From Coriobacterium glomerans PW2 (lineage in GTDB: Bacteria > Actinomycetota > Coriobacteriia > Coriobacteriales > Coriobacteriaceae), in NCBI RefSeq assembly GCF_000195315.1, contig NC_015389.1, positions 1,488,001-1,552,000 on the forward strand: a stretch of 64,000 nucleotides of DNA. The letters run 5' to 3'. Below, in pieces: positions 1-64,000 of this stretch (position 1 is the stretch's first letter; every line of letters starts with the position of its first letter). The notes under the pieces are model-generated. The model searched no databases. It saw nothing but the letters and a program-made list of their open reading frames with translations, and had not been told where the DNA came from. Both the position numbers and the translations under genes were made by a program.

Positions 1-276
1 CGATCCGCCAAGGGTCGCTGATGAATGTTGGCACTCGTCGATCGCAGAGACGACCGCGATAAAGGTGCATCCCAAAAGGGGGCACATGGAGTTTGCAGCT
101 AAATTCGGCCCCATAGAATAGCCCCCTTCCAGCTAAAACGGTCTTCCATCTGGAGCGGGACAGAGCGACATTCCCGCGCGGTAATGTAGTTTTCATTCTA
201 TCATTTTGTCCGGAATCTCAATCAGATTATGTTCATTCATACAAATGTCACAAGACATTCAGGTCTCTCGATCAGT
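1..276. other. Left-edge non-coding stretch
   Basis: No convincing gene is visible here. There is an 8-bp perfect inverted repeat, AAGGGGGC at 76-83 and GCCCCCTT at 121-128, separated by 37 nt. It is too widely spaced and lacks a T-run, so it is not a clear terminator for uvrA, whose stop codon lies at 277-279. Confidence 0.4.
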
Positions 277-3171
<2,895 letters not shown>

Positions 3172-3563
3172 GCATGGCTCCTCGTGAAAACGGACTCGAC
3201 ATGGTGCGCGCCCGGCACCGCAGGCTGCGGTGCCTATGAGGCAACCGATTCGGGCCCGAGACGGTAAGAATACGGCGCCCTCGGCGCCGGTGAGCGAGAC
3301 CAGCTGAGAAGCGCAGCCCCACAGTCTAGCGCAAGGCGCGGACATATGTTCGTGATCCCCCGCACCGTCATGGGATATACAAGCCTTGTTCGTGTTTTTA
3401 TGTCGAGAGCACAAGCGATGCGGGCCCATCGGCGAGCGCGATGGGGCATGTGTACAATAGGGCTCAGAGGCCAGACAGGGGCACCGGGGACCGATTCTGA
3501 GCAGACGAGACGATCGGGCTCCCGGCCAGCTCGGTGAAGCACACGGAAGACGAGGAGCGCATC
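3172..3563. other. Intergenic region between divergent uvrA and mrp
   Basis: No gene is visible in this 392-nt stretch. A TG-preceded TACAAT at 3453-3458 on the plus strand could be the -10 element for the mrp operon; no good -35 accompanies it. No SOS (LexA) box was recognised by eye upstream of uvrA. Confidence 0.4.
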
Positions 3564-4490
3564 ATGGATTGCGAGCACGCTGAGAAGTCGGGCGGCCAGC
3601 GGGCCCCCATGAGATTCGAGCAGAACTCCCTGTCGGAGGTCAAACGGGTGATCGCGGTGCTCTCGGGCAAGGGCGGCGTGGGCAAATCCTTCGTCACCGG
3701 AGCGCTCGCCATCGAGATGGCGCGACAGGGCCTTTCCATCGGGATCCTGGACGCCGACGTCACCGGGCCGTCGATTCCCAAGATGCTCGGAATGAGCGGG
3801 AGGCGCGCATCGGGTCTGGGCAGACTGCTGCTCCCCGAGATATCGACTGGGGGCATCAAGGTGATCTCATCGAATCTGCTTCTCGACAGCGAGACTGACC
3901 CGGTGCTGTGGCGCGGGCCGGTCATCGCCGGGGCGATCAGGCAATTCTGGAGCGACACCTCATGGGGACCGCTGGACTGCCTGCTCGTTGATATGCCGCC
4001 CGGCACCGGTGACGTCGCGCTCACCGTATTCCAATCGCTTCCGGTGGACGGCATCGTCATCGTGACGAGCCCGCAGGACATCGTATCGATGATCGTCGCC
4101 AAGGCGGTGAGGATGGCAGAGAAGATGGACGTGCCTATTCTGGGCGTCGTCGAGAACATGAGCTACGTCAGCTGCCCGCGGTGCGGCGAGCGCATCGAGC
4201 TGTTCGGCGCGAGCACGCTTGGCAAGATAAAGGAGCGCTACGGTCTCTGCGAGCTGGGGCGGCTGCCCGTTGAGCCCTCGTTGGCCGCCGCGATCGATGC
4301 CGGAACGATCGAGGAGGCGCTGCCGGCGGACATGCTCGCGGATGCGGTGGCCGCTATCGAGGCGGTTTCGCCACGGGAGGCAGATGAGACCGATTCGGCG
4401 GCGAAGTCCTCGGGGCCGGACTCGCGTGTGGATGGCGATGGGGCCACGCGCGCGGAGCCGGACGCTCCACGCGCGTCGGACATATCGTGA
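3564..4490 (+). CDS. mrp: Mrp/NBP35 family Fe-S carrier ATPase
   Basis: A soluble P-loop ATPase that assembles or carries Fe-S clusters for target proteins. The 308-aa product has the deviant Walker A GKGGVGKS at residues 35-42, the DADVTGPSIPKMLG motif and, late in the chain, VSCPRCGERIELFG, whose CxxC binds the bridging cluster in the family. The start is at 3564 because GAGGAG ends 6 nt before this ATG; the upstream ATG at 3534 lacks a site. The acidic C-terminal tail of about 40 residues is low-complexity. The next gene, a flavoprotein, begins 10 nt after the stop, suggesting one operon. Paralogous MinD-type function is unlikely given the CPRC motif. Confidence 0.93.
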   Translation: MDCEHAEKSGGQRAPMRFEQNSLSEVKRVIAVLSGKGGVGKSFVTGALAIEMARQGLSIGILDADVTGPSIPKMLGMSGRRASGLGRLLLPEISTGGIKVISSNLLLDSETDPVLWRGPVIAGAIRQFWSDTSWGPLDCLLVDMPPGTGDVALTVFQSLPVDGIVIVTSPQDIVSMIVAKAVRMAEKMDVPILGVVENMSYVSCPRCGERIELFGASTLGKIKERYGLCELGRLPVEPSLAAAIDAGTIEEALPADMLADAVAAIEAVSPREADETDSAAKSSGPDSRVDGDGATRAEPDAPRASDIS

Positions 4491-4500
4491 GGGCCATCGC

Positions 4501-5880
4501 ATGATACGGCCATCTCATCAGCGCTCAACCACGACCTATGACGTCACGGTGGTCGGCGGCGGGGCCTCGGGACTCGCCGCGGCCCTGGCGGCCCGCCGCG
4601 CCGGCAGCCGGGTCGCGGTGCTCGAGCACGACGTCGCCTGCGGGCTTTCGATTCTGGCCACGGGCAACGGCCGGTGCAACCTCGCGCACGTCCCGCTCGA
4701 GGCCGCGCGCTACAGCAACCCCGACATCGCACGCGAGGTCATGGGGTCCTCGGCGGAAACCGAGATCGAGGCGTTTCTCCGCTCGGTGGGCATCGTGACC
4801 GTCGAGGTCGCCGGGCGGCTGTATCCGCGCAGCAAACGGGCCGAATCGGTCCGCGACGCCCTGCTGGGAGCCTGCGAGCGGGAGGGCGTCGAGCTGCGCG
4901 CCATGCACACCCTGACCCGCGTTGAGGCCCGCGAGGAGATGGGGTGGAGGCTGCAAGCGCGCAGACCTGAGGCCGCGCTCGACGTGCACGATGATCGCGA
5001 TCTGAAAAGATGGCTGCGCTGCGAGCGCAGAGCGCTGTCGGCGGCGGCGCTGCAGGAGGTTCAGCTGAGCGCGCGCCAGATCGTGGTCGCCGTCGGCGGA
5101 CAGAGCGCCGAGATCGCCCGACGATTCGGTCTGCCTCATGAAGAAGAGACGCCCATGCTCTGTCCGATCGCCTGCGATCTGCCGGGGGCCGCCGGTACGC
5201 GCGCCGCTCTCGACGGGCTGCGGGTCGACGCGACGCTCACCCTGATGCGCGCGGGCGCGCCGGTGTGGCGCGAGACCGGCGAGGTGCTGTTCCGTCGCTA
5301 CGGCATCTCGGGCATCGCTGCGTTCAACCTGTCACGGCGGATCCGACCGGGTGATGTCATCGAGATCGACTTGTTCGCCGACGTCGACGAGGCCGATCTG
5401 GCGCGCGCGATGGCAAGGCGCGAGGCGGCCGTGGGACCGCTCGCGCGAGGCGGTATCTCTTGGTTCGACGGCATGCTCGCCCGCCCTCTCGCCGCGCTCA
5501 TCATGCCCGGCGCGGGGACCACGCCGCTGAGCTGCGCGCGGGCATGCAAGCATATCGCCCTTGCGGTCACCGGTACCGCCGATGAGCGCTGCGCCCAGGT
5601 CCGGCGAGGGGGCATCCCCCTGTCGGCTGTCGAGGTGCCCGATCTGACGGTTTCACCCGAGCTGGCAGACGGCATCGCCGTCTGCGGTGAGGCGCTCGAC
5701 ATGGACGCGGACTGCGGTGGCTACAACCTGGCGTGGGCGTGGCTGTCCGGTCTGCGCGCGGGGACGGCGGCGGGGCGAGCCGCCCTCCGGCGCGAGCGTG
5801 GAGCGGCAGCCGTCTCCCCGCTCGAAGCGCAGGAGCCGCCGCGAGCGCGACATGCGGCAGCGGGCGGCCTCGATGCTTGA
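4501..5880 (+). CDS. HI0933/YhiN-like NAD(P)/FAD-dependent oxidoreductase
   Basis: A 459-aa flavoprotein. The N-terminal Rossmann motif VVGGGASGLAAA (about residues 16-27) binds the ADP part of FAD, and ATGNGRCNL near residue 57 is the hallmark of the HI0933-like/BaiN family. Family members are flavin oxidoreductases, some reducing bile-acid intermediates; the substrate here cannot be read from sequence. The start at 4501 is taken because the homologous N-terminus begins there, though the frame is open upstream into mrp. It lies 10 nt after mrp and its end overlaps the next flavoprotein, so the three genes look cotranscribed. Confidence 0.88.
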   Translation: MIRPSHQRSTTTYDVTVVGGGASGLAAALAARRAGSRVAVLEHDVACGLSILATGNGRCNLAHVPLEAARYSNPDIAREVMGSSAETEIEAFLRSVGIVTVEVAGRLYPRSKRAESVRDALLGACEREGVELRAMHTLTRVEAREEMGWRLQARRPEAALDVHDDRDLKRWLRCERRALSAAALQEVQLSARQIVVAVGGQSAEIARRFGLPHEEETPMLCPIACDLPGAAGTRAALDGLRVDATLTLMRAGAPVWRETGEVLFRRYGISGIAAFNLSRRIRPGDVIEIDLFADVDEADLARAMARREAAVGPLARGGISWFDGMLARPLAALIMPGAGTTPLSCARACKHIALAVTGTADERCAQVRRGGIPLSAVEVPDLTVSPELADGIAVCGEALDMDADCGGYNLAWAWLSGLRAGTAAGRAALRRERGAAAVSPLEAQEPPRARHAAAGGLDA

Positions 5881-7696
5881 GATATCCCAGATCGCGGTGG
5901 CACTCGACGCAGCCGTCGGAGAGGCGGCCTGTCTCGAAGCGGCCAGACGCGCCGCCTTTGACCTGCTCGGTCTGGAACCATCGGACGTCGTCGACTTCGA
6001 GCTGCGCAGACGATCGATCGACGCGCGCAGACGCCGCGATGTACATATAGTCCTGAGCGTAGCGCTGCGCCTGCGCGAGGACATCGACGAGACGGCTGTG
6101 CTCGCGCATCTTGATCCATGCACCCGCGGACGCGTCCGGATCGCGCAGACGGAGCAGGCCGCGTCTCCTGCTCGGGAATCACGTGCCGGATGGGACGGTT
6201 GGGCAGCGCGATACCCGCAGAAACCGTCATCCCCTCGGTCTGCAGAAGCCGGCCTCAATCGGCGCGCAGATCGACCGGTCGTGGTCGGAGCGGGCTGCGC
6301 GGGCCTGTTCGCCGCGCTCTCCCTGGCCGAGGCGGGGCTCGAGCCGCTCGTGATCGAGCGCGGAGGCGATGCTCGTGCGCGCGCGGCGGCGATCGGCCGC
6401 TTTTATCGCACCGCCGTGCTGGATACCTCGAGCAACATCCAGTTCGGCCTCGGCGGCGCCGGCACGTTCTCCGACGGCAAGCTCTCCACGGGTACCCGGA
6501 GCCCCACGCACCGTCTCATCCTGGAGACGCTGGTTGCAGCCGGTTCGCCCGCAGAGATCCTATGGGACGCCAAGCCGCACATCGGCTCCGATCTTCTGCC
6601 CGGCATCGTCGAGCGCATCGCGACACGCATCCGCAAGTTGGGTGGCGAGGTGCGCTTCGGCTGCCGGCTCACTGATATCGTCTGCGAGAACGCACCGAGC
6701 GAGCGGGTCGTTCGCGCCATCGAGGTCGAGCAGAGGTCCGAGACGGGCGGGGGCGCCGAGCGCGCGGCGGATCCTCGGATGGACGGTCGTCTTGAGCGCG
6801 AGGGCGACTCTCGGACGGGCGACAGTCGCGACAAGGTGTCTGAGACCTGCGAGCGAATCCGCTGCAACCGGCTCATCCTGGCGTGCGGGCACTCGGCACG
6901 CGATGTCTTCGAGCTGCTTCGGGACCGGGGATTCGATCTCGAGCGCAAGACGTTCGCCATGGGCGTGCGCATAGAGCATCGCCAGAGCGCCATCGATCGC
7001 GCCCTGTTCGGCCGCGCCGCCGGCCATCCCGCGCTCGGTCCCGGTTCCTACCGGCTCGCCGTGCACCCGGCCGGCAGCCGCAGCGTGTTCACCTTTTGCA
7101 TGTGTCCCGGCGGCGAAGTCGTGGCGGCGGCATCAGAAAAGGGAGGCGTCGTCACCAACGGGGCCAGCAGATTCAGTCGAGGCGGCGAGAACGCCAACTC
7201 CGCGCTGCTCGCCAACATCTTTCCCGCCGACATGGGCGGCGATGATCCGCTTGCCGGCGTCGCGCTGCAACGCAGATGCGAGCGGACAGCCTTCGAGCTG
7301 GGCGGAGGCGCATATCGGGCCCCCGCTCAGCTCGTCGGAGACTTTTTGCGCGGGGCTGCGAGCGAGGCCGGCGGGAGCGTGAAGCCGACCTACCCCCTGG
7401 GGGTGCGCTGGACGCAGATCGACCCAGCGCTGCCCGCCTGCGTCATCAGCGCATTGAGAGCCGGTCTGGGCCAGCTCGGGCGCCGACTTTCGGGCTTCGA
7501 CGCCGAGGATGCGGTGCTGTGCGGCGTCGAGACGCGCTCGAGCTCGCCGGTGCGCATCACCCGTGACGATGCGCTGCAGGCGCTCGGGGTGACAGGCGTC
7601 TTTCCCAGCGGCGAGGGCGCCGGCTACGCCGGCGGAATCATGAGCGCCGCGGCCGACGGCATCCGCTGCGCCGAGGCGCTCATCGCCAGTCTGTAG
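5873..7696 (+). CDS. COG2509-type FAD-dependent dehydrogenase
   Basis: About 607 aa. The first ~110 residues form the small N-terminal domain typical of this family (RRSIDARRRRDVHIVLSV), followed by the FAD motif VVVGAGCAGLFAAL, the FGLGGAGTFSDGKL segment and a C-terminal GEGAGYAGGI FAD-contact motif. Function in the family is poorly defined. An ATG at 5873 overlaps the upstream stop (ATGCTTGA) and matches the family N-terminus; ATG 5852, with AGGAG 16 nt upstream, is an alternative. Odd point: between the Rossmann halves there is an Arg/Asp/Glu/Gly-rich insertion of about 40 residues (around nt 6730-6855) that looks like low-complexity surface loop. It converges on the alcohol dehydrogenase gene. 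Confidence 0.87.
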   Translation: MLEISQIAVALDAAVGEAACLEAARRAAFDLLGLEPSDVVDFELRRRSIDARRRRDVHIVLSVALRLREDIDETAVLAHLDPCTRGRVRIAQTEQAASPARESRAGWDGWAARYPQKPSSPRSAEAGLNRRADRPVVVGAGCAGLFAALSLAEAGLEPLVIERGGDARARAAAIGRFYRTAVLDTSSNIQFGLGGAGTFSDGKLSTGTRSPTHRLILETLVAAGSPAEILWDAKPHIGSDLLPGIVERIATRIRKLGGEVRFGCRLTDIVCENAPSERVVRAIEVEQRSETGGGAERAADPRMDGRLEREGDSRTGDSRDKVSETCERIRCNRLILACGHSARDVFELLRDRGFDLERKTFAMGVRIEHRQSAIDRALFGRAAGHPALGPGSYRLAVHPAGSRSVFTFCMCPGGEVVAAASEKGGVVTNGASRFSRGGENANSALLANIFPADMGGDDPLAGVALQRRCERTAFELGGGAYRAPAQLVGDFLRGAASEAGGSVKPTYPLGVRWTQIDPALPACVISALRAGLGQLGRRLSGFDAEDAVLCGVETRSSSPVRITRDDALQALGVTGVFPSGEGAGYAGGIMSAAADGIRCAEALIASL

Positions 7697-7742
7697 CCAG
7701 ACGCGCTCGAAGGGACGGGCGAAGCTGCATCCTCGCTTCAGG

Positions 7743-8912
7743 TCACCCCTCCTTTCCACCGTAAAACACTTGCTCGAGCAGGAAGCGTGCATCCTCTCGA
7801 GTGATCCTCACGGGATTCGAGGGCGTGCACACGTCTTCCATGACGGCATCGGTAAGCTGATCGAAGTCAGCCTCGAATGCATCCTCACCGCCACCGAGCA
7901 CCGCACGCATCGTCGGCGGCACATCGAGCCGCGCCTGCATGTCGAGCACAACCTGTTCCAGATCAGTCGCTCCGACCAAACGCGCGAGCTCTCCGTACCG
8001 CGCAGCGGCCTTCTCGCTGCGCGCACGGTTGAACGCTATGCTGTAGGGCAGCGCGACGGCATTGGCAAGGCCGTGCGCCACATTGTAGGCGGCGCCGAAG
8101 GTGTGCGCGACACCGTGACAGATTCCGAGCCCGCCGTTGGTGAAAGCTATACCGCCCAGGCAGCTCGCGATGAGCATGTCCTGGCGAGCGGTCAGGTTCG
8201 ACGGCTCCACGGCGCACGTCTGCAGCGCACGATAGCCCGTGATCCATCCGCCGATCGCCTGCGCGTCCGAAAAGGCGTCCGCCGATCTCGCCACATAGGC
8301 CTCGATGCAGTGCGTGAGCGCATCCATGCCGCAAGCCACTGTGCCGGCGCGCGGCATGGTGAGCGAGAACTCGGGATCGAGTATCGCGACATCGGGGATC
8401 AAGCGTCCGGTGTATTCGCGCACCGAGTACTTCCGCCGCGAGACCGGGTCTTTGATAAGGGCGGCTCGCGTGCACTCGGATCCGGTGCCCGCGGTCGTGG
8501 CGATGCAGCACATCCGCGCCCGCTGCCGCAGTGCGAGCTTCGCGGGCGGCATGGCGTCCTCAAGCGAAACGAAGCTCGGGTTCTCGTAGAACACCCACAT
8601 CGCTTTCGCCGCGTCCATGGCTGATCCCCCACCGAAGCCGATCACCCAGTCGGGCTCGAACGCGCGCATCTCCTGGACACCGCGCTGCACCGACTTCCAG
8701 CAGGGCTCCGGCTCGACTTCGATGTTGACCCGCCAGGTCCAGCCCGCTTGATCGAGCACCTCGGTCAAGCGATCGAGTTGACCGAGCTTGACCTGTGTGT
8801 CCCCGCTCATGACGATATAGGCTCGCCGCAGCAGACCGGGCAGGTCGGCGAGCGCCGCGATCGCGCCCTCGCCGCAGTATATCCTGTCCGCACCGAGCTT
8901 GCAGATTCTCAT
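7743..8912 (-). CDS. Iron-containing alcohol dehydrogenase
   Basis: A 389-aa group III (Fe-dependent) NAD(P)H alcohol dehydrogenase. The nucleotide site GFGGGSAMDAAKA is near residue 95, and the metal ligands sit in DALTHCIEAY and in GICHGVAHTFGAAYNVAHG (His residues). GGAGGGGAG precedes the start. It is the last gene of the galactitol-type PTS operon, 81 nt after the aldolase. By analogy with fuculose-phosphate pathways it may reduce the aldehyde released by that aldolase (glycolaldehyde or lactaldehyde) and so recycle NADH; that is inference from context. Confidence 0.92.
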   Translation of the reverse strand: MRICKLGADRIYCGEGAIAALADLPGLLRRAYIVMSGDTQVKLGQLDRLTEVLDQAGWTWRVNIEVEPEPCWKSVQRGVQEMRAFEPDWVIGFGGGSAMDAAKAMWVFYENPSFVSLEDAMPPAKLALRQRARMCCIATTAGTGSECTRAALIKDPVSRRKYSVREYTGRLIPDVAILDPEFSLTMPRAGTVACGMDALTHCIEAYVARSADAFSDAQAIGGWITGYRALQTCAVEPSNLTARQDMLIASCLGGIAFTNGGLGICHGVAHTFGAAYNVAHGLANAVALPYSIAFNRARSEKAAARYGELARLVGATDLEQVVLDMQARLDVPPTMRAVLGGGEDAFEADFDQLTDAVMEDVCTPSNPVRITREDARFLLEQVFYGGKEG

Positions 8913-8993
8913 ATCGACAACTCCCCTCCGGTGCGACCGCCTGAGCTTTGGACGTCGCGATCGACTCCAAAGATCTGCGAGGTCTGTTTGTCT

Positions 8994-9659
8994 CTATCGG
9001 CCATTTGGCACCTGACCATAGGTCCTAGACCGCTCGAGCGCGCGTGCGAACTGGTCACGCGTGAGATAAACTGGACGACCCGCACACGCGCACTGCCATT
9101 GGACGCGCGAGGTGAACTCGATGTTCTCAGCCAAGGCGAACGCCTTTGACAGACTCTCATGAAGACAGACGTCTCCATGATTGGCGAGCAGCAGCGCTCG
9201 AGTCGCCGGAGTCGCACGCAGCGCCATCTCGACAGCGGAGGCGAGTTCCGCTGACCCGAATGTCTCATACTCCACGAGTGGGATCTCATAGACAGCGGCT
9301 CCCATCATGGCGTAGTGCGCCGGCTTGAGCGTCTCATGCATCGAGGCCAGCGTGGTGGCGAACGGCGAGTGGGTGTGCACGACCGCGCGGGCGTCGGGAC
9401 GATTCAGATAGACGATGGTATGGAGTCCGTGCTCAGACGAGGGCTTTCGTTCGCCCTCTATCACATTACCGGCAAGATCCATAACCACGATATCCTCCGG
9501 CTCGGTCTCGAAGTAGCCCAGCCCCGACGGGCTTATGCACAGATATCCGGTCCGCGGGTCGAAGACCGAAATGTTGCCACTCGTGCCCACGCACAGACCG
9601 CTCGCACTCATCTTTCTGCCGAACTTCACGATCTGTGTACGCTGCTGTTCCATGATCAT
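8994..9659 (-). CDS. Class II aldolase, L-fuculose-phosphate aldolase-like
   Basis: A 221-aa zinc aldolase of the AraD/FucA fold. Family members cleave ketose 1-phosphates to DHAP plus a short aldehyde, or epimerise pentulose phosphates. Visible motifs are GTSGNISVF and SPSGLGY (phosphate binding), the catalytic SSEHGLH glutamate, and the zinc histidines in HTHSPFA and NHGDVC. The length fits FucA. The start at 9659 is chosen because AAAGGAG lies 8-9 nt upstream; the second ATG at 9653 is too far. It sits between a dehydrogenase and an Fe-ADH in a PTS operon. The precise substrate is not determinable; a tetrulose or pentulose phosphate is as plausible as fuculose-1-P. Confidence 0.88.
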   Translation of the reverse strand: MIMEQQRTQIVKFGRKMSASGLCVGTSGNISVFDPRTGYLCISPSGLGYFETEPEDIVVMDLAGNVIEGERKPSSEHGLHTIVYLNRPDARAVVHTHSPFATTLASMHETLKPAHYAMMGAAVYEIPLVEYETFGSAELASAVEMALRATPATRALLLANHGDVCLHESLSKAFALAENIEFTSRVQWQCACAGRPVYLTRDQFARALERSRTYGQVPNGR

Positions 9660-9757
9660 GATGTATGCTCCTTTGCTCCTCCGAAGAGGCGACCGGGGTG
9701 AATTTGTATATGAATCCGATAGGTGGCGGCGGGGCCGGTGGCGGCGCAAGGTCGAAG

Positions 9758-9784
9758 GATATCGCGAGCTGCCGCGCCGATATC
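9758..9784. repeat. Small inverted repeat between dehydrogenase and aldolase genes
   Basis: GATATCG at 9758-9764 and CGATATC at 9778-9784 can form a 7-bp stem with a 13-nt loop in the 150-nt gap inside the operon. It has no T-run, so it may be an mRNA-processing or stability hairpin, or chance. Confidence 0.3.
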
Positions 9785-9809
9785 TTGCGGCGTCCGCCGC
9801 GAACTTCTC

Positions 9810-10874
9810 TCAGTCCGTTCGCTTCGAGCCGATTTGCTCTAGGTTGACGACCATGTCGCTTGTGCCCGTCTGCCAGTACTGCTGGATCTTCTTCGCGAGC
9901 AGGATCGGGCTTTTCGGAAGCGCGTCGACGACGTTGCCAGCGTTATGCGGCGTGACGGTGACGTTGTCGAGGGCGAGAATGGGATCGTCGGGGGCAAGAG
10001 GCTCGTCCCAGAACACATCCAGGGCGCAACCGCCGATGCGGTGCTCGACGAGAGCCGCGATGAGCGCCGCCTTGTCCAGTACACCGGCGCGCGAGGTGTT
10101 CACAAGATAGGCTGTCGACTTCATGAGGCCTATCTGCTGCGCCCCGATGCACCCATCTGTCTCAGGTGTAAGGCGCAGGTGCAGGCTCACGATATCTGCC
10201 CCGGCGAAAAGCTCCCGCTCACTGAGTAGCTTCACATCGAGCCCCTGCGCGTCAAGACGCGCCTGATCGAGATAGGGGTCGCATGCAATCACACGTCGCA
10301 TCCCCAAACCGACAGCCTTTCTCGCCACGAGGCTTCCGATATGGCCCAGACCGACGAGCCCGAGGGTCATCTCGGAAAGCGAAGTGGTGTAGCCACTGTT
10401 CACGTAGTCCTTTCGCCACTCTCCCGCCTTGAGAGCTGCATGTCCGCGCGCTATGTTGCGCGTCTCGCAGAGCATGAGTCCGATCGCGAAATCTGATGTC
10501 GCCTCCGCGTTTCTGATGCAGTGGATCACCGGGATATCTTGGGAGGTGGCCGCCGCGACATCGATGTGCTCCATGCCGCCCCGGCAGGTTCCAATCAATC
10601 TGAGCCTGGTTCCGGCTGCTATAAGATCCGCGGGCACCGGACAGAAGTGCGTGAGCAGCACGTCCGCGTCGGCGATGGCTTCAAAAACGGCGTGTGGCAC
10701 CTGCTCGGCGTCCGGACCGCTTCGCTCGAGATGCTGCGCACGACGCTGAAACTCCTGACGCGAGGAGCAAACCCATTCCACGGCGACGATCTGGGCGTTC
10801 GCATCGAGTGATCTGGCGGCCTCGGCAAGCAGCTCGCAGGGAACGACGATATCTCCGATAACGATGATTTTCAT
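9810..10874 (-). CDS. D-isomer-specific 2-hydroxyacid dehydrogenase family protein
   Basis: A 354-aa NAD-dependent dehydrogenase of the SerA/D-lactate dehydrogenase superfamily. The Rossmann motif GLVGLGHIGSLVARKA is central, the catalytic Arg is in VNTSRAGVLD, the Glu is in DVFWDEPL, and the His is in VTPHNAG. AAAGGAG precedes the start codon. It lies 29 nt after the PTS IIC gene, so it most likely oxidises or reduces an intermediate derived from the imported substrate, for example a phosphorylated sugar acid. Phosphoglycerate dehydrogenase is unlikely because there is no C-terminal ACT domain and the context is catabolic. Confidence 0.9.
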   Translation of the reverse strand: MKIIVIGDIVVPCELLAEAARSLDANAQIVAVEWVCSSRQEFQRRAQHLERSGPDAEQVPHAVFEAIADADVLLTHFCPVPADLIAAGTRLRLIGTCRGGMEHIDVAAATSQDIPVIHCIRNAEATSDFAIGLMLCETRNIARGHAALKAGEWRKDYVNSGYTTSLSEMTLGLVGLGHIGSLVARKAVGLGMRRVIACDPYLDQARLDAQGLDVKLLSERELFAGADIVSLHLRLTPETDGCIGAQQIGLMKSTAYLVNTSRAGVLDKAALIAALVEHRIGGCALDVFWDEPLAPDDPILALDNVTVTPHNAGNVVDALPKSPILLAKKIQQYWQTGTSDMVVNLEQIGSKRTD

Positions 10875-10903
10875 GGTGACTTCTCCTTTGGAGTGCGGGC
10901 GCA

Positions 10904-12370
10904 TCAAACGATGGCGTGTTTCTCGGATGGCGCAATGCCATCGGCAGCCTCGTGCGCGGGCCGCGCACCTGTCGCCAAGCGCTCCAGATAATCCTGAAAG
11001 CGCGTGCGGTTCTTTCTGAATACGATGTACAGAATGATGTAGACTGCAACGACTAACGCGATGATCAGCGGATTCTGCGTGAGAAACGCCATCGTGATCA
11101 GACCCGCCGTGCAGTTGGACATGATGAAACCGATGACGAACGTACCGGCGGCGACGGCCTGCACGGCCGGATCGAAACCTGCTTGGGCGGCGACCTGAGT
11201 GAACGCGCTCGCCCAATAGGACGCCATCAGCAGCTTCGCGATGAAGACGATGATTCCCATTACGAGTGACTTCACCACGTTGCCGTTGGACAGAGCCACC
11301 GGGATCTCGACCATATAGGGCAGCGAGGGCAGCACCATGAGGGGGATGACGAGATTTCCCGGCAGCAGAAACGCGATCAGGATCCCGAACGGTATGATCA
11401 GCAGGCCGGTGGTGAGCGTCGCCGCCTCTCCGTAGCCCAGTGCATCGTTCACGGCGACGATGAACTGCCGGCCCTGGCCGTATCTGGACTTGGCGAGCGT
11501 CTTATGAGAGAACTCGGTGAGCGCCCCGAACCCGGCTGCGAACATGCCGGCGATGCGCGGGAAGATCGCCATGACGGCCGCGCACATCACGGCAACCTGA
11601 GCGACGTTGCCCCATCCGGCGAGGGTGGCGATCCGATCTATATTGCCCACGATGCCTAGCAGCAGCCCGATCGCCAGACCGATGTACATGGGCTCGCCCA
11701 TGACGCCGATCCGCTTTTTGATGGAGGCCGGGTCGGCTTTGATGCGATCGAATCCCAGCTTGGACAGTATGATGTTCAGTACAAGATAGAGGGGCGCATC
11801 CCCCATGTGATGCGGTGCGGTCATGCAGCAACCCGGATAATTGAAATAGGTCGACCAGCGCTTCTGCACCGACTCCGCGATAAGCAGAGTCACCAAGTTA
11901 ACAAACAGCATGAGCGCGAACGCCAGCAACATGTTGCCGCAAAGCAGAAACAGAAACGAGCCCCAAACAGAGATCGAGTAGTTGTTCCACAAATCAGAAG
12001 GCATGAAGATATCGGTGATCTTGAGCAGCCACACGACGACCTGAAAGATCAGACCCACACCGATGAACATCATGCCGAGGTCCGTTGAATAACTCACCGC
12101 CGCAACGGCCTGCCAGCCGATGTCGAGAGCGGGCTTGGAGATGCCCGACGCGTCAACCATGCGCTGAATGAGCGGCGTCAGCACGCCTCCGAACGCGTTG
12201 GTCACAAATGACATGCCCATGAGGCCGACGCCCACTAGCACCGCGGACTGAAACGCCCGCTTCGCCGGAGTGCGGAAGATGCGGCAGATCACGTAGATGA
12301 TGACGGGCACGGTGATGTAGTTGCCGAAGGTGTCAAAAATCTCCTTCAACAGGGTGAAGAATCCATCCAT
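10904..12370 (-). CDS. PTS transporter subunit IIC, galactitol (Gat) family
   Basis: A 488-aa integral membrane permease with about 11-12 hydrophobic segments, the EIIC component that moves and presents the sugar for phosphorylation. The sequence pattern (TVPVIIYVICRIF near the N-terminus, the GEPMYIGLAIG and GYGEAATLTTGLLIIPFG loops) resembles GatC-type permeases rather than glucose or fructose ones. The start at 12370 follows GAGAGGGGAG. The IIB gene ends 26 nt upstream, giving a IIA-IIB-IIC order with each domain encoded separately. The substrate is unknown: Gat-family systems take up galactitol, arabitol and related polyols or pentoses. Confidence 0.88.
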   Translation of the reverse strand: MDGFFTLLKEIFDTFGNYITVPVIIYVICRIFRTPAKRAFQSAVLVGVGLMGMSFVTNAFGGVLTPLIQRMVDASGISKPALDIGWQAVAAVSYSTDLGMMFIGVGLIFQVVVWLLKITDIFMPSDLWNNYSISVWGSFLFLLCGNMLLAFALMLFVNLVTLLIAESVQKRWSTYFNYPGCCMTAPHHMGDAPLYLVLNIILSKLGFDRIKADPASIKKRIGVMGEPMYIGLAIGLLLGIVGNIDRIATLAGWGNVAQVAVMCAAVMAIFPRIAGMFAAGFGALTEFSHKTLAKSRYGQGRQFIVAVNDALGYGEAATLTTGLLIIPFGILIAFLLPGNLVIPLMVLPSLPYMVEIPVALSNGNVVKSLVMGIIVFIAKLLMASYWASAFTQVAAQAGFDPAVQAVAAGTFVIGFIMSNCTAGLITMAFLTQNPLIIALVVAVYIILYIVFRKNRTRFQDYLERLATGARPAHEAADGIAPSEKHAIV

Positions 12371-12396
12371 TGCTCTCTCCCCTCTCAAGGCATATC

Positions 12397-12702
12397 TCAG
12401 TCGGTGAGATCAAGACCTTTGATCAAACGTTTGAGCTGGCCGAGAAATTCCTCCTCGCCGATTCCTACCAAAAAACCCGTCGCATTGAACGCCGGGATCC
12501 CACAGGTGTCCTCGACAGGACTCGTATATGCTATGAGATCCCAAGGATGGATAGTCGAAGCGATGGCGACCCCGGGCGGGTTGGTCTCATCGGTCTCCGC
12601 AGCGTAGCCGAGCTCGTCGAGCACGTCGCGCAGCTTAGCGGACAACATAGCGGACGTCGCGGTTCCCGAACCGCAGACGCACAGGATTCGTATCGGTCGC
12701 AT
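12397..12702 (-). CDS. PTS subunit IIB, galactitol-type
   Basis: A 101-aa cytosolic IIB domain that passes phosphate from IIA to the sugar bound by IIC. The active-site loop CVCGSGTATS is near residues 7-16; the second Cys of that loop is the phosphorylated residue in the family. The start at 12702 is supported by AAAGGA 6 nt upstream; an in-frame upstream extension has none. It is followed by IIC after 26 nt. Confidence 0.9.
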   Translation of the reverse strand: MRPIRILCVCGSGTATSAMLSAKLRDVLDELGYAAETDETNPPGVAIASTIHPWDLIAYTSPVEDTCGIPAFNATGFLVGIGEEEFLGQLKRLIKGLDLTD

Positions 12703-12742
12703 AGGTATCCTTTCGTTGTGTGCCATCTGGTCAGGCGAGGGC

Positions 12743-13249
12743 TTATCTGATCTTGGGACGCGGCGTTCCGCCTGACATTCGACCGGGCTCGTCGCACTCT
12801 ATCGGGCGCAGCAATTCGATGATCTCGCGCGGATCGCGAGATCTTCGGATGCGCTCGAGCAGCTGCGCGTCCGCGATGACACCCATCATCGTCTTGAGCA
12901 AGCTGAGCTGGCTGTTTGCATCTTTGATGACAAGCGGCATGATGAGGCGGACATCGAGCGTTGTGTCGGGCGCGCCCATCATCTTGAATTCGACGGGCTC
13001 GCGCGGCACGATGACGCCGACGGCAGGTCGGATGACAAGGGTCGGGTCGGTGTGCGGGAGCGCGATCGCCCATGAAGCACCTGGCAGACCGGTGGGATAG
13101 GTTTTTTCGCGATCGCATACCATATCGGCGTAGCCCTCAGTCACGAATCCGAGCTTCTCAAGTCTGTCTCCCATAAGACGGATCGCCTCCTCGGCACTCG
13201 CCACCTCGGCATCAAGAATGATTAGGTCGGTATGCAGCAACGATGTCAT
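12743..13249 (-). CDS. PTS subunit IIA, fructose/galactitol-type
   Basis: A 168-aa IIA domain of the PTS_EIIA_2 fold, accepting phosphate from HPr. The active-site histidine is in WAIALPHTDP (about residue 66). The strong site AAAGGAGG is 8 nt before the ATG at 13249; a GTG at 13258 sits inside this site and is rejected. The C-terminal ~20 residues are extra and basic. It is the first enzyme-coding gene of the operon, 80 nt after the 63-aa HTH gene transcribed in the same direction. Confidence 0.9.
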   Translation of the reverse strand: MTSLLHTDLIILDAEVASAEEAIRLMGDRLEKLGFVTEGYADMVCDREKTYPTGLPGASWAIALPHTDPTLVIRPAVGVIVPREPVEFKMMGAPDTTLDVRLIMPLVIKDANSQLSLLKTMMGVIADAQLLERIRRSRDPREIIELLRPIECDEPGRMSGGTPRPKIR

Positions 13250-13329
13250 ATGTTTCACCTCCTTTCAGTCTTATTGTTTGGGGAAATCTGCGTTTCGGGT
13301 TCATGCAGAAACGAACTTTGGGAAGCGAA

Positions 13330-13521
13330 TCATCGGAGATCTTCGAGACGACAGCCGAGGACCTCAGAAATCGTGAGCACCTGTGACCAATACCACTCTG
13401 ATTTTCCTGAGAGTTTCTTTTGCAGATCTGCTGAGCTGAGATTCAACTTGCCTGCGAGAGCATCCATGCTGTTCCCGTCTTTCGACAGCCAGAGGCGAAC
13501 TTGCTCCGCAATCATTTCCAT
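13330..13521 (-). CDS. 63-aa single-domain XRE-like HTH protein
   Basis: A tiny protein made only of a helix-turn-helix-like domain: MDALAGKLNLSSADLQKKL fits helices 2-3, and TISEVLGCRLEDL fits the closing helix seen in XRE proteins. The start at 13521 follows GGGAG at about 8 nt; the frame is open upstream but without homology. It lies directly ahead of the galactitol-type PTS genes and has its own good promoter (TTGGCA-17-TACTAA), so it may be the first gene of that operon and its local regulator. It is divergent from, and only distantly like, the 70-aa HTH gene. Function is inferred from fold and position only. Confidence 0.7.
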   Translation of the reverse strand: MEMIAEQVRLWLSKDGNSMDALAGKLNLSSADLQKKLSGKSEWYWSQVLTISEVLGCRLEDLR

Positions 13522-13533
13522 CTGCTCATCTCC

Positions 13534-13556
13534 CTTAGTTGCATTTGCATTAGTAA
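13534..13556 (-). promoter_or_regulatory. Two-part motif, copy A (CTTAGTT-8-ATTAGTAA)
   Basis: On the plus strand CTTAGTT (13534-13540) and ATTAGTAA (13549-13556) are 8 bp apart. The second half overlaps the -10 of the minus-strand promoter of the 63-aa HTH gene. The same pair occurs at 14081-14098 and, slightly altered, at 19599-19626. A candidate operator for one or more of the small HTH proteins. Confidence 0.4.
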
Positions 13557-13578
13557 CTTTTAAGCCAAACGCTGCCAA
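13550..13578 (-). promoter_or_regulatory. Promoter for the 63-aa HTH gene and PTS operon
   Basis: Reading the minus strand, TTGGCA (13578-13573), a 17-bp spacer and TACTAA (13555-13550) make a good sigma-70-type promoter about 25 nt upstream of the start codon at 13521. No comparable promoter was found in the 80 nt before the IIA gene, suggesting read-through into the PTS genes. Confidence 0.6.
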
Positions 13579-13600
13579 TCTTGCAGAAGTGGATGCAGCT

Positions 13601-13628
13601 TTTACATTTAGAATGAATACGCTACTAA
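13601..13628 (+). promoter_or_regulatory. Promoter for the 70-aa HTH gene
   Basis: TTTACA (13601-13606), a 16-bp spacer and TACTAA (13623-13628) lie about 30 nt before the ATG at 13658. It is back to back with the minus-strand promoter at 13550-13578, so the two HTH genes share a 136-nt control region. Confidence 0.5.
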
Positions 13629-13657
13629 GCGGCGACAAAGATACGGAGGACTGAAAT

Positions 13658-13870
13658 ATGACGTTTACAGAGGCTGTCTTGTCAGTGATGCGATCCAAGA
13701 ACCTGAAACGTCGCGATCTCGTACGTGATGAGATTACTCCGACATACCTTTCCGAGCTTCTCAACGGTCACATCAAAGAGCCAACGTGGGAGAAAGCCTG
13801 CATGATCATCGAATCTCTGGGGGTCTCCCTAGAACAGTTCGAAACATATAGAAAACGTTCTGAACAATGA
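13658..13870 (+). CDS. 70-aa single-domain HTH protein (small HTH family)
   Basis: A 70-aa protein consisting of one XRE-like HTH: TFTEAVLSVMRSKNLKRRDL (helices 1-2), TPTYLSELLNGHIKEPTWEK (recognition helix and the family signature KEPTW-x2-AC) and IIESLGVSLEQF (last helix). GGAGG precedes the ATG. The same pattern recurs in the proteins encoded at 14642-14971, 15125-15454 and 19732-19938, so this is a local paralogous family. Base composition is more AT-rich than the flanks. There is no sensor or effector domain, so it probably acts as a dimer or with a partner; that is inference. Confidence 0.78.
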   Translation: MTFTEAVLSVMRSKNLKRRDLVRDEITPTYLSELLNGHIKEPTWEKACMIIESLGVSLEQFETYRKRSEQ

Positions 13871-14015
13871 TTTCTAATGATCGCGCAGCCGGGTTCAGAT
13901 TGAGTGACGACAATAGCGTCTGCAATCTCGGCTCGATGCCATATTTTGAAGCATCGTTCGAAATATGGATGCCATTCTCAAGCTTTGCGGTTCTGCCTGC
14001 AGCTTTAGAAACCAT
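13806..14015 (-). CDS. Possible 69-aa small protein, unknown
   Basis: A 69-residue frame starting MVSKAAGRTAKLENGIH with AGAAAGGA 5 nt upstream of its ATG and, further up, TTGACT-16-TAAGTT (14106-14079) as a possible promoter. Its last 65 nt overlap the 3' end of the 70-aa HTH gene on the other strand. I recognise no family. The good ribosome site and promoter argue for a gene; the tail overlap and lack of homology argue against. An in-frame ATG at 14042 is an alternative start without a site. Confidence 0.35.
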   Translation of the reverse strand: MVSKAAGRTAKLENGIHISNDASKYGIEPRLQTLLSSLNLNPAARSLEIIVQNVFYMFRTVLGRPPEIR

Positions 14016-14641
14016 GTTTATCCTTTCTTCTAAGTTTCTCATGTTGTAGTTTCTTATCTTGGATTAACTATAGGATATAACTTAGTTCTAATTAGTAATA
14101 AGTCAAGCGAGATATTTTGTTTTTTGCCACTAAATCCAGCATGTCCTTATCTTTTGATAAAATTGTATAGGTATTTAACTAGTATAAGGAGGGTTACTAT
14201 TTCTATCGCTTTATGTTTTCCTTTGCGTTGAATCGATTCGATTGCCTCATTTATGAAACTTACACCCAATCGTATGAACAACTATCTTACTTGTGCACTG
14301 TTTCGAGATAAAGCCGACAAATCAAAGCAGCCGACGCGCATAAGAAATAACTTGCTGCCGACATGTCATTGAAGTACCGGAACGAATATTTAAAAATGAA
14401 GGACAAGGCCGCATGATTGAATTGCGGAACGGGCAGGAGGGGGCATTATACAATCGAATTGAATAGCGCGCGTTCCCCTATCAGTTATTCCGTATTTGAA
14501 TTTTACGTGAAGAGTTTGCAAGTATGTTTGCTAAGCGCGCATCCACCCGATGAGATGCTTGGATGAAATGAACATGAAAGTTACCCATCGGCACAAGACT
14601 GCCACCAGAGCAACCATAAAGTGAAAGGAATTCGCCAAGAT
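14016..14641. other. AT-rich intergenic island
   Basis: This 626-nt stretch is clearly richer in A/T than its surroundings, especially 14040-14300. It holds the promoter-like sequence and motif copy B (14079-14106) facing left, an orphan ribosome-site-like AAGGAGGG at 14187-14193 not followed by a proper start at normal spacing, a TATACAAT at 14447-14454 that could be a -10 for the 109-aa HTH gene, and two 32-codon frames (ATG 14213, ATG 14274) without support. No tRNA, transposase or long frame is seen. Confidence 0.5.
14081..14098 (-). promoter_or_regulatory. Two-part motif, copy B (CTTAGTT-3-ATTAGTAA)
   Basis: CTTAGTT (14081-14087) and ATTAGTAA (14091-14098) are identical to the halves of copy A but only 3 bp apart. 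They fall within the promoter-like region upstream of the possible 69-aa gene on the minus strand. Confidence 0.4.
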
Positions 14642-14971
14642 ATGAAAAGAGTCCTCAATAAACGTCTTCGCGCGCCTCAGGACAAGCAACTGTGGAAACG
14701 TGCTTCGCCCACTTTTCACTCATGTTCAGATGGGGACCGAGCTGAACCCAGTTTGACATTCGCTGCCACATTGAAAGTATTCATGGACGCACGGCATCTC
14801 AGACAAGTTGATCTTCAGTCACCCCTTATCAGCAAACCCTATCTATCTCGCTTGCTGAGCGGTAAATTCAAAGAACCTACATGGGAGCGAGCCTGCGCGA
14901 TGATCGACGCCGTGGGCATCTCGCTTGACGAGTTCAGAGCGCTTCAACTGCAAGGAATACCCTTCAAGTAG
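14642..14971 (+). CDS. 109-aa HTH protein, tandem paralogue 1
   Basis: A 109-aa protein: residues 1-10 MKRVLNKRLR, a variable linker (11-36), then the small HTH domain (37-109) with SLTFAATL, LISKPYLSRLLSG, KEPTWERACAMIDA and GISLDEFRALQLQG. It aligns without a gap to the product of 15125-15454: 64 of 109 residues identical, 54 of 73 in the HTH part and 9 of 10 at the N-terminus. Equal length and the conserved basic N-terminal decamer support this start; GAAAGG lies about 12 nt upstream. A GTG at 14621 would add seven residues. Probably DNA-binding; the N-terminal decamer could be an extra DNA or partner contact. Confidence 0.75.
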   Translation: MKRVLNKRLRAPQDKQLWKRASPTFHSCSDGDRAEPSLTFAATLKVFMDARHLRQVDLQSPLISKPYLSRLLSGKFKEPTWERACAMIDAVGISLDEFRALQLQGIPFK

Positions 14972-15124
14972 TTTCGCGCCAGCATGCCCGAAACGTTGTG
15001 AAGACCCTCGTTTTATACTTTCATTTGATGGCGAATCATATGGTCTTGTGAGAACAGTTCCAGCACCGCAATGACTGATGCGCAAAATAGCTTGAAAGGG
15101 ATATTGAAAGGGATTGGAAAGCGC

Positions 15125-15454
15125 ATGAGAAGAGTACTCAACAAACGTCTTCGTCCAAATCGGAGGGGCTTGGTGCGCGCGCTTACCTCGCACGGTCTCG
15201 GCGCGCAACCCAACATCGTTCCAACCAAATTCAGCCTGACGTTCACCGAGACTCTGAGAGCTCTCATGGACGCGAAGGGTCTCAGGCAGGTCGACCTTCA
15301 ATCCGAATTGATAAGCAAGGCATATCTGTCAAAGCTGCTTCGCGGCAATATCAAAGAGCCGACATGGAGGCGAGCCTGCGCGATGATCGACGCGCTCGGG
15401 ATCTCGCTTGACGAGTTCAGAGCGCTCCAGCTGCAGGGAGGGCTTCCTCGGTAA
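15125..15454 (+). CDS. 109-aa HTH protein, tandem paralogue 2
   Basis: Second member of the tandem pair, 153 nt downstream of the first. It has MRRVLNKRLR at the N-terminus, an unrelated linker, and the HTH domain SLTFTETL, LISKAYLSKLLRG, KEPTWRRACAMIDA, GISLDEFRALQLQG. The linker between residues 11 and 36 has diverged completely while both ends are conserved, which suggests selection on the decamer and the HTH. An in-frame ATG at 15071 has no ribosome site, whereas GGAAAG precedes 15125. TATACT at 15014-15019 is a possible -10. It converges on the SIS gene. Confidence 0.75.
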   Translation: MRRVLNKRLRPNRRGLVRALTSHGLGAQPNIVPTKFSLTFTETLRALMDAKGLRQVDLQSELISKAYLSKLLRGNIKEPTWRRACAMIDALGISLDEFRALQLQGGLPR

Positions 15455-15520
15455 CCGTGCACCGGGAATCGCTGCCGGCGCCGCGTGTACCGCAGACGCC
15501 CTCCCGCACCACGATCATCT

Positions 15521-15549
15521 CCAAAAGCGCATAGAACCTGAGATGCGCT
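15521..15549 (-). terminator. Probable terminator of the mannose-family PTS operon
   Basis: AGCGCAT (15526-15532) pairs with ATGCGCT (15543-15549) over a 10-nt loop and is followed on the minus strand by a short T-run. It lies 65 nt after the SIS gene stop. The T-run is weak. Confidence 0.45.
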
Positions 15550-15614
15550 CCAAGTTCCACGGAGCGTCGTCCTCTCCGCGGAATACGAAAAAGCTCGGCG
15601 CGCCGGTCGCGGCG

Positions 15615-16730
15615 CTAGCGCGACGACGTGACGCTGCCGCTCTCGGCGACAGGCGCCTTGCTGCCGATGCGCTCATGGAACCGCGGATCCTTCGGGATGG
15701 CCGGATCGATCCCCAGGGACTGAGCCGCGCGGCAGGCGATGACCTGCAGCGGCAGGATGTACTCCCAGCAGGAGAAGAGCGGATCATCGACGAGGTGGAC
15801 GATCAGGTCGCGCTCAGAGGGGGCCTCGACCCCGTTGGGGTCGGCGATGAGGTGGGTGTGCGGCGTCCACTCGCTCAGGATCTCGATGAGCCTCTGCGCC
15901 CGCGCCTTGTAGGCGCCTTCGGATCCCAAGATGAACAGGTGGCTCTCTGCGGAGATCGAATTGTAGATGCCATGGAAGAACTCCTCGATATCGTAACCGC
16001 TCACACCCTGGCGCACGGTCTCCAAGATCTTCAGCGCTCCCTCCAGCACGTCTCCGTAGATGGCGTCGTAGCCCACGACGATGATGCGGCGCGCGCTCAC
16101 AAGATCGGCCTCGATTCTGCGATACCAGGAATCGGCCTCGCTGATCACGGGCGGCATGTTGTCGATGACGCGCCTCATGCGCGCTATCGAGACATCGAGT
16201 TCGGCGGGCGCGACTTGGCCTGTGGCGCGGGCCAACTCGGCGAGCATGAGCATGAGCGTTGCGATCGAGCCGCAGTAGCCCTTGGTCTTGGCCCCGCACG
16301 CCTCCTCTCCGACCTCCAGCATGATTCTCGTCTCTGCGTGCTCGAAGATGAGGGCAGAGGGGTTCGCGCTCAGAGCCGCCGTGCGCATGCCGCGCGCGGC
16401 CGCCGCGTCCAGGCCCGCCACGGTCGATAGGCTCTGGCCGCCTTGGGAGACGCCGATGACCAGCGCTCTGGGATCTGCGAGAGGGGCTTCCCGGGCGAAG
16501 TGAGTCGGATACATCGGGCTGACCGGGCAGCCGATCACCTCCTGGATGAAGGTCTGGGCTGAGATACCGGCGTGGAAGCTCGTGCCCGATCCGATGATGT
16601 AGATCCGCTCGATGGGCGCGTCGCGCATAGCCTCGACGAAGGGGGCGCAGATCGAGGCGCGCTGCTCGATGATGCGACTGAGCACGGAAGGGGTTTCACG
16701 GATGTAGCCGAACATAGCAGATGACATCAT
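15615..16730 (-). CDS. SIS-domain sugar isomerase/deglycase-like protein
   Basis: A 371-aa cytosolic protein with two SIS (phosphosugar-binding) domains: IYIIGSGTSFHAG near residue 42 with GVSQGGQSLST, and IIVVGYDAIYGDVLEGALK in the second half. It resembles the isomerase half of GlmS and the FrlB/GfrF deglycases, without the glutaminase domain. Next to a mannose-family PTS, the best guess is a fructoselysine- or glucoselysine-6-phosphate deglycase, or an amino-sugar-phosphate isomerase. GGAGGAG precedes the start. Its ATG overlaps the original stop of the IID frame as ATGA, so translation was probably coupled to IID. Confidence 0.82.
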   Translation of the reverse strand: MMSSAMFGYIRETPSVLSRIIEQRASICAPFVEAMRDAPIERIYIIGSGTSFHAGISAQTFIQEVIGCPVSPMYPTHFAREAPLADPRALVIGVSQGGQSLSTVAGLDAAAARGMRTAALSANPSALIFEHAETRIMLEVGEEACGAKTKGYCGSIATLMLMLAELARATGQVAPAELDVSIARMRRVIDNMPPVISEADSWYRRIEADLVSARRIIVVGYDAIYGDVLEGALKILETVRQGVSGYDIEEFFHGIYNSISAESHLFILGSEGAYKARAQRLIEILSEWTPHTHLIADPNGVEAPSERDLIVHLVDDPLFSCWEYILPLQVIACRAAQSLGIDPAIPKDPRFHERIGSKAPVAESGSVTSSR

Positions 16731-16801
16731 AAGACTCCTCCGAACGCACCGATGATACCGAAGAGAATAAGCCCGAACATGACCGTGGTCGTCTTGAAAT
16801 C
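16727..16801 (-). other. Detached 3' end of the IID frame
   Basis: Directly after the IID stop (TGA, 16804-16802) the same frame continues DFKTTTVMFGLILFGIIGAF and four more residues (24 codons) to a TGA at 16729-16727. This is a hydrophobic helix of the kind that ends mannose-family IID proteins, and the second TGA forms an ATGA overlap with the SIS gene. It reads as the lost C-terminus of IID. Confidence 0.8.
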
Positions 16802-17569
16802 TCACTTCAGCAGAACGTAACAGGCAAACGTGAGCGCCAGCGGCAGGATCGAGGGCAGGATCTGATCGAAGATATCCTGGACCTTGATGGTCGTCTGGCC
16901 GATCGCCACCACCAGCGGAGTGGAGAACGTCACCATCGAGGCGATCATCGCACCCACCACGCACAGGCCCATGACCTTGGCCGCACCCATGAGTTTCTCG
17001 ATCACTCCGGAGGACTCGGCGGACTCGATGAAGCCGACGCCGCTCCGGTAGCCGATATCCAGACCCCACCAGCACGAGAGCACATGCGGGATATTGAAGA
17101 TGAGCAGAAACAGAATCGGGCCGAGCGGGCTGCCCCCGGAGGCCAGACCGCAGCCGACGCCGGTGGCGATGACGCGGAACGTTCCCCAGAAGAACGAGTC
17201 GCCGATGCCGGCGAGCGGTCCCATCAGCGCAGCCTTGATGGCCGCGATGGATTCGATATCGAAGGGACGCCCCTGACGCTCCGCGCTCACGTTCTCCTCC
17301 TCCAGGGCGATCGCGACGCCGGTGATGAAGGTGACGACCTGCGGGGTGGTGTTAAAAAATGACAGATGCCGCTTGAGGGCGCGGGCGGCCTGATCGCGCT
17401 CGGGATAGAGCCGTCGCAGCACCGGTATCATGGCGTAGCAGAAGCCGATGTTCTGCATCCGCTCGTAGTTGAACGAGGCCTGCAGCGGGAAGGAGCGCCA
17501 GAACACCTTGCGCATGTCTCGTCTCGTGATCATGCCGCCGGGCTTGACGGCTTCGTCCATATCTCTCAT
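16802..17569 (-). CDS. PTS mannose-family subunit IID, apparently truncated
   Basis: A 255-aa IID subunit, which with IIC forms the membrane channel of mannose-family PTS. Family signs are FWRSFPLQASFNYERMQNIGF, LKRHLSFFNTTPQ and IKAALMGPLAGIGDSFFWGT. The frame ends at LLK with TGA, about 25 residues short of the usual length of 270-285; the missing last helix is still encoded in frame downstream. A single change such as CGA or GGA to TGA would explain it. The ATG at 17569 overlaps the IIC stop (GTGATG; a GTG at 17572 is possible). Either a recent nonsense mutation, a read-through stop or a sequence error. Confidence 0.85.
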   Translation of the reverse strand: MRDMDEAVKPGGMITRRDMRKVFWRSFPLQASFNYERMQNIGFCYAMIPVLRRLYPERDQAARALKRHLSFFNTTPQVVTFITGVAIALEEENVSAERQGRPFDIESIAAIKAALMGPLAGIGDSFFWGTFRVIATGVGCGLASGGSPLGPILFLLIFNIPHVLSCWWGLDIGYRSGVGFIESAESSGVIEKLMGAAKVMGLCVVGAMIASMVTFSTPLVVAIGQTTIKVQDIFDQILPSILPLALTFACYVLLK

Positions 17570-18423
17570 CACAGCTCACCATCCAGATCTCGAGAGAGGG
17601 CCGGGGCTGCCGACGTCGGCGGCGCGCAAACGGCTGCGGCGCCGGGGTCGCTCGAACCGGTCACCCGGTCGGCGGGGGCCGCAGCGAGCCGCGCGTCGCG
17701 GGCGCTGGCCGCTTGGTAGATGACATAGGCGATCGTCGCGCCCACGATCGCCACACCGGTGGTGCTCATGCCCAGAAGCGCCGTGAGCACGAAACCGACG
17801 AAGAGGTATGCGGCATTGGTCTTATCGAAGATGAGCTGCATGAGGATCGCGATGCCCAGGGCGGGCAGCATGCCGCTGGCGGCCTTGAGCCCTCCCATGA
17901 TGAAGCTCGGCATCCAGTCGACGAAGCTGCCGATGACCTGCGCGCCGAGCAGAACACCGAGAAAGACGATCAGGAAGTTGCTGATCCAGAACAGAGTCGC
18001 GCCGCCCCAGAGGGCTCGCGAGATCCCAGCGAAATCGCCCTTGTCAGCCGCGGTATCCGCCATGCGAAGAAACGTCGAGTTCAGCGTTCGGACGAGGATG
18101 CCCACCGACTGCGCGAGCGTCGCTATGGGCAGAGACAGCGCGACAGCGGCCTGCGTGTCCAGCCCTGACAGAATCGAAAACGCCGTGGCCAAGATGCCCC
18201 CGCACACCACATCGGGCGGCACCGCCGCGCCGATGGATACGACGCCGGTCATGACGAGCTCGACTGCGGCCCCCGTGATGACGCCGGTGGACACGTCGCC
18301 CAAGATGAGACCGACCAGAGGCCCCAGAACGATGGGCCTCTCGAACATCCACTGACCGCACACGCGACCGTCCCAGATCGCGAATCCGGAGAGGATCCCC
18401 AGCAGAAGTGCCTGAACCACCAT
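17569..18423 (-). CDS. PTS mannose-family subunit IIC
   Basis: A 284-aa membrane protein with about eight hydrophobic segments; family features are the N-terminal LLLGILSGFAIWDG, FERPIVLGPLVGLILGD and the GAAVELVMTGVVSIGAAVPPD stretch. It carries the sugar with IID. AAGGAG precedes the ATG at 18423. The last ~45 residues are an Ala/Asp/Pro-rich soluble tail. The IID gene overlaps its stop. Confidence 0.92.
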   Translation of the reverse strand: MVVQALLLGILSGFAIWDGRVCGQWMFERPIVLGPLVGLILGDVSTGVITGAAVELVMTGVVSIGAAVPPDVVCGGILATAFSILSGLDTQAAVALSLPIATLAQSVGILVRTLNSTFLRMADTAADKGDFAGISRALWGGATLFWISNFLIVFLGVLLGAQVIGSFVDWMPSFIMGGLKAASGMLPALGIAILMQLIFDKTNAAYLFVGFVLTALLGMSTTGVAIVGATIAYVIYQAASARDARLAAAPADRVTGSSDPGAAAVCAPPTSAAPALSRDLDGEL

Positions 18424-18506
18424 ATACTTCTCCTTCCCTGTGTCGGATAAACCTTTGCGCTGAGCTTACGGCTGACGCGCGCGATCGCCGCCGGGGCCCA
18501 GCCGCG

Positions 18507-18995
18507 CTAACCCTGCTCGTACGCGCAGACGATCGCCTCGAAGCCCATGGGCCGCTCGGTTGGAACGGACTGCAGAAAAACCCTTTTTCCCAGCTCATGA
18601 ATTTGTCTGAGTGCCGCCACATCCTGCTCGTCGAGAAAGACCGAACCGGAGATGCGACGGCGACCCGGTGCCTGGCGGACCCCTCCCAGACATATCTCGC
18701 CGATCCCCGCACAGCGCTTTGCGAGGATGAGCGCGTCGGCGGGGCTCGCGCACACCGCGAGAATGATGCGCCTCTCGTGCTTGGGATTGTTGAGGACCAG
18801 CGCGGCGCCCTCGAGTGATTTGATGGAGAGCGTCACCTGCGGCGGCTTCGCCATCTTGAAGGCGGTCCGCATGAGGGCATCGCTCAGGGCGGCGTCGCTC
18901 GCCACGACAAGCGTGTCGGCACCGAGATGCGACGTCCAGCTGACAGCGACCTGACCGTGGATGAGTCGGTCGTCAATGCGCAAAAGCTTGATCAT
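18507..18995 (-). CDS. PTS mannose-family subunit IIB
   Basis: A 162-aa cytosolic phosphocarrier. The phosphorylated histidine is in RIDDRLIHGQV (His14). AGGGGGG is placed about 7 nt before the start. It lies 12 nt after the IIA stop and 83 nt before IIC, in the usual IIA-IIB-IIC-IID order with separate polypeptides. Confidence 0.93.
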   Translation of the reverse strand: MIKLLRIDDRLIHGQVAVSWTSHLGADTLVVASDAALSDALMRTAFKMAKPPQVTLSIKSLEGAALVLNNPKHERRIILAVCASPADALILAKRCAGIGEICLGGVRQAPGRRRISGSVFLDEQDVAALRQIHELGKRVFLQSVPTERPMGFEAIVCAYEQG

Positions 18996-19007
18996 CTGAG
19001 AGCCCCC

Positions 19008-19565
19008 CTACAGCTCGGCGGTGTCCGGATCGGTTTGACGACGATTGAGATCCTGATCATCGGGCATGAGATCGCGCAGGAGGCCGATGCCCTCTTTCGC
19101 GGCGGCGACTGCGCGCCGAAGCATCGCCTCGTTTTTCTCGCGAACGACGGTCGTCATGCGACTCGAAGCGGTCTTCGTATCCCTCTCGCTCACGGGATCG
19201 CTGGAAAACTCGCTTCCGGTGAGAGACGCGCGGGTGCGCGCAATCAGCGGCAGCAGCGCGATCTCGAGGACGAGACCAAGGTTGAGACCCACGACGAAGT
19301 ACACGTTGCCGGCGGCGCGAGCGCGCACGCGCAGAGCGCTTTGCGTAGTGCTGCCGCCTATGATGTCTGTCAAAACAACAATCGGCTCGTCCGGGCCGAA
19401 CTCTGCGATCGCGGCTTCGGTGCGTTCGACGACGGCGAGAACGGTCTCGTGCGCCTGGACGCACACGGACGCGATCGGCACCGCCGCGCCCAGCACCAGC
19501 TCGATGGATGAGATGATCCCGTCTGCGAAATCGCCATGTGTGACCAGAACAAGCTTGTTAGCCAT
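19008..19565 (-). CDS. PTS mannose-family subunit IIA
   Basis: A 185-aa EIIA-Man domain, which takes phosphate from HPr on His10 (LVTHGDFADGI). The TDIIGGSTTQSAL segment matches the family loop. The length is greater than the usual ~140 residues; the C-terminal ~50 residues are charged and polar, and may be a linker remnant of a IIAB fusion. AGGAG lies 6 nt before the ATG. It is the first gene of the operon, facing away from the 68-aa HTH gene. Confidence 0.9.
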   Translation of the reverse strand: MANKLVLVTHGDFADGIISSIELVLGAAVPIASVCVQAHETVLAVVERTEAAIAEFGPDEPIVVLTDIIGGSTTQSALRVRARAAGNVYFVVGLNLGLVLEIALLPLIARTRASLTGSEFSSDPVSERDTKTASSRMTTVVREKNEAMLRRAVAAAKEGIGLLRDLMPDDQDLNRRQTDPDTAEL

Positions 19566-19598
19566 GTGCTCTCCTGTACGTCGCGTGATGATCCACGC

Positions 19599-19626
19599 TT
19601 TAGTTAATTATATGAAGGAATAGTAA
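19599..19626 (-). promoter_or_regulatory. Two-part motif, copy C (TTTAGTT-13-AATAGTAA)
   Basis: TTTAGTT (19599-19605) and AATAGTAA (19619-19626) differ by one base each from the halves of copies A and B and lie 13 bp apart, overlapping the -10 of the mannose-family PTS promoter. There is also a direct repeat ATATGAAG at 19610-19617 and 19633-19640, 23 bp apart. Confidence 0.35.
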
Positions 19627-19647
19627 TAGCTAATATGAAGCTGTCAA
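19620..19647 (-). promoter_or_regulatory. Promoter of the mannose-family PTS operon
   Basis: On the minus strand TTGACA (19647-19642), a 16-bp spacer and TACTAT (19625-19620) form a near-consensus promoter about 55 nt before the IIA start. It lies in the 166-nt region shared with the divergent 68-aa HTH gene. Confidence 0.7.
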
Positions 19648-19731
19648 GAGCAAATCATGCATGCGGTGCCATCATTGGTATCATTTTGTTTCAGCGTCTG
19701 GTTCGAACCGTTCCTGAAGAGGGGTCAGCAT

Positions 19732-19938
19732 ATGTCATTCTCAACAGCGCTCGCCGCCGCCTTGCGCCACAAGGGGCTGCGTGAGGCAGATATCGTGGGC
19801 GGTGATATCAGCTCATCTTACATATCGAGGCTTCTGTCAGGGCAACTGCGTGAACCTACCTGGCCCAAAGCGTGCGAGATCGTCGACAGGCTCGGTATGT
19901 CGCTTGAGGAGTTTCGCTCTCTCAGCGAGAGCGATTGA
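19732..19938 (+). CDS. 68-aa single-domain HTH protein (small HTH family)
   Basis: A 68-aa protein of one HTH domain: MSFSTALAAALRHKGLREAD, DISSSYISRLLSGQLREPTW and KACEIVDRLGMSLEEFRSL. It is clearly the same family as the genes at 13658, 14642 and 15125 (shared (K/R)EPTW, AC, SL(D/E)EF). AGGGG stands about 8 nt before the ATG; an upstream open extension begins without a site. Being divergent from the mannose-family PTS operon and sharing its promoter region, it is the natural candidate regulator of that operon. No effector domain is present. Confidence 0.8.
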   Translation: MSFSTALAAALRHKGLREADIVGGDISSSYISRLLSGQLREPTWPKACEIVDRLGMSLEEFRSLSESD

Positions 19939-20161
19939 TGCTCGTGACGCCTCGTGGCTCGCATGCGACTCGTGCCTGTCTGACCGCCCAGGGGGGCCAG
20001 ACGATCGATGCCGCGATGCTCTTCCACATCGCGCGAAGCACGTACATGTGTATGGATTATGGAGATGCGTTGCGGATTGGAAGCAGAGTTCCCATTCAGA
20101 TTTGCCAGCGGATCCGTTTTGCGCCGATGGCGAGTGACCGCCGAAGACCCGAGGGCTCCAG

Positions 20162-21412
20162 TCAGTCCGAGCTTCGCCGGACACCCCGTCGGTACGCCCC
20201 CGGGTACCAGGGAGTCAGCCGGCGGGCGACGTCGTGCAGCCGATCGGGAATCGCGATCTTTTGCGGGCAGCGACCGAGGCATCGGCCGCATCGCATGCAT
20301 CGCGAAGCGCTGCCGGACAGAAAGCGCCTCAGGCCCCCCGAGGCGATCAGGTACTGCTGAACCCCGGTGAACCAACTGTGGGCAAAGGAGGCGTTGTACG
20401 CCGAGAAGCACCCGGGGATGTTGATACCGGCCGGGCACGGCATGCAGTAGGCGCAACCTGTGCAGGCGATGCGGCCGCAGCGCTCAACAACCTCGACCAC
20501 CCTGGCGATGACGTCGAGCTCATCGGCGCTCATCGAGCCCGGCTCCGCCCGACAGGCGATGTCGACGTTCTCATCCACCTGTTCTGCGGAGGTCATGCCC
20601 GATAGCGCCATCGTGACCTCAGCGTGATCGAGCACCCACGCGAGAGCCCACGCAGCCGGCGTCTCGAGCGCCGAGACGCTCTTCACGTCGCGAGACCGTC
20701 CGCGGCCGCGAACGGAAGCGCGGGTCGGGTCACGCCCCGCCTCGGCCAGAATCCTCTTCGCCTCATCGGGAAGTTTTCCAGCCAGACGTCCTCCCAGCAG
20801 CGGCTCCATCACGAACACGCCCATACCGCGCGCATGGGCGGCGATGAGCCCCGCCGTCCCAGCCTGATAGCGCTCGTTGAGGTAGTTGTATTGGATCTGG
20901 CAGAAGTCCCACGGGTAGGCATCGAGCAGCACGGGAAAGTCTGCGGCGCTGCCATGGTATGAGAAGCCGACCGCACCCAGCCGCCCCTGCGAGCGCTGTC
21001 GGGCGAGCCACGCCTCGATGCCCATCGACTGCAGATGCTTCCACTGCGCGGGCGCGCAGATGTTGTGGATGAGATAGCAGTCGATCCGGTCGGTCCTGAG
21101 ACGACGCAGTTGGATATCGAGAATGCGGTCGAGATCCTCCGGCCGCCGACACGAGCCGTGCGGCAGCTTGGTGGCGACGATCATGGCATCGCGCAGACCC
21201 AGCCGCTGAAGCGCGGCGCCCACGCATGCCTCGTTGCCCGGATAGAGATAGGCCGTGTCCAGATAGTTGATCCCGCGCTCATGGGCTCGGGCGATGATCG
21301 CCTCGGCGGATCGCAGATCGGGTCGACCGATCGCGAATCCCGGAAAGCGCATGCAACCCAGTCCGAGCGCCGAGATGCGCCTGCCGCCTCGGCCGTCCTG
21401 TCGATACTGCAT
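20162..21412 (-). CDS. Aldo/keto reductase with C-terminal 4Fe-4S domain
   Basis: A 416-aa protein. The N-terminal ~290 residues form an AKR barrel with the catalytic Asp and Tyr in [11 protein letters not shown], Lys in VATKLPHG and His in CYLIHNI. The C-terminal part has [11 protein letters not shown] and [12 protein letters not shown], a ferredoxin-type cluster arrangement found in the COG1453 family. The substrate is unknown; it probably couples NAD(P)H to another electron carrier. GGGGGAGG is 5 nt before the ATG at 21412. An Arg/Ser/Asp-rich insertion of about 25 residues (around nt 20670-20750) interrupts the barrel before AAWALAWVL. Confidence 0.9.
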
Positions 21413-21619
21413 CCGGACCTCCCCCGCTCGCCGCATATGCCATCAAGATCCCATTGTAGAGGCACGGGTCCGGTCGCGCGGCGGCGATGGCGCCCGGTGG
21501 CGGCAAACCTGAATAATCACTGTGCTTCGTCGCGCGCCGCCGCTCGCCCGACCCAAAGAGGTGACAATAGGCGGTGCAGAAGAGTCGCGAACAGGCTCGT
21601 CAGGACAGCTGGAGGCAGC

Positions 21620-22108
21620 TTGAAGGTCACGATCTACACAGACGGCTCATCGCGCGGAAACCCCGGACCCGGAGGCTACGGCGCGGTGCTCACATGCGTG
21701 GGTCCGCGCGGCGAGCGCTTTCGGCGCGAGATGTCCGGCGGATTCCGGCGCACCACGAACAACCGCATGGAACTCATGGCGGCGATCGTCGCGCTCGAGG
21801 CGCTGACGCGACCGTCCGAAGTCGAGTTGCACTCCGACTCTCGATATCTGGTGAACGCGTTCAACGAGCGCTGGATCGACGGATGGCTGCGGCGCGGCTG
21901 GAAGACCGCGGCCAAAAAGCCGGTCAAGAACGTCGATCTGTGGAAGCGCCTGCTCGAGGCCAAGAGCGACCACCGAGTCGCGTTCGTCTGGGTGCGAGGT
22001 CATGCGGGCTCCAAGCTCAACGAGCGCTGCGACGAACTCGCGACCGAGGCCGCGGATTCCGCTAAACTGAACGAGGACAAAGGCTTCTCGGAGCACGACG
22101 CGGACTGA
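21620..22108 (+). CDS. rnhA: Ribonuclease HI
   Basis: A 162-aa RNase H that degrades RNA in RNA:DNA hybrids. The metal-binding carboxylates are in [22 protein letters not shown] and RCDELA, and [18 protein letters not shown] is the classic N-terminus. No ATG fits; a TTG at 21620 preceded by GGAGG is the best start. The C-terminal tail is slightly longer than the E. coli protein. The oxidoreductase gene follows after 57 nt. Confidence 0.93.
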
Positions 22109-22165
22109 GCGCCATGCGCGCCGCACGTGGCGCTCGCTGCGTCCCCGAAGAAAGGAGAAGGGCGC

Positions 22166-23257
22166 ATGCTGCGAATCGCAACCATCGGAACCAGTATGAT
22201 CACCGACAACTTCGTGGAGGCGCTGAACGCGAACAGACGTGCCGTATTCGTTGGAACCCTCTCCCGCGATCCGGCGCGGGCGGAGGCCTTCACAAGGCAG
22301 CGAGGCGGCTCGGTGGCGTTCTCCTCGATCGGCGAGCTCGCCGATAGCGCCGAAGTGGATGCCGTCTACATCGCGAGCCCCAACGCGCTCCACTGCGAGC
22401 AGGCCCTGCGCTGCATCGAGGGCGGCAAGCACGTTCTTGTGGAAAAGCCGCTCGGCTCGAACCTGCGCGAGGCGTCAGCCGTGTTCAACGCCGCCGAGCG
22501 GGCGGCGACGGTTGCCATGGAGGCCATGCGTCCGCTGCATGATCCGGCCTACCGCACGTGCCGCGACACCATCTCCCAGCTCGGTCCCGTGCGGCGCGTG
22601 AGCATCCGCTTCGGCAAGTACTCATCGCGCTACGACGAGATCCTGGCCGGTCGCCCGAGCGCCATCTTCGACTGCGAGATGGCCGCCGGCGCGCTCATGG
22701 ATATCGGCGTCTACTGCGTGGAGCCCATGATAGATCTGCTCGGAGAGCCGCAGGAGATAACGTGCGTGCCCGTGCTGCTCGATCCGGCGACCCGCGATAT
22801 CACGCACGGACCCATCGACGGGGCGGGGGTCATCATCGCGCGCTATCCGGGCGCGGTCGCAGAGCTCGGCTATTCGAAGATCACAAACGATCTGGTTGAC
22901 AGCCAGATCGAGGGCGAGCTCGCCACGCTGCGCATCGACAAGATCTCCTCGCCCCAGCGGGCGCGGCTCAACGTGCGCGGACGCGCGCTGCGCGGGGACG
23001 CGAAGCAGGTCCACGAGGAGGTCGGAGCGAGCCAACGCGAGCTCGCTTTAGCCTCCTGCGCCAATACGATGCGCTACGAGCTGGACGACTTCATCGACGC
23101 CGTGGCTGACACGGCGCGCGGGGCCGCGTTCGCCACGGCGACAGCCGGGGGCGCCGGAACGCTCGGCAGGTGCCGTGACATCACGACGTCCTCGATCGCC
23201 GTCATGGACGAGGCGCGCCGTCAGGCGGGCATCGCCTTTCCGCGGGACAGGAGGTAG
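22166..23257 (+). CDS. Gfo/Idh/MocA family oxidoreductase
   Basis: A 363-aa NAD(P)-dependent dehydrogenase of sugars or inositols. The Rossmann motif is at the N-terminus (TIGTSMITDNF), the conserved EKPLGSN gives the catalytic Lys, and the C-terminal part has the GALMDIGVYC segment where active-site residues lie. AAAGGAG precedes the ATG at 22166. The acylphosphatase gene starts 3 nt after its stop. The substrate is not readable. Confidence 0.9.
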   Translation: MLRIATIGTSMITDNFVEALNANRRAVFVGTLSRDPARAEAFTRQRGGSVAFSSIGELADSAEVDAVYIASPNALHCEQALRCIEGGKHVLVEKPLGSNLREASAVFNAAERAATVAMEAMRPLHDPAYRTCRDTISQLGPVRRVSIRFGKYSSRYDEILAGRPSAIFDCEMAAGALMDIGVYCVEPMIDLLGEPQEITCVPVLLDPATRDITHGPIDGAGVIIARYPGAVAELGYSKITNDLVDSQIEGELATLRIDKISSPQRARLNVRGRALRGDAKQVHEEVGASQRELALASCANTMRYELDDFIDAVADTARGAAFATATAGGAGTLGRCRDITTSSIAVMDEARRQAGIAFPRDRR

Positions 23258-23260
23258 ACG

Positions 23261-23686
23261 ATGAGCTTCATCGATCGGCTGAGGGAAATCGCCGAGGGAG
23301 CCGGACGAGAAGGCGACCGGTCCGGTCCCGGAGCGAAGCCGCATCGCAGCGATCTCGAGCTGGAGCTGCTCCGCAGGCTGCAGCAGCGTGCGAAAGCAGA
23401 TGGAGCGCGCATGCGTCTCCATCTGCGTTTCACCGGAACCGTGCAGGGCGTTGGTTTTCGCTGGACGAACCGGGGCATCGCGCGCGACAGCAACGAGACG
23501 GGATGGGTCAGAAACCTCGACGACGGATCGGTCGAGATGGAGCTGCAGGCCGCCCCGGCCGACATCATGGCGCATCTCAAGGCGTTGCACGACTACTATG
23601 ATCGCATGGGATGCCGCGTATGGCTCGAACAGAGCGACGAGATGCCGACGCGGCAGACGGATGCGGATTTCGACGTGCGCCTCTGA
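23261..23686 (+). CDS. acyP: Acylphosphatase with N-terminal extension
   Basis: A 141-aa protein whose residues ~51-141 form an acylphosphatase domain hydrolysing acyl phosphates. GTVQGVGFRWT carries the catalytic Arg and GWVRNLDDGSVE the catalytic Asn. The first 50 residues are a charged, probably helical extension not present in typical 90-aa acylphosphatases. AGGAGG is just upstream of the chosen ATG; an internal ATG at residue 51 (MRLHLRF) would give the standard size but lacks a site. Confidence 0.85.
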   Translation: MSFIDRLREIAEGAGREGDRSGPGAKPHRSDLELELLRRLQQRAKADGARMRLHLRFTGTVQGVGFRWTNRGIARDSNETGWVRNLDDGSVEMELQAAPADIMAHLKALHDYYDRMGCRVWLEQSDEMPTRQTDADFDVRL

Positions 23687-23919
23687 TAAACTCTGCCGCA
23701 GCCGCAGGACCCGATCGCGGCGCTCTCGCCGCATCGATCGAGCGAGCAGCCCTGCACGAGTGCGCAGACAATCGATACCAGGACCTGATAGTGAGCAATA
23801 CAGGGAGATTGTTCCGCTGAGACACGCAGCATCGGGGAACCTGCGAGAATGAAAGGCGTCGTGACCCGAAGCGGGCGGACGGCGCGGCGCGATCTCGACT
23901 CGGAAAAGGGGGTGCACGT

Positions 23920-24357
23920 ATGGCCGCTCAGAGAAGAAACACCAGACAGCGCAAGATGATCCTCGAGGCGGTCCGCGACAGCCGCTCCCATCCCACCGCG
24001 GATGAGGTCTATCTGATGGTTCGCAAGCGCGATCGCAAGATCAGCCGCGGCACGGTCTATCGCAATCTGAACCTGCTCGTCGAAGACGGCGTCATCCAGA
24101 TCATCAAGACGTCCGGAGGCAACCGCTTCGATGGCTGCACCCTGCCTCACGCGCATCTCACCTGCACATCATGCGGTGCGGTCACCGATGTGGGAGTCGC
24201 GCCGGACACCTCCATCGACGAGTTCGTGGAAGGGCGAACCGGTTATGCCGGGATCTCCCATTACACGATATTCGAGGGCCTCTGTCGCGCCTGCCAGCTC
24301 GACGAGGAACCGCCGCAAGATCAGCCGCGACAGACGCCGAAGCGACGCGATATGTGA
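23920..24357 (+). CDS. Fur-family regulator, PerR-like
   Basis: A 145-aa metal-dependent repressor. The winged helix contains HPTADEVYLMV and SRGTVYRNLNLL; the sensing-site residues RFDG and PHAHLTC, and the structural zinc pairs CTSC and CRAC, follow. The D-x-H-x-H layout resembles PerR (peroxide sensing through Fe/Mn) more than Fur or Zur, but the distinction is not certain. AAGGGGG precedes the ATG. The 233 nt upstream hold no gene, and no Per box was recognised. Confidence 0.87.
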   Translation: MAAQRRNTRQRKMILEAVRDSRSHPTADEVYLMVRKRDRKISRGTVYRNLNLLVEDGVIQIIKTSGGNRFDGCTLPHAHLTCTSCGAVTDVGVAPDTSIDEFVEGRTGYAGISHYTIFEGLCRACQLDEEPPQDQPRQTPKRRDM

Positions 24358-24544
24358 GGCGGCCGACATCCAGACCCGCCGAGGCGCACGGGGCCGTCAG
24401 GTTATCCGGCAGCAAAGGATCCACGCGGCGCTCAGAGGCGATCGAGCCGCAGAGACCGTGCGGGCGCGAGCCTCGGCGATCGAGGCCGAACAGCTCGAGG
24501 GAGCCGAGCGCCGACAGCGCGATCCGAAGACGGATCCGCTTGCG

Positions 24545-25765
24545 CTACTCACCGCGCAACAGACGGGCGAAGCGCCGCTTGCCCACTTGGACGACGGCGC
24601 CCTCGAGCTCGCGCGGGTCAAGGTTGTAGCAGCCGGGCGCGAGCTGCTCGCCTGCCACGCGGACGCCACCACCATCGATGAGACGGCGGGCCTCCCCCGA
24701 GGAGCCGGCAAGCCCGGCCTGTCTCAGCACCCCGGCAAGATAGACCGTGCCGTCATCGCCTGGTTCCAGATCGACGAACACCCCGGGCACCTCGCTGGGC
24801 AGGCGCCCCTCGCGAAACACGCGGTCGAAAGCTGCCTGCGCCCGATCTCCGGCACCGGCTCCATGATAGGTGTCCGCTATCTCGCGGGCCAGCTGACGCT
24901 TCAGCTCATAAGGCTGCGCGGATCCATCGGCGAGAGCCGCCTCGATCGCATCGACCTGCTCGGGCGATCGCGAGCTCGCAAGCCGGTAATAGCGCGGAAT
25001 CATCTCGTCGGAGATCGACATCGTCTTGCCGAACATCTCCTCGGGCGCATCGGTCAGACCGATGTAGTTGCCATAGCTCTTGGACATCTTGCGGACGCCA
25101 TCTGTACCCTCGAGCAGCGGCATCGTGAGAGCGACTTGCGGCTCCATGCCGAGCTTCTCCATGAGCTCGCGACCGGCGAGCAGATTGAACAGCTGGTCGT
25201 TGCCGCCTATCTCGACATCCGCCTCGATCTTCACCGAGTCATATGCCTGCATGATCGGGTAGAGGAATTCATGCAGAGCGATCGGGGTCTGCGACTCATA
25301 GCGACGGGTGAAGTCGTCGCGCTCCAGAATCCTCGCCACGGTGAACCTGCTCGCGAGCTCCAGAAGGTCCTTCAGATCCAAGGCGAGCATCCACGCGGCG
25401 TTGTAGAGGACCTCGGTGGCATCAGGATCGAGGATCTTGGTCGCCTGAGCGACGTAGGTGGCCGCATTGGCGTCGATCTCGTCGGGCGTGAGCTGCGGGC
25501 GCGTTGAATTCCGCCCCGAGGGATCGCCGATCAGGGCGGTCCCGTTGCCGATGATCAAGGTCACGCGATGGCCGAGATCCTGGAGCTGCCGCAGCTTGCG
25601 CAGGGGCACGGCGTGACCGAGATGCAGATCGGAGGAGGTCGGGTCGACGCCGAGCTTGATGTTCAGCGGTACTCCGCGTGCGAGCTTCCTTCTGAGATCA
25701 TCCGCGGGAACGATGGAAGCGGTTCCCGATGATATGATGCGCATCTGCTCGTCGACTGCAAGCAC
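24545..25765 (-). CDS. tyrS: Tyrosyl-tRNA synthetase
   Basis: A 406-aa class I synthetase that charges tRNA-Tyr. The HIGH-type motif is DLHLGHA, the KMSKS loop is RKMSKSYGNYIG, and GGNDQLFNLLAGRE lies in the tyrosine site. The C-terminal S4-like RNA-binding domain follows (LIDGGGVRVAGEQL). This corresponds to the TyrZ-like subtype. The start is a GTG at 25765 preceded by AAGGAGGAC. I looked for a T-box leader upstream and saw none. Confidence 0.95.
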   Translation of the reverse strand: MLAVDEQMRIISSGTASIVPADDLRRKLARGVPLNIKLGVDPTSSDLHLGHAVPLRKLRQLQDLGHRVTLIIGNGTALIGDPSGRNSTRPQLTPDEIDANAATYVAQATKILDPDATEVLYNAAWMLALDLKDLLELASRFTVARILERDDFTRRYESQTPIALHEFLYPIMQAYDSVKIEADVEIGGNDQLFNLLAGRELMEKLGMEPQVALTMPLLEGTDGVRKMSKSYGNYIGLTDAPEEMFGKTMSISDEMIPRYYRLASSRSPEQVDAIEAALADGSAQPYELKRQLAREIADTYHGAGAGDRAQAAFDRVFREGRLPSEVPGVFVDLEPGDDGTVYLAGVLRQAGLAGSSGEARRLIDGGGVRVAGEQLAPGCYNLDPRELEGAVVQVGKRRFARLLRGE

Positions 25766-25983
25766 TGCTCTGTCCTCCTTGTGGATCCGTCGCCGTGCGG
25801 CCGCTCAACGGAGCGCGACGCGAGACTGGGCCTGTTCATATGTGGTCCAGTATAGCCGCGATGAGCCATCGCTCGGCGAGAAATGTGGATCGCCGCACCG
25901 AGGCGCGCGAAGCGCGGAGCAGCTTCGTCCGGGGCATCGCAGACGCGCCGCGGGTGCGGATCGCCCGCGCATCGCAGACGCGA

Positions 25984-27705
25984 TCAGCCGCTCGGCGCCC
26001 TCACCCCGATGATGGAGCTCTTGCCGAACCACTCGGAGAGCCGATAGTTGATGTAGTTGTCCATGTTGTCGCGGATATCGCCCATGAACAGGACCTTCGG
26101 TCTCACCGTGTAGAAAGCAACCTCGAGCGTCTCGGATTCGCTCGAGCCGATCGCGGCCAGCCTCGCGCGCACCTGCCGATCGTAAGCGCGGGCCCGTCCG
26201 CTCCAGAGCGCCTCCGCCGCCGAAAGCGATGTCAGATCCCCCACATGCCGGCTGTCGAGCGCCATCCCGACCAAGCTGCTCGCGGCGAGGAGGGCGACGA
26301 CCCCGTACCACGCTGCGAACACGCGGGCGCTCTCAAACAGGCCCGGCGCAAAGAGGGAGCCGCAGACCATACCGCGTCGATGCTCTCGGTATCTCACGCA
26401 CCGACCGACCGTCCATGTGGTGCACACGATGACGAGCAGGACGAACAGATCGTAGCGAATGTTCTGGACCCGGCCCGGGCCGACGTCGCCCATGGAGAAG
26501 AAGGTCGGGGCGAAGCTCGCCATGAACACGATCAGCGATGCGCCCCAGGCAGCGCCCGGAAGCCGAAAGGAGAGTCGCGATCCGCGGGCGACCCTCACCA
26601 TGATCGGAGCGAGCGCGGCGAGAGAGACCACGAGCAGACCGTTCGTCCACATGACGGCGTACTCGAATCCCGCAAGGGCAGATTTCAACAGCGTCGATGG
26701 CACTCCCATGCCATCCCGTGGGAACTGCGACGCCTGTCGAAGCGCATTGCCCGGGGCGAACACAGAGATCGAAAAACCGATCGTGAACGCGAGCACGGTG
26801 ATGAGAATCAGCGCCCGGCGAGGAGTCGCGCGGCAGATCGACCAGACCGCGGCTCCGCACAGGGCGAGCTCGACGATGAGCGCGGTCACGAAGTTGCCGC
26901 CGGCGACCACGACAGCCAGAAGCGTCAGCGCGATCCAGCGCGCGACCGCGGCGCGCGGGCTCAGAGCGGAACGGGGGTTTCCGCCTCTCAGCAATCGGAT
27001 CGCCATCCCGACCATGAGCAACATGAGAGCATGGTAGAACGTGTAGTAGATCGCCGAGTTGTACCACCAGAAGCCCTCCACGGGACTCGGCAGCAGCTGC
27101 GTCTGGAGCAGCAGCGCCACCGAGGTGAACGCGATCCAGCAGGGGCGCGAGGCCCCCAGCACGTCTCTCAGCAGAACCGAGGCGGCGTAGCCGGTGCACA
27201 CCACGAGCGCAACGATCACGAGCACGGCTCCCCAACCGTAGAGATCCTCGCTCACCACACCTGGTTGCAGGCACATGAGCATGATCGCCGAATAGGTGCC
27301 CTGCCATGAATCGAAGGTCTCGACGGTCTTTCCGAGCGCGGCGCTAAGGGCTCCCCAGACCCCGCGACCGGCATCGAGGGAGAGATGCACGTCGACCCCA
27401 TAGTGCCAGTCGTCGGCATAGCTGTGATCGTAGCGCGATATGACAAGCATCGCCGCCAGCGCCAGCGCCAGCGAAGCGGCAAGCGCCAGCGCGACCAGCC
27501 GCACCTGGCACTCGGGTGCCAGGTGCGCCCGAAGCCAGCTCGCCAGAGCCTGCCGCGCCGCTCGAGGCGACGTGTGCGACTCGAGGCCGCAGCGGCCCTT
27601 TGCCTGCTTGCTATGACATCGTTCATCGGATGCGGCATCTGGTGCGAAACGCTGCCGCACCCATGAGGACGCATCCGAGCCGCCTGTACACTCTTCGAAT
27701 TCCAT
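25984..27705 (-). CDS. Polytopic membrane protein, DUF6056-like
   Basis: A 573-aa protein with about 11-12 hydrophobic segments. A short basic N-terminus is followed by a first helix, then SYADDWHYGVD facing outward; an acidic pair after helix 1 is a feature of GT-C glycosyltransferases and of DUF6056 proteins. The C-terminal ~90 residues are soluble and probably extracytoplasmic. A cell-surface sugar-transfer role is possible but not shown. The start at 27705 has AGGGGAG 12 nt upstream; in-frame codons further up are possible. It is upstream of tyrS in the same direction, 218 nt away, and divergent from the PBP gene. Confidence 0.65.
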   Translation of the reverse strand: MEFEECTGGSDASSWVRQRFAPDAASDERCHSKQAKGRCGLESHTSPRAARQALASWLRAHLAPECQVRLVALALAASLALALAAMLVISRYDHSYADDWHYGVDVHLSLDAGRGVWGALSAALGKTVETFDSWQGTYSAIMLMCLQPGVVSEDLYGWGAVLVIVALVVCTGYAASVLLRDVLGASRPCWIAFTSVALLLQTQLLPSPVEGFWWYNSAIYYTFYHALMLLMVGMAIRLLRGGNPRSALSPRAAVARWIALTLLAVVVAGGNFVTALIVELALCGAAVWSICRATPRRALILITVLAFTIGFSISVFAPGNALRQASQFPRDGMGVPSTLLKSALAGFEYAVMWTNGLLVVSLAALAPIMVRVARGSRLSFRLPGAAWGASLIVFMASFAPTFFSMGDVGPGRVQNIRYDLFVLLVIVCTTWTVGRCVRYREHRRGMVCGSLFAPGLFESARVFAAWYGVVALLAASSLVGMALDSRHVGDLTSLSAAEALWSGRARAYDRQVRARLAAIGSSESETLEVAFYTVRPKVLFMGDIRDNMDNYINYRLSEWFGKSSIIGVRAPSG

Positions 27706-27886
27706 CGACGTGTGCGACTCCCCTTTCCGCACCTGACAAGGTATGCAATCGATCTGGAGTTTCTCTACGACCACAATACACGAGCAGGCGGGCGAACGTG
27801 TTGCGCTAATGTGTATATATCTTTCGGATGCCGTTTTCTCACCGGCTGCACCGGCAGCCCGGTTACTCGATCTGTAGGAGGTCTAC

Positions 27887-30082
27887 ATGGGTCCTCGCGA
27901 CCGTCACATGCGGCGACGCGCAAAGACGCATGTCGTTCCTATCGTCCTCGCCTCATTCTTCGGCTTCTTGCTGATCTTCGGTCTGGCGTTTGGCATCGGC
28001 ATGCTCGGAAACGTGAATCGATGGCTGCAGAACCTGCCCGATTACACGAATGCGGATTCCTATCTATCAAGCGAGCCGACCACGGTGCTCGACGCCAAGG
28101 GCCGGCAGCTCGCGCGGTTCTTCACGCAGAACCGGAAGAGCATCAAGATGAAGGAATGCTCGAAGTTCGTTCTCAACGGCACCGTCGCCACCGAGGACGA
28201 GCGCTTCTATCAGCACGGGGGCATCGACCCCATAGGCATCGCCCGCGCGGCGTGGGTGCAGCTCACAGGTGGCTCCGAAGGTGCCTCGACCATCTCCCAG
28301 CAGCTCGTGCGCAACACGATCCTATCTGACGAGCAATTCGACAAGACGATCGAGCGCAAGGTTCGCGAGGCCTATCTCGCGGTCAAGATGGAGGATATCT
28401 TCTCAAAAGATGATATCCTGATGATGTATCTGAACACCATCTATTACGGTCACGGAGCCTACGGCATCGAGGCGGCGGCGCAGACCTACTACACGAAGAG
28501 CGCCAAGGACCTCACGCTGTCTGAAGCCGCCCTGCTCGTGGGACTGCCCAACTCCCCGGCGACCTTTGATCCGACCACCAACCCCGAACTGGCCACGAAG
28601 CGCAGAAACGTCGTTTTGGACCGCATGCTCAAAAACGACTACATCTCTCAAGCCGATCACGACGCCGCCCAGGCTGAGCCGCTGAACCTCCATATCACCG
28701 AGAACAAGTCGAACGGCGTCGAGATCGACGCCGCCCCGTACTTTGTGAGCTACATCAAAGACGAGCTGCAGGAAAAGTACTCCTTTGACAAGATCTTCAA
28801 GGGCGGTCTCACAATCAAGACCTCGCTCGATCTTGACACGCAGGCTGCCGCCGAAGAAGCCGTGGTGGGGCAGCTCAACAAGGTGAACGTCAAGGATCTG
28901 CAGGCAGGCATGACCGCTTTGGATTCCAAGACCGGCTACATCAAGGCGATGGTCGGCGGCAGGGACTACAACGCCGATGAGCGCCATGTCAATCATGCTC
29001 TGGCCGGACGGCAGACCGGCTCCTCGTTCAAGGCGTTCACCCTCGCAACCGCTATCAAAAACGGCATGAATCCCAACATCTTGCTCAACTGCAACTCCGG
29101 GATCAGGGTGCCCAACGGCACCTCGACCTACACGGTCAGAAACTACGGCAACACGAACTACGGCAGCATCACGCTCAGACGCGCCACCGAGGTTTCCTCC
29201 AACGCCGGCTATGTCCAGGCGGAGCTGGCGCTCGGCAACTCGGCGATCGTGGACTACTGCTCGAAAGTCGGCATCGATATCTCCAATACGAACAAAAACG
29301 CTCCTGCGATGACACTTGGCGTGGAATCGCTTTCGACCCTGCAGATGGCCGGTGCCTACACCGTGTTCCCAACAGGGGGCTACTATCGCGAACCCACCGC
29401 TGTCGTCGAGATCGACGGACGCGACGGCAACGTTTTGTACAAGCACACCGATGATCCCAAGAAGGTGCTCGATACCGGGGTGTGCCAAGTCGTGACCGAT
29501 ATTCTCAAGGGAGTCATCACAAGCGGGACCGGAGCGAGCGCGCGTCTTTCGGTGGACCAGCCGTTCTCGGGCAAGACCGGCACGACCGACAATGCGGCGG
29601 ATTTGTACTTCTGCGGCTACACCCCGCAGCTCACCATCGCGGTCTGGAGCGGCTACACAGCAGGCAACACACCTATCAAGATTCGCGGACGCGAAGCCCT
29701 CGGCGATGATCTGACCCTACCGATGGCGAGAAACTTCTTGAACAAGGCTCTCAACGGGGTCGAGCGAGAGGAATTCCCGACCGGAACCGCGCCCACCTAC
29801 AAGAGCAGCTCGGTGTGGGAGATCGACGGCAAAAAGATCGCGCTCGGCGAGTGGCCGAGCCGCAGCGGCGCGAACACCAACCGGCAGCAGAAATCTGACA
29901 ACGAGCGGGAGAGCTCCTCCGATCAGCAGCCGCAGACGAACCCTGCGAGCCCGGACACCACCCCGAGCCCATCCACTCCGAATCCTCCCAGTCCGAATCC
30001 GCCCAGCCCGAATCCGCCCAGCCCGGATCCGACGAGCCCGGACACCAAGGGGCAGGATGATTCCGGTGATGACGATGGCTGA
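27887..30082 (+). CDS. Class A penicillin-binding protein (PBP1a-type)
   Basis: A 731-aa bifunctional cell-wall enzyme. After a basic cytoplasmic start comes one membrane helix (about residues 16-40), a GT51 transglycosylase domain with ATEDERFYQHGGID and GASTISQQLVRN, and a transpeptidase domain with the SxxK motif GSSFK, SSN (in EVSSNAGY) and SGKTGTTD. The C-terminus is a Ser/Gln-rich linker and repeats of the type PNPPSP, about 60 residues, likely spanning the wall. GGAGG precedes the ATG. A small CTCCC/GGGAG hairpin just after the stop lacks a T-run. Confidence 0.95.
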   Translation: MGPRDRHMRRRAKTHVVPIVLASFFGFLLIFGLAFGIGMLGNVNRWLQNLPDYTNADSYLSSEPTTVLDAKGRQLARFFTQNRKSIKMKECSKFVLNGTVATEDERFYQHGGIDPIGIARAAWVQLTGGSEGASTISQQLVRNTILSDEQFDKTIERKVREAYLAVKMEDIFSKDDILMMYLNTIYYGHGAYGIEAAAQTYYTKSAKDLTLSEAALLVGLPNSPATFDPTTNPELATKRRNVVLDRMLKNDYISQADHDAAQAEPLNLHITENKSNGVEIDAAPYFVSYIKDELQEKYSFDKIFKGGLTIKTSLDLDTQAAAEEAVVGQLNKVNVKDLQAGMTALDSKTGYIKAMVGGRDYNADERHVNHALAGRQTGSSFKAFTLATAIKNGMNPNILLNCNSGIRVPNGTSTYTVRNYGNTNYGSITLRRATEVSSNAGYVQAELALGNSAIVDYCSKVGIDISNTNKNAPAMTLGVESLSTLQMAGAYTVFPTGGYYREPTAVVEIDGRDGNVLYKHTDDPKKVLDTGVCQVVTDILKGVITSGTGASARLSVDQPFSGKTGTTDNAADLYFCGYTPQLTIAVWSGYTAGNTPIKIRGREALGDDLTLPMARNFLNKALNGVEREEFPTGTAPTYKSSSVWEIDGKKIALGEWPSRSGANTNRQQKSDNERESSSDQQPQTNPASPDTTPSPSTPNPPSPNPPSPNPPSPDPTSPDTKGQDDSGDDDG

Positions 30083-30151
30083 TCTCCCAAGACGGGAGTC
30101 GCAACTGCTCTGAATGAAGGGGTACGAGCGGCGCGGTGGGTCGCGGATGAT

Positions 30152-30598
30152 CTATCCTCGGTTGCAGAGCTTGGAGATATAGGACTCCAGCCGCTGCGCG
30201 CTCTGGCTTCCGTCGGTGATGATGAGAACGGTGTCATCACCGGCGATCGATGCCATGACGAGCGGTATCTCCGCTGCATCGATGGCTGCCGCGATGCCTG
30301 CGGCCGTACCGGGCTGCGCTTTGAGGATCACCATGCTGTCGCTGCGCAGGACCCGTGTGAGCAGTTCTGAGACCATGCGCTGCAGATGCAGATCCTCCGC
30401 GAGCACGTAGATGCCCTCTGGCAGCTTCCGCAGTCCCAGATCGGCGATATCCCTCGAGGCTGTCGCCTGAGTGCATTCAAATCCGCGCTGTCTGAGCTCC
30501 TCGACGAGCATGTGCTGGGTTCGTATATCAAGATCCCGAACGATCTTCCGGATCGCATCTTGGCGCTCATCGCGTTTCTTCTCTATGGATTCCCTCAC
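30152..30598 (-). CDS. argR: Arginine repressor
   Basis: A 148-aa regulator of arginine metabolism. The N-terminal winged helix includes LVEELRQRGFECTQATASRD and the LGLRKLPEG turn; the C-terminal oligomerisation and arginine-binding domain has GTAAGIAAAIDAAEIP and IAGDDTVLIIT. No ATG fits; GTG at 30598 preceded by GGAG is chosen. Two palindromic boxes and a promoter lie upstream, suggesting autoregulation. No arginine genes are in the window. Confidence 0.93.
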   Translation of the reverse strand: MRESIEKKRDERQDAIRKIVRDLDIRTQHMLVEELRQRGFECTQATASRDIADLGLRKLPEGIYVLAEDLHLQRMVSELLTRVLRSDSMVILKAQPGTAAGIAAAIDAAEIPLVMASIAGDDTVLIITDGSQSAQRLESYISKLCNRG

Positions 30599-30624
30599 GT
30601 CGCTCCAGCTTTCGACTTGTAGTC

Positions 30625-30671
30625 CTGCATATACAGGGCCCGGTTCGCTTCTTTTCTGTATAATTATACAG
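30625..30671 (-). promoter_or_regulatory. Two ARG-box-like operators upstream of argR
   Basis: CTGTATAATTATACAG (30656-30671) is a perfect 16-bp palindrome fitting the ARG-box pattern TGnATnnnnATnCA. A degenerate partner, CTGCATATACAG, lies at 30625-30636; centres are 33 bp apart, about three helical turns. The palindrome contains the argR -10. Confidence 0.7.
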
Positions 30672-30692
30672 TCCCAGCATAGCGGATGTCGA
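30663..30692 (-). promoter_or_regulatory. argR promoter
   Basis: On the minus strand TCGACA (30692-30687), an 18-bp spacer and TATAAT (30668-30663). The -10 is inside the perfect palindrome, so ArgR binding would block it. Confidence 0.65.
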
Positions 30693-30730
30693 ACGATGAG
30701 CTTGGAAACGAAACCGAAACGAAAAGCGTG

Positions 30731-30773
30731 AAAAGCGAGCCGATCGACCGGATCGATGCGGTGATCGGCTCGC
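30731..30773 (-). terminator. Terminator after the phosphoketolase gene
   Basis: An 11-bp perfect stem, GCGAGCCGATC (30735-30745) with GATCGGCTCGC (30763-30773), is followed on the minus strand by TTTT. It lies about 50 nt after the xfp stop. Confidence 0.75.
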
Positions 30774-30825
30774 TTGGCGCGACTGGGACAATGGGTGCTT
30801 CGAGAATGCCTTTGCGCTACTCGTT

Positions 30826-33348
30826 CTACTCGTTGTCCCCGACGGTGAGCTGTGCCGCAGACAGTTCCGCAGCGGATCCGGCGGCATCGGGCCATACCCA
30901 GTCCGTGAAAGCGGGATGATCGTAGCCCTCGTCGACGGCGAATCGGAACGCCTCCTCGCGAAACGCCTCCCACGAGGCGATCTGCGTCGAGAAGCGCTTC
31001 TCGTCCACGAGACGCAGCGCATGCGCGGCGAGCGCCCAGCGATCCATGCGATTGAGACGAAGCATATCAAAGGGCGTGGTAGTGGAGCCCTTCTCCTCAT
31101 AGCCATGGACGTGGAACGCGTCGTGTCCCGGTCGGTTCCAGATGAGACGCCGAATGGTCCCCGCATAGGCATGAAAAGCGAACAGGACCGGGACGGTGCC
31201 GTCACCGAACAGCTCGGTGAAGCGCATATCGGACACAGCCCGATCGTTCTCGTGGGCATTTTGGATCTTGAGCAGATCCACGACGTTGACGAAGCGCACG
31301 GAGACTCCGGTCCCGCGCAGCAGATCGGTCGCCGCCAGAGCCTCGAGCGTGGAGACATCACCGCAGCATGCGACCACGACATCCGCCTCAGCTGGCGTTT
31401 GAGCCGAAGACGCCCAATCCCATGCGGCGACGCCCTCAGCGAGCTCGGCGCGCGCCTCATCGAGCGACTGGAACGTCGGCGCGGGCTGCTTGCCGCAGAA
31501 GATCGCGTTCACGCAGTTGGTCGATGCATAGACGCGCTCAGCGACGGCGAGTGCCATGTTGGCGTCAGCCGGGTAGTACGCGTTGACGACATGGGTCTCG
31601 TTGGCCTTGTTGAGCAGCAGATCCACGAAGCCGGGGTCCTGATGCGAGAAACCGTTGTGATCCTGACGCCAGACATGACTGGTCAGCAGGATATTCAGAC
31701 CCGAGATCGGCTTTCTCCAGTCGATCTCGCGTACGGTCGCCTCAAGCCATTTGCAGTGCTGATTGATCATGGAGTCCACTACGTGGACGAAGCTCTCGTA
31801 GCTGCTCCAGATGCCATGGCGACCGGTGAGCACGTAGCCCTCCAAGAACCCCTCGCACTGGTGCTCGGAGAGCTGCTCCACGACCTTGCCGCTCGCGGCG
31901 AGCAGCATGTCGTTGTCCTCATCGGCGTAGAAGCCGGCATCCCACTGCTTGCGCGTGACCTCGTAGGCGGCCTGCAAGCGGTTCGAAGCCGTCTCATCCG
32001 GACCGAAGATGCGGAAATCGTCCATATTGCGCTTGAGCACGTCGCGCGTGAACACGCCGAAGACGCGCGCGGCCTCGATCATGCCCCATCCGTGTCCCTT
32101 CTCGGCGACCGGGACCTCGTAGTCACGGGCGTCGGGCAGACGCAGATCGCGGCGGATCACGCCGCCGTTCGCGTTGGGATTCGCACCGATGCGCAGCTCG
32201 CCTTTCGGCATGAAAGAGGTGACCTCGGCTCTGATTGCACCGTCGCTCTCGAACAGCTCGTCGGGAGCGTAGGATCGAAGCCAGCCGCGCAGCACACGGA
32301 AGTGCTCGTGGGTGTCCTTGGCGCTCGTGAGCGGAACCTGATGGGCCCGCCAAGAGTCCTCGGTCTTCTGGCCGTCGATGCGCTTGGGGCACGTCCAGCC
32401 CTTGGGCGTGCGGAAGATGATCATCGGATAGGTGGGCCGGCTCACGGTCTTGCCGGTCGCGATCCGCGCGGCCGCCTCCTCCTTGATGTCGCAGATCTCA
32501 GCGAAGACCTGCTCGATCAGATCAGCGAAGCGCCTGTGGATCGAAAGGTGGTCCTCATCGTCGAAGCCCGCGACGAAGACATGGGGCGCGTAGCCCATGC
32601 CACGGAAGAAGGCATCGAGCTCCTCGTCGGAGATGCGCGCCAAGATGGTCGGGTTGGCGATCTTGTAGCCGTTCAGATGCAGGATCGGCAGCACGATGCC
32701 ATCGGTTGCAGGGTTCACGAGCTTGTTGGATTGCCAGCCGGTGGCCAAAGGCCCCGTCTCCGCTTCGCCATCACCGATGGCGGCCACGCAGAGCAGACTC
32801 GGATTGTCCATCACGGCGCCGTAGGCGTGGCTCAGCGTGTAGCCGAGTTCTCCGCCCTCGTGGATGGATCCCGGGGTCTCCGGTGCGAAATGACTCGGGA
32901 TGCCGCCGGGATAGGAGAAGCGGCGAAAGAAACGCTGAAGACCGGCCTCATCGTCGGTGATCTCCGGATAGCAGCTGCGATAGGTGCCGTCCAGCAGCGA
33001 TTGAGCCGTTCCGGCGGGTCCGCCGTGGCCCGGGCCCATGAGAAAGATCGCGTTTTGTCCGTGGTCGGCGATCAGGCGGTTCACATGCCCCATCAAGAAG
33101 TTGATGCCAGGCGTGGTGCCCCAGTGCCCCACGAGGCGGTGCTTGACGTCCTCCCGGCCGAAATCGCGGGTCTCGCCCGTCTTCTCATCGACGAAATCTG
33201 AACGCATGAGCGGGTTGCTGCGCAGGTAGATCTGGCCGACGGACAGATAGTTCGCGCAGCGCCAGTATCTGTCGATCCCCTCGAGCTCATCGTCCGGGAC
33301 GATATCCGGGAGCTTCTTCCATGGTGTGCCGATCACAGGCTGAGACAT
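30826..33348 (-). CDS. xfp: Xylulose-5-phosphate/fructose-6-phosphate phosphoketolase
   Basis: An 840-aa thiamine-diphosphate enzyme that splits xylulose-5-P or fructose-6-P into acetyl-phosphate and a triose or tetrose phosphate, the key step of the bifid-type shunt. Motifs include [11 protein letters not shown], the ThDP site [14 protein letters not shown], and the C-terminal [15 protein letters not shown]. The N-terminus [15 protein letters not shown] is close to the family's; GGAAGGAAG precedes the ATG. It is monocistronic: promoter and operator at 33415-33439, terminator at 30731-30773. The adjacent LacI-type gene upstream is the likely regulator. Confidence 0.95.
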
Positions 33349-33414
33349 GTGCTTCCTTCCCTTGTGCCGTCCCTGCGGCAGATCATGCTGCCCACAGGGT
33401 TGTCTGATGAGGCG

Positions 33415-33439
33415 ATTATAGTGGGTAAAACGTTTTCCC
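33415..33439 (-). promoter_or_regulatory. xfp -10 element with LacI-type operator
   Basis: On the minus strand a consensus TATAAT occupies 33420-33415. Immediately upstream lies GGGTAAAACGTTTTCCC (33423-33439) with the perfect core AAAACGTTTT around a central CG, typical of LacI/CcpA-type operators. It would lie in the -10/-35 spacer and block transcription when bound. No -35 was recognised. It is not a perfect cre consensus, so the neighbouring LacI protein is the better candidate. Confidence 0.6.
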
Positions 33440-33578
33440 TCGATCGAGGAGCCATCAGATGCGTACGAAGCCACACAGATAGCTCAAATCTCGCCTATGG
33501 CGAGCTGCTCGAGGGGGTGAGATGCGCCGGAGATACAGAGCGCGGGCATGCGCGAGCTCTTCGCACACTTGACGGTAT

Positions 33579-34619
33579 CTAGCTGCGCGGGCGCTCGATC
33601 ACTCGGACGCTTTCCTTCTCCACGAGACGCGGAGGCAGGACCCGCTCGACCGCGGGTGTCGGCTCGCTGAGCGCTGCCGATTCGGCGATACGGCTGAACA
33701 GCAGCTCCAGAGCATGCTCGGATAGCTCGTCGACGGATTGCTCTATCGAGGTCAGCGCCGGTTCGAACAGCGCATCGGCCGCGCTGTTATCGTAGCTCAC
33801 GAGCGAAATGTCTCGCGGACAGCGGCGGCCGCACTCATGCAGGCGCTTGAGCAGTCCGAGCGCGATGTTATCCGAGCTGGCGAACACTCCGGTCGCATCG
33901 GTTCCGATGAGGTCGGCCGAAGCCCGGTAGGCATCGGCGATGTAGTAGTCGCTCTCGAGCACGCGGCTGGGATCGACCTCGACGCCAAACTCCGCCATCG
34001 CTCGCGCGTAGCCGGCAAGACGTGCGCGGCCGGTGTTGGAATGCGTGTTCACCAGACACGCTATGCGACGGTGACCGCGCGCGAGCAGATAGCTCGTCGC
34101 GAGATAGCCGCCCAGTTCGCTGTTGAAACGAACCTTGTCGCAGCGCAGACCCTCTATGGTGCGATCTATCATCACGAAGGGAACCGGACAGATCGAGAGA
34201 TCCTCGATGAGACGCTCGTTGGGCGACATCTCATCGGACAGCACGAGCAGCAGCCCATCGACTCCTCGATTGAGCAGCAGTCGCACCAGCTCGGAGTCAT
34301 TCGAGGAGGCATCATCCGCATTCATGATGAACAGCGCGTACCCGCGACGCCGACAGCGGATCTCGAGGTTCTTGGCAAGCGAGGAGAAGAATCGACTCTC
34401 GATGTTCGGCACGATCAATCCGAGCGTGTTCGAGTGCTGGGTCACAAGGCTGCGGGCGATCTGATTGGGAATGTAGTGCTTCTTGCGCGCGACCGCGCGA
34501 ATGCGCTCGCGATTGATCTGAGAGACCTTGTTCGGGCGGTTGTTGAGCACCAGCGACACCGAGGTGGGTGACAGGCCGACCTCACGCGCGATCTCCTTCA
34601 AGGTAACTTTTGCAGCCAT
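33579..34619 (-). CDS. LacI-family transcriptional regulator
   Basis: A 346-aa repressor. The N-terminal LacI HTH is VTLKEIAREVGLSPTSVSLVLNNRP, followed by the hinge helix IPNQIARSLVTQ and a periplasmic-binding-protein-like effector domain (TLGLIVPNIESRFFSSLA, SDNIALGLL). AAGGGAG precedes the ATG. It is just upstream of xfp in the same direction, with a matching operator between them. The effector sugar is unknown. The upstream glycosyltransferase gene overlaps its first 38 nt. Confidence 0.92.
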   Translation of the reverse strand: MAAKVTLKEIAREVGLSPTSVSLVLNNRPNKVSQINRERIRAVARKKHYIPNQIARSLVTQHSNTLGLIVPNIESRFFSSLAKNLEIRCRRRGYALFIMNADDASSNDSELVRLLLNRGVDGLLLVLSDEMSPNERLIEDLSICPVPFVMIDRTIEGLRCDKVRFNSELGGYLATSYLLARGHRRIACLVNTHSNTGRARLAGYARAMAEFGVEVDPSRVLESDYYIADAYRASADLIGTDATGVFASSDNIALGLLKRLHECGRRCPRDISLVSYDNSAADALFEPALTSIEQSVDELSEHALELLFSRIAESAALSEPTPAVERVLPPRLVEKESVRVIERPRS

Positions 34620-35745
34620 CCGGGCTCCCTTCCCCTATCGCGCACAACGCCGACTCCCAGGCGACGTTGGCGTCTCTCAGCACCGGTGCGAGCGGAAGTC
34701 GGGAGGACCGCATGAAACTGACGAGACGTACGCCCATGCAGCAGGCGGAGACGTTGCTCCGCGCAAGCGGGACGTACATGAAGCCGAAGTCGCGGTTGCG
34801 ATCATGCAGCGCCAGAATGCTCTCACGCGTGGCCCGCTCCTCGAGCATATAGCGGATGCGAGCGTTTCTCTCAGGCGCGCAGAGCCGAGCTCCGCTTGCG
34901 CACGTCTGCTCGATGCAGGCGATGATACCGCTCAGGTAACGCCGGTGCACCGCTGTCATGAATTCACGGTTGTCCAGCATCTCCCACTTGCCTGCGAGGC
35001 CGAGCAGCAGCTCATGATCACGCAGGCAACGCGGATACCTCGACGCAGCGGACCCCTGAGGGGGGCGAGCGTGAAGCGTCAGATGATAGCAGGAGCCCGA
35101 GGCGAAGCCGACGCGCTCGAGAGATTCGACATAGGCGACCATGAAATCGAGATCGCCCGAGAGCTCGGCGAGGCTCAATCCAAGCTCTTCGACCCGATCA
35201 CGGCGCAAGAGCTTGCCTCTCACGCTGTCGAAGACGCCCGACTCGATCATTGCGCTCATGCGCCGATGGAACTCACCGGCGGACTTCGAAGCGGGAGCGT
35301 CGACGCGCCGCTTGATCGAGGTGCGCTCGCCGCTCGTCCGAATGATGTCGACGGAGAGCTCCGGAACGCACAGTTCGAGATCCGATGTCTCCGCGAGCAT
35401 GCGCAGCCGTGTGAGCCCATGTGAAGCGAACCAGTCATCCTGGCCCATGACCATGCAATATGTACCGCGCGCGATCTTCAGTCCGCGATCCAGACCCGAT
35501 GCCGGATCGGGGACATCGATGCGGATGGCATCGATGCGGATGTCGCGCTCAGCCATGCGCGCGGCGAGCGCGGCCGTGCCATCGTTGGAGGCGCAATCCA
35601 CGATGACGACCTGGACGGCGACAGCATCAGCTGCGAGCACGCTTTCTACGGCGCGACACAGGTGAACCCGTGCATCGTGAACCGCCATGATGACCGATAC
35701 GCTCGGTCGCTTTGATGCGCGATGAGCCAAGCTCTCAGCCTCCAT
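34582..35745 (-). CDS. Family 2 glycosyltransferase
   Basis: A 387-aa protein. The N-terminal GT-A domain has VSVIMAVHDARVHLCRAVES, the VDCASNDGT nucleotide-binding turn and the metal-binding MGQDDWFA; the rest (from about residue 220) is a helical region of unknown role. It probably transfers a sugar to a cell-surface polymer. The start MEAESLAHR at 35745 is chosen by the family N-terminus; the ribosome site is weak. Its 3' end overlaps the lacI-type gene by 38 nt, an unusually long same-strand overlap. Confidence 0.83.
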   Translation of the reverse strand: MEAESLAHRASKRPSVSVIMAVHDARVHLCRAVESVLAADAVAVQVVIVDCASNDGTAALAARMAERDIRIDAIRIDVPDPASGLDRGLKIARGTYCMVMGQDDWFASHGLTRLRMLAETSDLELCVPELSVDIIRTSGERTSIKRRVDAPASKSAGEFHRRMSAMIESGVFDSVRGKLLRRDRVEELGLSLAELSGDLDFMVAYVESLERVGFASGSCYHLTLHARPPQGSAASRYPRCLRDHELLLGLAGKWEMLDNREFMTAVHRRYLSGIIACIEQTCASGARLCAPERNARIRYMLEERATRESILALHDRNRDFGFMYVPLARSNVSACCMGVRLVSFMRSSRLPLAPVLRDANVAWESALCAIGEGSPDGCKSYLEGDRA

Positions 35746-35945
35746 ACCTGTTGGAAAACTGCTGTGCCCATGGTAGCACCGCGTGAGACGCGCATGAACC
35801 GTGCTCGTCGCTGCACGCCAAGTACAGATCCTCATCACCAGTTTGACATGCGCTCAGACCGCCGGCTCTCTGACGAGGTCGCGACCAAAAGCGGAATCGC
35901 GGCGGGGACGCACTCGCGCCCGGGGCGTCGCGTGAGCGAGCGTCC

Positions 35946-36845
35946 TCACAGCCAGCCTTCAAGCTCTCCTGAGTCGTAGCTCACATCCATGAAGCACAGG
36001 CCGCACGCCGGAGCGGTGGGACCCGCCGCGGCGCGGTCGCGGGCGGCGAGCGCGTCCGCCAGCCAAGCCGGATCGCGTCGATGGGTACCCACCTCCGCGA
36101 GGCTGCCGACGATCGTGCGAACCATCGAGTGAAGAAACGCGTTGCCGCGGATCGTGAAGGCGAGCACGTTCTCGCCCAGCTCGCTCTCATGAGCGAAGTC
36201 GACATCGAGCACGCGCCGGGAGGTCGGTCTGCCCGCCGCCGACGACGCTCGGCAGAAGCTCTTGAAGTCATGCTCGCCGACAAGACAGGTCGCCGCATCC
36301 CTCATGGCCCCTTCATCGAGTTCAAGACGATGCCACCAGACATAGGGACGGATGAGCGCGGGCCGAACGGAGCCCGCCGCGATGCGATAGGTGTAGGTCC
36401 GGTCGCGCGCGTCGAATCGAGCCGAGAAGCCCCGACGCGCACGGAACACGCCAGCGACTGAGATATCAGGCGGAAGCAGCGCGTCCATGGCGCGCAGCCA
36501 GCGCGCGCGCGGGATCTCGCACTCCGCCGGAAGAACCGCCACGCTCACGTGCTGCCCGATCGCATGAACACCGGCGTCGGTGCGGCCGGCGCAGATCAGC
36601 TCGATCGGTCTGCGGAGAAAGGTCTCCATCGCCTGGCGAACCTCACCGGCCACGGTGCATCTGTCGGGCTGCTCGGCGAATCCACTGTAGCGCGTGCCGT
36701 CGTAGCCGAGCTTCAGCACGAGCGTCGCCGAGAAGCGCTCCGCGGCCGCGCCGCATCCCGACGCGGTCTCGAGGTCCGTCGTCGGGCAACCCCGGCCGGG
36801 GGCCCGTCTCATCTCATCCACGATCAATCCCGTTGCCTTTCTCAT
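35946..36845 (-). CDS. truA: tRNA pseudouridine(38-40) synthase
   Basis: A 299-aa enzyme that makes pseudouridine at positions 38-40 of tRNA. The catalytic Asp is in CAGRTDAGVHA, LGYDGTRYSGFAEQP is at the start of the domain, and FLHSMVRTIVG is the C-terminal signature. The first ~38 residues are extra to the family and unconserved. Its ATG overlaps the stop of the ECF fusion gene as ATGA, so the two are translationally coupled, as is common for ecfT-truA pairs. Confidence 0.95.
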   Translation of the reverse strand: MRKATGLIVDEMRRAPGRGCPTTDLETASGCGAAAERFSATLVLKLGYDGTRYSGFAEQPDRCTVAGEVRQAMETFLRRPIELICAGRTDAGVHAIGQHVSVAVLPAECEIPRARWLRAMDALLPPDISVAGVFRARRGFSARFDARDRTYTYRIAAGSVRPALIRPYVWWHRLELDEGAMRDAATCLVGEHDFKSFCRASSAAGRPTSRRVLDVDFAHESELGENVLAFTIRGNAFLHSMVRTIVGSLAEVGTHRRDPAWLADALAARDRAAAGPTAPACGLCFMDVSYDSGELEGWL

Positions 36846-39394
36846 AAGAAGAACCTCGCCGCGACGAGCAGCGCGATCAAACCCGAGCCCAGCCCCAGCG
36901 CGATCGCATCGCGCCTGCCAAGCGAGCGCGGCGCGGGCATGGCGCGTGCCGCATCAGCATAGCATCGCGCGTCCACGGATTCGGCAAGGCGATCGGAACG
37001 CCGGAGAAGCCCCACCATGAGCGGGGTGAGCACGGATATCCAAGCACGAGCCCGGATGCCGAGGACGCCCTCCTCGAAACGAGCGCCGCGAGAGAGCTGA
37101 GCGCGCCTGATCCTGGTGAGCTCATCGCCGACGATCGGTATGCAGCGCAAGGCGATCGAAAGCGAGAGCGCGAGCGCGGCAACGGGTGCGCCCGCACGCG
37201 CCAGAGGACGGGCCAGACGAGCTGCGGCGGCCGCGATACGAGTCGGCGTGGTGCTCTGCGCCACCGCAAAGGAGAATCCCGCGATGACAACGAGGCGAGC
37301 GGCGCAGACAAGGGCGCGAACCCCTCCGGTGCGCGAGAGACCGATAAAGCCGATGACGCGGATGTCGGCGGATCCGTCGCATGATACCAGGTTCGCGCAT
37401 GCGATCAGAACGAGCAGCGCGAGGGTGGGTCTGATCGCGGCGATCGCCCCTCGAGCGCTCACGTCGGCACATCTGAGGATGCAGGCGAGCATGGCACACC
37501 AGACAGCGAGCATCCATGGAGCGTCCGCGAAAAATACCGCTGCGCTCGCAGCGAGCAGCAAGATGATCTTGACCCGCTCGTCCACGGATGCCAGCGCAGA
37601 GCGCCTCGGGCGCGACGGTGGGCTCATCGGGAGCACGCGCGCATCGGATGAGCTCTCAGAGGAGCTCGCACCCGATGGGTCGACCGCGTCGATCGGGACG
37701 GCGAGAGCTGCGAGGAGCGCATCTCGAAGAACCCAGGACTCAGGTGCCGCCAAGCCGGCGCGCGCGAACAGGGAGGGCTCCCCGGCAAGTCGTTGCGGCG
37801 AACCGTGCCAGCGGAGCTCACCGTGTTCGAGCAGGGCTACGCGATCCACTCGGACGAGCCATTCTTCCAGATCATGGCTGATGACCATGATCGCCATGCC
37901 CTCATTTGCGAGCGCGCGAACGAGGCGATGAAGCTGATCGCGTGCGCGGGCATCAAGACCGCAGGAGGGCTCATCGAGTACGATCGCCGCCGGATGAAGC
38001 GACAGGACCGAGGCGATCCCCACTTTTCGCGCCTGTCCGCCGGACAAGGAGAACGGATCGCGTGGGAGAAGCCCGGAATCAAGGCCCATGCGCGCAGCGG
38101 CCTCATGCACCCGATCGGTGAGATCGCAGCGCGAGACGCCCCGGTTCATCGGTGCAAAGGCCAACTCCGCCTCCACGCTGTCACAGAAGAGCTGCTGCTC
38201 GGGTGCCTGCAAGACATATCCCACGTCGCCGGGGCGAGGATAACGGACGCCAAGGCGTATCTCGCCGGCATGCGGGGTCGCGAGGCCGGCGGCGAGCGCT
38301 GCGAGGGTGGACTTGCCCGATCCCGAGCGACCGGCAAGAAGCAGAACCTCGCCCCGGGAAACACTTACGTTCACATGGCTCAGCGCTTCTGTTCGCCCGT
38401 AGGCGTAGCTGACGTCTGCGAGCGAGATCAGCGCTTCGCCGCTTCGCTGTCGAATACCGCGCGCTCCGACGACACGCGCTCCCTGCGCGGGCGCAGGTCG
38501 GTCTCCACCATCGAGCGGATGCGCCGTCGCAGCGAGGATCCGCTCGATCCCACAACGATCAACCGACCCGTTCGCGCGCGCCCGCTGCAGCCACCCGAGC
38601 AGATCGGTCGGCTCAGATCCGCACTCAAGCGGATACCCGAGCTCGATAGCGACGCGAAGCGCGTCGATATAGCCGCTGAACGAAAACGTCTGATCCCACT
38701 GTCTCGCGGAACCGATGAGCAATTCGATGGTCGGGCCCTGCCACGCGAGACGCCCTCTCTCCATCAGCAGCACGCGGTCGCAAGCGACGGCCTCGAGCGG
38801 GTCATGCGTGATCTGCACGACTCCGATGTCGCGCTCGCGGGCGAGCCTTCGAAACAGCGCGCGTGCCGTCGCGCGCGCGACGACGTCCAGATTCGAGGTC
38901 ACCTCGTCGAGGACGACATAGCGCGGCTCCATCGCGAGCACGCCCGCCAGCGCGACCCGCTGCTGCTCGCCGCCGGACAGCGTGCGAACGTCGCGTCCCA
39001 TGAGGTCGATGAGACCGACATCGCGCAGGGCGCGCTCGACGCGATGCTCGATATCAGCCTCGGCGAGACCCAGGTTGCGCGGCCCGAACGCAACCTCCTC
39101 CTCCACGATCGAGGCGACCATCTGATCGGCGGCGCTCTGTCGAACGAACCCGACGCGTCGCCGCGCCTCGCGCCGTTGCGAGTCGATGCGCGCATCGAGC
39201 CCGTCGATGCGAACCTCCCCGTCATCGGCCAGCCTCATGGCGCACATGAGCGCGGCGAGCGTGGACTTGCCCGAGCCATTCGGACCGGCGAGACAGACCA
39301 GCTCGCCGGGCGAGATGGTACACGTCGTTCCCGTCAGCGCGGGGCGGCCGGCGAGCGCGTCGTAGCGAAGACGCGCGTTTGCAACTTCGATCAT
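36842..39394 (-). CDS. Fused ECF transporter module (two ATPases + EcfT)
   Basis: An 850-aa single chain. Residues ~1-230 are an ABC ATPase (GPNGSGKST, LSGGEQQRVAL, YVVLDE), ~325-545 a second ATPase (GRSGSGKST, LSGGQARKVGI, AIVLDEPSCG), and ~610-850 a membrane EcfT/CbiQ-type scaffold with about five helices and a coupling segment RRAQLSRGARFEEG. In most bacteria these are three genes (ecfA1, ecfA2, ecfT) ahead of truA, the same genomic place as here. It powers uptake of vitamins or metals with separate S components, none of which are in the window. The ATG at 39394 is chosen; a GTG at 39403 is an alternative. It starts 37 nt after the rplQ terminator. Confidence 0.88.
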   Translation of the reverse strand: MIEVANARLRYDALAGRPALTGTTCTISPGELVCLAGPNGSGKSTLAALMCAMRLADDGEVRIDGLDARIDSQRREARRRVGFVRQSAADQMVASIVEEEVAFGPRNLGLAEADIEHRVERALRDVGLIDLMGRDVRTLSGGEQQRVALAGVLAMEPRYVVLDEVTSNLDVVARATARALFRRLARERDIGVVQITHDPLEAVACDRVLLMERGRLAWQGPTIELLIGSARQWDQTFSFSGYIDALRVAIELGYPLECGSEPTDLLGWLQRARANGSVDRCGIERILAATAHPLDGGDRPAPAQGARVVGARGIRQRSGEALISLADVSYAYGRTEALSHVNVSVSRGEVLLLAGRSGSGKSTLAALAAGLATPHAGEIRLGVRYPRPGDVGYVLQAPEQQLFCDSVEAELAFAPMNRGVSRCDLTDRVHEAAARMGLDSGLLPRDPFSLSGGQARKVGIASVLSLHPAAIVLDEPSCGLDARARDQLHRLVRALANEGMAIMVISHDLEEWLVRVDRVALLEHGELRWHGSPQRLAGEPSLFARAGLAAPESWVLRDALLAALAVPIDAVDPSGASSSESSSDARVLPMSPPSRPRRSALASVDERVKIILLLAASAAVFFADAPWMLAVWCAMLACILRCADVSARGAIAAIRPTLALLVLIACANLVSCDGSADIRVIGFIGLSRTGGVRALVCAARLVVIAGFSFAVAQSTTPTRIAAAAARLARPLARAGAPVAALALSLSIALRCIPIVGDELTRIRRAQLSRGARFEEGVLGIRARAWISVLTPLMVGLLRRSDRLAESVDARCYADAARAMPAPRSLGRRDAIALGLGSGLIALLVAARFFL

Positions 39395-39430
39395 TTCATC
39401 CACCGTCTCAAGATCCGCGCGGATCGCATC

Positions 39431-39459
39431 AAAAAAGGGGTGCGCATGCGCACCCCTTT
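39431..39459 (-). terminator. Terminator at the end of the rplQ operon
   Basis: On the minus strand, GGGGTGCGC and GCGCACCCC arms lie in an uninterrupted palindrome (39434-39459), followed by TTTTTT. It closes the long ribosomal-protein operon after rplQ; the ECF gene begins within 40 nt, so read-through or a separate promoter must serve it. Confidence 0.85.
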
Positions 39460-39487
39460 CGCATTCCGATCACGCGAGATCGCCGAT

Positions 39488-40093
39488 CTACTCAGAAGCC
39501 CCCTCGGCTGAGGCATCCGAGGCGTTCTCGGTGTCCTCGACCTCGTTCGACTCCGTCGCGACCTCAGCGGAGGCATCAGCGTCTACGGTAGTGGTGACAT
39601 CGTCTGCCGTCTGCTCTGCATCAGCGCGATCGTCTGAGGTGTCATCATCTGCGACCGCCGCCTTCCGGACCTTCTTGGGGGCGTCGGCGCGCTTGGGAGC
39701 CGCCGCGACGGTCGCGGTCTTCTTCTTGACGGCCTCGGAGACGATCTCGATGATGACGACCGGAGCGTTGTCTCCCTTGCGTGTTCCGAGCTTCATGATA
39801 CGGGTGTAACCGCCGTTGCGATCGACCCACATGCCCTGTGCGGCCTTATCAAAGATCTCGGCGACGAGGTTCTTGTCGCCGAGCTTGGAGATCGCAAGAC
39901 GACGAGAATGCAGGTCGCCCTTTTTCGCCCACGTGATGATGGGCTCGACATAGCCGCGAAGCGCCTTGGCGCGCGCCTCCGTCGTCTTGATGCGATCATT
40001 TTCAAACAGCGCCTTGGCAAGGCTCTTCTTCATGGCCCGGGTATGGCTCGCATCGGTACCGAGCTTCAGGCCCTTCTTCTTGTTGTGACGCAT
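39488..40093 (-). CDS. rplQ: 50S ribosomal protein L17 with acidic tail
   Basis: A 201-aa L17. Residues 1-~118 are the conserved core (MRHNKKKGLKLGTDASHTRA, and GGYTRIMKLGTRKGDNAPV near the end). The remaining ~83 residues are a low-complexity Ala/Asp/Glu/Thr/Val tail, much longer than the usual 116-127 aa protein and strongly acidic, unlike most ribosomal proteins. Last gene of the alpha operon, 28 nt after rpoA. Confidence 0.96.
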   Translation of the reverse strand: MRHNKKKGLKLGTDASHTRAMKKSLAKALFENDRIKTTEARAKALRGYVEPIITWAKKGDLHSRRLAISKLGDKNLVAEIFDKAAQGMWVDRNGGYTRIMKLGTRKGDNAPVVIIEIVSEAVKKKTATVAAAPKRADAPKKVRKAAVADDDTSDDRADAEQTADDVTTTVDADASAEVATESNEVEDTENASDASAEGASE

Positions 40094-40121
40094 GGTCTCG
40101 ATTCTCCTTCGTATGCAAGCG

Positions 40122-41063
40122 CTAGGCCTTGAGGCCCAACCCCATGGACTCCAGCTTGTCTTTGACTTCCTCGATCGACTTCACGCCGAAATTGCGAATG
40201 TTCAGCAGATCATTCTCGGAGAACTCGACAAGCTGACGAACCGAGTGGATGCTGGCGCGCTTCAAACAGTTATAGGAACGGACGGACAGGTCCAGATCCT
40301 CGATCTGCTTGTCAAGCTCGGCGTTGTCACTCGTGACCTCGGGGGCGAAGATGGAAACCTCTTCCTCGACCTCGGGAACCTCGGCAAGGTTCATAAACGA
40401 GGCCATGTGCTGGTTGATGATGTTCGCAGCTGAGACGACGGCATCGCGCGGTGAGAGCGCCCCGTTCGTCTCGATCTCGAGCACGAGCCGGTCGTAGTCG
40501 GTGTGCTGGCCGACGCGCGTGGCCTCGACGAGCTTGGCGCACCGGCGCACCGGTGAGTACAGCGAATCGACATGGATGATGCCGATGGGATCGTTGTCGT
40601 GCTTGTTCGCCTCGTAGGAGATGTAGCCCCGACCGTAACCGATCCGCATGCTCATCGTGAGATGACCGCCCTCGGTAAGCGTCGCGATATGCTGATCCGG
40701 GTTGACCAATTCGAAATCGGACGGGACGAAGAAGTCCGCGCCGGTGACCTCACCGGGGCCGTCGACCGAAATCGTCGCCGTGGCCTCGTCGGTCGTCCCC
40801 AGAGATCTGAAAACAAGACCCTTCACGTTCAAGACGATGTCGGTCACGTCCTCGACCATGTTCGGTATGGTCATGAACTCATGCTGCGCGCCATCGATCT
40901 GGATAGCCTCGACTGCGGCTCCCTCGAGCGAGGAGAGCAGAACGCGCCTGAGCGAGTTGCCCAACGTGTCGCCGTAGCCCCGCTCGAGCGGCTCGACGGA
41001 GACCCGCGCGGAAACCTCGTCGATCTCTTCGACCTGAACTTGAGGCCTTATAAATTCTGACAT
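40122..41063 (-). CDS. rpoA: RNA polymerase alpha subunit
   Basis: A 313-aa alpha subunit. The N-terminal domain (assembly of beta and beta') has RGYGDTLGNSLRRVLLSSL; the C-terminal domain, about residues 255-309, contains the HhH segment ENDLLNIRNFGVKSIEEV that contacts UP elements and activators. GGAGGT precedes the ATG. A related HhH domain is also found at the end of RpoC in this window. Confidence 0.98.
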   Translation of the reverse strand: MSEFIRPQVQVEEIDEVSARVSVEPLERGYGDTLGNSLRRVLLSSLEGAAVEAIQIDGAQHEFMTIPNMVEDVTDIVLNVKGLVFRSLGTTDEATATISVDGPGEVTGADFFVPSDFELVNPDQHIATLTEGGHLTMSMRIGYGRGYISYEANKHDNDPIGIIHVDSLYSPVRRCAKLVEATRVGQHTDYDRLVLEIETNGALSPRDAVVSAANIINQHMASFMNLAEVPEVEEEVSIFAPEVTSDNAELDKQIEDLDLSVRSYNCLKRASIHSVRQLVEFSENDLLNIRNFGVKSIEEVKDKLESMGLGLKA

Positions 41064-41094
41064 GTATTACCTCCAGCCTCAGCAGCCTTGCGGG

Positions 41095-41691
41095 CTACTT
41101 AGAGTAGTGCTCGATGATGAGCTGCTCTTTGATATCGGTGCTGATCTGCTCGCGGCTCGGAAGTGAGAGCACGCTGCCAGACAGCTTCTCGATATCGACC
41201 TCGAGCCAGCCGGGAACCTCGAAGCGCTCGGAGGAAATCAGTGCCTCCTTGATGGGGAGCAGATCGCGGAACTTCGCTCCGACCGCGATGACATCTCCCT
41301 CTTTGACCAAGTACGAGGGAATATCGACACGGTGCCCATTGACTGTGAAGTGCCCGTGGCGAACGGTCTGTCGGGCCTCTTTGCGAGTTCGCGCGAAGCC
41401 GAGACGAAACACCACGTTGTCCAAGCGAGTCTCCAGAAGCGTCATGAGATTCTCGCCGGTGATGCCGGTCATCTTGAGCGCGCGAAAATAGTACCGGCGA
41501 AACTGCTTCTCAAGTACACCGTAGATGAATTTCGCCTTCTGCTTCTCGCGCAGCTGCGTTCCGTACTCGGACTCCTTGCGTCGCCGCTTGGGCTGACGGA
41601 TGGATTCCTTTTTGCTGCTGTAGCCCAGCTCCACGGGATCGATCCCAAGCTGGCGGCAGCGCTTGAGAACCGGGGTTCTATCGATTGCCAT
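41095..41691 (-). CDS. rpsD: 30S ribosomal protein S4
   Basis: A 198-aa primary 16S rRNA-binding protein. The S4 RNA-binding motif is RLDNVVFRLGFARTRKEAR with the HGHFTVNGHRVDIPS turn. The N-terminus lacks the zinc cysteines present in some S4 proteins (C- form). It lies between rpsK and rpoA as usual in Gram-positives, where S4 may regulate the alpha operon. Confidence 0.97.
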   Translation of the reverse strand: MAIDRTPVLKRCRQLGIDPVELGYSSKKESIRQPKRRRKESEYGTQLREKQKAKFIYGVLEKQFRRYYFRALKMTGITGENLMTLLETRLDNVVFRLGFARTRKEARQTVRHGHFTVNGHRVDIPSYLVKEGDVIAVGAKFRDLLPIKEALISSERFEVPGWLEVDIEKLSGSVLSLPSREQISTDIKEQLIIEHYSK

Positions 41692-41710
41692 AGTTTCTCG
41701 ATCCTTTCAG

Positions 41711-42115
41711 TTACACGCGGCGGCGCTTCTTGGGGCGGCAGCCGTTGTGCGGAATGGGCGTTTTATCCTGAATGCTGGCGATCTCGAGACCGGCGGCCTG
41801 CAGGGAGCGAATCGCGGTCTCGCGCCCGGAACCCGGACCCTTCACGAACACGGCGACCTTGTGCATGCCGTGCTCCATGGCAGCCTTTGCACATGCCTCG
41901 GCGGCCATCTGGGCCGCGAACGGGGTCGACTTGCGCGAGCCCTTGAAGCCCACGGTACCCGACGAGCGCCATGTGATGACATTGCCCTGGGGGTCGGTGA
42001 TCGAGATGATCGTGTTATTGAAGGTGGAGCGGATATGGGCCTGCCCCACGGCGATGTTCTTGCGCTCGGCGCGCTTCACGCGCGTCGGACGAACATTCTT
42101 CTTTGCTGTAGCCAT
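41711..42115 (-). CDS. rpsK: 30S ribosomal protein S11
   Basis: A 134-aa platform protein of the small subunit. [17 protein letters not shown] and [13 protein letters not shown] are family signatures, with the basic C-terminus [19 protein letters not shown] precedes the ATG. It is 10 nt after rpsM. Confidence 0.98.
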
Positions 42116-42125
42116 CTAGCGCTCC

Positions 42126-42500
42126 TTATTTCTTCTTCTTGGCACCGATTTGACGCTTCGGGCCCTTGCGGGTGCGAGCATTCGTGTGGGTGCGCTGCCC
42201 GCGGACCGGAAGGCCCCGGCGGTGGCGCAGACCCCGGTAGGCACCGATGTCCATAAGGCGCTTGACATTCTGGTTCTGATCACGGCGCAGATCGCCCTCA
42301 ACCATGATCCGATTCTTGTCGATGTAATCGCGAATCGCGTTGACCTCGTCTTCCGTGAGATCGCGAACCCGCGTATCGGGGTTGATGTTGCACGTGACGC
42401 AGATCTTCGTCGCCGTGGTGCGGCCGATTCCGTAGATGTAGGTCAGACCGATCTCCACGCGCTTCTCACGTGGCAGGTCGACACCATTGATACGGGCCAA
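42126..42500 (-). CDS. rpsM: 30S ribosomal protein S13
   Basis: A 124-aa head protein of the small subunit contacting the P-site tRNA and L5. The N-terminus is [20 protein letters not shown] and the C-terminal tail [17 protein letters not shown] is basic. The start codon is TTG at 42500 with AGGAG about 7 nt upstream. Confidence 0.98.
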
Positions 42501-42515
42501 CGTCTGTCTCCTCTC

Positions 42516-42629
42516 TTAACCTTGGCGCTGCTTGTGACGGGGGTTCTCGCAGATCACGAAAACCTTGCCGTGACGCCGGATGATCTTGCACTTATCGCAC
42601 ATCTTCTTGACCGAAGGACGTACCTTCAT
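42516..42629 (-). CDS. rpmJ: 50S ribosomal protein L36
   Basis: A 37-aa zinc-binding protein; Cys11, Cys14, Cys27 and His32 form the zinc site ([14 protein letters not shown] at the N-terminus). This is the zinc (C+) form. AAGGAAG precedes the ATG. It lies between infA and rpsM, its usual place. Too short to appear among long reading frames. Confidence 0.97.
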
Positions 42630-42769
42630 CGTTCTTCCTTTCGGTGGCGTTCAACCTGAAACCAACTGCTATCTGCTCGCCCAGCCGCAGGCGTGGATCA
42701 CATGCTCACTTTTTGAGACGAGCCGTAACGCCGGCTCGCCTCGCGTTCGACCCCACACGGGGGTATCGA

Positions 42770-42988
42770 TCATTTATAACGATAGGTGATGCGCCCGCGC
42801 GTCAGATCATAGGGAGAAAGCTCGACGACGACCTTGTCACCAGGCAGAATCCGAATGTAGTTCATCCGAATCTTGCCCGAGATAGAGCAGAGCACCGTAT
42901 GACCGTTCTCGAGCTCGACGCGAAACATGGCATTTGGCAGCGGCTCGGTAACCGTGCCCTCGAGTTCGATAGCGTCTTCCTTCTTCAC
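42770..42988 (-). CDS. infA: Translation initiation factor IF-1
   Basis: A 72-aa OB-fold factor that occupies the A site during initiation. [20 protein letters not shown] and [15 protein letters not shown] are typical. The start is GTG at 42988, with GAGAAAGA upstream; the family N-terminus is matched. A GTG two codons further up is possible. The frame is open for 37 more codons without homology. 140 nt separate it from rpmJ. Confidence 0.96.
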
Positions 42989-43068
42989 AAGCACATCTTT
43001 CTCTAGAAAACGACAGCGACGATAAATAATACACCAGAACAGCATCAAACACGAATTCTCTGTGCCGT

Positions 43069-43857
43069 CTACATAACTCCACCCTGAAGATTGCACCACG
43101 GGCCCTCGGCGTCCGCAGTCAGAATACGAGGACCGTCCGCCGTGATGGCAAGTGTGTTCTCGTAGTGGGCGGCAAGGGAGTGATCGACTGTTCTCACGAT
43201 CCAGCCGTCCGCGCCGACGTTCACGTGGTTCGAGCCCATGGTGATCATCGGTTCGATCGCGATGACCATTCCCTCTTGGAGACGCACGCCGCGACCCCGC
43301 TTGCCGAAGTTTGCGACATTTGGCTCCTCGTGCATCGCGCGGCCGACGCCATGTCCGACGTAGTCGCGCAGCACGCCGTAACCGTGCGCCTCGGCGAGCG
43401 ACTGGATCGCATAGCCGATGTCGCCTACGTGGTTGCCCGGAATCGCCTGCGCGATGCCCGCCTTCAGGCAGTCAAGCGTCACCTCGCACAGCGCCTGAGC
43501 CTCCTGACTCGGCGTGCCGACGAAGAACGTCCAAGCGTTGTCGCCTACCCAGCCCTCCACGATGGCTCCGGTGTCAATCGATATGATGTCGCCATCACGC
43601 AGAATGACCTCGGGGTTGGGAATGCCATGAACGACGGCGTCATTGAGCGATGCGCAGATCGACCCGGGAAAGCCGCCGTAACCCTTGAAGGCCGGACGAC
43701 CGGCGTGCATGCGGATCATCTGCTCGGCGAGCTGATCGAGTTCAAAGGTCGAAACGCCCGGACGCACCATAGCGCCGACATGACGCAGCGCCATCTTGGA
43801 CAGGGCTCCCGCCTTCTTCATCTCCTCGATCTCTTGCGGCGTCTTGATCTTTATCAT
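43069..43857 (-). CDS. map: Methionine aminopeptidase, type I
   Basis: A 262-aa enzyme that removes N-terminal Met. The metal ligands are visible: Asp in SIDTGAI and in VGDNAW, His in [12 protein letters not shown], Glu in AIEPMI and in HYENTLAIT. Its ATG overlaps the adk stop (ATGA), and infA follows, an order common in Gram-positive spc operons. Confidence 0.97.
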
Positions 43858-44480
43858 ATGCCGAGGACTTCCTTCGCCACGACGTTCACGTCGTCTTTGT
43901 GTCCATCACCGTTTACGGTCTTGAGCAGGCCCTGACCGCGATAGTACTCCACCAGCGGACTCGTCTGCTTTTGATACACATCCAAGCGGTTCGCGATCGT
44001 CTCCGGCTTATCGTCGTCGCGCTGATACATCTGACCGCCGCACAGCGGGCACACCTTGTCCTCGACGGTACCGGTGTAGCCGCACGTCCTGCAGGTGCGC
44101 CGTCTTGAGAGCCGGCGGATGACGACACTCGGTGACGCTTCGATGAGCAGAGCGCAGTCGAGCTCTCGTCCCAGTGCCGCCAGCTCGGAATCGAGCGTGA
44201 CCGCCTGAACAGCATTGCGCGGAAACCCGTCCAAGATGAAGCCCGAACGGGTATCGTCCTGCTCGAGGCGCTCCTTGACGAGTTCGATCACGAGCTGGTC
44301 GGGAACGAGCTCTCCGGCATCCATATATCGTTTCGCCTGCACACCGAGTTTGGTCTTGGCCTTGACAGCCGCGCGAAGAAGATCGCCGGTGGCGATGTGG
44401 GCGTAGCCGAATTCGCCGACGAGCTGCTGCGCCAGCGTGCCCTTGCCCGCGCCCGGACCTCCCAGCAACACCAGGTTCAT
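43854..44480 (-). CDS. adk: Adenylate kinase
   Basis: A 208-aa enzyme interconverting AMP + ATP and 2 ADP. The P-loop is LLGGPGAGKGT, the AMP site includes IATGDLLRAA and LDGFPRNAVQA, and the LID carries the zinc Cys pairs CRTC and CPLC. It lies between secY (18 nt) and map (overlap of 4 nt). Confidence 0.97.
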   Translation of the reverse strand: MNLVLLGGPGAGKGTLAQQLVGEFGYAHIATGDLLRAAVKAKTKLGVQAKRYMDAGELVPDQLVIELVKERLEQDDTRSGFILDGFPRNAVQAVTLDSELAALGRELDCALLIEASPSVVIRRLSRRRTCRTCGYTGTVEDKVCPLCGGQMYQRDDDKPETIANRLDVYQKQTSPLVEYYRGQGLLKTVNGDGHKDDVNVVAKEVLGI

Positions 44481-44498
44481 AGGTCGTCTCCTCTCTGA

Positions 44499-45782
44499 CT
44501 ACTTGAAGAAGCCGTCATAGTCGTACATCTTGAGCTGGCTTTCCACCTTGGCTATGGTGTCGAGCACGACGCCGACCATGATGAGGACCGAGGTGCCTCC
44601 GAACGACTGTATGAGGCGGTTGCCCGTGAACGAGAATACGACCGAGGGGACGATTGCGATGACAGCCAGAAAGACCGCACTCGGCAGGGTGATCTTGTTG
44701 AGAGCGTTTTTGATGTAGGCCGCTGTCGCCCTGCCCGGGCGAACACCCGGGATGAACCCGCCTTGCTTCTTCAGGTTGTCCGCCGTGTCATCGGGATTGA
44801 ACACCATGGAGGTGTAGAAGTATGCGAAGAACACAATGAAGACCACGTTCAGGACCCAGTTGAGCCAGCCGGCGGACAACGCGCCGGCAGCTGTCTGAAT
44901 AAAGTCGATCCCAGGGAAGAACACGGCGATCTGAGCCGGGAAGTACAGAAGCGCGCTCGCGAAGATGATGGGCACGACCCCGGCGGTGTTGACCTTGATC
45001 GGCAGATACGTCGACTGGCCTCCCATGATGCGCCGACCGACGACGCGCTTGGCGTACTGCACCGGAATGCGACGCTGACCTCGCTCGATGAACACGATGA
45101 GGGGGATGACGAGCAGAATGACCACGAAGACCACGATCGTCACGATGATGCCCTTGAGGCCGGCTGACGATGAGGAAACGATCGCCTGGGGAAGGCCGGC
45201 CATGATGTTCGCGAATATGATCAGCGACATGCCGTTGCCGATGCCGCGCTGCGTGATGAGCTCGCCTATCCACATGATGAGCATCGCGCCGGCGACAAGG
45301 GTCCCCACGACCATGATGTCGAAGATGGCCTCGGGCGCGCCGGCGCCATTGAAGCTGACGCCGTAGCTCTTGAACAAGAACAGGTATCCGATGGAGTTCA
45401 GCACCGCGAGCCCCAAGGTCAGATAGCGCGAGTACTGGGTGATCTTCGTCTGACCGACCTCTCCCTCGCGCGAAAGCTCATGCAGACTCGGCACAACACT
45501 CTGAAGAAGCTGCAATATGATGGAGCTCGTGATGTAGGGCATGATGCCGAGTGAGAACACGGACACGTATTTGAGCGCGCCACCGGAGAACAGGTTCAGC
45601 AGCGCCATCGCTCCCGATGCGACCGAGCCGTTGCCTCCGAACAGGTTCATCATCCCCTGAAAGGGGACACCGGGGACAGGAAGATGGGCGCCGAAGCGAT
45701 AGACGACGAGCATCCCGGCTGTGAACAGGATCTTGCTCCGCAAGTCCTTGATGCCAAACGCGTTCTTGAGACCAGTTAGCAC
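44499..45782 (-). CDS. secY: Protein translocase subunit SecY
   Basis: A 427-aa ten-helix channel of the Sec machinery. The family pieces FRFGAHLPVPG-like at the N-terminus (YRFGAHLPVPG), GIGNGMSLIIFANI and FGGTSVLIMVGVVLDT are present. The start is GTG at 45782, overlapping the rplO stop by 7 nt with GAGGA upstream. Confidence 0.97.
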   Translation of the reverse strand: MLTGLKNAFGIKDLRSKILFTAGMLVVYRFGAHLPVPGVPFQGMMNLFGGNGSVASGAMALLNLFSGGALKYVSVFSLGIMPYITSSIILQLLQSVVPSLHELSREGEVGQTKITQYSRYLTLGLAVLNSIGYLFLFKSYGVSFNGAGAPEAIFDIMVVGTLVAGAMLIMWIGELITQRGIGNGMSLIIFANIMAGLPQAIVSSSSAGLKGIIVTIVVFVVILLVIPLIVFIERGQRRIPVQYAKRVVGRRIMGGQSTYLPIKVNTAGVVPIIFASALLYFPAQIAVFFPGIDFIQTAAGALSAGWLNWVLNVVFIVFFAYFYTSMVFNPDDTADNLKKQGGFIPGVRPGRATAAYIKNALNKITLPSAVFLAVIAIVPSVVFSFTGNRLIQSFGGTSVLIMVGVVLDTIAKVESQLKMYDYDGFFK

Positions 45783-46225
45783 GGTTCCTCGACCTTTCCG
45801 CCGGCGGCCTCGATCTTGGCTCGCGCGCTCGCCGAAACCTTATCGGCACGCACCGTGAACTTCTTGGAAATCTCACCGTCCCCAAGGATCTTGACCGGGA
45901 TGAATTCCTTTTTGATGATGCCCGCCGCGACGAGCGCCGCGCCATCGATCAACGCGCCATCCTCGAACTTCTCATCGAGGCGCGCGAGGTTGACCGGAGC
46001 GAACTCGATGCGACGCGGGTTGCGAAAGCCCGGAAGCTTCGGCAGACGCATCGCCAGCGGCATCTGGCCGCCCTCGAAGCCCGCGCCCTTGCCGCCGCCT
46101 GAACGGGAGAGCTGACCCTTCTGACCGCGTCCGGCCGTGGTGCCCTTGCCGGCCGAGTTGCCGCGCCCGATGCGCTTGCGTCGATGCGTGGAGCGGGGGG
46201 CCGGGGTAAGATCGTGAAGCTGCAT
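45776..46225 (-). CDS. rplO: 50S ribosomal protein L15
   Basis: A 149-aa protein binding 23S rRNA. The Gly/Arg/Lys-rich N-terminus (RRKRIGRGNSAGKGTTAGRG) and GGQMPLAMRLPKLPGF are typical. It overlaps secY. Confidence 0.98.
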   Translation of the reverse strand: MQLHDLTPAPRSTHRRKRIGRGNSAGKGTTAGRGQKGQLSRSGGGKGAGFEGGQMPLAMRLPKLPGFRNPRRIEFAPVNLARLDEKFEDGALIDGAALVAAGIIKKEFIPVKILGDGEISKKFTVRADKVSASARAKIEAAGGKVEEPC

Positions 46226-46227
46226 TG

Positions 46228-46410
46228 CTACTCCTCTACAATCTCGACAAGGTGCTTCACCTTGAAGATCATTCCGCGGACCGATTCGTTGTCCGGAAGC
46301 TCGTGGATGCGGTTGATCTTTCCGAGCCCCAGCGAGCGAACGGTGTCGACCTGGTCCTTCTTGCAGCCGTTTGTGCTGCGAACCTGCTTGACCTTGATGG
46401 TGTCAGCCAT
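46228..46410 (-). CDS. rpmD: 50S ribosomal protein L30
   Basis: A 60-aa protein (MADTIKVKQVRSTNGCKKDQ, then LGLGKINRIHELPDNESVRG). It is placed between rpsE and rplO with 2-nt gaps, the standard order. Confidence 0.97.
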   Translation of the reverse strand: MADTIKVKQVRSTNGCKKDQVDTVRSLGLGKINRIHELPDNESVRGMIFKVKHLVEIVEE

Positions 46411-46412
46411 GC

Positions 46413-46937
46413 CTATCGCTCCTTACCTACGAACATCTCGGCGACGGTGAGGCCGCGGCGCTCCGCGATCTCCTCCGGACTCGCGAGCTCCCTCAACCCC
46501 TGGGCGGCGGCCTTCACGATGTTCAGACCGTTATCGGTGCCGAGCGATTTGGCGAGCACGTTTTTGATCCCCGCGAGCTCGAAGAGCGGGCGCACGGCGC
46601 CCCCGGCGATCAGGCCGGTTCCCTCGACGGCGGGCTTGATGATGATGCGGCCCGCGCCGAAGCGGCCCAGGACCTCATGCGGGATCGTACCGGTATCGGT
46701 CAGCGGCACGGCGAACATGTTTTTCTTCGCGTCGATGGTCGCCTTCGAGATCGCCAGCGGCACCTCGGTGGACTTCCCCATCCCGAGACCGACGCGACCG
46801 CGGCCGTCGCCGACGACGACGAGCGCGACCAGACTGAAGCGACGACCGCCCTTGACGACTTTGGACACGCGGTTGATGAAGACGACGCGCTCCTCGAACT
46901 CGGAGGCCTCGCGCTGCTGTCTTTGATTACGAGCCAT
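46413..46937 (-). CDS. rpsE: 30S ribosomal protein S5
   Basis: A 174-aa decoding-fidelity protein. The loop [21 protein letters not shown], and GVGMGK-like [13 protein letters not shown], are signatures. 13 nt after rplR. Confidence 0.98.
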
Positions 46938-46950
46938 AGCTACTTACCTC

Positions 46951-47313
46951 CTAGAACAATAGACCGGCGGCGCGGGCGCCATCGGCGAGTGCCTTGACGC
47001 GGCCATGGTAGATGTGACCGCCGCGATCGAATCTGACGTGTGTGATGCCCGCCTCGGCGGCACGAGCGCCGACGAGCTTGCCGACCTTCTCGGCAGCCTG
47101 CTGGTTGGACGTCGTCTGGCCCTCGAACTCGCTTTCAAGTGTGGAGGCGGAGACCAGCGTGCAACCCTTCGTGTCGTCGATGACCTGGGCGTAGATGTTT
47201 GCGTTGGTGCGTGTGACGCGCAGGCGAGGACGATCGGGCGTGCCCGAGATCCTGCCGCGGACGCGACGCTGCCTGCGTTTGAGACCCTGCAGCTTCGCTT
47301 TGTTCTTGTCCAT
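46951..47313 (-). CDS. rplR: 50S ribosomal protein L18
   Basis: A 120-aa 5S rRNA-binding protein. [20 protein letters not shown] and [20 protein letters not shown] are typical. 72 nt separate it from rplF. Confidence 0.97.
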
Positions 47314-47385
47314 GTTGAAACTCCTTTAGAAGGTCCCGGCCACCACCTGACGGGGTGATGGACGTGCGGGAACGACGATCGAGTG

Positions 47386-47922
47386 CTACTTGGCGGCCTT
47401 GCCGAGCTTGCGCCGGATGTGCTCCCCGGCGTAGTGTATGCCCTTGCCCTTGTAGGGCTCAGGCGGACGCAGACCGCGGATCTCCGCTGCAACCTGCCCG
47501 ACCTGCTGCTTATCGATGCCCTTGACGCTGATGTGCGTGTTGTCGGGCACCTCGAAGGCGATCCCGGCGGGTGCCGGGTACACGACCGGGTGCGAGAATC
47601 CGAGCGAGAACTCCAGCGAGTCCCCCTTGAGCTGGACACGGTAGCCGACGCCGGCGAGCTCCAGAATCTTGGTGTAGCCCTCGGATACCCCGGTGACCAT
47701 GTTTTGGATGAGCGCGCGCGTGAGCCCGTGGCGCGCACGACTCTCGCGTTCGTCATCCGGACGGGTGACGCTCAGCACGTCTCCTTCGACACCGATGGTG
47801 AGTTTGCTGTAAAAATCATTTTCAAGCTGGCCCTTCGGCCCCTTGACGACAACATGCGATCCGTTGACTGCCACGTCGACCCCGGCGGGAATCTGGACAG
47901 GTTTCTTACCGATACGAGACAC
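47386..47922 (-). CDS. rplF: 50S ribosomal protein L6
   Basis: A 178-aa protein near the factor-binding site. [16 protein letters not shown] at the start and [20 protein letters not shown] at the end are conserved. Start is GTG at 47922 with AAAGGAG 6 nt upstream. Confidence 0.97.
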
Positions 47923-47954
47923 GGTGTTCTCCTTTCCTTCTACGCGCCGAATGA

Positions 47955-48353
47955 CTACCAGACAAATGCGATGATCTCGCCGCCGACGCCCTTCTTGCGG
48001 GCGTCGCGGTCGCACATGACACCGTGGCTCGTGGACACGATGACGGTGCCGAGACCGCCGCGAACGCGGGGAATGTCGGCCACTCCGGCGTATTTGCGCA
48101 GCCCCGGTTTCGAGATGCGGCGAATGCCGGTGATGACCTTTTGCTTCTTGGGTCCGTACTTGAGAGTGATCTCGAGGGTCTTGGCGGGTTCCGTGTCCTC
48201 GACGCGGAAGCCCTCGACGTAACCCTCCTCCTTGATGACACGGGCGATGGCGACGAGCTTCTTGCTGCTCGGCATCGAGACCGTTGCCTTGTTCGCAGCG
48301 TTCGCATTGCGGATGCGCGTCAGCATGTCTGCGATCGGGTCTGTGACGTTCAT
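47955..48353 (-). CDS. rpsH: 30S ribosomal protein S8
   Basis: A 132-aa 16S rRNA-binding protein: [17 protein letters not shown] at the start, and [20 protein letters not shown] near the end. 120 nt separate it from rpsN, a gap with no gene. Confidence 0.97.
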
Positions 48354-48473
48354 GCGGATTCTCCTTCGCTCTTGATGAACGCGTGCAAGCGGTCCTCGGC
48401 CACCCGTGGCGACCGAGCCTGTTCAAGCACGCTCTCCCCTGCCCGCAAAAAACCCGCGGGCGCTGGCAGTGAC

Positions 48474-48659
48474 TTACCAGCTGGCCTTTTTGATGCCGGG
48501 AAGCTCGCCTTTGAGTGCCAGCTCGCGAAAGCAGATTCGGCACAGGCCGAACTTGCGATAGACGGAGCGCGGGCGCCCGCAGCGCTGGCAGCGGCTGTTC
48601 TTGCGCGACGAGAACTTCGGGTCGCGCTGAGCCCTGACGATCATCGATGTCTTAGCCAC
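48474..48659 (-). CDS. rpsN: 30S ribosomal protein S14, type Z
   Basis: A 61-aa zinc-binding S14 (Cys24, Cys27, Cys40, Cys43 in CQRCG and CRICF). The start is GTG at 48659 with GGAGG 7 nt upstream. The short zinc form sits in the spc operon as in Firmicutes and many actinobacteria. Confidence 0.97.
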
Positions 48660-48731
48660 GTATTTCCTCCTCACTATTGGCTTCGGTGCCCGGCGGCGCG
48701 GCGCGGCGCGCGCACCGCCGGAGCGGATGTG

Positions 48732-49430
48732 CTATTTCTGAAACGGGAACCCGAAGGCGCCCATGAGCGCCTTGGCCTCCTCATCGGTTTTGGCGGTCGT
48801 GACGAACGTGATGTCCATCCCTCGCGTATGGTCGATGGAGTCGTAGCTGATCTCGGGAAAGATGAGCTGCTCGGTGACACCCATCGAGAAGTTGCCTCGA
48901 CCATCGAAGCTCTTGGTCGAAACGCCGCGGAAATCGCGGATACGCGGGATCGCGACAGACATGAGACGGTCGAGGAACTCCCACATGCGATCGGCTCTCA
49001 GAGTGACCTTGGCCCCGATGGGCATGCCGGCGCGCAGGCGAAATGCCGCGATCGACTTGCGAGCGCGCGTCACCATGGGCTGCTGGCCTGTGATGGTGCG
49101 CAGATCGCGGATCGCTCCCTCGATCGCCTTTGAATCGGTCGCCGCCTCGCCGACACCCATGTTGACGACGATCTTCTCGAACTTGGGTATCTCCATGACG
49201 TTCTTGTAGCCGAACTGCTCGCGCATCTGGTCCTTTACCTCTTCCAGGTATCTCACCTTGAGGCGGGGGACGTACTTGTCCTGCGCGGCGGCCGAGGAGC
49301 CGGCGGAGGTCGCCTCAGCGGCTTTTCCGGCAGCGGTTCGCGATTTAGCCTTCGCCTTGGCGGGTTTCTTCTCCGCCGCTTTGCTCGCAGGCGCCTTCGC
49401 AGACGCCTCGTTCGACTTCTCTTCAGCCAT
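48732..49430 (-). CDS. rplE: 50S ribosomal protein L5 with N-terminal Ala/Lys extension
   Basis: A 232-aa protein. The L5 core, about residues 51-232, begins [19 protein letters not shown] and includes NPKFEKIV-like [16 protein letters not shown] and [19 protein letters not shown]. The first ~50 residues are an Ala/Lys/Ser-rich tract ([20 protein letters not shown] and onward), absent from the usual ~180-aa L5 and reminiscent of histone-like tails. AGAAGGAG precedes the ATG, so the extension is probably translated. It is the first gene on the downstream side of the split spc operon; TATGAT at 49604-49599 is a possible -10 for it. Confidence 0.95.
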
Positions 49431-49842
49431 GAGCGCTCCTTCTGGGGTTTTAAGCGCGGGGCATGGCCCTGGACACGAAATACGCGCACAAGCGGCATCG
49501 CGCACCGTCGGGTTGTCCTCGCGCCTCCTGCCGGTTCGCGCCCGACGGCTGAGTCGCGACACGATGAAATGACGGCAGGAGCCGGTCATACGGTCGATAT
49601 CATACACACATGCAGGGAGAATTACCAGAAGAACCTTATGTGTGGGCTGAAATCCACATACCGGCCCACGGCAACATCGCCCTGCTGTCTTCATCCGACA
49701 CGCGAGATCACAGGGGATGTCGCAAGCGGTGCAGCCTTCCCGACGCTATAATCTGGATGGAATCGGTCATCGAGAAAGGACATGGCGTGCATCGGCGCAT
49801 TCATCGCAACGCCTATCCCCTTGGTCTTCGCTTGGAGCACCC
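49431..49842. other. Control region between divergent rplE and AEC permease
   Basis: No supported gene in these 412 nt. On the plus strand TATAAT at 49747-49752 is a candidate -10 for the permease; on the minus strand TATGAT at 49604-49599 is a candidate -10 for rplE and the rest of the spc operon. Neither has a clear -35. Confidence 0.45.
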
Positions 49843-50763
49843 ATGGGGCAGGTGATCATCAAGGTATGCTCCTTCATCGCCATCATCGTGATCGGCATGC
49901 TCGCGGGAAGAAGCGGCAAGCTTGGCACCGGGGCCGGAAACATGCTCTCGAAGGTCGTCTTCACGATCACGCTGCCCGCGACGATAATTCACGCTTTCGG
50001 CGCTGCGGACTTCTCCCGCGAGTTGCTTCTGCTCATTCCGATCGGTTTTCTGTGTGCGGGGGTTCCCTTCTTCGCAACTCTGGCGCTCACACACCGATTC
50101 GATGCCCGCGATCGAAAGTTTCTCCTGTTGAATTCCGGGTTCAACATCGGCTGCTTCGGGCTGCCGTTCGTACAGGCGTTCTTTCCCGCACCTATCGTGG
50201 TGGCCGCGTGCATGTTCGATGCGGGCAACTCGCTGATGGTCACCGGCGGCTCATATGTGATCACGACCATGGTGGTCGACGGCACGCGCTCGGCGCATCC
50301 GGCATCAGAGGCCGTCCGGCGACTCACCCGCTCGGTGGCCTTCGATTCCTATCTCGTGCTCATGGCGCTCGCATGTCTGGGAATTCGAATCCCGGGGGCG
50401 ATCGTCTCGCTCACCGAACCTGTGGCGAACGCCAACGCGTTTCTGTCCCTGTTCATGGTCGGCCTCATGGTGAGTCTGTCGGTCGATCGAGAACGGCTGC
50501 GGCGGATCGCCGAGCTGCTCGGCGGCCGATACTGCGCCTGTGCGATCGAGTGCGCGCTCGTACTCGCGCTTCTCCCGCTCGCTCCCGAGATTCGAGCCCT
50601 CATCGCCACGCTGGTCTGGGCACCCGTCTCCGCGCTCGGCCCAGCGTTCACGCTGTGGGCGGGTGGCGATGCGCAACTCGCGGGCCTTGCCAACACGATC
50701 AGCATCTTTGCCGGCCTGGCGCTGATGACCGGCGCGCTCGTGCTCACAGGCTCAATTGCGTGA
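49843..50763 (+). CDS. AEC-family (auxin efflux carrier) permease
   Basis: A 306-aa membrane protein with about ten helices in a 5+5 arrangement. Family traits are the small N-terminal half with GNMLSKVVFTITLPATIIHAF, the NSGFNIGCFGLPFVQAFF segment with its conserved Asn/Gly, and the later Pro-Gly repeats. Bacterial members move malate, malonate or other organic acids; substrate here unknown. GGAG is 6 nt before the ATG. It is on the plus strand inside the minus-strand ribosomal operon, between rplX and rplE, where no gene normally lies. Confidence 0.88.
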   Translation: MGQVIIKVCSFIAIIVIGMLAGRSGKLGTGAGNMLSKVVFTITLPATIIHAFGAADFSRELLLLIPIGFLCAGVPFFATLALTHRFDARDRKFLLLNSGFNIGCFGLPFVQAFFPAPIVVAACMFDAGNSLMVTGGSYVITTMVVDGTRSAHPASEAVRRLTRSVAFDSYLVLMALACLGIRIPGAIVSLTEPVANANAFLSLFMVGLMVSLSVDRERLRRIAELLGGRYCACAIECALVLALLPLAPEIRALIATLVWAPVSALGPAFTLWAGGDAQLAGLANTISIFAGLALMTGALVLTGSIA

Positions 50764-51087
50764 TCGAGACGAAAGCGCTTGAAGAAGCGGTTGGTCGCCT
50801 TCGCGCGGATCTGGCCGGATCGCATGAACAGGTCGCTCGGGGTGTCGCGTCTGCGGCGGCGCTGGGTTTTCCGGCTCGCTTCATACGATATTCGCGGCAT
50901 GATCGCATTGCGGCCCGCACACCGGATCGCGTATGAGGCGCTCATGAAAAAGGCCCCACGGAGCAATCCGCGAGGCCCGCATGCACTGCGGTGCGCGTGT
51001 CATCAAAAACAAGAGATGATCTGAGCGGCGCATCTTCGAAACCGAACCAGTTGTTCAGAACCTTTGGTGATCCGCCTGATCGGCCTT
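50764..51087. other. Region between AEC permease and rplX
   Basis: These 324 nt, lying at the convergent ends of the permease and rplX genes, hold the rplX terminator (50947-50977). Nothing else is recognised. Confidence 0.5.
50947..50977 (-). terminator. Rho-independent terminator downstream of rplX
   Basis: On the minus strand an 11-bp stem (with two G-T pairs) between 50977-50967 and 50962-50952 with a 4-nt loop is followed by TTTTT (50951-50947). It would end S10-operon transcription before the inserted permease gene. Confidence 0.8.
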
Positions 51088-51411
51088 CTAGAATTTGTTC
51101 CCGCACTTCTTGCAGACGCGCAACTTCGTGCGTTTGCCTTCGAGCTCGCCGGCCTCGTGACCGACGCGCGTTGCCTTTCCGCATTTCGGACAGACGAGCA
51201 TGGCGTTGGACGCATCGAACTTGGCCTCTTGGGGCACGATGCCCCCCTGCTGGTTCTGCTGATTGGGGCGCACCGCTTTCTTTACGATGGCGATCCCTTC
51301 AACCTTGATCTTTCCCTCAGTTGGGAACGCGCGCAGAACGGTGCCCTGCTTGCCGCGATCCTTGCCGGAGAGAATCTTGACGGTGTCGCCCTTCTTGATG
51401 GACATTGCCAT
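51088..51411 (-). CDS. rplX: 50S ribosomal protein L24
   Basis: A 107-aa assembly-initiator protein. The KOW motif ([20 protein letters not shown]) is at the N-terminus; CPKCG and CKKCG pairs near the C-terminus form a probable zinc ribbon. The start MAMSIKK at 51411 is chosen; an inner ATG at 51405 is possible. It is the last gene before the break in the operon. Confidence 0.96.
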
Positions 51412-51429
51412 GGGCAATCACTCCCTTCT

Positions 51430-51798
51430 CTACAGAGTCTCGGGTGCAAGCGAGACGATCTTCATGTACTTGCGATCGCGAAGCTCGCGCGCGACGGGCC
51501 CGAAGATGCGGGTACCGACGGGCGAGCCGTCGCTGTTGATGACGACGGCGGCATTGTCATCGAAGCGGATGTATGATCCGTCCCTGCGACGAACCTCCTT
51601 CACCGTGCGAACGATGACGCACTTGACGACATCTTTCTTCTTGACGGTCGCACCGGGCGTCGCCTCTTGGACAGCTGCGACGACCACATCGCCGACTCCG
51701 GCGTAACGGCGCTTCGATCCGCCGAGCACCTTGATGCAGCGAACCTTGCGCGCGCCGGAGTTGTCAGCGACGTTGAGCATCGTTTGCATTTGAATCAT
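51430..51798 (-). CDS. rplN: 50S ribosomal protein L14
   Basis: A 122-aa protein of the subunit interface: [20 protein letters not shown] and [14 protein letters not shown]-like [20 protein letters not shown]. 103 nt of non-coding sequence separate it from rpsQ. Confidence 0.98.
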
Positions 51799-51901
51799 GG
51801 TAGTTCCTCCGAACCTCAGCTGACGGGAGGTGCGACCGGGGAGATGCGAACGCGAATCCCCTGACCTCGCACGTCGTCAGCACATGTTACGTCTTGGCAG
51901 C

Positions 51902-52162
51902 TTACTTCGCCCGCTCGACGATCTCGACTAAGCGCCAGCGCTTCATCTTGGACAGCGGTCTGGTCTCCATGATGCGAACGGAATCGCCCACGGCGGCCGC
52001 GCACTCCTCATCGTGCGCATGGAGCTTCGAGGTCCTGGTCATCATCTTGCCGTACTTGGGATGACGCTTGTGCTCAGCGATCTGGACAACGATGCTCTTG
52101 TTGCCAGAAATTGAGGTGACGACACCCGTGCGGACTTTACGCTGGTTACGCGTATCGCTCAT
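51902..52162 (-). CDS. rpsQ: 30S ribosomal protein S17
   Basis: An 86-aa OB-fold protein; RKVRTGVVTSISGNKSIVVQ and KLHAHDEECAAAVGDSVRIM are typical. 16 nt after rpmC. Confidence 0.97.
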   Translation of the reverse strand: MSDTRNQRKVRTGVVTSISGNKSIVVQIAEHKRHPKYGKMMTRTSKLHAHDEECAAAVGDSVRIMETRPLSKMKRWRLVEIVERAK

Positions 52163-52178
52163 GTTCTGCTCCTGCGAT

Positions 52179-52394
52179 CTACTTGGCCGCAGCGGATTTC
52201 TCCGCTGCGATTTGGCGGGCGCGCTGCTCGGTCAGAACACGCGCGATATCCTTCTTGACGGTTTTGACCCGAGCTGTGTTGTCCAGCTGGCTCGTGGCCA
52301 TCTGGAAACGAAGGTTGAAGAGCTCGGCACGACCCTCTTTCAGCTTTTCTGCCAGCTGGGTGTCCGAGAACTCACGAATCTCTGCGGGCTTCAT
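52179..52394 (-). CDS. rpmC: 50S ribosomal protein L29
   Basis: A 71-aa, two-helix protein at the tunnel exit (MKPAEIREFSDTQLAEKLKE, FNLRFQMATSQLDNTARVK). Its ATG directly abuts the rplP stop. Confidence 0.97.
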   Translation of the reverse strand: MKPAEIREFSDTQLAEKLKEGRAELFNLRFQMATSQLDNTARVKTVKKDIARVLTEQRARQIAAEKSAAAK

Positions 52395-52826
52395 CTACTT
52401 GTCCTCCCCGTTCTCCTGATCAGCGCGGGTCACGATCTTGGTCTTGATGGGAAGCTTGTGCTGAGCCAGACGAAGCGCCTCGCGCGCGACCTCTTCGCTC
52501 ACCCCGGCTATCTCGAACATGATGCGACCGGGCTTCACAACGGCCACCCACTCCTCGGGATTTCCCTTTCCCTTGCCCATGCGCGTCTCCGCGGGTTTCT
52601 TGGACACGGGCTTGTCCGGGAAGATCGTGATGTAGACGCGTCCTCCGCGCTTCATGTAGCGTGTCATCGCGATACGCGCGGCCTCGATCTGGCGGTTGGT
52701 GATCCAGTGGGCCTCGAGAGCTCGAATGCCGAACTCACCGAAGTACAGCTGGGTGTTGCCCTTGGCCTGACCCTTCATGGAGCCGCGCTGCACCTTGCGA
52801 TGCAGAACACGTTTGGGAGCAAGCAC
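52395..52826 (-). CDS. rplP: 50S ribosomal protein L16
   Basis: A 143-aa protein near the A-site tRNA elbow. [20 protein letters not shown] and [20 protein letters not shown] are conserved. Start is GTG at 52826 with GGAGGGG upstream; 2 nt after rpsC. Confidence 0.98.
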
Positions 52827-52828
52827 TG

Positions 52829-53548
52829 CTAACCCCTCCTTTCCGAATTACGGCGTCGAGGCGAGCGCGACGGGCGCGACGGACCCTCGAGCGCCGGGTT
52901 CGGCGTGGGCTGACCGGGCATGCGCTCACCCAGGAAGATCCAGACCTTCACGCCGCACGAACCCATCGTGGTGTGGGCGGTGGCGGTACCGTAATCGATC
53001 TTGGCGCGCAGCGTGTGCAGCGGAACGCGTCCCTCGCGGTACCACTCGCGACGACCCATCTCGGAGCCGCCGAGGCGACCGGAGCACTGGATGCGAATGC
53101 CCTTGGCACCCGCCTTGCTCGCGGACTGGACCGCCTTGCGCATGGCGCGACGGAATGCGACGCGGCCCTCGAGTTGCTCGGCGATGGACTGGGCAACGAG
53201 CTTCGCATCGATCTCGGGACGCCTGATCTCGATGACATCGATTGACAGATTGCCCTTCGAGACTCCCGCGACGCGCTCGAGCTCGGTGCGCAGCGCATCG
53301 ATCTCAGCGCCCTTCTTTCCGATGACGATACCGGGGCGGCCGCTCAAGATGATGATCTTCACCTTGTCGCCGGCGCGCTCGATCTCCACGCGCGACACGG
53401 CGGCGCGGGTGAGGCGCTTCGTGAGGTAGCGGCGGATCTCAAGATCATTGCCAATGGATGCGGCGTAATCCTTTTCGGCGAACCAACGGGAGCGCCAATT
53501 CTCGGTGATGCCGAGACGAAACCCTGTGGGGTAGACTTTCTGACCCAT
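52829..53548 (-). CDS. rpsC: 30S ribosomal protein S3
   Basis: A 239-aa head protein with a KH domain ([20 protein letters not shown]) and the C-terminal S3 domain. The last ~30 residues are Pro/Arg/Ser-rich and variable. [20 protein letters not shown] marks the start. Confidence 0.98.
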
Positions 53549-53555
53549 ACTTCGC

Positions 53556-53927
53556 TTACGCCTCCTTTCGAGGAGCGACGACGACGGTGATGTGGCTCAT
53601 GCGCTTCAGAATGCGTGAAGCGGAGCCCTTGGCGCGGGGACGGATGCGCTTGAGCGTCGGTCCCTGGTCGACATAGGCGCTGACGATCACGAGATCGTCG
53701 GCACGCATGCCATTGTTGTTCTCCGCGTTGGCGACAGCGGAGCGAAGGACCTTCTCGACGTCCACGGCGGCGGCCCGCTCGCAGAAGCGAAGGATGTCCA
53801 AGGCCTCGGGCACGGGCTTGCGACGAATCAGATCGATCACGAGCCGGGCCTTGCCGGCGGAGACGCGCACGTACTTCGCGACAGCGCGAACCTCGCGGGT
53901 CTCGGTATCTGTTGACTTGGTTGGCAT
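53556..53927 (-). CDS. rplV: 50S ribosomal protein L22
   Basis: A 123-aa protein lining the exit tunnel. [19 protein letters not shown] and [20 protein letters not shown] are typical. 7 nt before rpsC. Confidence 0.98.
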
Positions 53928-53941
53928 GTACGAGGACCCCC

Positions 53942-54202
53942 CTATTTGGCCTTGTGGCTGCGGAACGTGCGCGTCGGCGAGAATTCGCCGAGCTTGTGTC
54001 CGACCATCGACTCGGTGATGTAGACGGGAACGTGCTTGCGGCCGTCGTGAACGGCGATCGTGTGGCCGACCATCTCCGGGAAGATGGTGGAAGCGCGAGA
54101 CCAGGTCTTGACGACTTCCTTCTTCCCAGCCTCATTCATCGCGGTGATACGCGAGAGGAGGCGAGTCTCCACGAACGGTCCTTTCTTGAGACTTCTGCTC
54201 AT
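53942..54202 (-). CDS. rpsS: 30S ribosomal protein S19
   Basis: An 86-aa protein ([40 protein letters not shown]). It contacts the tRNA acceptor side with S13. 32 nt after rplB. Confidence 0.98.
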
Positions 54203-54234
54203 AGGTGCTAACTCCTAAGACTCGGTATCCGAAA

Positions 54235-55065
54235 CTACTTCTTGCGGCGGCGAATGATGAGGCTGTTCGAAACCTTCTTCTTCTTTCGCGTGCGGTAGCC
54301 CTTGGACGGTTTGCCCCACGGCGTCACAGAGGGGCGTCCGGAGGTGTGGTTCTTGCCCTCGCCGCCGCCGTGCGGGTGATCGACGGGGTTCATGACGGTG
54401 CCGCGCACGGTCGGACGAACGTTCATGTGCCGCTTGCGCCCGGCCTTGCCGATGACGATATTGGAGTGATCGGCGTTGCCGACCTCGCCGATCGTGGCGC
54501 GGCACGTGGCGAGCACGCGCCTCATCTCAGAGGAGGGCATGCGCAAGATGGCATACTTGCCCTCCTTGCCCATCAGCTGACAGGCGGTGCCGGCGGAGCG
54601 GGCGATCGCTGCGCCCTTGCCCGGACGGAACTCGATCGCATGGATGAGCGTGCCGACGGGGATATCGGACAGAGGCAAGGCGTTGCCCGGCTTGATGTCG
54701 ACGTCGGTGCCGGAAAGCACGATGTCATCAACCGAGAGACCCTTCGGTGCCAAGATGTAGCGCTTCTCGCCATCTCGATAGTGGAGCAACGCGATGCGCG
54801 CGGATCGGTTCGGATCGTACTCGATCGTGGCGACCCTGGCCGGGACACCGTCCTTGTTGCGCTTGAAGTCGATGACACGGTAGCGACGTTTCACGCCGCC
54901 ACCCTGATGGCGCACCGTGATGCGTCCGTTGTTGTTGCGTCCGGCCTTCTTGGACAGGGGCTCGAGAAGCGACTTCTCTGGTTTGGTGCAGGTGATCTCG
55001 GAAAAATCCGAGATCGTCTGCCAGCGCCTGCCCGCGCTGGTCGGCTTGAGGTGCTTTACAGCCAT
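54235..55065 (-). CDS. rplB: 50S ribosomal protein L2
   Basis: A 276-aa protein important for peptidyl-transferase activity. [20 protein letters not shown] and the strongly conserved [15 protein letters not shown] (with the essential His) are visible. AAAGGG precedes the ATG at 55065. The 170-nt gap to rplW is long for this operon and holds no recognised gene. Confidence 0.98.
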
Positions 55066-55235
55066 GCTGATCCCTTTCATCTCTATCCGCTGGCCCGCGC
55101 AAGCAGGGATTCGAGGCGAGGCCTCGGGTTTGCGCTGACACCGGATTACCACGGTACCGGGCGGCTCTACTTTTAGCCCGATACGATTCCGATGCGTGCC
55201 CCCGACGGGAGCACGCCGAACAAACGAGCCGACTC

Positions 55236-55523
55236 TTACGCTTGGTTGCCGAAGATCTCGATGCTATCGCCCTCGGCCAGAGTGACGATGGCCTTCTTCC
55301 AAGATCGCGTGTACCCGGCGACCTGGCGCACGCGCTTCTTTTTCGGTTTCACGCTGAGCGTGTTGACGCGAACGACCTTCACCGAGAACAGCTCCTCGAT
55401 CGCATCGGCGATCTGGAGCTTCGAGGCGCCCTTCGCGACCTCGAATGTATATTTGCGCATCTCCTGCAGTTCATAGGAGTGCTCCGAGACGATCGGGCGA
55501 ACGATCACGCTGTGTGCGTCCAT
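55236..55523 (-). CDS. rplW: 50S ribosomal protein L23
   Basis: A 95-aa tunnel-exit protein that docks trigger factor and [23 protein letters not shown] and [19 protein letters not shown] are typical. Its ATG is immediately after the rplD stop. Confidence 0.97.
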
Positions 55524-56150
55524 TTATGCAAGCACCTCCCCGAAGTGCACGGCGACATCAGCCGGCATCAGCAGCGCGCCGTTGTTCACAAGGTCATGCG
55601 TATTGGCCTCGTTCGGCGTGATGATGAAGGTCCGGGGAATGTTGCGGAACGACAGATACGCGTTGACGTCGTCCTCTCGGACGATGATCGTGAGCCGCTT
55701 GCCCTCGAGCTCAAGTGACCTGATAAGACGCATGGCGGCCTTGGTGGAGGGCTTGTCAAAGCCGTAGTCGTCCACGACGACGAGCTCGTCGTCACGCAGC
55801 TTCGCGGACAGCGCGGAGCGCATCGCGAGTTTGACCTCCTTGTTGTTCATGCGCTTTGCGTATGAACGGGGCTTGGGGCCGAAGATGACGCCACCGTGGC
55901 GCCACTGGCCGGCGCGGATGGAGCCCTGTCGGGCACGGCCGGTGCCCTTCTGACGCCATGGCTTGCGCCCGCCGCCGCGAACCTCGCCGCGGCTCTTCGT
56001 GGACTGGGTGCCCCGACGCCAGCATGCCATCTGGCATTTGACGATGTGATGCATGATGTGGATGTTCGGCTCTATGCCGTACACCGCAGAAGCGAGCTCG
56101 GTCTCGGTGACCTTGCTCCCCTCCGCATTTTTGACCTCTATCTTAGACAT
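55524..56150 (-). CDS. rplD: 50S ribosomal protein L4
   Basis: A 208-aa protein with an extended loop in the exit tunnel (GGGRKPWRQKGTGRARQGS). In E. coli L4 represses the S10 operon through the leader; a structured leader is present upstream of rplC here, but no evidence for L4 binding can be read from sequence. AAGGAG precedes the ATG. Confidence 0.97.
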   Translation of the reverse strand: MSKIEVKNAEGSKVTETELASAVYGIEPNIHIMHHIVKCQMACWRRGTQSTKSRGEVRGGGRKPWRQKGTGRARQGSIRAGQWRHGGVIFGPKPRSYAKRMNNKEVKLAMRSALSAKLRDDELVVVDDYGFDKPSTKAAMRLIRSLELEGKRLTIIVREDDVNAYLSFRNIPRTFIITPNEANTHDLVNNGALLMPADVAVHFGEVLA

Positions 56151-56197
56151 TTCTGTGTTCTCCTTGGTATGACGCTGGGCGATTCGGACCCGGGCCC

Positions 56198-56818
56198 TCA
56201 GGCCATACGGATGCAGACGAGCCCGCTTTTGGCTCCGGGCACGGCGCCCTTGACCAAGATGAGGTTCTGCTCGGCATCGATGCGGACAACGGAGAGGTTC
56301 TTCACCGTCACGCGATCGTTGCCCATGTGTCCGGCCATCTTGAGACCTTTCAAAACCCTCGAAGGGTAGGCGCACTGACCGATGGAACCGGGGTGACGAT
56401 GAAAATGCGAGCCGTGCGTCATGGGGCCGCGGTGCTGTCCCCAGCGCTTGATGCGCCCTTGGAAGCCCTTGCCCTTGGATGTGCCGATGACGTCGACCTT
56501 TTCAGTGCCCTCGAAATCTGCCACGGTCACGGGGTCCCCGACGCTGTGCTGCTCGCCGGCCGGAACGCGGACCTCGCGAAGATAGCGCACCGGCTCGACG
56601 CCGGCCTTCGCGAAGTGCCCGGCCATGGGCCTGTTCACATGCTTGGCGCGAATGTCGCCAAAACCGATTTGGACGGCGTCGTAGCCGTCGGTCGCCTCTG
56701 TCTTCACCTGCGAGACGTAGCAGGGGCCTGCTTGGATGACCGTGACGGGAACGACGTTGTCGTTCTCATCCCACACCTGGGTCATACCGATCTTGCGGCC
56801 GAGAATCATGCTAACCAT
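56198..56818 (-). CDS. rplC: 50S ribosomal protein L3
   Basis: A 206-aa protein. [20 protein letters not shown] and [18 protein letters not shown] (with the methylatable region) are conserved. The start at 56818 has AGGA 7 nt upstream; an inner ATG at 56809 is possible. It is the first gene after a 391-nt gap to rpsJ. Confidence 0.97.
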
Positions 56819-57209
56819 GCAATGGTCCTAACTCTCGGTGGTCATGGGACACACGCGAGCGCCCCTTGCGCTCGCCCCCAGCGGACCACAAACGTGTGCG
56901 CGTCCCCCGAACCGATCTTCTGTTTGGCCCCGTTGAGCTTGCAACCCGATGAGCAGACGGCGCATCGAAACAGAAACATCCCTAGGAAAGACACAGCTCA
57001 CCTAGTATACACGGGACCGGGCGTATTCATATTTTCTTCGCATGTGTTTGGTGTGGATTCGCCTGTTGGAGACGCAGGCGAACCTGCAGAGGAAGAGCTG
57101 AGATACATACGCAACGTGCCCTGCCGCCGCGGGGGCGCAGGGCACGTTGAAACCTGACCATGGGCACCGGGCGCGCTCCCCCGCCAAACGGCACGGGCGC
57201 GCATGGATC
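56819..57209. promoter_or_regulatory. Structured leader between rpsJ and rplC
   Basis: These 391 nt carry no gene. On the minus strand there is TATACT at 57009-57004, a possible -10 for a separate rplC promoter. Perfect hairpins are GCGAGCGC/GCGCTCGC (56855-56862 with 56868-56875, 5-nt loop), TTCGCCTG/CAGGCGAA around 57059-57083, and GTGCCCTGC/GCAGGGCAC around 57116-57145. None has a T-run, so they are more likely regulatory or processing structures than terminators. Confidence 0.6.
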
Positions 57210-57518
57210 CTACAGTTTGATCTCGATATCGACACCGGCGGGCAGATCGAGGCGCATGAGCGCATCGACCGTGCCGGACGTGGGGTCGAGGATGTCGATG
57301 AGGCGCTTGTGCGTGCGCATCTCGAACTGCTCGCGGCTGTCCTTGTCCTTGTGCGGCGAGCGGATGACCGTGTAGAGATTCCGCTCGGTGGGCAACGGGA
57401 TGGGCCCGGCGACACGGGCACCGGTCTTCTGCGCCGTGTCGACGATGAGCTTCGCGGATTGGTCCACGACCTCATGATCGTAGCCCTTGAGGCGGATCCT
57501 GATCTTCTGGCTAGACAA
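57210..57518 (-). CDS. rpsJ: 30S ribosomal protein S10
   Basis: A 102-aa protein, also the antitermination partner of Nus[21 protein letters not shown] and [19 protein letters not shown] are conserved. The start is TTG at 57518 with GGAGG just upstream; this gives the exact family length. It follows fusA by 65 nt rather than tuf, and is separated from rplC, so it belongs transcriptionally to the str operon here. Confidence 0.96.
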
Positions 57519-57583
57519 CGTTACCTCCAAAGTGCGTGCGAGTCATCCCCGCGACTGATAGTGAGCGTGCGATCGCAAATGCC

Positions 57584-59692
57584 TCAGGCGGCACCGCCGG
57601 ACTTGCTGACGACCTCTTCGGTGATCGATTTCGGCGCGGGCTCGTAGGAGTCGAATTGCATCGTGTACGAAGCGCGCCCCTGGGTCTGCGAGCGAAGATC
57701 GGTCGCATAGCCGAACATCTCACCAAGCGGAACCTTGGCGCGGACGAGCTTGCCGCTCTTGCGGTCGTCCATGCCCTCGATCTTGCCGCGACGGCCGGAC
57801 AGGTTGCCCATCACGTCGCCCATGTACTGCTCGGGGGTCTCGACCTCAACCTGCATGATCGGCTCAAGCAGCACCGGCTGCGACTTTCTGAGCGCGTCCT
57901 TCACGGCCATGGAGCCGGCGATCTTGAAGGCGGCCTCGGAGGAGTCGACCTCATGGTAGGATCCGTCGAACAGGGTCACCTTGATATCGAGCACCGGATA
58001 GCCGGCGATGACGCCGCTCTGGATGGCCTCTTGGATGCCCTTGTCGATCGAGGGAATGTACTCCTTGGGAATGACGCCGCCCACGATCGCGTTGACGAAC
58101 TCGTAGCCGAAGCCCTCTTCCATCTTCTCGAGCTTGATCACCGCGTGTCCGTATTGGCCGCGACCGCCCGACTGGCGGATGAAGCGGCCCTCGGCCTTGT
58201 CAACGTCGTGCCCTGCGGTCTCACGGTAGGCGACCTGCGGCTTGCCCACGTTGGCATCGACTTTGAACTCGCGCAGGAGCCTGTCGACGATGATCTCCAG
58301 ATGCAGCTCGCCCATGCCGGCGATGATGGTCTGACCCGTCTCGTGGTTCGTCGAGACGCGGAAGGTCGGATCCTCCTCGGCGAGCTTGGTGAGCGCGATG
58401 CTCATCTTGTCCTGCTCGGCCTTGGTCTTGGGCTCGATGGCGACGTCGATGACCGGATCGGGGAAATCCATGGACTCCAAGATGATCTCGTCGCCCTCGG
58501 TGGTGAGCGTATCGCCGGTCGTGGTGGCCTTGAAGCCCACGGCGGCCACGATGTCGCCCGCGGAGCACTCATCGCGGTCGATCCGATCGTTCGCGTTCAT
58601 CTCGAGAATGCGACCGAGGCGCTCGCGCTGGCCGTTCGTGGCGTTGGCCACATAGGAGCCGGCGTCGGCATGTCCGGAGTACACGCGGAAGTACGTGAGC
58701 TTGCCCACGAAGGGATCGGTCATGATCTTGAACGCGAGCGCGGAGAACGGCGCGTCGGCATCCGCAGGGCGGCTGTCCGCCTCGCCGGTCTTGGGATCGG
58801 TCCCCTCTACGGGCGGAATGTCCAAGGGGCTCGGCAGGTAGTCGACGACGGCGTCGAGCAGCTCCTGCACGCCTTTGTTCTTGTAGGCCGAGCCCACGAG
58901 AACGGGGTTGAGATCGTTGGCGAGCACACCGGCGCGGATGGCGGCCTTGAGCGTCTCGACGGGAACCTCGGCCTCTTCCAAGACCAGCTCCATCAGACTG
59001 TCATCGTACTCGGATGCCGCATCGAGCAGCTCCTCGCGCTTCTCCGCGACGATATCCGCGAACTCGGCGGGAATCTCGGCGAGCGGCTCGGGGTAGGTCA
59101 TACCCTTGTCGTCGGCCTTGAAGTCCCACGCGGTCATGGTGACGAGATCGATGACGCCCCAGAAGCCGTCCTCGGCGCCCATGGGAACCTGAACCGCAAC
59201 GGCCTTGGCGTCGAGCCGGTCTCGCATGGTCTCGATGGCGTGCCAGAAATCGGCGCCCACGCGGTCGAACTTGTTGATGAACGCGATGCGCGGCACGCTG
59301 TAGTTGTGCGCCTGGCGCCACACGGTCTCGGACTGCGGCTGCACGCCGGCGACGGCATCGAACACGGCGACCGCGCCGTCGAGCACGCGCAGCGAGCGCT
59401 CGACCTCAGAGGTGAAATCTACGTGACCGGGCGTGTCGATGATCTGGATGCGGTACTCCGTGCCGTCCTTCTCCCAGAAGGTCGTCGTGGCGGCCGAGGT
59501 GATCGTGACGCCGCGCTCCTGCTCCTGGACCATCCAGTCCATGGTCGCAGCGCCCTCGTGGACCTCACCGATCTTGTGCGTCTTGCCGGTGTAGTAGAGG
59601 ATCCGCTCGGTGGTTGTCGTCTTGCCGGCATCGATGTGGGCCATGATGCCGATGTTTCGGGTATCGGAAAGCTTGTACTTGGACTTAGCCAT
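57584..59692 (-). CDS. fusA: Elongation factor G
   Basis: A 702-aa translocation GTPase. G1 is [13 protein letters not shown] (about residues 18-30), G3 [11 protein letters not shown] and G4 NKFDRVGAD; the domain IV tip includes [13 protein letters not shown]. The gene after it is rpsJ, not tuf. Confidence 0.98.
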
Positions 59693-59714
59693 GGTAGTTC
59701 AATTCCTCCGTAAT

Positions 59715-60185
59715 CTACCAGCGGTAGTGCGAGAAGGCGCGATTGGCCTCGGCCATCTTGAACACGTCCTCGCGCTTCTTCACGGAAGCTCCCACGCCAT
59801 TCGAGGCGTCGAGGATCTCGTTTGCCAGACGCTCGGCCATGGTCTTCTCCTTGCGCGAGCGCGAGAATCCGACCATCCAGCGCAGTGCCAGCGCCGTCGA
59901 ACGGCGCGCGCTGACCTCCATGGGGACCTGATAGGTCGCGCCGCCGACGCGCTTGGGCTTGACCTCGAGCGTGGGCTTGACGTTTTCCATGGCCTTCTTG
60001 AAGACGGCGAGCGGATCGGCCTCCGACTTGGCGGCGACCATGTCGAATGCGCTGTAGACGATGGTCTCCGCGATGGACTTCTTGCCATCGAGAAGGATCT
60101 TGTTGATGAGCTGCGTCACGAGGCGGTTGTTGTACACGGAATCCGGCACGACCTCGCGGCGAGTCGCTGGTGCACGACGCGGCAT
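59715..60185 (-). CDS. rpsG: 30S ribosomal protein S7
   Basis: A 156-aa protein that nucleates head assembly and contacts the E-site t[22 protein letters not shown] and [21 protein letters not shown] are typical. Confidence 0.98.
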
Positions 60186-60274
60186 GTTCTATCTCCTTAA
60201 ACGTGGTTGTACGATGCAAGGGACTGCCTCGCATCGGGATGTGTCAACGATGAAGCGGCTCTGCGCCGACGAAC

Positions 60275-60646
60275 CTACTTGGGGCGCTTGGTGCCGTAGC
60301 GGGAACGAGACTGCATGCGATTGGCTACCGGTGCGCAATCATAGGCACCGCGCACGACCTTGTAGCGCACACCGGGCAGATCGCGCACGCGTCCGCCGCG
60401 GACGAGCACGATGGAATGCTCCTGCAGGTTGTGACCCTCGCCGGGAATATATGCGGTGACCTCGATGCCATTGACCAGACGGACGCGGGCCACCTTGCGC
60501 AGCGCCGAGTTCGGCTTTTTGGGAGACGTGGTGAACACACGGGTGCACACACCGCGTTTCTGGGAGTTGTGCTGCAGCGCCGCGTTCTTGGACTTCTTGG
60601 GAACGGATTTGCGGCCCTGGCGAACCAGCTGGTTGATTGTAGGCAA
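60275..60646 (-). CDS. rpsL: 30S ribosomal protein S12
   Basis: A 123-aa decoding-centre protein. [38 protein letters not shown] (with Lys43 in the streptomycin region) and [19 protein letters not shown] are seen. The start codon is TTG at 60646 with AGAAGGAG 6-8 nt upstream. First gene of the str operon; its promoter is at 60743-60771. Confidence 0.98.
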
Positions 60647-60742
60647 AATGTACTCCTTCTCGTCATGGTTCCAGCTCTGATGAATGGTGCGACGGACTGA
60701 AACGAGGTGGCAGCATCCACCCGCGCGACAGTGCAGCCCGAA

Positions 60743-60771
60743 ACTTTACTCGTGCTGACGTGCTGTGTCAA
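60743..60771 (-). promoter_or_regulatory. str operon promoter
   Basis: On the minus strand TTGACA (60771-60766), a 17-bp spacer and TAAAGT (60748-60743) form a near-consensus sigma-70-type promoter about 100 nt before rpsL. Confidence 0.75.
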
Positions 60772-60913
60772 CAGACCACGGATCCGGGCATGCCCATATT
60801 CGGAAACTTTTCCGTGAAACCCCGCAGACCCGTGCCCGGCAGGACGCGACGCCGCGCGGCAGCCAAGGACAGCCGCTCCCCGCGGCGGCCCCTCCAAGCG
60901 ACCGGAAATGGAA

Positions 60914-60953
60914 GAAAACCAGCGACCCGCCTCGAATCTTCAAGGCGGGTCGC
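60914..60953 (-). terminator. rpoC (rpoBC) terminator
   Basis: On the minus strand a perfect 11-bp stem, GCGACCCGCCT with AGGCGGGTCGC (60953-60943 and 60932-60922), 10-nt loop, followed by TGGTTTTC. It lies 40 nt after the rpoC stop. Confidence 0.8.
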
Positions 60954-60992
60954 TCATAGGCGCGCTCGCGCGCAAAGGACGTACGAGGAGAC

Positions 60993-63900
60993 CTACTCCT
61001 CGTAGTCATTCATGTCGTTCGGGTCTTCCGGATTGTCGCCATCGGTATCGACGAGCTTGTTCAGCAGCTCGTCGAGCGAGGCCATGTCCTCGTTGATGAT
61101 ACCCGGTGTCGAGCCCTCTTTCTTCTCGCTTTCGACAGGGGCCCCGATCATCTCCTCATCGGACTCGAAGTGATGGCGAGGAGCGGAGGCGCCCAGCAGG
61201 ATGTCGTCGGGACCGTCCGGAGAGAACACCATCTGAAGCAGCTGCGACAGATCCTCCTCGTCGGCGACGTCATCGCTGCTCTCAAGGATGTAGAGCAGGT
61301 TGTGCGCCTCGAGACCGTCGCGCAGCTCCTCTATCGCTTTGGCTCCGATGCCGTCGATGCGAAGCAGATCCTCTTCGGATTTGCCGACCAGATCGCCGAC
61401 CGTCTCGATGCCGACCTCTGAGAACTTATTCGTCCAGCGCTGAGAGACGCCCAGATCATCGAAGAGATAGAGCTTGGCGTCGTCCGCGGAGATCGTGCGA
61501 CCGTTGCGGGTGAACGAGCCGTCGCCGACCCCGAACTCATCGAAGCCCGCCCAGTCGAGCTGCTGCGGCAGCTCCTCATCGAGTTCCTTGAGCTCGGGCG
61601 GAGCCCAGTCGGGCAGGGACTTGGCAGCCGAGGATGCCGATCCCTCTACCAGCTGATAGCCCTCGGGGGTGCGATAGGTCAGCCCCACGTTGTCATACGG
61701 TCTCAACCCGGTTCCCGCCGGAATCTTCTTGCCTACGATGACGTTGGACTTCAGATCGAGCAGGTGATCGACTTTGCCCTCGATCGCCGCCTCGGTGAGC
61801 ACGCCGGCGGTGCGGATGAACGAGGCCGAGCTCAACCAGGAGTCGATGCTCGCGGCGACCTTGAGCGTGCCCAGGATCGTGGGCTCAGCCGCAGGAGCGG
61901 CACCGCCCAGACGCGCGACCCGCTCGACCTCATCGGCGAACTCGTATCGATCGACGTACTGTCCGAGCAGGTACTTCGAATCACCCGGATTCGTGATCTG
62001 AACGCGACGCAGCATCTGCCTCGCGATGACCTCGATATGCTTGTCGTTCAAATCGACGCCCTGCGACGTGTAGACGTCCTTGACGCTCTTCACGAACGTG
62101 TGCATCGTCGACTCGATGTCGGTGAGGTGACGCAGGCTGCGGAAGTTCACGAAGCCCTTCGTGATCTGATCGCCGGCGCGCACCGAGCAGCCGTCCGCGA
62201 TGCCGGGCATGAAGCGCACCGATGCAGGCACCCGGATCTCGTCGTAGATGTGCTGAGCATCATCGGCATCCGTGATGGTGAGCACGTACTCGGACTTCTC
62301 AGGCTTGATCGAGAGCACTCCGGAGTGCAGCGCGAGGTCCGCCTCGCGCCCCAGGATCTTCTCGTTCACGTTGCCCACGACATCGAACATGCGGCCGACC
62401 GTCGGCAGGCCCTGCGTGATGTCGTCGGCGCCTGCGACGCCGCCGGAGTGGATCGTGCGCATCGTGAGCTGGGTTCCCGGCTCGCCGATCGACTGAGCCG
62501 CGATGATGCCGACGGCGGTGCCGATGGCGACCGGCAGACGCGTCGAGAGGTCCCAGCCGTAGCACTTCTGGCACACGCCGAACTTCGAACGGCAGGTGAG
62601 CAGCGCACGCAGACGTATCTTGGTGAGTCCCGCTGCGACCATGCGCTCCAGATCCTCGACGCTCTCGATGTAGCTGCCCGCCTTGAAGAGCACCGTGCCA
62701 TCGGGCGCTGTGACGTCCTCGATGAAGCAGCGGCCCACGAGCTCGGTGTCGATGTCGTCGGAACCGGGCAGCACGAGGTCGTATGTCGCGCCCTCCGTGG
62801 TGCCGCAATCCTCCTCGCGCACGATGACGTCTTGCGCCACATCGACGAGCCGTCGCGTCAGGTATCCCGAATCCGACGTGTGAGACGCGGTGTCGACGAG
62901 TCCCTTGCGCGCCCCGTAGGTGGAGATGAAGTACTCGAGCGGCAGCAGCCCCTCGCGGAAGTTCGCCTTGATGGGCAGATCGATCGTCTCGCCGGACATG
63001 TCGGTCATGAGACCGCGCATGCCTCCGAGCTGCCGCAGCTGCGTCTTCGTGCCGCGCGCGCCGGAATCGGCCATCATGTAGATGGGGTTCTCCTCATCGA
63101 ACAGGTCGAGCATGAGCGCTGCGACCTTCTCGGTGGCGGCGGTCCACTCGTTGACGACCTCGGTGTGGCGCTCCTGCTCGTTGATGAAGCCGTCCTCGAA
63201 GTTCTCGTTGATGGTATCGACGTTGGTCTGAGCGCGAGCGAGCAGCTCGGGCTTCTCGTCGGGGATGAGCGCGTCCCACAGAGAGATCGTGAGACCGGCG
63301 CGCGTCGCGAAATGGAAGCCCGCGTATTTGATGGCGTCCAGGATCGGGCCGACCTCGGCGGACGGATAGCGATCGCAGCATGCGGAGACGAGTTTGCCTA
63401 CGTCACCTTTGACCATTTTGTAGTTGATGAACTCGTAGTCGGCGGGCAGGCACTGTCGATTGAAGATGATCCGGCCGATCGTCGTCTCGATGCGGCACGT
63501 CTTCGCGCCGGTGACATCGTAGTCGGTGAACTGACCGCGCTCATCGCAGACCCGAAACAGCCGTCGGCCGTCCTCGCCCTCCACGTTCGCCTCGGCGGCG
63601 GACACGCGAACCTTGATCTTCGCTTGCAGATCCACCTCGGAGCGCGAGTCATAGGCATTGAGCGCGTCGTCCAGACTGGCGAACACGTGGCCCTCACCGG
63701 AGAGCCCATCGCGCTGCTGCGTAAGATAGTAGACGCCGATGATCATGTCCTGGGAGGGCACGTTCACGGGTTTGCCCGACGCCGGCGAGCGCAGGTTGTT
63801 CGAGGAGAGCATGAGCACGCGCGCCTCGGCCTGGGCCTGCAGCGACAGCGGCACGTGGACCGACATCTGATCGCCGTCGAAATCAGCGTTGAACGGGGCG

Positions 63901-64000
63901 CACACGAGCGGATGCAGGTGAATGGCCTTGCCCTCCACGAGCACGGGCTCGAAGGCCTGGATGGACAGACGGTGCAGGGTCGGTGCGCGGTTGAGCAGCA
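60993..64000 (-). CDS. rpoC: RNA polymerase beta' subunit (C-terminal part)
   Basis: About 1,000 residues of beta' are in the window; the N-terminus lies beyond its right edge. The catalytic NADFDGDQM motif is encoded near 63860-63885, preceded by [18 protein letters not shown]. The chain then has trigger loop and bridge regions ([39 protein letters not shown]). Beyond the usual beta' C-terminus comes an unusual tail: a helix-hairpin-helix domain (61296-61454) like the RpoA C-terminal domain, then 100 residues rich in Asp/Glu. The stop is TAG at 60995-60993. Confidence 0.97.
61296..61454 (-). other. alpha-CTD-like HhH domain within RpoC
   Basis: Encodes 53 residues from [20 protein letters not shown] to GLEAHNL. 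Aligned without gaps to the RpoA C-terminal domain (LKRASIH... to LESMGL), 19 of 43 residues are identical, including DLL, the G-x-K turn, IEE and the final L-E. It lies between the beta' core and a 100-residue acidic end. Confidence 0.75.

Follow-up and report, generated by a model that had tools for sequence, protein, structure and literature searches.

Solved man-PTS structures show five transmembrane helices per subunit, of which TH3-TH5 make up the trimer's Vmotif scaffold (PMC11403280). One example of damage to such a subunit comes from Lactococcus, where the IID of a bacteriocin-resistant mutant is truncated after residue 206 (PMC10783117). On a broader scale, in-frame stops under purifying selection have been reported to be common in prokaryotes (PMC7918605). 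The EIID gene described here resembles the Lactococcus ptnC/ptnD Man-PTS loss mutants (PMC10783117) in the truncation of the IID membrane subunit, but differs from them in belonging to a natural genome, in being cut further downstream and in having no known bacteriocin selection. Likewise, it shares with ordinary nonsense-mutated genes and with the bacterial in-frame stops surveyed previously (PMC7918605) a lone stop within an otherwise conserved frame, but, unlike the latter, it shows no sign of cross-species conservation of the stop.

The PTS locus and its surroundings

The gene lies in a window of 64,000 nucleotides (contig NC_015389.1, positions 1,488,001 to 1,552,000 of the forward strand), which is the whole stretch of DNA analysed and to which all positions refer (Table 1). 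The organism, Coriobacterium glomerans PW2, is a gut bacterium that lives in symbiosis with the red soldier bug and represents the single species of its genus. EIID is accompanied by EIIA, EIIB and EIIC, and the gene order is equal in the relatives L001-L003 and L008. Additionally, three small related proteins are encoded on both sides of the PTS operon, at 14621-14971, 15071-15454 and 19657-19938 (plus). They share 62% and 39% identity and are possibly repeated regulators; the middle one (15071-15454) scores over the cut-off for helix-turn-helix families.

Table 1. Features of the PTS operon and the SIS gene, in window coordinates
Feature	Position	Strand	Details
PTS EIIA, intact	19008..19565	minus	PF03610, 46.6 bits
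PTS EIIB, intact, motif RIDDRLIHGQV kept	18507..18995	minus	PF03830, 141.3 bits
PTS EIIC, intact, stop overlapping the EIID start	17569..18423	minus	PF03609, 235.7 bits
PTS EIID, open part	16805..17569	minus	255 codons from ATG 17569; PF03613, 325.8 bits, profile 2-239 of 265
In-frame TGA in EIID	16802..16804	minus	among 79 relatives, 65 have K, 12 R and 2 S at this column
EIID tail past the TGA, 24 codons, without translation; encodes TH5 (DFKTTTVMFGLILFGIIGAFGGVL)	16730..16801	minus	family profile, AlphaFold2 helix
Original EIID stop, TGA	16727..16729	minus	overlaps the SIS start as ATGA
GGAGGAG, SD-like, for SIS, inside the EIID tail	16735..16741	minus	anti-SD duplex -9.5 kcal/mol
SIS-domain sugar-phosphate isomerase/deglycase-like gene, 371 aa, intact	15615..16730	minus	PF01380

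A premature stop ahead of the last helix of EIID

Translation of 16727-17569 (minus strand) gives 255 residues up to CYVLLK, then a stop, then DFKTTTVMFGLILFGIIGAFGGVL and a second stop; starting instead from the overlapping GTG at 17572 would yield 256 codons. The same coordinates had been given in the initial annotation, which placed the halt after LLK at 16804-16802 and described 24 further open codons closing in a TGA that overlaps the SIS start. Retranslation agrees on both points, the final TGA of EIID (16729-16727) and the ATG of SIS (16730-16728) sharing bases as ATGA. The length of about 280 aa expected upon read-through is also normal for the family, as proposed, the relatives measuring 258-280 aa.

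With a residue put in place of the stop, EIID matches its Pfam profile over positions 2-265 of 265 with 347.6 bits, of which about 22 bits come from the tail, and the 25-bit cut-off of PF03613 is passed both with the tail (347.6) and without it (325.8). Read in this manner, the protein is alike to the EIID of mannose/fructose/sorbose PTS (PF03613, TIGR00828) over the whole of profile 2-265, but is set apart from the PF03613 family by the stop ahead of the last helix and by a C at the position of R166. An AlphaFold2 model (mean pLDDT 80) shows helices at residues 241-255 and 260-277, the latter corresponding to the terminal helix that had been predicted for the tail, and places the stop, residue 256, in the loop joining the last two helices. 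In a Foldseek search with this model, every match below E 0.001 was an EIID chain of man-PTS structures, with an identity of 40-41% to E. coli ManZ (PDB 6k1h/7dyr). Since the stop precedes the last helix, TH5 alone would be missing from the product; the translated EIID thus has an incomplete helix set, which becomes complete only with read-through.

A family end at LLK, which according to the initial annotation would mean that nothing is truncated, was found in none of the 79 relatives, and none of them (0/79) shares the TGA at this column. Within the genome, the stop occurs in only one of 12 EIID genes, the one studied here, and all 12 paralogues reach profile positions 260-265 of 265. The four nearest orthologues among 397 genomes of the order carry no such interruption and share 67-68% identity with this gene, and a search of same-family genomes at E 1e-90 or better returned no EIID match besides that of the genome itself. 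In a separate case, an EIID gene of Holdemania filiformis (L048, 3001-3783) carries one internal TGA in place of the TGG (Trp) found in its two close paralogous relatives, L045 and L051, the remaining frame being intact, which at the level of sequence indicates that lone stops in EIID genes are not confined to this genome.

Conservation of the untranslated tail

Several lines of evidence indicate that the tail is a genuine portion of EIID, as judged from its sequence. Its BLOSUM profile score against the tails of the 79 relatives is 43.6, compared with a mean of -14.2 (sd 9.7, maximum 24.1) for 20,000 shuffles. Correspondingly, coding-like codon usage within the tail is confined to the EIID frame (+0.39 bits per codon; the two remaining frames score -0.53 and -0.29). 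Compared with the nine nearest relatives, the tail is 58-71% identical and the body 67-71%; this match between tail and body indicates that selection maintained the tail until recently. Two tail residues, D257 and G277, are absent from all 79 relatives, and the body has such never-seen residues at 11 of 236 positions, so that these two would not clearly amount to an excess of decay in the tail relative to the body. Among the 11 body residues is that at position 166 (17072-17074, minus), which is C here and R or K in 79/79 relatives.

Search for recoding and read-through

No SelB over the cut-off was found in the genome, and the best match in the search for tRNA-Sec, just over the cut-off, was tRNA-Ser(UGA). 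With neither tRNA-Sec nor SelB present, selenocysteine recoding of the UGA is ruled out. Similarly, a stop-reading (UCA-type) anticodon is carried by none of the 46 tRNAs, and tRNA-Trp has its normal CCA anticodon, which together rule out a suppressor tRNA or a code change at UGA. Nor was any defect seen in the frame of RF2, which is uninterrupted. Downstream of the TGA, RNA folding was no better than that of shuffles (z 0.61 to 1.12), and these scores give no sign of an RNA read-through element.

A codon-usage scan of 183 kb detected 16 candidate open frames past stops (8 TAG, 7 TGA and 1 TAA). The candidates other than EIID were judged by eye from their translations, several of them appearing to be adjacent same-frame genes or low-scoring frames without family support, and no second convincing case of read-through was found in the 183 kb, an outcome that speaks against genome-wide read-through of TGA. 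Taken together, these tests remove the known mechanisms of programmed read-through but are compatible with leaky read-through at a low level.

Proposed translational coupling to the SIS gene

In the relatives, the IID stop and the SIS start overlap too, mostly as TAATG, which suggests that translational coupling between IID and SIS is the ancestral state. Here, ribosomes halting at the premature TGA would fall 72 bases short of the SIS start. The geometry thus supports the uncoupling of SIS translation proposed in the initial annotation. The impact is probably softened by the GGAGGAG motif right ahead of the SIS ATG, an SD stronger than those of most relatives, with an anti-SD duplex energy of -9.5 kcal/mol (nearest relatives, -2.9 to -6.1). 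SIS initiation would therefore probably still be possible despite the lost coupling. We do not claim this SD as compensation, since strong SDs are common at the other overlapping starts of this genome (-11.9 to -14.8).

SIS also evolves significantly faster than its relatives, with 55 vs 20 changes against L002 in the Tajima relative-rate test (outgroup L010, p=0.0001) and 83 vs 10 against L001, which is not the case for IIB, IIC and IID against L002. This fast evolution may reflect a change of substrate or relaxed constraint.

A recent nonsense mutation as the likely explanation

The conserved tail, a stop that is unique among the 12 paralogues and among the relatives at this column, and the lack of recoding machinery or signal make a nonsense mutation the best supported of the three options initially put forward; nothing supports programmed read-through, and a sequencing error is less likely. 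We consider it likely that a recent, lineage-specific nonsense mutation struck one of the 12 EIID genes and probably disabled this transporter, the recency and strain-specificity of the stop being inferred from one strain. Translation would end after residue 255, in the loop ahead of the last transmembrane helix, and the product would lack TH5, a piece of the Vmotif scaffold through which IIC and IID lock together in the trimer. This operon would then probably encode an inactive or impaired transporter, with the frames of IIA, IIB, IIC and SIS intact. SIS translation would in turn be uncoupled from IID termination, yet would keep a strong ribosome-binding site of its own.

The Tajima relative-rate test reveals no acceleration of IID (24 vs 23 changes against L002, outgroup L010, p=1.0), which speaks against an old decay of EIID. 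This lack of acceleration, together with a tail that has not drifted, would be consistent with a stop that is either recent or tolerated. Counting against a disabling mutation, the remaining operon is without signs of decay. The ten nearest relatives have K (AAA/AAG) at this site, from which TGA takes more than one change, the single-step origin from CGA or GGA that had been envisaged being one possibility.

It is rather unlikely that the TGA is a sequencing or assembly error in an intact EIID gene. One base substitution would suffice to create it and the remaining gene is intact; moreover, the adjacent codon GAT (D) is also odd, this position being G in 36 of the 79 relatives, and could mark a locally bad stretch. 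On the other hand, the genome forms one contig of 2,115,681 bases, and its completeness is 99%. Indels are the commonest sequencing errors on older platforms, but the preserved reading frame excludes an indel as the cause and requires a substitution.

Leaky, unprogrammed read-through of UGA, for instance by tRNA-Trp, could also yield enough full-length IID to sustain some transport and let the stop be tolerated, a scenario to which we assign a small probability. UGA is leaky in some bacteria, the survey of prokaryotic in-frame stops (PMC7918605) regards low-level read-through as common, and both the conserved tail and the unaccelerated IID are consistent with it. However, a recent mutation predicts the conservation of the tail equally well, tRNA-Trp and RF2 look normal, no structure follows the stop, and the stop is present in no relative. 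Fixation of the UGA in the species, with regulated low read-through setting the amount of complete transporter and of coupled SIS translation, we regard as extremely unlikely. Very unlikely, too, is that the 255-residue IID works as a functional variant in spite of lacking TH5. In favour of this, the stop sits precisely between helices 241-255 and 260-277, 239 of the 265 Pfam positions are left, and SIS has a strong SD of its own; against this, 12 of 12 EIID paralogues extend to profile 260-265, no relative stops at LLK, TH5 is a component of the trimer scaffold (PMC11403280), and the frequency of strong SDs at overlapping starts in this genome means that the SIS SD does not specifically point to adaptation.

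Implications

A recent nonsense mutation of this sort is otherwise ordinary in kind. For genome annotation, it means that sugar uptake via this operon is not to be assumed from the genome of C. glomerans PW2. For the family, a stop that deletes exactly one scaffold helix provides a clean case on the need for TH5 in the assembly of man-family PTS.
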